Source: Alphaproteobacteria bacterium (GTDB lineage Bacteria; Pseudomonadota; Alphaproteobacteria; UBA2966). Taken from it: a stretch of 34,668 nt of DNA. This document shows, piece by piece, positions 1 to 34,668 of the stretch. Location of the stretch: the NCBI GenBank assembly GCA_018650465.1, contig JABIFY010000032.1, forward strand, positions 1 to 34,668, given 5' to 3'. The stretch's first letter is position 1. Every line of letters begins with the position of its first letter. The position numbers and the translations under genes were made by a program. The notes under the pieces were generated by a model. The model saw only the letters and a list, made by a program, of their open reading frames with translations. It was not told the origin of the DNA and did not search any database.

Positions 1-60
1 CCAAAGGGGGATGTGCTCTCCTAACGGTGTGGATAAGGCCTTGCCAAGTAATTGCTGCAT
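1..60 (-). CDS. Partial IS transposase, N-terminal end (inferred)
   Basis: An ATG at 60 opens a minus-strand frame that stays open for all 20 codons to the window edge; it begins MQQLLGKALS. I do not recognise the family from so few residues. It is called a transposase because of position: its start lies 66 bp inside the short terminal repeat at 126-139. The mirror-image repeat at the other window edge lies beside the 3' end of another minus-strand gene. Together they fit the 5' and 3' ends of one IS type. A small inverted repeat (63-69 with 88-94) just upstream of the start could form a hairpin in the leader. No clear ribosome binding site is seen. Confidence 0.35.
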   Translation of the reverse strand, partial: MQQLLGKALSTPLGEHIPLW

Positions 61-125
61 ATTTTGAGACTTTCTTTGGTCGGAGAATCTCAAAGTATGA
101 ATCACTTCAGGGCTTTATCCTATTA

Positions 126-139
126 AGTCGGGTACTGTG
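126..139 (-). repeat. Putative IS terminal inverted repeat (left edge)
   Basis: Read inward (minus strand) the sequence is CACAGTACCCGACT. The same 14 bases occur at 34531-34544 on the plus strand, again reading inward to the nearer window edge. The flanking bases differ between the two sites, as expected for the opposite ends (IRL and IRR) of one IS. The IS body would lie at 1-139. Confidence 0.55.
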
Positions 140-250
140 AGCGAGGGGATGACTGATTTATATTCCATTTTTCAGAACGAGCAAGTTGAGACTGTTCGGT
201 GCGGGCGTTGAAGACATAGCTTTTGATTGGCAAAACACCGTTTCCGGTTT

Positions 251-298
251 TCTGTCATTCGGAGGATTTCTGTCATTCGGAGGATTTCTGGCATTTGG
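251..298 (+). repeat. 18-bp tandem repeat in the leader of the zinc-ribbon gene
   Basis: Two perfect copies of the 18-mer TCTGTCATTCGGAGGATT (251-268 and 269-286) are followed by a degraded third partial copy to 298. It lies in the 237-bp non-coding gap between the IS end and the zinc-ribbon gene. The reading frame across it (186-380) repeats FLSFGG but has no ribosome binding site and overlaps the next start, so I do not treat it as a gene. I see nothing else in the gap. Confidence 0.7.
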
Positions 299-376
299 AA
301 ATGTCTTTGTGGCAGTTATTGCCTCTCCCCGTGCAAATGCCTATAAGAGTTTGACGCAATTTGGTGAATTTCCGGA

Positions 377-1339
377 ATGATTCTTACTTGCCCGTCCTGT
401 GACACCCGATATGAAATAAATGCCTCGGCCTTGCCGCCCGGCGGGCGTACTGTCCGTTGTGCCAAATGTGGCAACTCATGGACTGAACAATCCGAGCAGG
501 CAGCGGCACCCGCCGCGCCCTTGGCCGCGCCAGTAGCAGCGCCTCCACCTCCTCCCCCTGTTCCCGAACCCCCTGCGGAACCTGAAATGCCTTCGGCGCC
601 TGTTGCGCAAGAAGTCGGTTTTGATGACCCGGCACCGGCCAAAGCACCGGTACCGCCTGTCATTGATGATAATTTTCCTGACCCCTTGCCCCAGCCTGAC
701 GATTACGACGACGACGATGATGATTTCGAGGTGCCAAGCCTTGATGACTTCGACGACATGCCGAATATCTCACCGCGGGGGAGCAAAAAAGCCAAAAAAT
801 CCAAACGAGGCAAAAAAGCCGGGGGGGGTGATGGCAAGCGCATCGGCATGATGGTGGGCTGGATCAGCTTGCTGGTCTTTGTGATCGCTATTGTCGTTGG
901 CGGACTATTTGGCCGGGATATGATCATCTCTTCATGGCCGCCCGCCAGCCAGCTTTATGATGCCATTGGCATGGGTGATCCGCCATTGAGTGAGCTGCTG
1001 GATATCAGCGGTATTAAACCGACACCAGGCCGGGACAAGGACGGCAAGGCGATCCTGACGATTACCGGCAATGTGGTGAATATTTCTGGCGAAATTCAAA
1101 TGGTGCCGCAACTGGCCGGTGCCCTGCTGGATGCCAAGCGTGCACCCGTTTTCGAATGGACCTTCAAGGCATCCAAAAGCGAGCTGAAACCAGGGGAGAA
1201 AATTGAATTCTCTACCCTGGTGCCCGATCCGCCGAAGACGGCACAAGGGTTGAAGATCAGCTTCGTGATCGAAGATGCCGATGGTCAAAAAGGCGATGAC
1301 CACAAGGCTGAAGATGCCCCCAAGGACGACAAGAAGTAA
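377..1339 (+). CDS. MJ0042-type zinc-ribbon, DUF3426 membrane protein
   Basis: A 320-residue protein with three visible parts. Residues 1-35 form a zinc ribbon with ligands C5, C8, C28 and C31, the 'MJ0042' finger-like domain. Residues 40-155 are a low-complexity linker: Ala/Pro-rich, then strongly acidic (a run of Asp near 109-116), then Lys-rich. A single membrane segment spans about 157-178, followed by a globular C-terminal domain (about 220-300) of the DUF3426 type. The topology suggests a cytoplasmic finger and an outer C-terminal domain. The family is common in alphaproteobacteria but has no settled function. The gene is 44 bp ahead of hpt on the same strand and probably co-transcribed with it. 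An 8-G tract at 821-828 lies in the linker coding region. Confidence 0.85.
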   Translation: MILTCPSCDTRYEINASALPPGGRTVRCAKCGNSWTEQSEQAAAPAAPLAAPVAAPPPPPPVPEPPAEPEMPSAPVAQEVGFDDPAPAKAPVPPVIDDNFPDPLPQPDDYDDDDDDFEVPSLDDFDDMPNISPRGSKKAKKSKRGKKAGGGDGKRIGMMVGWISLLVFVIAIVVGGLFGRDMIISSWPPASQLYDAIGMGDPPLSELLDISGIKPTPGRDKDGKAILTITGNVVNISGEIQMVPQLAGALLDAKRAPVFEWTFKASKSELKPGEKIEFSTLVPDPPKTAQGLKISFVIEDADGQKGDDHKAEDAPKDDKK

Positions 1340-1383
1340 AAAGATACGCACTAAAGCGTTCGAGATAATCAAAGGTACTTTTT

Positions 1384-1941
1384 ATGGCGATTAATCCAGC
1401 CGACGATAATGCGTCGATCCGTGTCCTGTTCAGCGAACAGGACATTGCAGACAGGGTGGGCACCCTGGGCCAGGAAATTGCAGATATGCTGGGCAATGAT
1501 TTGCTGCTGATTGCGATTTTGAAAGGCAGTTTCGTTTTTACCGCTGATTTGATGCGCTCCATGCATCGTGCTGGTATCCGCCCGCAGGTGGATTTCATGC
1601 AGTTATCCAGTTATGGCACCGGTACTGAAAGTTCCAAAACCGTCGAGATGGTGCGCGACACGACAGACCCTATCGAAGGTCGTAACATCTTGATTGTGGA
1701 CGATATTCTGGAATCAGGACGGACCCTGGATTTTGCCCGTGAGCATCTTTACAAGCGTGGGGCCAACAAGGTTGGCCTCTGTGTCTTGCTCGACAAGGTT
1801 GGCAAGCGGGTCGAAGGTGTCGGCGTAGAAGCAGATTTTGTTGGCTTTGAATGTCCCGATGATTTTGTTGTAGGCTATGGCCTCGACTGGGCCCACTTTT
1901 ACCGCGAGCTGCCCTTTATCGGAGTTGTTGAGGACAGCTGA
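1384..1941 (+). CDS. hpt: Hypoxanthine phosphoribosyltransferase
   Basis: A 185-residue purine-salvage enzyme that transfers ribose 5-phosphate from PRPP to hypoxanthine (and usually guanine) to give IMP/GMP in the cytoplasm. The PRPP-binding signature VDDILESGRT is at residues 105-114. The KGS loop (ILKGSFVF, about 45-52) and the C-terminal DFVVGYGLDW segment that holds the purine ring are also present. Length is normal for bacterial Hpt. It follows the zinc-ribbon gene by 44 bp and ends before a palindromic element that may act as its terminator. Confidence 0.95.
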   Translation: MAINPADDNASIRVLFSEQDIADRVGTLGQEIADMLGNDLLLIAILKGSFVFTADLMRSMHRAGIRPQVDFMQLSSYGTGTESSKTVEMVRDTTDPIEGRNILIVDDILESGRTLDFAREHLYKRGANKVGLCVLLDKVGKRVEGVGVEADFVGFECPDDFVVGYGLDWAHFYRELPFIGVVEDS

Positions 1942-1998
1942 GAAGCTGGCTCTATATCTGATGTTGTCTGAGCGGGTTTGATTCAACCCAGGAAAAAC

Positions 1999-2168
1999 GG
2001 TGCCTGGCATTCTTCTTGCCTGGCTCCGCTTTTCCGACCGCTATTTTCAAACTCCACGAACAAGGGCTCTTTTCGATAGTGGACGACAAGCCGTCAGTCG
2101 CTTTTGTTCTCTACGTCCCGCGAAATGCGGAGCCAGACAGCTTCGCGAAGGCGCTTGTGCCAGGCACC
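1999..2168. repeat. Palindromic REP-like element between convergent genes
   Basis: The ends are an 11-bp inverted repeat, GGTGCCTGGCA at 1999-2009 and TGCCAGGCACC at 2158-2168. Inside lies a second inverted pair, CTGGCTCCGC at 2020-2029 and GCGGAGCCAG at 2127-2136. A further 10-bp perfect palindrome, CTTCGCGAAG, sits at 2141-2150. The outer core is the same GTGCCTGGCA motif found in the hairpins around the RAYT gene at 4.8-5.5 kb. The element fills most of the 257-bp gap between the ends of hpt and the DUF4175 gene, so it may also act as a bidirectional transcription stop. Calling it a RAYT-mobilised repeat is an inference. Confidence 0.6.
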
Positions 2169-2198
2169 GGATTTGGCCAGGCAGTGGACACCCGGTAT

Positions 2199-4673
2199 TC
2201 AAAAACGCCGCAATAACCGATCAAGATAATCTCTTTCCAGGCGCGGGCGGGTCAGGTCGCTGGCCCGGTTATGCAATTCCTTCAGAACCTTGCGGGCGCG
2301 TTGCATCGCGGTCTCGTCGGGGATTTTCACATCTCCATCCGGGTTTTTACCCTGGGCATCCAATGGCCTGCCAAGGGGGTCGGTATTGCGACCGGGCATG
2401 GGCATGCGGCCCTGGCCCATCAGGCCTTGTTGACCACGTTCACCCGCCATGGCCTTGGCCAGGGCTTCCGCACCTGACCGCATTTGCTGCAAGGCGGTAC
2501 TTTGTTGTGGCGCCGCATTTCCGGGCTCACCACTTTGCAACGACTTGCCAGCACCGCGCATGGCGCGTTCGGCCTTGCCCAGTTGTTTGGGAATTTTGCC
2601 GCGAGCTTCGCCCAGTTGTCGCATAATTTCACCCAGCCGACGCCGCAAGGCTTCCTGTTCAGCGGCACTTGCTTTGGACTGTTTGTCGCCTGGTTTGGCC
2701 TTGCCGCTTTGCTGGCGGCGCAGGCTTTGGTCCAGCAATTCCTGCTGACGACGCATCAATTTGCCCATTTCGCCCAAAGCCTTTTGACCGGCTTGCATTT
2801 GTTTGGACATTTGCCGCTGACGGCTACCAGCCCGCAGACTCTCCAGCATATTACGTAACTGCGACAGCAATTCCTTCGCCGCATCTCGGGCGCCCAGCCG
2901 AGACAATTCCCGGGCCCGGTCCAGCATATTTTGCAGATCCTGGCGGTCTACCGAGCGGGCATTGGGGTCGATGGGCAGATTGGCCTGATTTTGTTGTTGT
3001 GGATTTTTGGCCATTTCTTCCATCATAGCCTGCAGAAAACGGTCCATGGCCTGCTTCAATTCCTGCGCCAGACGGTCAATTTCCGCCTGTGAGGCATTCC
3101 GCGACAGGGCATCCATCAGATTCTGCTCGGCCTTTCGCAAGGCCCGTTCAGCCAGGGACAGGACACCGTCCTCGATACGCAGGGCCGTATCCCACAAGAT
3201 GTCGATTACTTCATCCACGGCCCTGTCGCTGCTGTCCAGTTCCAGCCGCCGGATGGCGGACCGCAAGCTCAGGGTCACCACGCTGTCATCGTCATATTCT
3301 TCGGGAAAAGCCGAGATAACACGCAAGGTCCGGGCGATGGCTTTGCCTTCATCACTCATCGATGCCAGACGTTTGCGCTGCTCAATGATGGCCCGTGCTA
3401 CAGGATGTTCAAAGGGGCGCTCAGGCAGGATGACTTTTTGGCTCTGGCTTCGGCCCGTCTGGCCGGCAGCATCTTCTGCTTCCAGGACCATCGTCACCGG
3501 CAAACCAGCCCACTTGTGGGGTGTAAAATCCTTGAACATTTTGTGCCGGAAGACATCCGGTGCCTGACCGGGCAGAGGGACTTCAATGAATTGCGGTGGT
3601 TGATCCCCGTGTTTCAGCGACAGGCGCAGGCTCGCCAGGCCATAATCATCTGTCGCCAGAAGTGGTATTTTCAAACCCAGACGAGCTGAAACTGTCGGTG
3701 CCTGTTCGATGGCGGCCTGCGGCGCTTCGTCGGGGATGATGGCGAAGTCCCATTTCGCCAGTTCCCTGGTCTCTTGCATCAGATGGGCGCTCTGGGGCCG
3801 GTCCAGCTTGCTGTTTAATTCATGATTTTGGGCATCAATGGCCGTTGCCGTTATTGTCGTGGTTGCAGGTGCATGGCCCATGATCAGGACCGGCAGTCCC
3901 GCACCACCATGCAGGCGAACAAACAATTCGCTGTTGACGGGTACACTATAAACGGCGATTTCATTTTCGCTGATTGCCTGTTGGACCAGGCTTTTGCCAT
4001 GGGCCGTCAACAGAACCGGTGCTTTGCCAGTATAGGCCGGTGGTGTCACCCAGGCTTCGAACCGGGCGGCGGGCACAGGCGTCGAAATATCCGGTGCAAA
4101 GGCTTGCGCCAAACGATTTGCGCCCTCGGACCCGGCCGCCATCAAGCCGACAAAAAGTAACAACCCCACAGCGTAACGAATAGCGCGTGGATCCCGTTCG
4201 GCCAGTCCCGGTCGCGGCCAGCGCGGGCGCAATCGTGCGAGAGCTTCAAGAGCACGGTTTTTTGACAACAGCCACAACTGCCATGTTGCCGGATTTGATT
4301 TATCTGGATTGGCAAGCTGATCTTCCAGGGCCTGGATCGGTCGATGCACAGTGCCGCTATCTGTTTCCAGCCGTCTGCGACCCTGTTCACGGTTGGGCAG
4401 CCGGACCAGCGGCAAACGAAGCAGCAACAAAGTCGCGATGCCAGCTGCAAAAAGTATCAGACCGGCCAGGTGAAAATAACCAGGCACAGATTGCCAAAGA
4501 CCGGCCAGAGATAAAGCCACAAATAGCGCTGCTAAAACGACAAGCGGCCACAGCGCCCGCCAGAGGGATTCCCAATACAGGGCCAGGCGCGCCAACAGAA
4601 TCCGAAACCCGATGCGGGTATCGGACGTTGGTGGAATATGATCGTTACTTGCCATCACACCGGGCCGAAGCAT
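2199..4673 (-). CDS. DUF4175 / TIGR02302 family membrane protein
   Basis: An 824-residue protein of the alphaproteobacterial TIGR02302 (DUF4175) family, function unknown. Two N-terminal membrane segments (about 41-59 and 66-88) and a third at about 164-182 precede a long soluble region, probably outside the cytoplasm. The last third (about 540-770) is rich in Gln, Met, Arg and Ala and is probably coiled coil or low complexity, which is typical of the family. ATG at 4673 was kept because an AAAAGG stretch precedes it directly; ATG at 4655 (MASNDH...) is an alternative. In relatives the gene usually follows lysA. Here about 0.9 kb containing a RAYT gene and its hairpins separates the two. The role may be in the envelope, but nothing in the sequence proves it. 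Confidence 0.85.
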   Translation of the reverse strand: MLRPGVMASNDHIPPTSDTRIGFRILLARLALYWESLWRALWPLVVLAALFVALSLAGLWQSVPGYFHLAGLILFAAGIATLLLLRLPLVRLPNREQGRRRLETDSGTVHRPIQALEDQLANPDKSNPATWQLWLLSKNRALEALARLRPRWPRPGLAERDPRAIRYAVGLLLFVGLMAAGSEGANRLAQAFAPDISTPVPAARFEAWVTPPAYTGKAPVLLTAHGKSLVQQAISENEIAVYSVPVNSELFVRLHGGAGLPVLIMGHAPATTTITATAIDAQNHELNSKLDRPQSAHLMQETRELAKWDFAIIPDEAPQAAIEQAPTVSARLGLKIPLLATDDYGLASLRLSLKHGDQPPQFIEVPLPGQAPDVFRHKMFKDFTPHKWAGLPVTMVLEAEDAAGQTGRSQSQKVILPERPFEHPVARAIIEQRKRLASMSDEGKAIARTLRVISAFPEEYDDDSVVTLSLRSAIRRLELDSSDRAVDEVIDILWDTALRIEDGVLSLAERALRKAEQNLMDALSRNASQAEIDRLAQELKQAMDRFLQAMMEEMAKNPQQQNQANLPIDPNARSVDRQDLQNMLDRARELSRLGARDAAKELLSQLRNMLESLRAGSRQRQMSKQMQAGQKALGEMGKLMRRQQELLDQSLRRQQSGKAKPGDKQSKASAAEQEALRRRLGEIMRQLGEARGKIPKQLGKAERAMRGAGKSLQSGEPGNAAPQQSTALQQMRSGAEALAKAMAGERGQQGLMGQGRMPMPGRNTDPLGRPLDAQGKNPDGDVKIPDETAMQRARKVLKELHNRASDLTRPRLERDYLDRLLRRF

Positions 4674-4760
4674 CCTTTTAGAAGGAGAAATATCGTTAAC
4701 ACCCGATTTTCCCTCAGGACACCCCTCATGTCCAATCAGAAAACGGTGACTCCTGACTCA

Positions 4761-4814
4761 TAATTGGTGCCAGGCACTAATTAACAAACATTAATCAGTG
4801 CCTGGCACCAATTA
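4761..4814. repeat. REP hairpin upstream of the RAYT gene
   Basis: A perfect 17-bp inverted repeat, TAATTGGTGCCAGGCAC (4761-4777) and its complement (4798-4814), surrounds a 20-base AT-rich loop. Each arm contains a small palindrome of its own, GTGCCaGGCAC. Part of the element (4767-4816) recurs in the same orientation after the RAYT gene at 5529-5578. Such hairpins next to a Y1-type transposase gene are the hallmark of REP/RAYT systems. Confidence 0.85.
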
Positions 4815-4862
4815 ATTTACGTTCAGCGGAAAAAATAGCTCTGGCCCCTGCATATCACCGGT

Positions 4863-5525
4863 ATGCCAAGACGCCCCAGAATAGTTGTGCCCGGCGCACC
4901 TCATCACGTGACCCAACGTGGCAACCGACGTCAGCAGACGTTTTTCACCCATTGGGATTATCGTTATTATCTCGAGTTGCTCGAAAGGTCCTGCGAAAAA
5001 TACGAAGTCGCGCTTTGGGCTTATTGCCTCATGCCGAACCACGTTCACTTGATCCTGGTGCCCGGAGAAGCAGCGAATCTGAGTCAGGTTGTTGGCGAAA
5101 CTCACAAAAAATTCGCTGCCAGAATTAATCAACGACATGATTGGAAAGGCCACCTCTGGCAAAGCAGGTATGCTTCTTTTGCCATGGATGAGACCTGGCT
5201 GTTGATGGCTGCCAGATATATCGAGCTTAATCCTGTTCGTGCAAAAATAGTGAACAAACCAGAGGATTATCGATGGTCCAGTGCCGGTGCCCACAGCAAT
5301 GGATCATTGGATCGCCTGAGTTCGTCTGACCCACTGACTGAATTGGTTCCCGACTGGGCCGCTTTTTTGCTTGATGAGCCTGTGGAGGCTGTTCATCCGA
5401 ATATGAACAAACACGAAGCGGCTGGATACCCTGTTGGCAGCGACGTGTTTATCCAAAAGGCTGAGCTCTTGACCGGGCGCTCCCTTAAAGCCCTCCGTCG
5501 GGGTCGACCTCCCAAAAAGCGTTAA
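4863..5525 (+). CDS. REP-associated tyrosine transposase (RAYT, Y1/HUH)
   Basis: A 220-residue single-domain protein of the transposase-17 (Y1_Tnp, IS200-like) superfamily. The metal-binding HUH motif is H60-V-H62 in MPNHVHLIL. The likely catalytic tyrosine is Y119 in AARYIELNPVRA. Both are intact, so the enzyme may be active. RAYTs are domesticated relatives of IS200/IS605 transposases that nick at REP hairpins as single strands. The gene lies between two direct copies of a GTGCCAGGCAC hairpin and points against its minus-strand neighbours lysA and DUF4175. There are no classical IS ends or accessory genes. Specificity for the flanking hairpins is an inference from their position. Confidence 0.9.
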   Translation: MPRRPRIVVPGAPHHVTQRGNRRQQTFFTHWDYRYYLELLERSCEKYEVALWAYCLMPNHVHLILVPGEAANLSQVVGETHKKFAARINQRHDWKGHLWQSRYASFAMDETWLLMAARYIELNPVRAKIVNKPEDYRWSSAGAHSNGSLDRLSSSDPLTELVPDWAAFLLDEPVEAVHPNMNKHEAAGYPVGSDVFIQKAELLTGRSLKALRRGRPPKKR

Positions 5526-5528
5526 ATA

Positions 5529-5578
5529 GTGACAGGCACTAATTAACAAAGATTAATAGGTGCATGGCACCAATTAAT
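5529..5578. repeat. REP hairpin downstream of the RAYT gene
   Basis: A direct, same-orientation copy of 4767-4816, with 5 mismatches in 50 positions by my alignment. Two of the changes (C to A at 5532 and 5564) fall in the hairpin arms and weaken the stem, so this copy is more decayed than the upstream one. It begins 3 bp after the RAYT stop and ends 11 bp before the lysA stop codon, and may influence the end of lysA transcripts. Confidence 0.8.
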
Positions 5579-5589
5579 AAGTCGAGGGT

Positions 5590-6846
5590 TTACTTCAACC
5601 AGTCGGGGATGGTGTCGTTGGCGATCAGGTCTTCGATGGTTTTGCGTTTGCGGATGACGCTGAAATCGCTGCCGTGAACCAGCACTTCTGCGGCCATGGG
5701 GCGGGCATTGTAGGTGGACGCCATCACCGCGCCATAGGCTCCAGCGGAGCGGATGGCGATCAGCTCGCCTTCGCCCAGTTCGGGTAGTTCACAATTGCGG
5801 GCGAAGGTGTCGCCGCTCTCGCAGATCGGGCCAACCACATCGGCTTCGCTGTGTGGGCCATTGGTCAGGCGCACGGGCACCAGATCATGTTTGGCGTCAT
5901 ACAGGGTCGGGCGAATAAGGTCGTTCATGGCGGCATCAATTATGACAAAACGACGGTCTTCGCTTTGCTTGTTGTAAACCAGCGACGAAACCACAATGCC
6001 TGCATTGCCCACTATCACGCGGCCAGGCTCAAAGCCCAGTTTCTTGCCGGTCTTGCCAAAGACGTTTTTGACGACCGCACCATATTCAGCCGGGCTGGGT
6101 GGTGTTTCCTCGCCATAGGGAATACCGAGGCCGCCGCCCAGATCGATGGTGCTGATGTCATGACCATCTTGTTCCAGCAGTTCAACCATTTCCAGCAGAC
6201 GGTGATAGGCCAGCTCGTAGGGTTTCAGCGTGGTGATTTGTGATCCGATATGAACGGCTGCTGCCTTGACCTGGATGCCGGGAAGTTCCGCCGCGCGGGC
6301 ATAGAGTTCCCGGGCCCGGGGCCAGGCGACACCAAATTTGTTTTCGGCCTTGCCAGTGGTGATCTTGGCGTGGGTTTTGGCGTCCACATCCGGGTTCAGG
6401 CGAATACCGATTTGCGCCGTGGCACCCATGCCATTGGCCACTTCGGACAGGGCCTCCAGTTCGGCTTCTGATTCAACATTGAACTGGCCAATCCCGGCTT
6501 CAAGGCCCGCGCGCATTTCTTCGCGCTTTTTGCCAACACCGGAAAAAACGATTTCATCCGCCGCCACACCAGCGGCTTGCGCAATGGCCAACTCGCCCGC
6601 CGAGACAATATCCGCCCCGGCTCCTTGTTGCGACAACAAACGCACAAGGGCCACATTGCTGTTGGCTTTGACGGCGTAATAGATTTTTGCATCCAGACCC
6701 GTCAAGGCATCGGCAAAGGCCTTGTAATGCCGCACCAGAGTGGCACTGGAATAACAGTAAAAAGGCGTGCCAACAGCGTTGGCAATTTCCTGGATGGCGA
6801 TGTCTTCCGCGTAAAGCTCGCCGTCCCGATAATCGAAATGGTCCAT
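5590..6846 (-). CDS. lysA: Diaminopimelate decarboxylase
   Basis: A 418-residue PLP enzyme that decarboxylates meso-diaminopimelate to L-lysine, the last step of lysine synthesis. It has the fold-type III (alanine racemase-like) barrel with the PLP lysine K60 in IYYAVKAN. A HIGSQI motif, a glycine-rich phosphate loop (DLGGGLGIPYG) and the partner-subunit cysteine motif CESGDTFA are present, followed by the typical AGAYGAVMAS segment. It lies 51 bp after lptM in an argH-lptM-lysA operon. Length is normal. Confidence 0.97.
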   Translation of the reverse strand: MDHFDYRDGELYAEDIAIQEIANAVGTPFYCYSSATLVRHYKAFADALTGLDAKIYYAVKANSNVALVRLLSQQGAGADIVSAGELAIAQAAGVAADEIVFSGVGKKREEMRAGLEAGIGQFNVESEAELEALSEVANGMGATAQIGIRLNPDVDAKTHAKITTGKAENKFGVAWPRARELYARAAELPGIQVKAAAVHIGSQITTLKPYELAYHRLLEMVELLEQDGHDISTIDLGGGLGIPYGEETPPSPAEYGAVVKNVFGKTGKKLGFEPGRVIVGNAGIVVSSLVYNKQSEDRRFVIIDAAMNDLIRPTLYDAKHDLVPVRLTNGPHSEADVVGPICESGDTFARNCELPELGEGELIAIRSAGAYGAVMASTYNARPMAAEVLVHGSDFSVIRKRKTIEDLIANDTIPDWLK

Positions 6847-6897
6847 GAGGTCGGTTCTTTCAGAATTCTTTTGATCGGCTGTATTTTGATTAGACGA

Positions 6898-7032
6898 TCA
6901 GGTTTTTTTCTTCGGCTGTTCTGTTTTTGCTGTGGGTTTTTCGAGCGCACCCTTTTTGCCACAGGCGGTCAGTGCCGAACCTGTTGACACGATTATGGCC
7001 AACAGCAAGATATATTTCAGTCCTTTGATCAT
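6898..7032 (-). CDS. lptM: Small LptM-like lipoprotein
   Basis: A 44-residue protein read from the sequence: MIKGLKYILL, then a hydrophobic stretch and the lipobox LTAC followed by GKKGAL. The cleavage cysteine is residue 24, and a Lys/Pro-rich hydrophilic tail ends in PKKKT. The lipobox, the CGKKG start of the mature protein and the position between argH and lysA match the LptM (YifL) family, whose E. coli member helps assemble the LPS transporter LptDE in the outer membrane. The start is 5 bp after the argH stop, so translation is probably coupled. Confidence 0.85.
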   Translation of the reverse strand: MIKGLKYILLLAIIVSTGSALTACGKKGALEKPTAKTEQPKKKT

Positions 7033-7037
7033 GGCTT

Positions 7038-8477
7038 CTACCTTTTATCGCTCAAGTCAGTTTGTGCTGCTTGCGCCGCAGCCCGAACCAGATCAGGTGC
7101 CGTGCCGCCAAAGCTGGTGCGGCTGCTGACGGAATTATTGACGCCCAGTACAGCAAAAATCTCGTCCGTAATGCCGGCTTCCACTGTTTGCATATCTGCC
7201 AGACTCAAATCTTCCAAGCCGCAGTTTTTACTTTCAGCCATACGAACGATCTGTCCCGTGATGTCGTGGGCCCGGCGGAACGGTACGCCCAGGACCCGCA
7301 CAACCCAGTCGGCCAGATCGGTTGCCGTGGAAAATCCTTGTCCGGCGGCGGCTTCCATGGCCGCTTCGTTGACCTTGATTTCAGCCACCATGCCGGTCAT
7401 GGCCGCGATAGCCAGTGCAAGGCTGTCGGCGGTATCAAAGGTTGGCTCCTTGTCTTCCTGCATGTCCTTGGAATAGGTCATGGGCAGGCCCTTCATGACG
7501 ATCAGCAGCGTATTCAGATTACCGATGATGCGCCCGGATTTGGCCCGTGCCAGTTCGGCTGCATCGGGGTTCTTCTTTTGCGGCATGATTGACGAGCCGG
7601 TCGAGAGGCTATCCGGCAGGGCGACAAAATTCACCAATGGCGAGGCCCACAAAACAATCTCTTCCGCCAGCCTGGAAATATGTACAGCCGTGATCGAGCA
7701 AGCCGAGAGATATTCCAGGGCAAAATCCCGGTCGGCAACGGCGTCCATTGAATTGGCGCACGGCCGGTCAAAGCCCAGGGCCGTCGCCGTGGCCTGGCGG
7801 TCGATGGGAAAGGATGTGCCTGCCAGGGCGGCAGCGCCCAGCGGGTTCTCGTTCATGCGGGCCCGGCAATCGGCCAGCCGACTGCGATCACGGGAAAACA
7901 TCTGATAATAAGCCATCATGTGATGACCAAAGGTCACGGGCTGGGCGGTTTGCAAATGCGTGAAGCCAGGCATAACGGTTGCGGCATGTTCTTCCGCCCG
8001 CGTTGCCAGGGCTTGCAGCAAGGCTTTTAAGGCGGCGTCCGTATTGTCGATGGCGTCCCGTACCCAAAGCCGGAAATCTGTGGCCACCTGGTCGTTACGT
8101 GACCGGGCTGTATGCAGCCTGCCCGCGGCCGGGCCGATGATTTCATGCAGCCGGGCTTCGATATGCATATGAATATCTTCAAGGGCCGCTGAATATTCAA
8201 ACTTGCCGTCCCGGATTTCGCCTTCGATCTGATCCAGACCTGTCAAAATTGCGTGACCATCGTCATTGCCGATGATGCCTTGCGCCATCAACATGTTACA
8301 ATGGGCCCGCGACCCGGCCAGGTCCTGGGTATACATCAGACGGTCAAAATCGATGGAGGCATTGATGGCTTCCATGATGGCGGCAGGACCTGCAGCAAAG
8401 CGTCCGCCCCACAAGGAGTTGGCGTCCGAGTCTGTTTTTGGCGTCTGATCTTTGGTGTTCTGATCTTTGGCGGTCAT
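7038..8477 (-). CDS. argH: Argininosuccinate lyase
   Basis: A 479-residue enzyme that splits argininosuccinate into arginine and fumarate, the last step of arginine synthesis. The fumarase/aspartase superfamily signature [12 protein letters not shown] is at residues 294-305 and holds the catalytic serine. The THLQ histidine is H174, and the SRNDQ substrate loop is at about 126-130. A hydrophilic 20-residue N-terminal extension ([10 protein letters not shown]...) precedes the conserved LWGGRF start. It is the first gene of the minus-strand argH-lptM-lysA operon and is divergent from the thioredoxin-like gene at 8556. Confidence 0.97.
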
Positions 8478-8555
8478 GATGGTTTTCCGGTCGCGCGAAA
8501 TTTTGGTTTAAACAGTTTTCTGGCTTAATTGCTGTGTAACGTAAAGGTTTTCTTG

Positions 8556-9101
8556 ATGCGAGTGAATTTCAGCAGAAATGCCGCAGGATATGTGTTTTTT
8601 TGCTTTCTGGCCATGTTTGCTGCTCCAGTGGCGGCAAACAGCCCCATGCAGAACTTTGTCTGGCACAAAACGCCCGTCGATGTGGTGGATATTGGCTTTA
8701 AGGACGGCGCGGGCAAAGTACTTCATTTAAGTGACTTCAAAGGTCGCGTGGTGTTGCTGAATTTCTGGGCCACCTGGTGTGCGCCCTGTCGGCGGGAAAT
8801 GCCGGACCTGGATGCCCTGCACAAAAAATATGGCGGCAAGGATTTTCTAGTGTTGGCTCTGTCGCAGGATCGCAAGGGGTTGGAGGCTGTGAAGGAATTT
8901 TATGGGGAAGTCGATGTGAAATCGCTTGAGCTCTACATCGACCAGAAAGCCCGCACCGGTCGCAAACTCCGGGTGCCAGGCTTGCCAACAACAATTCTGC
9001 TGAGCCGCAAGGGCCAGGAAATCGGTCGCCTCGTCGGCCCTGCCGAGTGGTTTTCCGAGGACGCGCAAAAGATTGTCGAGAAGGCAATAAACCTAAACTA
9101 A
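8556..9101 (+). CDS. TlpA-like periplasmic thioredoxin
   Basis: A 181-residue exported thiol-disulfide oxidoreductase. The N-terminus has a positively charged start and a hydrophobic core (about 10-27), so it is either a signal peptide cut near VAA-NS or a membrane anchor. A TlpA/ResA-type thioredoxin domain follows, with the active site WCAPC (C75, C78) and the cis-proline loop GLPTTI. I start at the ATG at 8556, which has AAAGG eight bases upstream. An in-frame TTG at 8529 lacks such a site and would bury the signal peptide. Likely roles are reduction of periplasmic thiols or cytochrome c maturation. Placement divergent from argH is common in alphaproteobacteria. The last 9 bp overlap the end of the oppositely oriented oxidoreductase gene. 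Confidence 0.9.
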   Translation: MRVNFSRNAAGYVFFCFLAMFAAPVAANSPMQNFVWHKTPVDVVDIGFKDGAGKVLHLSDFKGRVVLLNFWATWCAPCRREMPDLDALHKKYGGKDFLVLALSQDRKGLEAVKEFYGEVDVKSLELYIDQKARTGRKLRVPGLPTTILLSRKGQEIGRLVGPAEWFSEDAQKIVEKAINLN

Positions 9102-10064
9102 AATGGCTCGGCCGATTAATTTGCGATCCATGATCAAGTTCAGGTATTCAGGCGCTTTTTCCAACGGGCCATCCACGGCGATGCGTGGGTGGATTTTGCC
9201 GCTTTGATACCAATCCAATAATGTATCGACCGTTTGTTGCATCAGGTGCGGCTGGCGATAGCGGTAATAGCTCATCACCATGCCGAGCGCGCGGCGATTT
9301 TTAACCAACAGACGATTGGATGGGATTTTTGGTATCTCGCCACCGGCGAATCCGATGATCACGTGCCGTGCGCCCCAAGCGAGGCTGCTCAGCACGTCGG
9401 GAAACAAACTGCCCATCACCGGATCGAAAGCAACGTTGACGCCCTCGCCGTTCGTCAACTCCTTCACCGCTTCCTTCAATGAGCAAGTGATATAGTTGAT
9501 GCCCTCGTCGGCACCGTGTTCAGTGGCGATAGCCAGCCGCTCCTCCGAGCTGGCAACCGCGATGACGCGTGCGCCAAGTGCCTTGGCACATTCCACTGCA
9601 GCCAGGCCAACTGCACCGGTGGCGCCGGTAATCAAAACCGTGTCGCCCGCCGTGACCTGGCCTTCCCAGTGAATGCCGCAATGGGCCGTTGTATAGGCCA
9701 TGCCAAGTGCCGCAGCCGCCTTGAAATCAACGTCCGCAGGGATTGGCCAGACCTGGCTTTCTTTAACTAATGCGAACTCGCCCCAGCCGCCACCCTCGTT
9801 GATCGATATCACCGGCGTGCCAACTTTTGGGCCTTCAACGCCTTCGCCCAGGGCCGCCACGGTACCGGCGATTTCCATACCGGGCACATAGGGCATGTCG
9901 TGCTTGATTTGATGTTTGCCGGCCAGTTGCAAGCCGTCATGAAAGGCCACACCGGCGGCCTTGACGGCGATCAGAAGCTCGCCAGGACCGACAACGGGTT
10001 TCGGGAATTCACCAATTTCCAGGTTATCGGGGGTGCCGTAACGACGAGAAAATACAGCCCGCAT
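9093..10064 (-). CDS. NADPH:quinone oxidoreductase-type MDR enzyme
   Basis: A 323-residue medium-chain dehydrogenase/reductase of the zinc-free quinone reductase type. The N-terminal GroES-like domain contains PGMEIAGTV (about 61-69). The nucleotide-binding Rossmann loop is GATGAVG at residues 147-153. There is no catalytic zinc cysteine set. The substrate cannot be told from sequence; enoyl-CoA or quinone-like carbonyls are possible. It is 24 bp behind hbd and closes the etfB-etfA-hbd operon, so a part in acyl-CoA metabolism is plausible. Confidence 0.85.
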   Translation of the reverse strand: MRAVFSRRYGTPDNLEIGEFPKPVVGPGELLIAVKAAGVAFHDGLQLAGKHQIKHDMPYVPGMEIAGTVAALGEGVEGPKVGTPVISINEGGGWGEFALVKESQVWPIPADVDFKAAAALGMAYTTAHCGIHWEGQVTAGDTVLITGATGAVGLAAVECAKALGARVIAVASSEERLAIATEHGADEGINYITCSLKEAVKELTNGEGVNVAFDPVMGSLFPDVLSSLAWGARHVIIGFAGGEIPKIPSNRLLVKNRRALGMVMSYYRYRQPHLMQQTVDTLLDWYQSGKIHPRIAVDGPLEKAPEYLNLIMDRKLIGRAILV

Positions 10065-10088
10065 AGTGTTTTTACCGCGTTGCTGCCT

Positions 10089-10967
10089 TTACCGCGTAGG
10101 CACAGGTACTTCGGTTGTGTAGTCGTAAAAACCGCGATTGACCTTGCGGCCAACCCAACCAGCTTCGACATATTTGACGAGCAGCGGGCAGGGGCGGTAT
10201 TTGGTATCGGCCAGACCGTCATACAAGACCTGCATAATCGCGAGACACGTATCCAGGCCGATGAAGTCCGCCAGTTGCAATGGCCCCATGGGGTGGTTGG
10301 CACCAAGGCGCATGGCCGTGTCGATGGCGTCGACCGAACCCACACCTTCATACAGGGTGTAGATGGCTTCGTTGATCATGGGCAGCAAAATACGGTTGAC
10401 CATGAAGGCCGGGAAATCTTCTGAGCTGACCGGGGTTTTGTTCAGCTTGAGTGTCAATTCACGGATGGCATCAAACGTTTCTGCCGATGTTGTAATGCCG
10501 CGGATCAATTCGACCAGCTGCATGACAGGTACCGGGTTCATGAAGTGCATGCCGGCAAATCGATCAGGCCGGTCGGTAATTGCAGCCAGACGCGTGATCG
10601 AAATCGATGAAGTGTTGGTGGCGACAATTGCCGATTCTTTGAGACGCGGGCAAAGGTCCACAAGAATTTTCTTCTTGATTTCCTCGTTCTCGACGGCAGA
10701 TTCAATGGCCAGATCAACATCACCAAAGTCGTCCAGCGTTGTCGACGTTGTGACACGTCCAAGGGCTGCGACCATTTCATCTTCAGACATCTTGCCGCGC
10801 CCGACCAGGCGCTGCATGTTCTTTTCCATGGTGGCGATACCCTTGTCCAGGCTTTCCTGGCTAAGGTCAGACAGCAGTACCTCGAAGCCTGACTGGGCAA
10901 AAACATGGGCAATACCGTTACCCATTTGCCCGGCGCCGATGATGCCGACTTTGCTGATGTTGGTCAT
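10089..10967 (-). CDS. hbd: 3-hydroxybutyryl-CoA dehydrogenase
   Basis: A 292-residue enzyme interconverting (S)-3-hydroxybutyryl-CoA and acetoacetyl-CoA with NAD(P). The Rossmann loop GAGQMG is at residues 11-16. The family signature appears as HFMNPVPVMQLVE with the catalytic histidine. NTSSISI precedes it, and the C-terminal dimerisation domain contains FMVNRILLPMINEA. Length is that of the stand-alone bacterial enzymes (PaaH/Hbd), without a fused hydratase. It lies 52 bp after etfA. Its product can feed crotonyl-CoA formation, the entry to the ethylmalonyl-CoA genes at 26-31 kb, or butyrate/PHB turnover. Confidence 0.92.
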   Translation of the reverse strand: MTNISKVGIIGAGQMGNGIAHVFAQSGFEVLLSDLSQESLDKGIATMEKNMQRLVGRGKMSEDEMVAALGRVTTSTTLDDFGDVDLAIESAVENEEIKKKILVDLCPRLKESAIVATNTSSISITRLAAITDRPDRFAGMHFMNPVPVMQLVELIRGITTSAETFDAIRELTLKLNKTPVSSEDFPAFMVNRILLPMINEAIYTLYEGVGSVDAIDTAMRLGANHPMGPLQLADFIGLDTCLAIMQVLYDGLADTKYRPCPLLVKYVEAGWVGRKVNRGFYDYTTEVPVPTR

Positions 10968-11019
10968 ACTTTAACTTTCTTACGCAGCTATTTTGAAAAC
11001 TGCTTTTATAGACTGACTT

Positions 11020-11964
11020 TTAAAGACCGATTTTGGCAAGTTCTTCTTCAAGTTCAGGCACCGCCTTGAACAAATCCGCCACCAGACCAAAATCAGCAAC
11101 CTGGAAAATGGGTGCTTCTTCATCTTTATTGATGGCCACGATGACCTTGCTGTCTTTCATGCCGGCCAGATGCTGGATAGCACCAGAGATGCCAACGGCA
11201 ACATAAAGGTCAGGTGCGACGATTTTGCCGGTTTGGCCAACCTGATAATCGTTGGGCACAAAGCCTGCGTCAACGGCAGCGCGACTGGCGCCAACGGCGG
11301 CACCAAGCTTGTCAGCAATACGTTCCAGCATGGGGAAGTTGTCGCCGGACTGCATGCCACGACCACCAGAGATGATGACGCTGGCCGAGGTCAATTCCGG
11401 ACGCTCGGATTTAGAAAGTTCCCGACCGACGAAGCTGGAAATACCAGGGTCACCAGCAGCGGCAATGCTTTCAACGACAGCCGAACCACCTTCAGGCGCA
11501 GCCTTTTCAAAGGCCGTACCGCGCACGGTCATGATCTTGATGGCGTCACTGGACTGCACGGTGGCCATGGCGTTACCGGCATAGATGGGGCGCACAAATG
11601 TGTCTTCAGAAACAACTTCCGTGATTTCCGATATCTGGGCAACGTCCAGCAAGGCAGCGACACGTGGCATGATATTTTTTGCCGATGTGGTGGCCGGGGC
11701 CAGCACCGCACTATAATCACCAGCCAGACCCTTGATCAGGTCAGCCATGGGCTCAGCCAGGGCATATTCATAAGCCGCGTCATCCGCAACCAGAACCTTG
11801 GCAACACCGTCGACTTTGGCGGCGGCTTCACCGACGCCAGCACAACCGGCACCGGCGACGAGAACATGAATGTCACCACCCAGGGCTTTTGCGGTGGTCA
11901 CAACATTAAGTGTTGCTTCCTTGAGTTCAGCATTATCGTGTTCAGAAATGACCAATACAGACAT
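11020..11964 (-). CDS. etfA: Electron transfer flavoprotein alpha subunit
   Basis: A 314-residue FAD-binding subunit of the EtfAB heterodimer, which takes electrons from acyl-CoA dehydrogenases and passes them to ETF:quinone oxidoreductase. The C-terminal FAD domain shows the family pattern, with [20 protein letters not shown] followed by IQHLAG and [14 protein letters not shown]. An adenine-nucleotide-type alpha/beta N-terminal domain precedes it. The start codon shares its A with the etfB stop (TGATG), so translation is coupled. The likely donor encoded in this window is Mcd. Confidence 0.96.
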
Positions 11965-12713
11965 CAGATTACCCCTGCTTCGTTACGCAACTTGTCAACC
12001 AGCTGGGCGACGTCTTCGACGATGACACCGGCTTCACGTTTTGGCGGCTCTTCAACTTTGATCGTCGTCAGGCGTGGCGCCGTATCAACACCCATATCTT
12101 CAGGTGATTTTTCATCAATCGGCTTTTTCTTGGCTTTCATGATGTTGGGCAAGCTGGCGTAACGTGGCTCGTTCAGGCGCAGGTCAGTGGTCACAATGCA
12201 GGGCATGTTGATCTCGATTGTTTCAAGACCACCATCAACCTCGCGGGTAACCTTTGCCTTGTCGCCGGCAATCTCGACCTTTGATGCAAAGGTGGCTTGC
12301 GGCCAGCCCAGCAAGGCGGCCAGCATCTGACCTGTCTGATTGCTGTCATCATCGATGGCTTGCTTGCCCAGAATGATCAGGCCAGGCTGCTCTTCGTCGA
12401 CCACGGCTTTCATCAGTTTGGCAACGGCCAGCGGCTGTAGTTCGTCGTCGGTTTTGACCAAAACACCGCGATCAGCACCCATGGCAAGGGCGGTTCGAAT
12501 TGTTTCCTGGCACTGTTGTGGGCCCATGGACACAGCGACGATTTCCTCGGCGGTCCCGGCTTCTTTCAAGCGAATGGCTTCTTCAATGGCAATTTCATCA
12601 AAGGGGTTCATGGACATCTTGACGTTGGCCGTCTCGACACCAGTGTTATCGGCTTTCACGCGCACCTTGACGTTATAGTCAATCACTCGTTTGACCGCGA
12701 CGAGTACTTTCAT
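11964..12713 (-). CDS. etfB: Electron transfer flavoprotein beta subunit
   Basis: A 249-residue AMP-binding subunit. It begins [20 protein letters not shown], the standard EtfB start, and contains [16 protein letters not shown] and the signature region [21 protein letters not shown] start at 12713, where GGAG lies about ten bases upstream; the upstream in-frame extension to 12869 has no homologous look. It overlaps etfA by 1 bp. The 269-bp gap before it (12714-12982) should hold the operon promoter. There I see only a weak GGCAC/GTGCC hairpin at 12795-12812. Confidence 0.96.
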
Positions 12714-12982
12714 TCGCTCGCATCTCCAAAAAGTAAAAAAGGGACGGCACACAGACTGCTTTGCCCGCGCCATCTTGATCCGGAAACTTGACCTGGCACC
12801 AAGAGTAGTGCCGGTGGGGGGGCCAGTTTTATCGCAGTGCAGCATATTGCCGGGTTTTGAGGCTGTCAATGAGTTCCGAAACGGTCAAATCGGGAGAAAA
12901 CAGCCGTTTTTTCGCGTCTCTCAAAGATTCTGGCAGGCGATAAGGTTATTTCCGGGGACCGACAGCGAATTTCCGGATACTT

Positions 12983-14980
12983 TCAGGCCGCAGACAAGGT
13001 GCGTTCGGCCGGAAAGGTCAGGATGACAGTTGTGCCGTGGTCTAATTCGCTTTCCAAAAGCAACGTGCCACCGTGCAATTCCATGAAAGACTTGCACAAG
13101 GGAAGTCCGAGGCCCGTGCCTTCCTGATCCCGTGTCATGACATCTGCCACCTGTCCAAATGGTTTCAGGGCAATTTCTATTTCATCTGGTGCCAGACCTT
13201 TGCCCTTGTCGCTAATCCGGATAATCATTCTACCGGTTACGTCGCGCCCGACATGGCTTACGACCTGACTGTTGCGGGGCGAAAATTTTATGGCGTTTGT
13301 CAGCAGGTTCAGCAGGATCTGCTTGAGCCGCATTTGATCCGCATAAAGTCCAGGGCTCTCGTCGGGGACATCTATTTCCAGTTCAATGCCCGCGGCGCTG
13401 GCGGCGTGACGAACAACGGATACGGCGTCTTCGATCACCAGCTTGAGGTCAACTTCTTCTTCATGGATTTCCATTTCGTCGGCTTCGACCTTGGACAAAT
13501 CCAGAATACTATTGATCAGGTCGAGCAAATAGGTGCCGGATCCATGAATATCCGAGGCATATTGCAGATACTTTTCGTGGCCGAGGGATCCAAACAACTG
13601 CTTTTTCAGTATTTCCGAAAAGCCAATGACCGCATTCAGTGGCGTCCTCAGCTCGTGGCTCATGTTCGCCAGAAAATCGGATTTGGCCTGGCTGGCATGT
13701 TCGGCGATGGCCTGGGCCTCCTTGATTTCAAGTAAATTACTTTCCTTGACCTCAATCGCCGTATCCCGAAATACAGTCAGGGCTTTGGCCATGCGACCGA
13801 TTTCGTCCCCACCACCCTTGGGCAGGTCGCTCTTCAGGTCACCTTTGGCAATCGACAACATGGCGTCACTCAGGGCGGTCAGGCGGGCGATCAGATTACG
13901 TTGCACATACAGCCAGATCACAAGGATAGAACAGACCAGGCTCAGGAAGACGGTGATGTACAGAACCTGACGGCTACGTTCCTGCACGTCACGGGCTTCC
14001 ATGGTTTCGACTTCGATGGCACCAATGGCACCTGCAACCAGTTGTTCGACCGAAACAGACAGATCTTTTGACAGCCTGATATTTTCAGCAACGAGACGCT
14101 CACTTCTGGCGAGGATTTTGAGCTCATCCCTGCGCGCCTGGGGGATGCCTTTGGGGCCGTCGATAAAGGATCCAAACGCTTCGATCCGTGGATCAAGTCG
14201 TTCCTTGATGTCATCATCCATCAAACTGACGGCTTTGGCCAAAGACGAATACTGGCGTTTCAGGGGCAACAAATAAAGTTTGATGTCGGCAACACCGGCG
14301 CTGTTCGAAATATCCAGAAGGGTGTCATATACCGAAATATTTGCCAGTTGTGCCAGGGGGGACGGGGCCGAAGCGACAATTCGCAAAGCCTTGTTCTGGC
14401 CACTTTTTTGCTGAATGTCGAAATGAGACTTGTTCCCGAGATTCTGTCCAAGACTGCGAATGCCGGGTGACAGGTACCGGCCGATCCTTTTGTGTTCAAC
14501 TGACAGCTTTCGCAGCAAGGTTTTTTTCCGTTCGCTGGCGACAATCCTGTTCGCAACCAGCAGGTCAAGTTGCTCAAAATTATCGATAATTTGGCGAACA
14601 AAACGAGCCAGGGTCAACACGGTTTCGTGGTCGGCATAATCTGTTTTTAACTCTGACAGAATGTCGGTCAGGCGACCCGCATTCTGGCTGATGTCCTTGA
14701 AGATATTTTTTCGGCGCAACATTGTATCCGAGGCCATAAGCAAAGGCGCATAGGGCAACAGGCGTTCTGCCTGGTTCGACAGCTTGAGGGATGTCAGCGC
14801 AGTGGGCACCTGGTGGCGGGTAATCCTGGTAATCGCCTTGTCGACGGTGAAAAAGGAAAACAAGGAAACACCCGCCGCGATAAAGGCGAAGGCACTGATC
14901 CCGATGAAGGCGAACAGCAGTCGTCTGCCAAGACCAAATCTTTCCCTAAACCCTGATTTCAGAAATATGTTCGCAGACAT
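12983..14980 (-). CDS. TorS-like membrane histidine kinase
   Basis: A 665-residue sensor kinase. Membrane segments at about 20-44 and 338-360 enclose a largely helical periplasmic sensor of about 290 residues. A HAMP domain follows (about 358-412, with GGGDEIGRMAKAL), then a short coiled linker and the HisKA domain with the phosphorylated H442 in SHELRTPLNA. The ATPase domain has N562 in the N box, DKGKG at 591-595 and GTGLGLP at 621-627. No receiver domain is fused and no response regulator gene is nearby. The gene follows a periplasmic binding protein gene by 9 bp. The long helical sensor and the linker sequence resemble TorS, which senses through a partner binding protein. The ligand is unknown. 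Confidence 0.9.
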   Translation of the reverse strand: MSANIFLKSGFRERFGLGRRLLFAFIGISAFAFIAAGVSLFSFFTVDKAITRITRHQVPTALTSLKLSNQAERLLPYAPLLMASDTMLRRKNIFKDISQNAGRLTDILSELKTDYADHETVLTLARFVRQIIDNFEQLDLLVANRIVASERKKTLLRKLSVEHKRIGRYLSPGIRSLGQNLGNKSHFDIQQKSGQNKALRIVASAPSPLAQLANISVYDTLLDISNSAGVADIKLYLLPLKRQYSSLAKAVSLMDDDIKERLDPRIEAFGSFIDGPKGIPQARRDELKILARSERLVAENIRLSKDLSVSVEQLVAGAIGAIEVETMEARDVQERSRQVLYITVFLSLVCSILVIWLYVQRNLIARLTALSDAMLSIAKGDLKSDLPKGGGDEIGRMAKALTVFRDTAIEVKESNLLEIKEAQAIAEHASQAKSDFLANMSHELRTPLNAVIGFSEILKKQLFGSLGHEKYLQYASDIHGSGTYLLDLINSILDLSKVEADEMEIHEEEVDLKLVIEDAVSVVRHAASAAGIELEIDVPDESPGLYADQMRLKQILLNLLTNAIKFSPRNSQVVSHVGRDVTGRMIIRISDKGKGLAPDEIEIALKPFGQVADVMTRDQEGTGLGLPLCKSFMELHGGTLLLESELDHGTTVILTFPAERTLSAA

Positions 14981-14989
14981 TTCAGCTTA

Positions 14990-16132
14990 TCACTGCTCTC
15001 CAACGGGCTTGAACTTGCCGGCCGTCCACTCATACCAGCTCCAGCCCGGAATGCCGGTAAGGTCACCGTTGTCATCGAAGCCGATTTTACCCAGGACGGT
15101 ATCGTACGTGGCTTTGTGCATGTGGTCGGAAACCTTGTCCATCTTCAGGCTATTGATTTGTTCCACTGCCTGGGCCCACACCTGAACAGCCGCATAGGCA
15201 TAGAGGGTATAACCACCGGGTTCAAAGTTTTCCTTTCGAAAATTTTCCACAGCGGAAAGTGCCGATGGTTTTTTTCGATAATCGGGGACAAAGGTAAAGC
15301 GCGTCCCTTGTCCGCTGGCTCCCGCCGTCAACCAGAAAGCCTTGCCTGAAATGCCATCCCCGGAAACAAGAGAAAATTTCAGACCCTGATCCAGCGCCAG
15401 CAATAATAAATTGCTGACGTCCTCGTCATAACCACCCACATAGACAACGTCCACGGCGTGGGCTTTCAGCTGATCAACAACTTGCTGATAGTCACCCTTC
15501 GCCGCGGTATAGCCGCCATAATAAACTTCCTGCACTTTCAGGGCGTTCAAATGCTTTTTTGTGTTTTGGGCGAGGCCCGTGCCATAGGCGTCGTTGTCGT
15601 GCAGGATGGCAATTTTTTGTGTTCCCCAGTCACGGGCAAGGTAGTCGGCGGCTACTTTTCCCTGCTGGTCATCCCGACCGATGAGACGAAAGATATTTTT
15701 TCCGCCTTCATCGGTAAACTGGGTTGCCGTTGAACCGGGGGAAATCATCAAGATGTCATGGGCAGTATAAACGGCCCTGGCGGCGATGGATGTACTTGAA
15801 CAATAATGACCAACAACCATGACAACCTTGTCGCTCGCAAGTTTTTGCGCAGCCGCAACCGCCTGCTCAGGATTGCAGGCGTCGTCCACCTTGATCAGGC
15901 GCACCGATTGCCCCAGTACACCACCGCTGGCATTCAGGTCATCAACGGCATGTTGTACACCCATATCCATTTCCTCGCCGGTCCATTCAAGCTTGCCGGT
16001 CAAGGGGCCACCCAGCCCGATCAATATTTCGGCCGTGGACGGTGCACTTAAAAGCAGGAAAAAGGTAAGTGAAAAAACGTTAATGATCGTCAGGTAAAAT
16101 GAATGTATTGGAAAATATCTAAACTTTGACAC
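14990..16132 (-). CDS. Type 1 periplasmic binding protein (LivJ-like)
   Basis: A 380-residue protein of the Peripla_BP_6 / branched-chain amino-acid-binding fold. The N-terminus has a hydrophobic export segment ending in LLSAPSTAE. The mature part starts with ILIGLGGPLTG and contains the family-like IGRDDQQG and DNDAYGTGLAQ segments, plus two cysteines (DDACNP, GHYCSS) that may form a disulfide. The start is set at GTG 16132, since GGAGG lies eight bases upstream; an ATG at 16192 and another at 16249 would extend into non-export-like sequence. No permease or ATPase gene is present. The next gene, 9 bp on, is a histidine kinase, so this is more likely a sensory partner than a transporter subunit. 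Confidence 0.85.
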   Translation of the reverse strand: MSKFRYFPIHSFYLTIINVFSLTFFLLLSAPSTAEILIGLGGPLTGKLEWTGEEMDMGVQHAVDDLNASGGVLGQSVRLIKVDDACNPEQAVAAAQKLASDKVVMVVGHYCSSTSIAARAVYTAHDILMISPGSTATQFTDEGGKNIFRLIGRDDQQGKVAADYLARDWGTQKIAILHDNDAYGTGLAQNTKKHLNALKVQEVYYGGYTAAKGDYQQVVDQLKAHAVDVVYVGGYDEDVSNLLLLALDQGLKFSLVSGDGISGKAFWLTAGASGQGTRFTFVPDYRKKPSALSAVENFRKENFEPGGYTLYAYAAVQVWAQAVEQINSLKMDKVSDHMHKATYDTVLGKIGFDDNGDLTGIPGWSWYEWTAGKFKPVGEQ

Positions 16133-16140
16133 GATCCCAC

Positions 16141-16145
16141 CCTCC
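16141..16145 (-). promoter_or_regulatory. Ribosome binding site setting the binding protein start
   Basis: The minus strand reads GGAGG here, eight bases before the GTG at 16132. It is the best Shine-Dalgarno match upstream of any candidate start of this gene and makes the protein begin directly at its export signal. Confidence 0.7.
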
Positions 16146-16335
16146 GGGTGTCTGCAACCAAAATAAAAGCCATTCAGGAACAACCTGATCATTACTATTA
16201 CAGGTTGCCGTGCTATATACAACTTTGCAGCCCTCCGGGTTCCAGACACAAATCAGTGACTTGTAATTCGGTTTTTTAGGTCTTAGTTAGACGGCTGTTG
16301 AATGCGCTCTAATCTGAAAGTTTCGATTCCTGGCC

Positions 16336-18123
16336 ATGGAACAGAATAACAATGCCTCAGGCACTGGAAATGCCCGCCGACTTGCGGCTGTTCTATCAGC
16401 CGATATTGTGGATTACACGGAACTGATGCGTGGCGACGACGTCAGCACAACGCAAAATGGCCGACGAAGCCGGATAGAAATTATCGAACCTGCAACAACC
16501 GAGTTTTCAGGCCGCCTGGTCAAACATACAGGCGACGGTTTTTTGGCGGAATTTACCAGTGCTGCGGATGCGGTTCGCTGCGCCATTGCCATCCAGTCCC
16601 GCCAAATAGAATTTAATCAGGCCTTGGCGGAAAACCAGAAATTCTTCTATCGCCTGGGCGTTAATCTGGGCGACATTCTGGCTGATGCCGAAGATATCTA
16701 TGGTGACGGGGTTAATATCGCCGCCCGCATCCGCGCCCTGGCTGCAGCCAATGACGTGCTGCTGTCGGCGGCGGTATATGATCAGGTGCGCAGCAACAGT
16801 GATTTCAGACTTGAGAGCTTTGGCGATCATCAACTGAAGAATATTGCCCGCCCGGTTTCGGTCTGGCGGGTTGGTCGGGGCGAAGAACAAGCACCGCAAG
16901 TGGCAACGCCTGTGCTTAAGGATGATCGACCTTCCATCGCCGTTTTGCCTTTTGAAAACATGTCCGGTGACAGCGATCAGGAATATTTTGCCGATGGCAT
17001 CAGTGAAGACCTGATCACCGACCTGTCAAAAATATCAGGCTTGCACGTGATTGCCCGCAATTCTGTTTTCACCTTCAAGGGCCGGGCCGTGAATGTACCG
17101 GATGTGGCCCGTGATCTGGGTGTGGCATGGGTCATGGAAGGCAGTGTACGCAAGGCCGGTAACCGGGTGCGGGTCACTGCCCAGCTTATTGATGGCAGCA
17201 CCGGCGGTCATCTGTGGGCTGAACGATATGACCGCAATCTGGATGATATCTTTGCCGTGCAGGATGAAATCACGGCCGAGATCGTCAAGGCGCTGAAGGT
17301 CAAACTCTCCCAGGCTGATCAGGAACGGGTGGCCAGGCGCATGCGATCTGATGTTGAAACCTACGATCTATATCTCAAGGCGCGCGAGAAGTTGTTCAGT
17401 GGTGCACCGGAAGATGTGCGTGAATCAATTCCGCTATTAGATCAGATACTTGAGGCTGATCCGAGCTTCACACCTGCCCTGGCCGGTCGCGGCATGGCCA
17501 TGATGGCCCTGTATACCAACCAGTGGACTGATGATCCGGATGGCGCCTTGAAAGAGGCCGTTCGCTGCGCCGAAGCGGCCATGGCCCAGGATGACCAGGA
17601 CCCGGCTGCTTTGTTGTCCATGGGCATTATTTGCATGCTGCAATGCCGCTATGACGAAGCCAGTCAGCATGGACACAAGCTGCTTGAACTCTTGCCAAAC
17701 AAGACCGAAGGGTTTGTATTGCTGGGCAATGTGGCTTTGGCCTGTGGTCATCCTGACGAGGCCATTCGCCAGCTGGAAGCCGGTCGCAATGTCGACCCCT
17801 TGGGGGCGGATATCACGCTGCATATTCTGGGGCAGGCGCTTTACATGGCCGGTGATATGAACAAGGCCGAAGAAACCTTCAAGCACCGCATTGAAGTGAA
17901 CCCGCATACCGACAGCAGCCGTCTGTATCTGGCTTCTATTTATGGCCATCAGGAACGTTTCGAGGAAGCCCGCGAGATGTGGGCGAGCATCTTCTCTGTG
18001 AACCCCGACTATTCCCTGAAGGATCGTGTGGCGGGCTGGCCTTTTCGGGAAGATACTTTCCCCCGACAAATTATCGCCGGTCTTGAGAAAGCAGGCATTG
18101 ATCACCAGATCACCTTCGAGTAG
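16336..18123 (+). CDS. Class III cyclase - TolB-like - TPR protein 1
   Basis: A 595-residue cytoplasmic protein with three regions. Residues 14-180 are a class III nucleotide cyclase domain. The metal aspartates D23 (SADIVDY) and D67 (HTGDGFL), the purine-site lysine K63, and the transition-state residues N127 and R131 (GDGVNIAARIR) are all present, so it is probably active, with ATP the likely substrate. Residues 198-325 are a TolB N-terminal-like domain starting PSIAVLPFENMSG. The rest consists of TPR-like helical repeats. No membrane segment is seen. The gene is followed 66 bp later by a paralogue with the same architecture. It is divergent from the binding protein gene across a 203-bp gap (16133-16335). 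Confidence 0.88.
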   Translation: MEQNNNASGTGNARRLAAVLSADIVDYTELMRGDDVSTTQNGRRSRIEIIEPATTEFSGRLVKHTGDGFLAEFTSAADAVRCAIAIQSRQIEFNQALAENQKFFYRLGVNLGDILADAEDIYGDGVNIAARIRALAAANDVLLSAAVYDQVRSNSDFRLESFGDHQLKNIARPVSVWRVGRGEEQAPQVATPVLKDDRPSIAVLPFENMSGDSDQEYFADGISEDLITDLSKISGLHVIARNSVFTFKGRAVNVPDVARDLGVAWVMEGSVRKAGNRVRVTAQLIDGSTGGHLWAERYDRNLDDIFAVQDEITAEIVKALKVKLSQADQERVARRMRSDVETYDLYLKAREKLFSGAPEDVRESIPLLDQILEADPSFTPALAGRGMAMMALYTNQWTDDPDGALKEAVRCAEAAMAQDDQDPAALLSMGIICMLQCRYDEASQHGHKLLELLPNKTEGFVLLGNVALACGHPDEAIRQLEAGRNVDPLGADITLHILGQALYMAGDMNKAEETFKHRIEVNPHTDSSRLYLASIYGHQERFEEAREMWASIFSVNPDYSLKDRVAGWPFREDTFPRQIIAGLEKAGIDHQITFE

Positions 18124-18189
18124 CCGAAAACATAATTTCTGCTATTGTTGCGGCGTATTCATTTATCTGTTGATTTGAAGCTTTCCTAT

Positions 18190-19983
18190 ATGTCCGAATC
18201 TACCATTGCCCGAAGACTGGCTGCCATCCTGGCCGCGGACGTTGTTGCCTATTCGCGTCTGATGGGCGCGGATGAAGATGCGACCATGGCGCAATGGTGG
18301 GAGTACCGGCGCGAGGTTATTGATCCCGGTATCGAAAAATCGGGCGGACGTATTGTCAAACATACAGGTGACGGCTTTCTTGCCGAGTTTGCCTCTGCTT
18401 TTGATGCTGTGAAATGTGCCTTGACCCTGCAAGGCGAAATCAACGAACGCAGCCAACAAGTGGCACAAGACAAGCGTGTGCAGTTTCGCATGGGTGTCAA
18501 CCTTGGCGACATCATGTCTGACGATGAAGACATCTATGGCGATGGCGTGAATATTGCCGCGCGGATTGAAGCCCTGGCTGACCCGGGTCGGGTGTTTGTC
18601 TCAGGCTCGATTTACGAACAGATCAGATCCAAACCTGATTTTGATTGCACCTCAAAGGGTGAACATGCCCTGAAGAATATTGCCGAGCCCATGCGGGTAT
18701 TTGACGTTTGCCGCGCTGGCGAGGCCCCGGTGGAAGAAATCAAACCAGCCGCAGCGACAGTGCCACAAGCGCCCGACCCGGTTGCAGAAGAAAAACCCTC
18801 CATCGCCGTCTTGCCCTTCGACAATATGTCTGGCGACGAAGAACAGGAATATTTCGCGGACGGCATTACGGAAGATCTGATAACGGACCTGTCAAAAATA
18901 TCCGGCCTGTTGGTAATCGCGCGAAATTCCGTCTTTACCTATAAAGGTACGGCTGTGAACATCCCGGATGTTTGTCGTGAGCTGGGCGTACGCTGGGCCC
19001 TGGAAGGCAGTGTGCGCAAATCCGGAAACCGGGTGCGGGTGACGGCTCAGTTGATTGATGGCAGCACCGGCGGTCATTTGTGGGCGGACCGTTTTGACCG
19101 CAATCTGGACGATATTTTTGCGGTACAGGATGAAGTTACGGCCGAAATTGTAGGTGCCCTGAAAGTTAAATTGAGTGCCGAAGATGAAGCCCGTGTCGGC
19201 CACCGCGGCACCCAGGATGTTGAGGCCTATGACACCATGTTGCGGACCCGTGAGCTGATTATCAGCGGCTCAGAGGGCAAGGTAATCGAGGCCAGAATTC
19301 TGCTGCAGCGCATTTTGCAAAATGATCCGAATTTTGCGGCTGCTATGGGGGGATTGGCCTTTACATATATTATGCATTTTACCAACCAATGGGGTGAAAA
19401 TCACCAAACGGCCCTCAACGAAGCTGAAAAATGGGTCAATAAAGCCATCGAGACAGACCCTAAAGAATCATATGCCTGGTTGTCATTGGCTGTTATGCGG
19501 GTTTGGCAAAATCGCCTCGACGATGCGCGAGAGGCTGTTGCCCGACTGCATGAGGTGTCACCTGGATCGCCGGATGGTTTGCGGATATTGGCGACCATTG
19601 AGAACTTTTCTGGTAACTACCAAACAGCCATTGACGCTTTTCAGGAATTGATCCGGCTGGACCCGCATGGGCCAGCCATGGCTTTGCATACTGTCGGGCA
19701 GTCTTATTTTGCGCTTGGTGACTGGGAAACGGCCGCTGACTATTTTCGTCAACGCATTGCGAGGGAACCGGATACGGATTCCAGCTATGTTTTCCTGGCC
19801 GGCACGCTCGGTCAGCTCGGTCAAAAAGAAGAAGCACAGGAAAACTGGAAACAGGTTTTTATGGTCAAACCGGACTATTCCCTGGCCGTACGCAGTCGCC
19901 TTTGGCCATATAATGATACGACTGTAGCTGATAATTTATATGCTGGGCTGGAAAAAGCCGGCATCGATCCTGGCCCGCGTTAG
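18190..19983 (+). CDS. Class III cyclase - TolB-like - TPR protein 2
   Basis: A 597-residue paralogue of the preceding gene with the same order: cyclase domain, TolB-like domain beginning PSIAVLPFDNMSG, TPR region. Cyclase residues D17, K57, D61, N121 and R125 are all kept. The TolB-like domains of the two proteins are the most alike part (for example the shared VRVTAQLIDGSTGGHLW). The TPR regions and the linker (residues about 190-215) differ more. I start at ATG 18190 (MSESTIARRL), which matches the start of the cyclase domain; an upstream TTG at 18145 is unconvincing. The next gene follows by 14 bp. It probably makes cAMP in response to a partner bound by the C-terminal part, which is inference. 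Confidence 0.88.
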   Translation: MSESTIARRLAAILAADVVAYSRLMGADEDATMAQWWEYRREVIDPGIEKSGGRIVKHTGDGFLAEFASAFDAVKCALTLQGEINERSQQVAQDKRVQFRMGVNLGDIMSDDEDIYGDGVNIAARIEALADPGRVFVSGSIYEQIRSKPDFDCTSKGEHALKNIAEPMRVFDVCRAGEAPVEEIKPAAATVPQAPDPVAEEKPSIAVLPFDNMSGDEEQEYFADGITEDLITDLSKISGLLVIARNSVFTYKGTAVNIPDVCRELGVRWALEGSVRKSGNRVRVTAQLIDGSTGGHLWADRFDRNLDDIFAVQDEVTAEIVGALKVKLSAEDEARVGHRGTQDVEAYDTMLRTRELIISGSEGKVIEARILLQRILQNDPNFAAAMGGLAFTYIMHFTNQWGENHQTALNEAEKWVNKAIETDPKESYAWLSLAVMRVWQNRLDDAREAVARLHEVSPGSPDGLRILATIENFSGNYQTAIDAFQELIRLDPHGPAMALHTVGQSYFALGDWETAADYFRQRIAREPDTDSSYVFLAGTLGQLGQKEEAQENWKQVFMVKPDYSLAVRSRLWPYNDTTVADNLYAGLEKAGIDPGPR

Positions 19984-19997
19984 GCAACCCCGCAGCC

Positions 19998-20363
19998 ATG
20001 CCGGTCAGTGCGGATTTTCGTGATCATTTGTTGGATCAACTGGAACCATTGGGGCCGGTCTCGGCCCGGCGTATGTTCGGTGGGGCCGGGCTGTATTATG
20101 GCAGCGTCATGTTTGCCCTGCTGATCAATGACGTGATGTATCTGAAAACCAACGAGGCATCACAGGACAATTTTGAAGCGGCTGGCACAGAACCTTTTTC
20201 CTATCAGCGCGGCGACAAACAACAGGCTTTGAAGACCCTTTGGCGTGTGCCGGATGAAGTCATGGATGATAGCGACGACTTGTTGTCCTGGTCCCGTACC
20301 GCCGTCGATGCGGCGTTGGCTGCAAGCCGTGCCAAATCAAAGTCGTCTAAAAAGAAAAGCTGA
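19998..20363 (+). CDS. TfoX N-terminal domain protein
   Basis: A 121-residue protein of the TfoX-N family. The typical start is visible: a helix, then VSARRMFGGAGLYYGSVMFALL and DVMYLKTNE, ending in a basic Lys/Ser-rich tail. The helix-rich C-terminal half of the full competence regulator TfoX (Sxy) is absent, as in many small alphaproteobacterial members whose role is unknown. It is 14 bp behind the second cyclase gene. Since Sxy works with cAMP-CRP in gamma-proteobacteria, the company of two cyclase genes is noteworthy, but a link here is conjecture. Confidence 0.85.
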   Translation: MPVSADFRDHLLDQLEPLGPVSARRMFGGAGLYYGSVMFALLINDVMYLKTNEASQDNFEAAGTEPFSYQRGDKQQALKTLWRVPDEVMDDSDDLLSWSRTAVDAALAASRAKSKSSKKKS

Positions 20364-20366
20364 CCT

Positions 20367-20939
20367 TTATCTGTTAGCCCCTGGACGCCACAGAACATCA
20401 TCCTTGCCGCCATTATTAAGCACCCGACCCAGGACAAAAAAGTGATCGCTGAGGCGGTTCATGAATTTGACGGCCAAGGGGTTAACACCATCAGGCTCTG
20501 CTTCTGCCAAGGCTGTAATCAGGCGTTCGGCCCGACGGGCGACAGTGCGGGCGAGATGCAGGTTGGCTGCCGCGGCTGTACCACCTGGCAAGATGAACGA
20601 CGTCAGGTCGGCCAAATTTGCATTCATTTCGTCGATTTCAGATTCCAGCCTGTCGATCTGAGGCTGCGTAATGCGCAGGGCTGACGACGTATCGCTGAAG
20701 TCTTCACCGGGTGTGCACAAATCTGCGCCCAGATCAAAAAGATCGTCCTGGATGCGGTTGAGAATACTGTCTTCATTGTCCGAAGTGTGCAGCCGAACAA
20801 GTCCAACACAGGCATTGGTTTCATCAACGGTGCCATAGGCTTCGACCCGCAGGTCATGTTTTTTGACACGGGCACCGCCCCCCAACGAGGTTTCCCCGGC
20901 ATCGCCGCCGCGGGTATAGATTTTTGTCAGTTTGACCAT
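20367..20939 (-). CDS. Cob(I)alamin adenosyltransferase, PduO/MMAB type
   Basis: A 190-residue enzyme that transfers the adenosyl group of ATP to cob(I)alamin, giving AdoCbl. The N-terminal ATP loop YTRGGDAGETSLGGG is at residues 8-22. A YGTVDETNA segment and the C-terminal RTVARRAERLI helix are typical of the PduO/MMAB trimer. I start at ATG 20939 because GGAG lies seven bases upstream and the conserved domain starts there; the 19-residue extension to 20996 would overlap the preceding small gene. Ecm, encoded at 29-31 kb, requires AdoCbl. The gene converges on the TfoX gene with a 3-bp gap. Confidence 0.94.
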   Translation of the reverse strand: MVKLTKIYTRGGDAGETSLGGGARVKKHDLRVEAYGTVDETNACVGLVRLHTSDNEDSILNRIQDDLFDLGADLCTPGEDFSDTSSALRITQPQIDRLESEIDEMNANLADLTSFILPGGTAAAANLHLARTVARRAERLITALAEAEPDGVNPLAVKFMNRLSDHFFVLGRVLNNGGKDDVLWRPGANR

Positions 20940-20964
20940 GGGGTGCTCCGCGTCGTTCGTTAAA

Positions 20965-21162
20965 TTAAAGTTTGCCAACCACAAAATATGCCGCAAACAT
21001 CAGTACCGTAAACGCCTGGGTGCCAATGCGGGCGCGCATGATGATGTTATTGTATTTAGTATTGAATTCTCCACCGCGTGCCATGCCGATCAAACCCACC
21101 ACTAACACTAAAAGTGTCGCGATCAGCGACAGCGCCAACAAATACCCGATCACTGTTTGCAT
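20965..21162 (-). CDS. HIG1-like twin-transmembrane protein
   Basis: A 65-residue protein with two hydrophobic segments (about 5-27 and 48-63) joined by a polar loop NTKYNNIIMRARIG. This loop and length match the bacterial 'twin transmembrane' proteins with a HIG1 domain, whose mitochondrial relatives associate with respiratory complexes. An AGGAG box lies seven bases before the ATG. It precedes the adenosyltransferase gene by 25 bp on the same strand, and the two are probably co-transcribed. The bacterial function is not established. Confidence 0.8.
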   Translation of the reverse strand: MQTVIGYLLALSLIATLLVLVVGLIGMARGGEFNTKYNNIIMRARIGTQAFTVLMFAAYFVVGKL

Positions 21163-21302
21163 ATTAGTCTCCTGTCAGAAGTTTACTTTATAACTTCATC
21201 TCCAGCCGATTACCATGAACCGGATGTTTCCAGAAGGCGCAGGCAATATTTTCTGATAGGGTTATGATAATTAATGGCGAAACTCGTTCAATCCAAAGCT
21301 AA

Positions 21303-22877
21303 ATGACAAACACAGAAACAGAAACAAATTCCGCGGCGGCGGGGGCAATTGCCCTGGAACATCTCACTGGCCCTTCGCGGGGGCGGGTGACGTGGCTCAG
21401 TGGCGCTGATCTGGATATTTCGCTGGGTGACAACCGTATCTTGCGGTTCGAGCGAACAGGGTCCGGATCAACACCGGAGGGCTTGCTGGCCCGCCTGCAT
21501 CAGGTCGACGGCACTTATCAGATCGAGGCCCACAAGGATCAGGCAATCTGGGTCAATGGTCATCGGGTTTCGGTCACGACTCTGTCACATCGCGACATGA
21601 TTGAATTTGGCGAAAAGGGTCCTCTGTCGCGTATTCGCCTGTATCGGCCCGATAACCGGTCACGCCAGATGGTAGGCGATATTCTGACGGACGGAATTGC
21701 TTATTTACGTATGAGCCGACGACCCATTCCCGGTCGCTTGGCCAATGCGCTCGGTGGTGTTTTCAGGCGACTTTCACAGGATACAACGCGGCTGTTTCGT
21801 GGCAGTGTTGTGCTGGCCCTTGTGGGCCTGGCTGCACTGTCCTGGTACCAGAACAGGCAGAATGTGCATCTGGAACAACAGATTAAAAGCAGCGCCAATC
21901 GATTGGAAGGTATCACCGCTGTATTGACCCGGGCCCGCGAAGAAGCGCTGACGCCGAGCGATCTCAAAGCCGTACGCCAGGAATTGGCACAGCGCTTGTC
22001 GTCCCATACGGAACGTCTGACAGAACTTGAACGCCGCTCGACGGCCAACAACCGGGTCATCGCGCAATCCAGCTCATCGGTTCTTTTCCTGCAAGGTGGT
22101 TATGGCTTTCGCGAAGTCTCCAGTGATCGGTTTTTGCGCCATGTGCTGGATGACAAGGGACGTCCATTGATTTCACCCATTGGCCAACCCCTGTTGACGC
22201 TGGACGGGGACGGCCCGATTGCGGAACGACAGTTTACCGGCACTGGATTTGCGGTTGGGCCTGCCGGTGTCATCATTACAAACCGACACGTCGCCAGGCC
22301 CTGGGAGAAGGATGCGAGTGTCAGTGGCATGCTGGTGCTCGGCCTGGAACCCGTTTTATTGAAGTACCTGGTTTATGTCCCTGGTCAACAAGTTGCCGGG
22401 CATGTCGAGGTTGTGCGTGTGAGCGAAGATACCGACCTGGCCGTGTTGCGTCTTCTGAACCCGGGTGCCGCCCCGCATGGATTAAAACTGGCCGATGCCG
22501 TGCCCACGCCGGGGGACGAAATAATTGTCATGGGCTACCCTACTGGTCTGAAGTCCATGCTGGTTCAGTCCGGTGAAGCCTTTATTGATGAGTTGCAAAA
22601 GGCCAATGATACCGGTTTCTGGAGCGTTGCCTCCCGATTGGCGGAACGAAAACTGATCAGCCCCCTGTCCAGCCGTGGCATCGTCAGCCAGGCAACGCCG
22701 GCGACAGTGGTCTATGATGCCGAAACAACACACGGAGGCAGCGGCGGGCCGGTGCTGAACGTGAATGGCGAGGTTGTGGCGGTGAACGCCGCCATCCTGC
22801 CGGAATATGGCGGCTCCAATCTGGGTGTACCTGTTGCCAAGGTCAGGGCCTTGTTGAAGGCGGCAAAGTTGTTGTGA
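21303..22877 (+). CDS. FHA-like domain, membrane segment and trypsin-like protease
   Basis: A 524-residue protein. Residues about 15-115 look like a degenerate FHA domain (GDNRILRF, then IWVNGHRV and LSHRDMIEFGE). The conserved phosphothreonine-binding serine/arginine positions are not clear. One membrane segment lies at about 166-182, followed by a coiled coil (185-250). A trypsin-like (S1C/HtrA-type) protease domain follows, with H329 in TNRHV, D378 in DTDLAVLRL and S480 in GGSGGPV, so the triad is intact. No PDZ domain follows. The topology suggests a cytoplasmic FHA domain and an outer protease. The 140-bp upstream gap separates it from the divergent HIG1 gene. The substrate is unknown. 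Confidence 0.85.
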   Translation: MTNTETETNSAAAGAIALEHLTGPSRGRVTWLSGADLDISLGDNRILRFERTGSGSTPEGLLARLHQVDGTYQIEAHKDQAIWVNGHRVSVTTLSHRDMIEFGEKGPLSRIRLYRPDNRSRQMVGDILTDGIAYLRMSRRPIPGRLANALGGVFRRLSQDTTRLFRGSVVLALVGLAALSWYQNRQNVHLEQQIKSSANRLEGITAVLTRAREEALTPSDLKAVRQELAQRLSSHTERLTELERRSTANNRVIAQSSSSVLFLQGGYGFREVSSDRFLRHVLDDKGRPLISPIGQPLLTLDGDGPIAERQFTGTGFAVGPAGVIITNRHVARPWEKDASVSGMLVLGLEPVLLKYLVYVPGQQVAGHVEVVRVSEDTDLAVLRLLNPGAAPHGLKLADAVPTPGDEIIVMGYPTGLKSMLVQSGEAFIDELQKANDTGFWSVASRLAERKLISPLSSRGIVSQATPATVVYDAETTHGGSGGPVLNVNGEVVAVNAAILPEYGGSNLGVPVAKVRALLKAAKLL

Positions 22878-23047
22878 GCCTTGCCTTATGGTCGACCAAT
22901 AGCCATGAGAGCTTTTGGAATGTAATCTCTCCGCAGCAAAAAATATTACAGCGCATTCGGATCAAGCCAAATTGCCTTGGCCGTCATTTTGTGTTTTGAA
23001 CAGAAACTGAAACACATCCGTCATACAAGATTTGAACAGGTCCAGGT

Positions 23048-23623
23048 ATGAGTACAGAAACAGAATTGCGGGAGCGCAGCGAAAATGCATGTGAATTATG
23101 CGCGTCGTCTCAGGCTTTGGGCATCTATGAAGTTCTGCCTGAATCTGATGGCAGCGTGCAAAAATGTCTCCTGATCTGCGAAGTCTGTCGCGATCAGGTC
23201 GAAAACCCGGACAAGATGGACATGAACCACTGGCGCTGCCTGAATGAAAGCATGTGGAGCCAGGTGCCAGCGGTGCAGGTTATGGCCTGGCGTATGTTAA
23301 AGCGGTACAGCGCCGAGACATGGGCTGCTGACCTTTTAGACATGTTGTACCTGGACGATGACGTTGTCGCCTGGGCACAGCAAGTGGGAACAGAAGTTGA
23401 CGATGACGTATCCGTCCGCCATCTCGACAGCAATGGCAGCCTCCTGGCGGCGGGCGACACGGTCACGCTGATCAAGGATTTGAACGTAAAAGGGGCTAAT
23501 TTTACAGCCAAACGCGGCACGGCTGTACGTAATATCTCGCTTGTGCCAGATAATGAGTTGCATATTGAGGGACGCATTAATGGCCAGCAAATTGTAATCT
23601 TAACCGAGTTTGTAAAAAAGTAA
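23048..23623 (+). CDS. PhnA-domain protein
   Basis: A 191-residue protein with an N-terminal zinc ribbon (C15, C18, C44, C47) and a C-terminal PhnA domain starting HLDSNGSLLAAGDTVTLIKDLNVKG. The middle section (about 55-110) is an insert common in longer PhnA (YjdM-like) proteins. In spite of the name, E. coli PhnA is not part of C-P lyase, and the function is open. The preceding 170-bp gap (22878-23047) shows no gene or clear signal. The next gene starts 46 bp on. Confidence 0.85.
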   Translation: MSTETELRERSENACELCASSQALGIYEVLPESDGSVQKCLLICEVCRDQVENPDKMDMNHWRCLNESMWSQVPAVQVMAWRMLKRYSAETWAADLLDMLYLDDDVVAWAQQVGTEVDDDVSVRHLDSNGSLLAAGDTVTLIKDLNVKGANFTAKRGTAVRNISLVPDNELHIEGRINGQQIVILTEFVKK

Positions 23624-23669
23624 CCGCGACCCTTGGGGGCGGCTTTATCTGACTGGAACGAATGAAATA

Positions 23670-25412
23670 ATGTCGTTTATTGGAATTGCCTCGTTTTTGT
23701 TGTTTGCCGTCAGTGCCGGGGGACTGGTGCATCTTGCCTGGCGCTACAAAAATTTGGGTTCTGCCCTGTTGGGAGCAATCTCCTTGTGCTTTGGCGTTTG
23801 GAGTGTTGTCGGACAAGGCCATCAATATTTGCTGTTATTTGTCAGCATTGGCGCGGTGCTGGTTTTTGTCACCATCAAACAAATTATTCGCAACCTTTCA
23901 TCGCTTGAGACGTCTCTGAAGGAAAGCGAGCGGATGTACCGAAGCATTTTTGAAAATGCCGAAGTCGGGCTGACCCAGGTTCGCCTCAGTGACAGTAAAA
24001 TGCTGGATGCCAATAACCGGGCGGCGGAAATCCTGGGCTATGACAACCGTCAGCAAATGGTAGCAGATTACCGTGCTGACAAACATTGGGTGCGCCCGGA
24101 GCTAAGGGGCCAGGCCCTCATGGAAGGAACCGTGCGCGGTGTCACCCGGGATCAGGAAGTTGAGATGACCCGGTTGGATGGGACAACGGCATGGCTGCGT
24201 GTGGCCACCACATTCTTCCCTGAAGACGATTATCTGCTCGCCGTCGCACTTGATATTACCGAGCGTCGAAAAGCAGAAGAAGCTTTGCGCGACAGCGAAG
24301 AAAAATATCGTGCCCTGTTTAACAATGCCCAGGTCGGTTTGATCCGGACGACAATTGATGAAGGTCGCGCAATCGAAGCCAACGCACAGATGGCCGCGTT
24401 ACTGGGTTATGATGATGCCGAGGATTTGATCGAGAATTTCGAAGCCAGAAAGGCTTATGTCGATCTTGAACATATGAAGAGAATTATCAGCCAGGGCCAA
24501 AAGATGGGCTTTTTGGAAAGTACCGAAACTGATTTCTATCGCAAAGATGGCAGCATCCTGCAGGCGCGTTTTTATACCAGGTTTTTGCCGGAGAAAAACG
24601 AAATAGAAACCGTTCTGGTGGATATTGGCGAACAGAAACAAATGCAGAAAAGCTTGATTACCGCACTCGATCAGGCGGAACAGGCCAACCGCACGAAGTC
24701 AGATTTTTTGGCCAATATGAGCCATGAGCTGAGGACGCCGCTGAACGCCATTCTGGGTTTTTCGCAAATGATTCGGGACCAGGTGCTGGGCAAGGACGCG
24801 ACGATACAATACCAGGAGTATGCTGGTTTTGTTCACAATAGCGGCGATCATTTACTGACCTTGATCAACGATATACTGGACTTGTCAAAAATTGAGGCAG
24901 GCAAGGCTGAACTTGTTGATGTTGAATGTGATTTGGCTGCGTTGATCGAGGACAGTGTTGAATTTATCCGTCTTTCTGCCGAAGAATCCGGGCTGAAAAT
25001 TTCTGTCAAATGTGACTTGGCGGACAGTGTAATCACGGCAGATGAGCGCATGATCAAACAGATGCTACTCAACCTGATGTCCAATGCCGTCAAGTTTAAC
25101 AAAGTTGGTGGCAGGATTGACGTGAGCGCAATTTATCATGAAACCAATGGCCTGGCACTTGTTGTTGCCGATACAGGCTATGGTATTGGTGCGGAAGATA
25201 TTCCCAAAAGCCTTTCGAAGTTTGGCCAGGTCGGCAACGTCCTCACACGGAAAGAACAGGGTACAGGTCTCGGCTTGCCTCTGGTCGCCTCCATGGTGGA
25301 GCTTCATGGCGGTCGGCTGGATCTTGAAAGTGAACTCGATAGGGGTACCGTTGTGACCATCTGGTTTCCGTCCTGGCGGTGCAAGCCAGCCGCAGCAACG
25401 CCTGATAATTGA
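23670..25412 (+). CDS. PAS-PAS membrane histidine kinase
   Basis: A 580-residue kinase with three N-terminal membrane helices (about 2-21, 31-47, 52-70) and almost no periplasmic part, so it probably senses from within the membrane or cytoplasm. Two PAS domains follow, at about 85-200 and 205-325. HisKA has H352 in SHELRTPLNA. The ATPase domain has N472, DTGYGIG at 501-507 and GTGLGLP at 531-537. No receiver is fused and no response regulator is adjacent. The catalytic half closely resembles that of the kinase at 12983-14980, a common alphaproteobacterial type. A small membrane protein gene follows by 9 bp. Confidence 0.9.
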   Translation: MSFIGIASFLLFAVSAGGLVHLAWRYKNLGSALLGAISLCFGVWSVVGQGHQYLLLFVSIGAVLVFVTIKQIIRNLSSLETSLKESERMYRSIFENAEVGLTQVRLSDSKMLDANNRAAEILGYDNRQQMVADYRADKHWVRPELRGQALMEGTVRGVTRDQEVEMTRLDGTTAWLRVATTFFPEDDYLLAVALDITERRKAEEALRDSEEKYRALFNNAQVGLIRTTIDEGRAIEANAQMAALLGYDDAEDLIENFEARKAYVDLEHMKRIISQGQKMGFLESTETDFYRKDGSILQARFYTRFLPEKNEIETVLVDIGEQKQMQKSLITALDQAEQANRTKSDFLANMSHELRTPLNAILGFSQMIRDQVLGKDATIQYQEYAGFVHNSGDHLLTLINDILDLSKIEAGKAELVDVECDLAALIEDSVEFIRLSAEESGLKISVKCDLADSVITADERMIKQMLLNLMSNAVKFNKVGGRIDVSAIYHETNGLALVVADTGYGIGAEDIPKSLSKFGQVGNVLTRKEQGTGLGLPLVASMVELHGGRLDLESELDRGTVVTIWFPSWRCKPAAATPDN

Positions 25413-25421
25413 CTGCTTGCC

Positions 25422-25601
25422 ATGAAATTAAAAAACCGGACAATCAACTTCATCGGCTGGATATTATTTTTGATGTCGGCGTCAGGATTCGTGGTTTCTG
25501 CCTGGCGCAGCGGTGATTTGGCGGCCTTGTTTGGGGCTATCTTCTTTTTTGTTGCCTGCCTTGTTTTTCTGGTGCCCTTTTTCCGCCACATGGATGACTG
25601 A
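25422..25601 (+). CDS. Small two-helix membrane protein
   Basis: A 59-residue protein read directly from the sequence: MKLKNRTINFIGWILFLMSA, a first helix to about residue 27, a short WRSGD loop, and a second helix (about 33-53) ending in FFRHMDD. Its charge pattern and length are those of a genuine small inner-membrane protein. I do not recognise a characterised family. The start is 9 bp after the kinase stop, so it is probably translated from the same mRNA and might be an accessory of the kinase; that is inference. Confidence 0.65.
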   Translation: MKLKNRTINFIGWILFLMSASGFVVSAWRSGDLAALFGAIFFFVACLVFLVPFFRHMDD

Positions 25602-25713
25602 ACCAGAAATGATCACCTGTCCTTAAACGCGCAACCGGATCCACAATTCCCTGAGCTGCCCATCGAACAAAATACGCACTTGTGACCAGTGTCTTCTTTC
25701 TCGGTAGCTGCAT
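25537..25713 (-). other. Possible small Cys-rich protein, perhaps frameshifted
   Basis: On the minus strand an AGGAG box stands exactly seven bases before ATG 25713. The frame from that ATG runs 58 codons but has an unremarkable sequence. In the neighbouring frame, which has no start codon, codons from 25684 down to 25616 spell a compact cysteine motif, HKCVFCSMGSSGNCGSGC, ending AFKDR and a TGA stop at 25613-25615. A one-base difference near the start would join the good start to the Cys-rich end. Real gene, decayed gene or accident cannot be decided here. Confidence 0.25.
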
Positions 25714-25750
25714 TATGTTTCTCCTGAACTGATGAAACCGGGAGAGAAAA

Positions 25751-26026
25751 ATGCTGAACGCAAAAAAAATGATGATTACTGGCGCACTGGGATGTTTGCT
25801 GACACTGGGTGCAGTTCCCGCGTTGGCGGATGACGCAACCGACATGGTGGTCGACAAAATGTCTGAAGGTGATGTTTCTGCCATTTGCCAGGGCGGACGG
25901 TCCACCATTAGCGCCGCGGCTAAAGCAGCTGTGACGGCACTCGCCACAGCGGGACAAATCTCTGGCGACTACCAAGCCATCGGCCAGGCCGCGGGTTCCG
26001 CTTTTTACCAAGCCAAGTGCGGCTGA
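25751..26026 (+). CDS. Small exported hypothetical protein
   Basis: A 91-residue protein with a clear signal peptide (Lys-rich start, hydrophobic core, cleavage after VPALA near residue 26). The mature part is about 65 residues, Ala-rich and probably helical, with cysteines in ICQGG and at the end (AKCG) that could pair. GGGAGAG directly upstream serves as ribosome binding site. The family is not recognised. A strong hairpin terminator follows 22 bp after the stop, so it is the last gene of this plus-strand run. Confidence 0.75.
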   Translation: MLNAKKMMITGALGCLLTLGAVPALADDATDMVVDKMSEGDVSAICQGGRSTISAAAKAAVTALATAGQISGDYQAIGQAAGSAFYQAKCG

Positions 26027-26047
26027 TCCGTCACCGATAAAGCTAAC

Positions 26048-26083
26048 AAAGGCTGCCCCGACCATGAAGTCAGGGCAGCCTTT
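26048..26083. terminator. Rho-independent terminator between convergent genes
   Basis: An 11-bp perfect stem, AAAGGCTGCCC (26048-26058) with GGGCAGCCTTT (26073-26083), encloses a 14-base loop. T runs follow on the plus strand (to 26085) and A/T pairs lie on the other side, so it can serve both the exported-protein gene and the oncoming mcd, whose stop is at 26093. Confidence 0.9.
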
Positions 26084-26092
26084 TTGTTTGTC

Positions 26093-27757
26093 CTAATTCC
26101 CGCCTTCGAGCAATCGTCTGGCAATGACCTGGGCCTGAATTTCGCCGGCACCTTCGAAGATGTTTAGGATGCGGGCGTCGCACAGGACGCGGCTGATCTG
26201 ATATTCCAAAGCAAAACCGTTGCCGCCGTGGATTTGCAGGGCGTTGTCGGCGGTGGTCCAGGCGACGCGGGCGGCCAGTAGTTTGGCCATGCCGGCTTCC
26301 AGGTCGCAGCGTCGGTCGGCGTCTTTTTCGCGGGCGGCGAAATAGGATAGCTGACGGGCGGCCATAATCTCGGCGGCGGCCAGGGCCAGTTTGCCATGCA
26401 CACGCGGGAACTTGATAATGGGCTTGCCGAACTGGATGCGGTCCGTGGCATATTGCAGGCCGATTTCAAAGGCATTTTGTGCTACGCCCAGGGCCCGTGC
26501 GGCGGTCTGGATGCGCGCACTTTCGAACGTCGCCATCAACTGTTTAAAGCCATTGCCTTCGGCTTCACCCAGCAAGTTTTCTGCCTTGATTTCGAACTCA
26601 TCAAAGCCCAGCTCATATTCGCGCATGCCCCGATAACCCAGAACTTCGATCTCGCCGCCGGTCATGCCGGGGGTGGGGAAGGGATCTTCTTCGGTGCCGC
26701 GCTGCTTTTCAGCCAGGAACATACTCAGGCCGCGATAGCCTTTGTCGTCATCCGATGTGCGTACCAGCATAGTCATGATGTCGGAGCGCGCGGCATGGGT
26801 GATCCAGGTTTTGTTACCTGTCACCTTGTAAACATCGCCATCTTTCACAGCACGTGTGCGCAAGCTACCCAAATCCGATCCCGTGTTGGGTTCGGTGAAG
26901 ACGGCTGTTGGCAAAATTTCACCTGAAGCGATTTTTGGTAACCAGTATTTCTTTTGTGCGTCGGTGCCGCCGAGACGAATAAGTTCAGCCGCAATTTCGG
27001 AGCGCGTGCCCAGCGAGCCCACACCGATATAACCACGCGACAATTCTTCCGAGACCACACACATGGCGGTCTTGCCCATTTCCAGACCACCAAAATCTTC
27101 TGGTATGGTCAGACCAAAGACACCCATTTCCGACATCTGATCTACCACGCTCATGGGGATCAGCTCGTTTTTCAGATGCCACTCATGGGCATGGGGTGTG
27201 ACTTCTTCGTCAGCAAAACGTCGGAACTGGTCGCGCACCATGTTCAGGGTTTCGTCCAGACCCAATGATCCAAAATGCCCACTGTCGGCGCCTTCGACCA
27301 GCAGCTCAGCCAGGCGCGCGCGAGCCTGGGGTGTGTTGCCGCGACTGGTCAACTTATGGATTTGTTTGCGGAAAGTTGAATAGGCATCATGGCTGACGCC
27401 CATGGCAGATGGTCGCACAATCTCGCCCTGCCACATGGGAATGCCATGCACCAGCTGGGCCAGATATTCACCAAAGATGATCTGCTGGATCAGTTGTTCC
27501 AGTTCACCAAAGTTGCCCTCAGAGGCGAGGGCGTCACTCCAGTTCAGCAACTGGCGCAAGGTTTCGACGTAAGTCGCACTCCAGGCAAAACCGTGAGCCG
27601 CGAACTGTTCTGTTTCCAAAGCTGCCGCATCAATGCGACCGTCTTTACTGACTTTGGCACTAACGGATGATTTTAGAGCTAACAAATAAACGTCTGCTGC
27701 GGCCAACCCCTGGCGACACTGGTCGCCGAGGTTTTCCATAATTACTGAATTACTCAT
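26093..27757 (-). CDS. mcd: (2S)-methylsuccinyl-CoA dehydrogenase
   Basis: A 554-residue flavoprotein of the acyl-CoA dehydrogenase family that oxidises methylsuccinyl-CoA to mesaconyl-CoA in the ethylmalonyl-CoA pathway. It is about 170 residues longer than ordinary acyl-CoA dehydrogenases because of an N-terminal extension, as in known Mcd enzymes. Landmarks are TEPNTGSDLG and TWITHAARSD in the middle, and the C-terminal NIFEGAGEIQ with the likely catalytic base E535. Specificity is assigned from this length, the HAARSD segment and the neighbour ccr, whose stop is 2 bp before the start. Electrons would go to EtfAB. ATG 27739 is a possible later start. Confidence 0.9.
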   Translation of the reverse strand: MSNSVIMENLGDQCRQGLAAADVYLLALKSSVSAKVSKDGRIDAAALETEQFAAHGFAWSATYVETLRQLLNWSDALASEGNFGELEQLIQQIIFGEYLAQLVHGIPMWQGEIVRPSAMGVSHDAYSTFRKQIHKLTSRGNTPQARARLAELLVEGADSGHFGSLGLDETLNMVRDQFRRFADEEVTPHAHEWHLKNELIPMSVVDQMSEMGVFGLTIPEDFGGLEMGKTAMCVVSEELSRGYIGVGSLGTRSEIAAELIRLGGTDAQKKYWLPKIASGEILPTAVFTEPNTGSDLGSLRTRAVKDGDVYKVTGNKTWITHAARSDIMTMLVRTSDDDKGYRGLSMFLAEKQRGTEEDPFPTPGMTGGEIEVLGYRGMREYELGFDEFEIKAENLLGEAEGNGFKQLMATFESARIQTAARALGVAQNAFEIGLQYATDRIQFGKPIIKFPRVHGKLALAAAEIMAARQLSYFAAREKDADRRCDLEAGMAKLLAARVAWTTADNALQIHGGNGFALEYQISRVLCDARILNIFEGAGEIQAQVIARRLLEGGN

Positions 27758-27759
27758 TG

Positions 27760-29076
27760 TTAATCGCTCTTGCTCTCTTCCCAGGCTTCACGCACGTCTT
27801 CGATGGTACGCAAACCAGGCACCTTGGCTGATACCAGCACGGCCATGTTGCCGGGCTTGTGCTCGTTCTTCCACATTTTGGTGTGGGCGCGCGGGATGTC
27901 GTCCCACGAAAACACTTCCGACATACAAGGATCAACACGGCGTTCGATGACCAGCTTGTTGGCCTGGCTGGATTGCTTGAGGTTAGCGAAGTGGCTGCCT
28001 TGAATCCGCTTTTGGCGCATCCAGACAAAGCGGGCATCCATGGTCAAATTGTAACCGGTGGTGCCGGCGCAGAAGACGACCATGCCGCCGCGTTTCACAA
28101 CAAAGCAGGAAACCGGGAAAGTGGCTTCACCGGGATGTTCAAAAACAAAATCCACATCGACGCCCTTGCCGGTGATGTCCCAGATGGCCTTGCCAAAGGG
28201 ACGGCAGCGTTTCATGTAATCTTTATAGCCTTCGACATCGTCTACGGGGGGCAACTGGCCCCAGCAATCAAAATCATTGCGGTTGATGACACCCTTGGCC
28301 CCCAGCGACATGACAAAGTCACGTTTGCTTTCATCCGAGATCACGCCAATGGCGTTGGCCCCGGCGGTGGCGATGAGCTGAACCGCCATGGAGCCCAGAC
28401 CGCCACTTGCACCCCAGACCAGCACATTGTGACCTGGCCTTAAGATATGCGGGCGATGGCCAAACAACATGCGATAGGCGGTGGCCATGGTCAGCACATA
28501 ACAGGCACTTTCTTCCCAGGTTAAATGACGTGGGCGGTCCATGACTTGCTGGGCCTGAACGCGGGCAAACTGGGCGAAACTGCCATCGGGGGTCTCATAG
28601 CCCCAAATGCGCTGGCTGGACGAGAACATGGGGTCGCCGCCATTACATTCTTCGTCATCGCCATCATCCTGGTTGCAGTGCACAACAACTTCGTCGCCCA
28701 CTTTCCAACGTGTGACGCGTGAACCGACTTTCCAGACGATGCCCGAGGCATCTGACCCGGCCACATGATAGTCTTCACTGTGGACATCAAATACTGAAAT
28801 GGGAATGCCAAGGGATGCCCAGACACCGTTGTAATTCACACCGGCGGCCATAACGAGAATCAGGACTTCGTGGCTGTCAACTTCGGGCGTGTTCACGACT
28901 TCCAACTGCATGCCTTCTTCAGGCGGGCCGTGGCGTTCACGGCGAATGGCCCAGGCATACATTTCTTTTGGCACGTGACCCAAGGGTGGAATTTCACCCA
29001 CTTCATAAAGGTCTTTGAAGTCACCTTCGACCATGTTTTCAGTTTCGGTCGAGACAGCGGCGGCAGCGTCTGACAT
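27760..29076 (-). CDS. ccr: Crotonyl-CoA carboxylase/reductase
   Basis: A 438-residue MDR-family enzyme that reduces crotonyl-CoA with NADPH while adding CO2, giving (2S)-ethylmalonyl-CoA; it is the diagnostic enzyme of the ethylmalonyl-CoA pathway. Visible are GHVPKEMYAWAIR near the N-terminus, the characteristic YHVAGSDASGIVWKVG and VVVHCNQDDGDD segments, the nucleotide loop VWGASGGLGSMA, FEHPGEATFP and RIQGSHFANL. Length and these blocks fit Ccr rather than generic quinone reductases. It is the first gene of the minus-strand ccr-mcd pair and divergent from ecm. Confidence 0.96.
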   Translation of the reverse strand: MSDAAAAVSTETENMVEGDFKDLYEVGEIPPLGHVPKEMYAWAIRRERHGPPEEGMQLEVVNTPEVDSHEVLILVMAAGVNYNGVWASLGIPISVFDVHSEDYHVAGSDASGIVWKVGSRVTRWKVGDEVVVHCNQDDGDDEECNGGDPMFSSSQRIWGYETPDGSFAQFARVQAQQVMDRPRHLTWEESACYVLTMATAYRMLFGHRPHILRPGHNVLVWGASGGLGSMAVQLIATAGANAIGVISDESKRDFVMSLGAKGVINRNDFDCWGQLPPVDDVEGYKDYMKRCRPFGKAIWDITGKGVDVDFVFEHPGEATFPVSCFVVKRGGMVVFCAGTTGYNLTMDARFVWMRQKRIQGSHFANLKQSSQANKLVIERRVDPCMSEVFSWDDIPRAHTKMWKNEHKPGNMAVLVSAKVPGLRTIEDVREAWEESKSD

Positions 29077-29100
29077 TGTTAGCTTCTCCGGTCAGGGGTG

Positions 29101-29163
29101 GAACGTCTGGATGAGGGGGGAAGACGTTCACAAAATGTGATATTGATATGTTGCAGCGCAACA
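29101..29163. promoter_or_regulatory. Cluster of inverted repeats in the ccr-ecm divergent promoter region
   Basis: Three perfect inverted repeats lie side by side in the 180-bp gap between ccr and ecm. They are GAACGTCT (29101-29108) with AGACGTTC (29122-29129), TCACA-AAA-TGTGA (29128-29140), and TGTTGC-AGC-GCAACA (29149-29163). The last two have the size and symmetry of dimeric repressor or activator sites placed where one protein could control both directions. The regulator is not identifiable from the sequence. Confidence 0.55.
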
Positions 29164-29256
29164 AGGACGCTATTATGTTGTTTCCCATCTTCGCCGCAAG
29201 GTGATTCAGAGACAAATTTTGAAATATTCTTTCTTTTTGTAACCAGGACCCCCCTG

Positions 29257-31308
29257 ATGAACGATAAATCCGCCAAAAATCCGCAACAAATGGAAAATCC
29301 CGACAAAAGCGCAGCCGTGACTGCTGCTGAAGGGCGAAAGATTCCCTGGGTTGTGCGCACTTATTCCGGCCATTCCTCGGCGGAAGCGTCAAACGCGCTT
29401 TATCAGACGAACCTGGCGCGCGGCCAAACGGGTCTGTCAGTTGCCTTCGATTTGCCAACACAAACCGGATACGACAGCGACCATGAATTGGCTCGCGGCG
29501 AAGTTGGCAAGGTGGGCGTGCCGATCTCCCACATTGGCGACATGCGGACCTTGTTCAAGGATATCCCTCTGGACAAGATGAATACTTCCATGACCATCAA
29601 TGCCACAGCCCCCTGGCTGCTGGCCATGTATGTGGCCCTGGCAGATGAACAAGGGGCCAAACGCAGCGATCTTGCGGGCACAGTACAAAACGACATCATC
29701 AAAGAATATCTTTCGCGCGGGACTTATGTGTTTCCACCAGCGCCCTCCATGAAGCTGATCAGTGACGTAATTACGTGGACATATAAAGAGGTACCGCGCT
29801 GGAACCCGACCAATGTCTGTTCCTATCATTTGCAGGAAGCCGGAGCGACACCGGCCCAGGAACTGGCCTATGCCTTATCCACGGCCCAGGCTGTGCTTGA
29901 TCTTGTGAAAGAAAGTGGCCAGGTGCCCGACGCCGACATGGCAAAGGTCGTTGGCCGCATCAGCTTTTTTGTGAATGCGGGAATCAAGTTTATCACTGAA
30001 CTTTGCAAGATGCGGGCGTTCACAGAAATGTGGGACGAGATTTGCCGCGATCGTTATGGTGTGGAAGATGAAAAGTACCGGCGTTTTCGTTATGGCGTCC
30101 AGGTCAATTCACTCGGCCTGACGGAACCACAACCGGAAAATAACGTCTATCGGATTTTGCTGGAAATGCTGGCCGTGGTCTTGAGTAAAAATGCTCGCGC
30201 CCGTGCTGTGCAACTGCCTGCCTGGAACGAAGCGCTTGGTTTGCCGCGGCCCTGGGATCAGCAGTGGAGCCTGCGTCTGCAACAGATCGTCGCCCTGGAA
30301 ACAGACCTGCTGGACTATGGTGATATTTTCACCGGCTCAAAAGAGATTGAAGACAAGGTGGCGTCCCTGAAAGCCGAAGCCCTGGCCGAAATGGCCACTA
30401 TCGAAAGTCTTGGCGGGGCCATCCCGGCGGTCGAGATGGGCTATATGAAAGAACAGCTGGTGGCCTCCAATGCCCGCCGCATGGCCGCCATTGAAACTGG
30501 CGAACAAGTTGTTGTGGGCGTCAACGCCTATACGGAATCAGCACCGTCACCCCTGACAGCATCAGATGATGACGGCTTCCTGAAAACCGATCCGGACGCC
30601 GAGAGAAACCAGATCGAAGCCCTGCAAGCCTGGCGGGAGCAGCGCGATGGGGCGGCAGTCGAAGCCGCCTTGGCCGAACTGAAATCTGCGGTCAGTGAAG
30701 GCCGTAACGTTATGGAGCCATCCATTGTGTGCGCCAAGGCAGGCGTGACCACGGGGGAATGGTCATCTGTCTTGCGCCAGACCTTTGGTGAATACAGGGC
30801 ACCAACCGGGGTTTCAGCCACCGCGACCGCCAATGCACCGGACGCGGCATCCGACAAGGTGCGGGCGGAAGTTGCTGCGGCCACAGATAAGCTCGGTCGT
30901 CGGCCCAAGGTCCTTGTGGGCAAGCCAGGCCTTGATGGCCATTCCAACGGAGCCGAGCAAATCGCCGTAAAAGCGCGGGATTCAGGTATGGAAGTTGTTT
31001 ATGCCGGGATCCGTCTGACACCGGGCGAAATCATTGCCAGCGCCAAAGAGGAAGACGTTCATTTGATCGGCCTCTCAATCCTTTCCGGCAGCCATGTGGC
31101 TCTGGTCAGTGAAGTTCTGTCCGGTTTGAAAGAGGCTGGTCTGGGTCATATTCCTGTTGTCCTGGGCGGTATTATCCCGGAAAAGGATGCCGCCGATTTG
31201 CTGAAACAGGGTGTGGCGCGGGTCTATACGCCAAAAGACTTTGAGCTGAATACGATCATGAGTGACTTTGTGACGCTTGTGTCGGCCGACGAAACCGAGG
31301 CAGCATAG
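29257..31308 (+). CDS. ecm: Ethylmalonyl-CoA mutase (AdoCbl-dependent)
   Basis: A 683-residue mutase converting ethylmalonyl-CoA to methylsuccinyl-CoA, between Ccr and Mcd in the pathway. It has the methylmalonyl-CoA mutase-type barrel (TYSGHSSAEASNALYQ; LSVAFDLPTQTGYDSD) and a C-terminal cobalamin domain with the D-x-H-x-x-G motif at D560, H562 and G565. Methylmalonyl-CoA mutase is the obvious alternative, but the divergent pairing with ccr-mcd and the single-chain length favour Ecm. I start at ATG 29257 because AGGA lies upstream at normal spacing. The 53-codon extension to 29098 covers the promoter region and looks non-coding. Confidence 0.93.
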   Translation: MNDKSAKNPQQMENPDKSAAVTAAEGRKIPWVVRTYSGHSSAEASNALYQTNLARGQTGLSVAFDLPTQTGYDSDHELARGEVGKVGVPISHIGDMRTLFKDIPLDKMNTSMTINATAPWLLAMYVALADEQGAKRSDLAGTVQNDIIKEYLSRGTYVFPPAPSMKLISDVITWTYKEVPRWNPTNVCSYHLQEAGATPAQELAYALSTAQAVLDLVKESGQVPDADMAKVVGRISFFVNAGIKFITELCKMRAFTEMWDEICRDRYGVEDEKYRRFRYGVQVNSLGLTEPQPENNVYRILLEMLAVVLSKNARARAVQLPAWNEALGLPRPWDQQWSLRLQQIVALETDLLDYGDIFTGSKEIEDKVASLKAEALAEMATIESLGGAIPAVEMGYMKEQLVASNARRMAAIETGEQVVVGVNAYTESAPSPLTASDDDGFLKTDPDAERNQIEALQAWREQRDGAAVEAALAELKSAVSEGRNVMEPSIVCAKAGVTTGEWSSVLRQTFGEYRAPTGVSATATANAPDAASDKVRAEVAAATDKLGRRPKVLVGKPGLDGHSNGAEQIAVKARDSGMEVVYAGIRLTPGEIIASAKEEDVHLIGLSILSGSHVALVSEVLSGLKEAGLGHIPVVLGGIIPEKDAADLLKQGVARVYTPKDFELNTIMSDFVTLVSADETEAA

Positions 31309-31356
31309 GCACACAACTTCGTTTTTGATCAATAGATTAAGAAGTCAGATAAATAT

Positions 31357-31647
31357 ATGGATATTGAAGCTGATTTGGCTGGTTCGGAACGTGTGCGCCC
31401 CCTTGTATCGCCAGGCCGATGCGAGGCGAAGGGGGCTTGTGTTGATGTTTGCCCCTTTGACGTCTTTGAGATCGTGCAAATTCCAAAGGAAATATATCAG
31501 GACCTGAACTTCCTGCAAAAAATCAAATCACGCGTTCATGGCTCGAAACTGGCGGCAACGCCAAATGCTGACAAATGTGAAGCCTGTGGCCATTGTCTGA
31601 AGGCTTGCCCGGAAAATGCCATCAAATTGGTGCGGATTTCCGGGTGA
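31357..31647 (+). CDS. Dicluster ferredoxin with one cysteine replaced
   Basis: A 96-residue iron-sulfur protein. The C-terminal site has the full CxxCxxCxxxCP pattern (C74, C77, C80, C84). The N-terminal site reads CEAKGACVDVCP, with C22, C28 and C32, but K25 at the place of the second cysteine. It can therefore hold one [4Fe-4S] cluster and probably a [3Fe-4S] or altered cluster, as in seven-iron ferredoxins. The region between the sites (about 41-70) is longer than in small clostridial ferredoxins. It lies 48 bp after ecm on the same strand. A role as electron carrier for a neighbouring pathway is a guess. Confidence 0.85.
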   Translation: MDIEADLAGSERVRPLVSPGRCEAKGACVDVCPFDVFEIVQIPKEIYQDLNFLQKIKSRVHGSKLAATPNADKCEACGHCLKACPENAIKLVRISG

Positions 31648-31701
31648 ATCAATCCTGGAGGAGTGGCGCTGAACGTGCTGATAAAAATGACAAAATATGA
31701 T

Positions 31702-31716
31702 TGTGCAATATGCACA
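31702..31716. promoter_or_regulatory. Perfect inverted repeat upstream of the rpsU promoter
   Basis: TGTGCA-ATA-TGCACA is a 15-base perfect inverted repeat ending seven bases before the predicted -35 box at 31724. It could be an activator or repressor site; the protein is not known. Confidence 0.45.
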
Positions 31717-31723
31717 TAAATCG

Positions 31724-31752
31724 TTGACGCAGGCGGGGAATGATCGTATACC
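31724..31752 (+). promoter_or_regulatory. Sigma-70-type promoter for rpsU
   Basis: TTGACG (31724-31729) and TATACC (31747-31752) are separated by exactly 17 bases, close to the housekeeping consensus. The resulting leader to the GTG at 31886 would be about 125 bases. Together with the site at 31702 this accounts for most of the 238-bp gap after the ferredoxin gene; no gene is seen there. Confidence 0.6.
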
Positions 31753-31885
31753 GACCTTCCCGCACGCAGGTCAGCCTTCGTGAAGGGTGTCCTGTGTTTC
31801 GCTGTTTACTGTTTGTTATCAGTTATTGCAGCATAAACACTTGATATACCATAAAATTTGGCAGATTTAAGATAAGGGATCATCC

Positions 31886-32086
31886 GTGGTTCAAGTATTC
31901 GTTCGTGAGAACAATGTCGATCAGGCGCTTCGCGCTCTGAAGAAAAAAATGCAGCGTGAAGGTATCTTCCGGGAAATGAAGATGCGCCGCTCGTATGAGA
32001 AGCCATCTGAAAAGCGCGTCCGCAAACAGGCTGAAGCCGTTCGCCGGGCACGCAAACTGGCACGCAAGCGCGCCAAGTTTCAGTAG
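31886..32086 (+). CDS. rpsU: Small ribosomal subunit protein bS21
   Basis: A 66-residue, strongly basic ribosomal protein of the 30S platform near the anti-Shine-Dalgarno end of 16S rRNA. The standard bS21 pattern is visible: [20 protein letters not shown], then [20 protein letters not shown], and a long Arg/Lys helix. It starts with GTG at 31886, with AAGGG about nine bases upstream; no ATG is available without losing the conserved start. It stands alone, with its own promoter and two hairpin terminators. Confidence 0.97.
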
Positions 32087-32093
32087 GTCTTCT

Positions 32094-32133
32094 TTTTTGC
32101 CTGCTGCCTTCCCGGCAGTATTCAGGGCAAAAA
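32094..32133. terminator. Branched hairpin just after rpsU
   Basis: An outer 8-bp stem, TTTTTGCC (32094-32101) with GGCAAAAA (32126-32133), encloses a smaller stem CTGCC (32104-32108) with GGCAG (32114-32118). It begins 7 bp after the rpsU stop. There is no long T run after it, so it may be an RNA-stabilising 3' structure rather than a terminator. Confidence 0.4.
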
Positions 32134-32208
32134 TCATCGACTTTGAATTGACGTTGACACTCGCCTGATTTACTCAAGGTAAGGTTGTGTTTGATTCCGG
32201 ATTTTGTG

Positions 32209-32232
32209 GCAGTCTGTTTGCAGACTGCTTTT
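32209..32232 (+). terminator. Hairpin terminator 1 downstream of rpsU
   Basis: A perfect 8-bp stem GCAGTCTG (32209-32216) with CAGACTGC (32221-32228) encloses a TTTG loop and is followed by four T residues. Confidence 0.7.
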
Positions 32233-32234
32233 AA

Positions 32235-32271
32235 CGCCGCCGACTCTGTCTGGCGGCGTCTTTCGTTTTTT
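32235..32271 (+). terminator. Hairpin terminator 2 downstream of rpsU
   Basis: A 7-bp GC-only stem CGCCGCC (32235-32241) with GGCGGCG (32252-32258) is followed by a T-rich tract ending in six T residues. It lies directly after terminator 1, giving a tandem stop before the transporter gene. Confidence 0.8.
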
Positions 32272-32389
32272 GCCGGTTTTCTGCATTCGGTAAAGTTTTT
32301 TTCTACTGTAAAGTTTTGCACGTTTTGAGTCGCTGACTGCCAAAGGACATTTCTGGCAGTTCCCCATGAACCGGAGGACCCTCCCGCCG

Positions 32390-33607
32390 ATGAAGATTGA
32401 AGCCGTCGGCCTGACCCGGTTGCAACTCGTCATCATGTTGACGGCGTTGACGGCTATCGGCGGCATCGCGACCAATATGTACGTTCCCACATTGCCTGAT
32501 CTGACCCGTGATCTGGGTACGACCAAGGCCATGGCGCAAAATACCATGTCCGCCTATTTTGCTGGTGTAGCCATCGCCCAACTCTTTTATGGTCCCCTGT
32601 CCGACAAATATGGCCGCAGGCCGACTTTGCAATTTGGCCTCGTGCTTTTTGTGTTGGCGACGGCGCTTTGTGCCCTTGCCCCGACCATTGATCTGTTGAT
32701 CTGGGCCCGCTTTGCCCAGGCCGCCGGGGCCTGTGTTGGCCAGGTGATCATGCGCGCCGTGGTGCGCGATTTGTTTGACCGCAATGAAACAGCCAGCATG
32801 ATGGCCAGCATTACCTTGGCCATTGCCCTGGCGCCAGCTGCCGCTCCGATCCTGGGGGCGCTTATTCATATGGTGCTGGACTGGCGCTGGAACTTTGGCT
32901 TCGTGGCCTTTGCTGGCGTAGCCATCATGTTGGTGTCGCGGCGATATTTGCCGGAAACCCTGAAGCCTGAACATCGTGTCAGCAGTGGGCCTATTGCCCT
33001 GGTGGGCGGTTATAAACGCCTGGTTCTGTCGCCTGCCTATATGGGTTATTCACTTTGTTCGATGTTCATTTTTGGTTTGCTGTTTTCCTTCCAGGCGAAC
33101 GTGCCTTTTATCATCATTGATGAACTGGGTTATTCGCCGCTGGAATTTGCCCTTATAGGCATGGTGCCGATCATCGGGTTTGTCGCCGGCTCCTTTTCGG
33201 CGGGCAGATTTACGCCGCGCTTTGGCATTGACCGGATGATCCGGTTCGGCCTGATCGTCACCGTTTTCGGGGCGACGATGATTGTGACCTGTGCGCTGTT
33301 GCTGCCCTTGTCGGCGCTGTCGATCATGATCCCTATGTCTTTCATCGTGCTGGGTATGGGCATGGTTTTCCCCAATGCCAGTGCCGCCGCCGTCAGCGTC
33401 TTTCCGGAAATTGCCGGAACGTCTTCTGCCTTGATGGGTTTTTTGCAAATGGCTGGAGGCGGCCTGGCGGTCACAATAGTTGGTGCAATTTCGGATGGCA
33501 GCCACGTGCCCATGACATATGCCATGTTAACTTTTGCTGTATTGGCGGCTGTGTCATCAGTTGTAGGCGGAATGTTTGACAAGACCAGGGTCACGCACTC
33601 AGGTTAA
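32390..33607 (+). CDS. Bcr/CflA-type MFS drug efflux transporter
   Basis: A 405-residue integral membrane protein of the major facilitator superfamily with about 12 hydrophobic segments. The MFS loop motif GPLSDKYGRRP is at residues 68-78, between helices 2 and 3. The start MLTALTAIGGIATNMYVPTLPDL matches the Bcr/CflA (DHA1) branch, proton-driven exporters of drugs and other small molecules from the cytoplasm. ATG 32390 is chosen because GGAGG lies upstream (11 bases); the ATG at 32366 has none. Its 3' end overlaps the convergent gluQRS gene by 4 bp. The real substrate is unknown. Confidence 0.88.
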   Translation: MKIEAVGLTRLQLVIMLTALTAIGGIATNMYVPTLPDLTRDLGTTKAMAQNTMSAYFAGVAIAQLFYGPLSDKYGRRPTLQFGLVLFVLATALCALAPTIDLLIWARFAQAAGACVGQVIMRAVVRDLFDRNETASMMASITLAIALAPAAAPILGALIHMVLDWRWNFGFVAFAGVAIMLVSRRYLPETLKPEHRVSSGPIALVGGYKRLVLSPAYMGYSLCSMFIFGLLFSFQANVPFIIIDELGYSPLEFALIGMVPIIGFVAGSFSAGRFTPRFGIDRMIRFGLIVTVFGATMIVTCALLLPLSALSIMIPMSFIVLGMGMVFPNASAAAVSVFPEIAGTSSALMGFLQMAGGGLAVTIVGAISDGSHVPMTYAMLTFAVLAAVSSVVGGMFDKTRVTHSG

Positions 33608-34473
33608 TCGAGGCCCAGCTGCTGAAATAATTCTGTTGGCGTCATGCCGCTTTGCCGAATGTCTTCCAGGGTCCGGGCCTTGTGTCGTGTGGCCAGCCTG
33701 CGGCCGTCTTCTCCCCGCACCAGATCATGGTGGAAATATTCCGGCGTCGGCAAATCCAGCAAGGCCTGCAACAGGCAGTGAATGTCGGTCGCCTCAAACA
33801 GGTCTTGTCCGCGGGTGACCAGGGTTATGCCCTGCAAGGCGTCGTCGACAACGACAGATAGATGATAACTGGTGGGCGTGTCCTTGCGGGCCAGAACCAC
33901 ATCGCCATGGGCTTGCGGCTTTGCCACAACGTCACCGGCCAGCCGGTCGTGCCAGGTCAGCGGACTGTGTATAGCCTCAAGGGCTTTAGCCACATCCAGC
34001 CGCAGGGCGTGGGCGTCACCGTCAGCAATGCGGGAGTCACGTTCATCCATCGTCAAATTGCGACAGGTACCAGGGTAGAGGGCACCATCTGGCCCCATAG
34101 TTGGCACATGCGGGGCTGAATCGCTGCGGGCGATTTCCGCCCGAATGTCAGCGCGTGAACAAAAGCAGGGATAGATAACACCTCGTTCTTCGAGTGTAGA
34201 AATAGCCGCTGCGTAATCCTGCATATGATCGGACTGTCGGCGCACCGGCATTTCCCATGTCAGGCCGAGCCAGGCCAGGTCCTCGAAAATACCGTCTTCG
34301 AATTCGGCACGGCAGCGTTCCCGGTCGATATCTTCGATGCGCAGCAGAAACCGTCCGTCGTTTTGTTGCGCTTCCCGGAAGGGGATCAGGGCGGCCAGGG
34401 CATGACCCGAATGCAATCGCCCCGACGGACTGGGGGCAAAGCGGGTAACCATCATCTGATTTGATGTATTCAT
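33604..34473 (-). CDS. gluQ: Glutamyl-Q tRNA(Asp) synthetase
   Basis: A 289-residue shortened glutamyl-tRNA synthetase that lacks the anticodon-binding half. It attaches glutamate to queuosine in tRNA(Asp). The HIGH-type motif occurs in RFAPSPSGRLHSGHALAAL. Zinc ligands are likely CFC in YPCFCSRADI and the cysteine of YPGTC. The VTRGQDLFEATDIH block is typical. The KMSKS position reads RRLATRHKAR, as expected for this group. Possible starts are ATG 34473 or the ATGs at residues 7-8; no strong ribosome binding site decides. Confidence 0.93.
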   Translation of the reverse strand: MNTSNQMMVTRFAPSPSGRLHSGHALAALIPFREAQQNDGRFLLRIEDIDRERCRAEFEDGIFEDLAWLGLTWEMPVRRQSDHMQDYAAAISTLEERGVIYPCFCSRADIRAEIARSDSAPHVPTMGPDGALYPGTCRNLTMDERDSRIADGDAHALRLDVAKALEAIHSPLTWHDRLAGDVVAKPQAHGDVVLARKDTPTSYHLSVVVDDALQGITLVTRGQDLFEATDIHCLLQALLDLPTPEYFHHDLVRGEDGRRLATRHKARTLEDIRQSGMTPTELFQQLGLD

Positions 34474-34530
34474 ATAGGTGACAACAACTTCATTCCCGGC
34501 GAAACTCTGTTCTCATCTTATGGAGCTGAC

Positions 34531-34544
34531 CACAGTACCCGACT
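34531..34544 (+). repeat. Putative IS terminal inverted repeat (right edge)
   Basis: CACAGTACCCGACT reads inward to the right edge and is identical to the inward-reading repeat at 126-139. Only 4 bp separate it from the stop codon of the partial gene at 34549, a spacing usual for the right end of an IS. Confidence 0.55.
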
Positions 34545-34548
34545 CTTT

Positions 34549-34668
34549 TCATAACACCAACTCTATCAACGGTTTCCGAGGAATGTTTGGTTTGAATAAA
34601 GCCATCATATAGTCGCGGATTTCCAATTCAGACATTTTGACCATGGCTTTTCTGAAGGCATTGAGGCC
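34549..34668 (-). CDS. Partial IS transposase, C-terminal end (inferred)
   Basis: A minus-strand frame open from the window edge to a TGA at 34549-34551 gives 39 residues, including KMSELEIRDYMMALFKPNIP and ending LIELVL. I do not recognise the family. The frame is open across all its codons and ends 4 bp from the terminal repeat. This fits the 3' end of a transposase gene whose 5' end type is seen at the left edge (1-60, also minus strand). It could also be an unrelated chromosomal gene cut by the window. Confidence 0.4.
   Translation of the reverse strand, partial: GLNAFRKAMVKMSELEIRDYMMALFKPNIPRKPLIELVL

Follow-up and report, generated by a model that had tools for sequence, protein, structure and literature searches.

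The closest described systems are the TIR-associated tyrosine transposases (TIRYTs). In the passages of Di Nocera et al. (2013; PMC3733652) devoted to them, RAYT-like genes are flanked by TIRs, of which some share the motif GGGGWSAS and some are self-complementary or double palindromic. The TnpAY1 survey of Quentin et al. (2018; PMC6006769) lists in its signature table a subclass 2.1 characterised by NHVH, W[EQ], YIELNP and long proteins; according to the relevant sections of that paper this subclass equals RAYT group 1, in the grouping of Bertels (2017) as given there, is probably the counterpart of the TIRYT that Di Nocera et al. describe, and constitutes the second largest TnpAY1 group, found in 14.9% of the surveyed strains. 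The open papers searched yielded no test of how subclass 2.1 enzymes cut or move.

The window, by which we mean the whole stretch of 34,668 nucleotides of alphaproteobacterial DNA analysed here, contains a cassette (Table 1) that is, by its sequence signatures and its fold, a TIR-associated tyrosine transposase element (TIRYT, subclass 2.1). The HUH motif, N59-H60-V61-H62, conforms to the subclass 2.1 pattern NHVH or NH[YF]H, and Y119-IELNP together with W99-Q100 conforms to YIELNP or Y[IV]HLNP accompanied by W[EQ]. The gene is flanked by TIRs rather than by GTAG REPs, with arms of 55 nt, and the ends of most relatives are clear TIRs. The GGGGWSAS motif is absent, the ends of the cassette reading GGTGCCAG and those of many relatives GGGGACAC or GGGGACAG, but the class does not require this motif, because only some of the published TIRs share it. 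The label RAYT, given to the cassette by the first-pass annotation, thus holds in so far as the gene is of RAYT type; the element itself is a TIRYT of subclass 2.1 and not a GTAG-REP RAYT.

Table 1. Features of the cassette and of its flanks (positions in the window)
Feature	Position	Strand	Basis or remark
Whole cassette	4758..5580	+	Ends predicted from the outer edge of other family members' partial copies
5' palindromic unit, two palindromes	4761..4816	+	GTGCC cores 4767-4777 and 4798-4808
Promoter-like leader GCGGAAAAAATAGCTCTGGCCCCTGCATATC	4826..4856	+	3 mismatches to the motif pattern used
Y1/HUH tyrosine transposase gene, TIRYT type	4863..5525	+	663 bp, 220 aa; TnpAY1 subclass 2.1 signatures
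HUH motif codons (H60-V61-H62)	5040..5048	+	Translation and alignment
Catalytic tyrosine codon (Y119 in YIELNP)	5217..5219	+	Translation and alignment
3' palindromic unit, diverged	5523..5578	+	Cores 5529-5539 and 5560-5570; starts inside the transposase stop codon
lysA, flank	5590..6846	-	TIGR01048, 472 bits
DUF4175 / TIGR02302 gene, flank	2199..4673	-	Pfam and NCBIfam

The protein scores 64 bits against Pfam Y1_Tnp (cut-off 23) and 81.8 against NCBIfam REP_Tyr_transpos (cut-off 80), and an alignment of 59 sequences (the window, the loci of 55 of the 80 best relatives and 3 further loci) shows no variation at H60, H62 or Y119, which bears out the earlier description of a Y1 transposase gene with intact HUH and tyrosine residues. 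Assignment to the IS200/IS605 TnpA equivalog, with its Y...Q motif, was considered and rejected, the score against transpos_IS200 (NF033573) being 29.4 under a cut-off of 55 and the window having YIELNP. The AlphaFold model (mean pLDDT 87.3) finds its best structural match in 4er8 (Z 16.6, 157 residues aligned, rmsd 2.4), followed by entries including IS608 at a Z of about 10. Some 80 largely helical residues form the C-terminal part of the model, the median for subclass 2.1 being 238 aa with an HTH-like C-terminal domain; a search with the C-terminal part of four members gave no Pfam match up to E 1. The gene is the single RAYT match in its own genome, and its GC3 is 0.51 against 0.60-0.65 in three neighbours. 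In a tree of 101 rows (6 of 110 proteins outside 180-330 aa were dropped and 3 more were removed from the remaining 104) the window protein occupies a long end branch (1.15) with no well-supported close kin, its identity to any other row being at most 54%.

The 80 best relatives, whose best segments are 47-54% identical, are spread over many phyla. Their ends are mostly of the type AATTCCGGGGACACCATACTTAATT with its inverse complement at the other side; at some loci between L140 and L152 the ends were judged from tables only. When the 11-mer was sought with up to 2 mismatches within 160-200 nt of the genes of the 80 relatives, the GTGCC palindrome occurred on both sides only at locus L186. Other palindromes are found in kin, namely GGTGACTGTCACC at L081, from the same family, and ACGACTGTCGT at L180, from the Rhodospirillaceae. 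At L152 a perfect hairpin with 44-nt arms of TIR sequence and no gene between them stands at most 140 nt upstream of the transposase, and resembles a ready-made miniature element beside its transposase.

Each end of the cassette is a 56-nt unit composed of two 11-nt palindromes of the type GTGCCAGGCAC, 31 bp apart, and the two units are direct repeats, 88% identical. Inverted arms can also be read across the cassette (4761-4815 / 5522-5576), with a complementarity of 76%. The 5' unit, whose 24-nt arms are 96% complementary (23 of 24 pairs, 18 of them consecutive) around a 6-nt spacer, folds into one long hairpin (-23 kcal/mol, z -9.9), and the 3' unit into a pair of separate, smaller ones (-13.3 kcal/mol, z -6.1); in neither case was any of 200 shuffles as good. 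The first-pass annotation had described two hairpin copies in the same orientation, the upstream with a perfect 17-bp stem and the downstream decayed. The direct repetition and the divergence of the 3' unit are retained in our description, in which each unit has two palindromes rather than one and the upstream stem has the pairing just given. The directionality of cleavage that a perfect and a decayed hairpin had been thought to show perhaps finds no support: covariation in the palindromes, which we looked for as support for a single-stranded hairpin, is not above that of shuffles, so that the palindrome reveals neither strand use nor whether the site is a symmetric duplex or a single-stranded hairpin. 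The terminal repeats have the consensus TTAAnnRGTGCCWGRCACYnnTTAA, with an invariant part TAA...GTG......AC...TTA inside the mostly conserved TTAA..GTG.....CAC..TTAA, and the predicted ends of the cassette fall about 2-4 nt outside the TTAA arm. No Rfam family reached its gathering threshold in the window.

The promoter-like leader resembles a motif, GCTCTRRNCCTTKCATAGG, often placed after GGAAAA, which precedes the RAYT genes of L255 and L256. The same motif precedes apparent other genes in two genomes of the same bacterial family, G003 and G005 (L237, L238, L243, L244, L249 and L250), so the leader looks to be of host type and is perhaps a promoter class of the host's bacterial family. Its use as a mark of the element's lineage was accordingly discarded, the motif standing before genes other than the transposase and the leader-bearing proteins requiring five changes on the tree.

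Beyond the flanks formed by lysA and the DUF4175 gene lies argH, and the transposase gene is opposite in strand to all three. The claim that the cassette was inserted into a normally contiguous series is sustained by its relatives. A lysA match was obtained in 42 other genomes and 29 loci were examined: argH is on the same strand as lysA at all 29, DUF4175 is close to lysA and on the same strand at 26, and a RAYT is found at none (tblastn, E 1e-4). The estimated gaps between lysA and DUF4175 are mostly below 120 nt in relatives as against about 920 here, some of the estimates being off because the DUF4175 match is partial. In a genome of the same genus, G001, where lysA is 91% identical, DUF4175 follows lysA after about 111 nt without the cassette, and no RAYT match was detected at E 1e-10. 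This comparison, proposed by the first-pass annotation, shows the cassette to sit in a junction from which it is missing in the relatives examined, and we infer that it was inserted after the split from the same-genus genome. In the genomes examined no relative has the cassette at the orthologous position, and the hairpin recurs at other loci. Uncoupling of the DUF4175 gene from lysA transcription, which the first-pass annotation considered probable, is a possible consequence. Given that the genome holds only one RAYT copy, the case for mobility of the gene rests on its absence from relatives; and because the G001 junction has diverged on both sides, the insertion does not disclose the cleavage site, the target sequence or any target duplication.

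The genome-wide count of the hairpin unit, also proposed earlier, gave ten loci. A covariance model of 16 palindromes recovered palindromic units at 13 places in the cassette's own genome, which form these ten loci including the window, the nine others being gene-less satellites. At E<=1, and with at most 150 candidates scored per genome (in G001, 150 of 1101 first-look candidates), the model had no match in G001, G002, G004 and G006; G003 yielded two weak matches, both at a single place immediately upstream of a RAYT of its own, and G005 a single one at E 0.95. As the model was built from the own loci, it adds only that no further loci were found and that other genomes are without them. In the own genome a pattern of core plus TTAA arm with up to 3 mismatches has 67 matches as against 22 for a reversed control, and with up to 2 mismatches 33 (on both strands, a few of them non-family) as against 3 in G001.

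For two satellites an empty site can be seen in colinear DNA of G001, of about 50 bp for that at C88:43.8k and of about 190 nt for that at C88:59.3k. The G001 counterpart of the satellite at C88:48.6k is too diverged to serve as an empty site, and that of the C163 satellite is unusable, its flanks lying on two G001 contigs. Beside the satellite at C88:48.6k (L211:5378-5631) the own genome is longer than G001 by about 230 nt.

The bare 11-mer occurs exactly at 21 places in the own genome, of which 6 fall in the cassette family, 10 in a different repeat family and the remaining 5 outside both; it is therefore not diagnostic, and its count was rejected as a census in which two repeat families are mixed. 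The second family is represented in the window itself (1985-2195, core 2141-2167), where GTGCCTGGCAC stands next to CTTCGCGAAG as part of a repeat of roughly 200 bp immediately beyond the DUF4175 gene. When up to 2 mismatches are allowed, it has 14 places in the own genome and none in the same-genus genome. Another repeat, GTCATACTGGYGAAARCCAGTATCCA, lies beside (L037:2009-2034) or within about 30 nt of (L035:2048-2073) the satellites at two of the nine loci, and we take it to resemble the CGTC-tagged REP type. A CGTC-tagged REP class is named in a passage of PMC3733652. Two further repeats of about 100 bp (L211:12516-12621 and L211:3052-3144) have at least 30 and at least 8 matches in G001, where 40 of 176 candidates were scored.

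The ends of the relatives exhibit a further regularity, namely arrays such as GGTAATTCCGGA-GGTAATTCCGGGGACAG, in which part of the end is repeated in tandem. With a run of at least 7 nt and a period of 5-70 as criteria, tandem duplications were found in 56 of the 159 end segments, each at most 150 nt long, and in 54 of 409 control segments taken at least 500 nt away and unmatched in composition. For the position of the duplications one per end was taken at 109 loci with 210 ends, after the removal of 8 from 218 ends for a length below 100 nt. An anchor resembling GGGGACA is present at 180 of the 210 ends, in some by chance since one mismatch in 7 was allowed, and 56 ends from 46 loci have an anchored duplication. 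The outer edge of the duplication lies at -11..-6 from the anchor in 44 of these 56, both at left (24/32) and at right ends (20/24), and the inner edge ranges from -12 to +30; the spread (MAD) is 1.0 for the outer and 3.5 for the inner edge, with a reflection test of p 5e-5 (0 of 20000) that treats the 210 ends as independent, the ends being related by descent. The overlap between partial copies is at most 3 nt in 53 of the 56.

The satellites of the own genome show the same feature, 5 of the 9 having a duplication as against none of 54 equal control windows, with an outer edge that, judged by eye, falls some 2-4 nt beyond the TTAA arm; neither end of the cassette itself has a partial copy (0/2). 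Partial copies are also present on finished plasmids of Skermanella rosea, S. mucosa and Acetoanaerobium noterae (3 of 6 records examined, from 25 matching), in which they accompany more distant transposases, and so are not solely an artefact of draft assembly. A duplication in Rhodospirillum rubrum adjoins the stop codon and not the outer edge. In Skermanella the two elements are orthologous, with 97% identity in the upstream flank and 92.5% in the gene region, and their left-end arrays differ in both the number and the length of copies, so that arrays change in place. Partial copies with a fixed outer edge were not found in the open papers searched, and a search for five literal end sequences returned no paper whose title or abstract concerns such elements. 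The tandem arrays described in passages of Bertels and Rainey (PMC3116915) are of whole REPINs with their flanks, unlike the partial copies.

Taken jointly, these observations are probably best explained by a TIRtron with palindromic TIRs that was inserted, whose ends are recognised by its own transposase and nicked at the outer edge. The transposase would recognise the palindromic end, either as a single-stranded hairpin or as a symmetric duplex, and would nick the outer edge a few nt beyond the TTAA/AATT arm, remaining on the 5' end via Y119 and so moving the cassette or a gene-less unit. Less certainly, synthesis from the free 3'-OH might add a few to about 40 nt, with the displaced 5' end kept bound by the enzyme, and after religation the element's first bases might remain as a tandem partial copy. 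Such nicking, extension and religation would explain why the ends stutter with a constant outer edge and an inner edge that varies. Since the two inverted ends show one and the same pattern, the cuts would be made on opposite strands; those of the IS200/IS605 family are on the same strand at both ends. Cleavage by HUH enzymes, as outlined in PMC8266576, yields a 3'-OH and a 5'-phosphotyrosine, and in replication proteins and relaxases this 3'-OH can serve as a primer for synthesis.

The partial copies may be scars of a TIRYT transposase, made when a nick on the 5' side at the outer edge of each repeat is followed by a short stretch of strand-displacement synthesis and the tyrosine then rejoins the strand, a proposal that we advance tentatively and rate at slightly under an even chance. 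With the same reserve, the fixed outer start of the scar could be placed some 7-10 nt beyond GGGGACA, or in the own genome a few nt beyond TTAA. Were this true, cleavage sites could be mapped in many phyla from the sequence alone, and elements would possess a route by which to lengthen and diversify their own ends.

The main rival to transposase nicking is replication slippage at hairpins, which is conceivable but somewhat doubtful as the source of the partial copies. The ends are palindromic or hairpin-prone, and polymerase slippage at hairpins is documented (PMC4134008); yet slippage would not readily account for an outer edge that is fixed and an inner edge that varies at both ends (24/32 left, 20/24 right), for an overlap of at most 3 nt in 53/56, or for partial copies where the end is not self-palindromic. 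A different question is whether the element moves at all. That the gene encodes a non-mobile, domesticated single-strand nuclease kept by the host, for which the hairpins are regulatory or housekeeping sites, would agree with the single intact copy, with the host-type promoter-like motif before the gene and with the description of class 2 genes as low-copy in parts of PMC6006769; this reading is unlikely, the gene being found neither in the same-genus genome nor at any of the 29 orthologous junctions examined, and the satellites likewise being unmatched in the same-genus genome by the covariance search. Loss of an ancestral cassette from the relatives, instead of insertion, is more improbable still, in spite of the depth of the protein in the tree (end branch 1.15), by reason of which the cassette could be old in the lineage: DUF4175 stands by lysA at 26 of the 29 junctions, most with short gaps and no RAYT match, and the covariance search detected no satellites in G001 either.

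The hairpins could alternatively be of a more familiar kind. A canonical RAYT/REP system (REPtron), in which GTAG-tagged REPs are mobilised by a RAYT of group 2 or 3, would be suggested by the REP_Tyr_transpos score just over the cut-off, by hairpins on both sides and by dispersed copies, but is very unlikely here. By eye, no GT[AG]G stands at the foot of the hairpin in either unit or in the nine satellites (the C69 unit has GTGG inside the stem), the absence of this tag having led us to reject a plain GTAG-REP RAYT; moreover, the family comprises ten loci and not hundreds, YIELNP and NHVH are signatures of subclass 2.1, and the ends of most relatives are TIRs. Ordinary transcription terminators, for which speak one terminator-like match on the minus strand (4816-4790) and a look-alike at C88:33.6k that has a G001 counterpart, are as remote a prospect as ancestral loss: three terminator-like sites against a shuffle mean of 1.9 is the level of chance, on which ground they were set aside, the family was not found in G001, and empty sites show two of the satellites to be insertions.

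The reading of the cassette as a TIRtron with palindromic, self-recognised ends can finally be set against the known systems. The locus offers a simple testable system with one transposase, ten sites and one relative without them. With TnpAREP and its REP hairpin (PDB 4er8) the cassette shares the fold and the HUH/Y1 residues; it differs in sequence, being 20% identical where the two align, in its lack of a GTAG tag and in about 80 extra C-terminal residues. With IS200/IS605 elements (IS608, ISDra2) it has in common the Y1 core fold and, in principle, hairpin ends; it is unlike them in the NP, not Q, after the tyrosine, in the transpos_IS200 score (29.4 vs 55) and in the want of a second genomic copy. 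The likeness to subclass 2.1, as portrayed in sections of PMC6006769, extends to NHVH, WQ, YIELNP, the long C-terminal tail, the low copy number and the patchy, wide spread, but the searches reported in those sections, automatic or manual, found no REP-like sequences near the genes, whereas the ends of the cassette are strong hairpins with dispersed copies. From the TIRtrons/TIRYTs as they appear in passages of PMC3733652 the cassette departs in its ends, GGTGCCAG as against the GGGGWSAS of some published TIRs, and in the fixed-outer-edge tandem partial copies of its kind, which those passages do not contain. It agrees with them in a RAYT-like gene without GTAG REPs and with TIR flanks, and in palindromic TIRs that form small repeat families, single, dimeric or grouped. 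Self-complementary TIRs have been published previously, and the cassette adds one more TIRtron.
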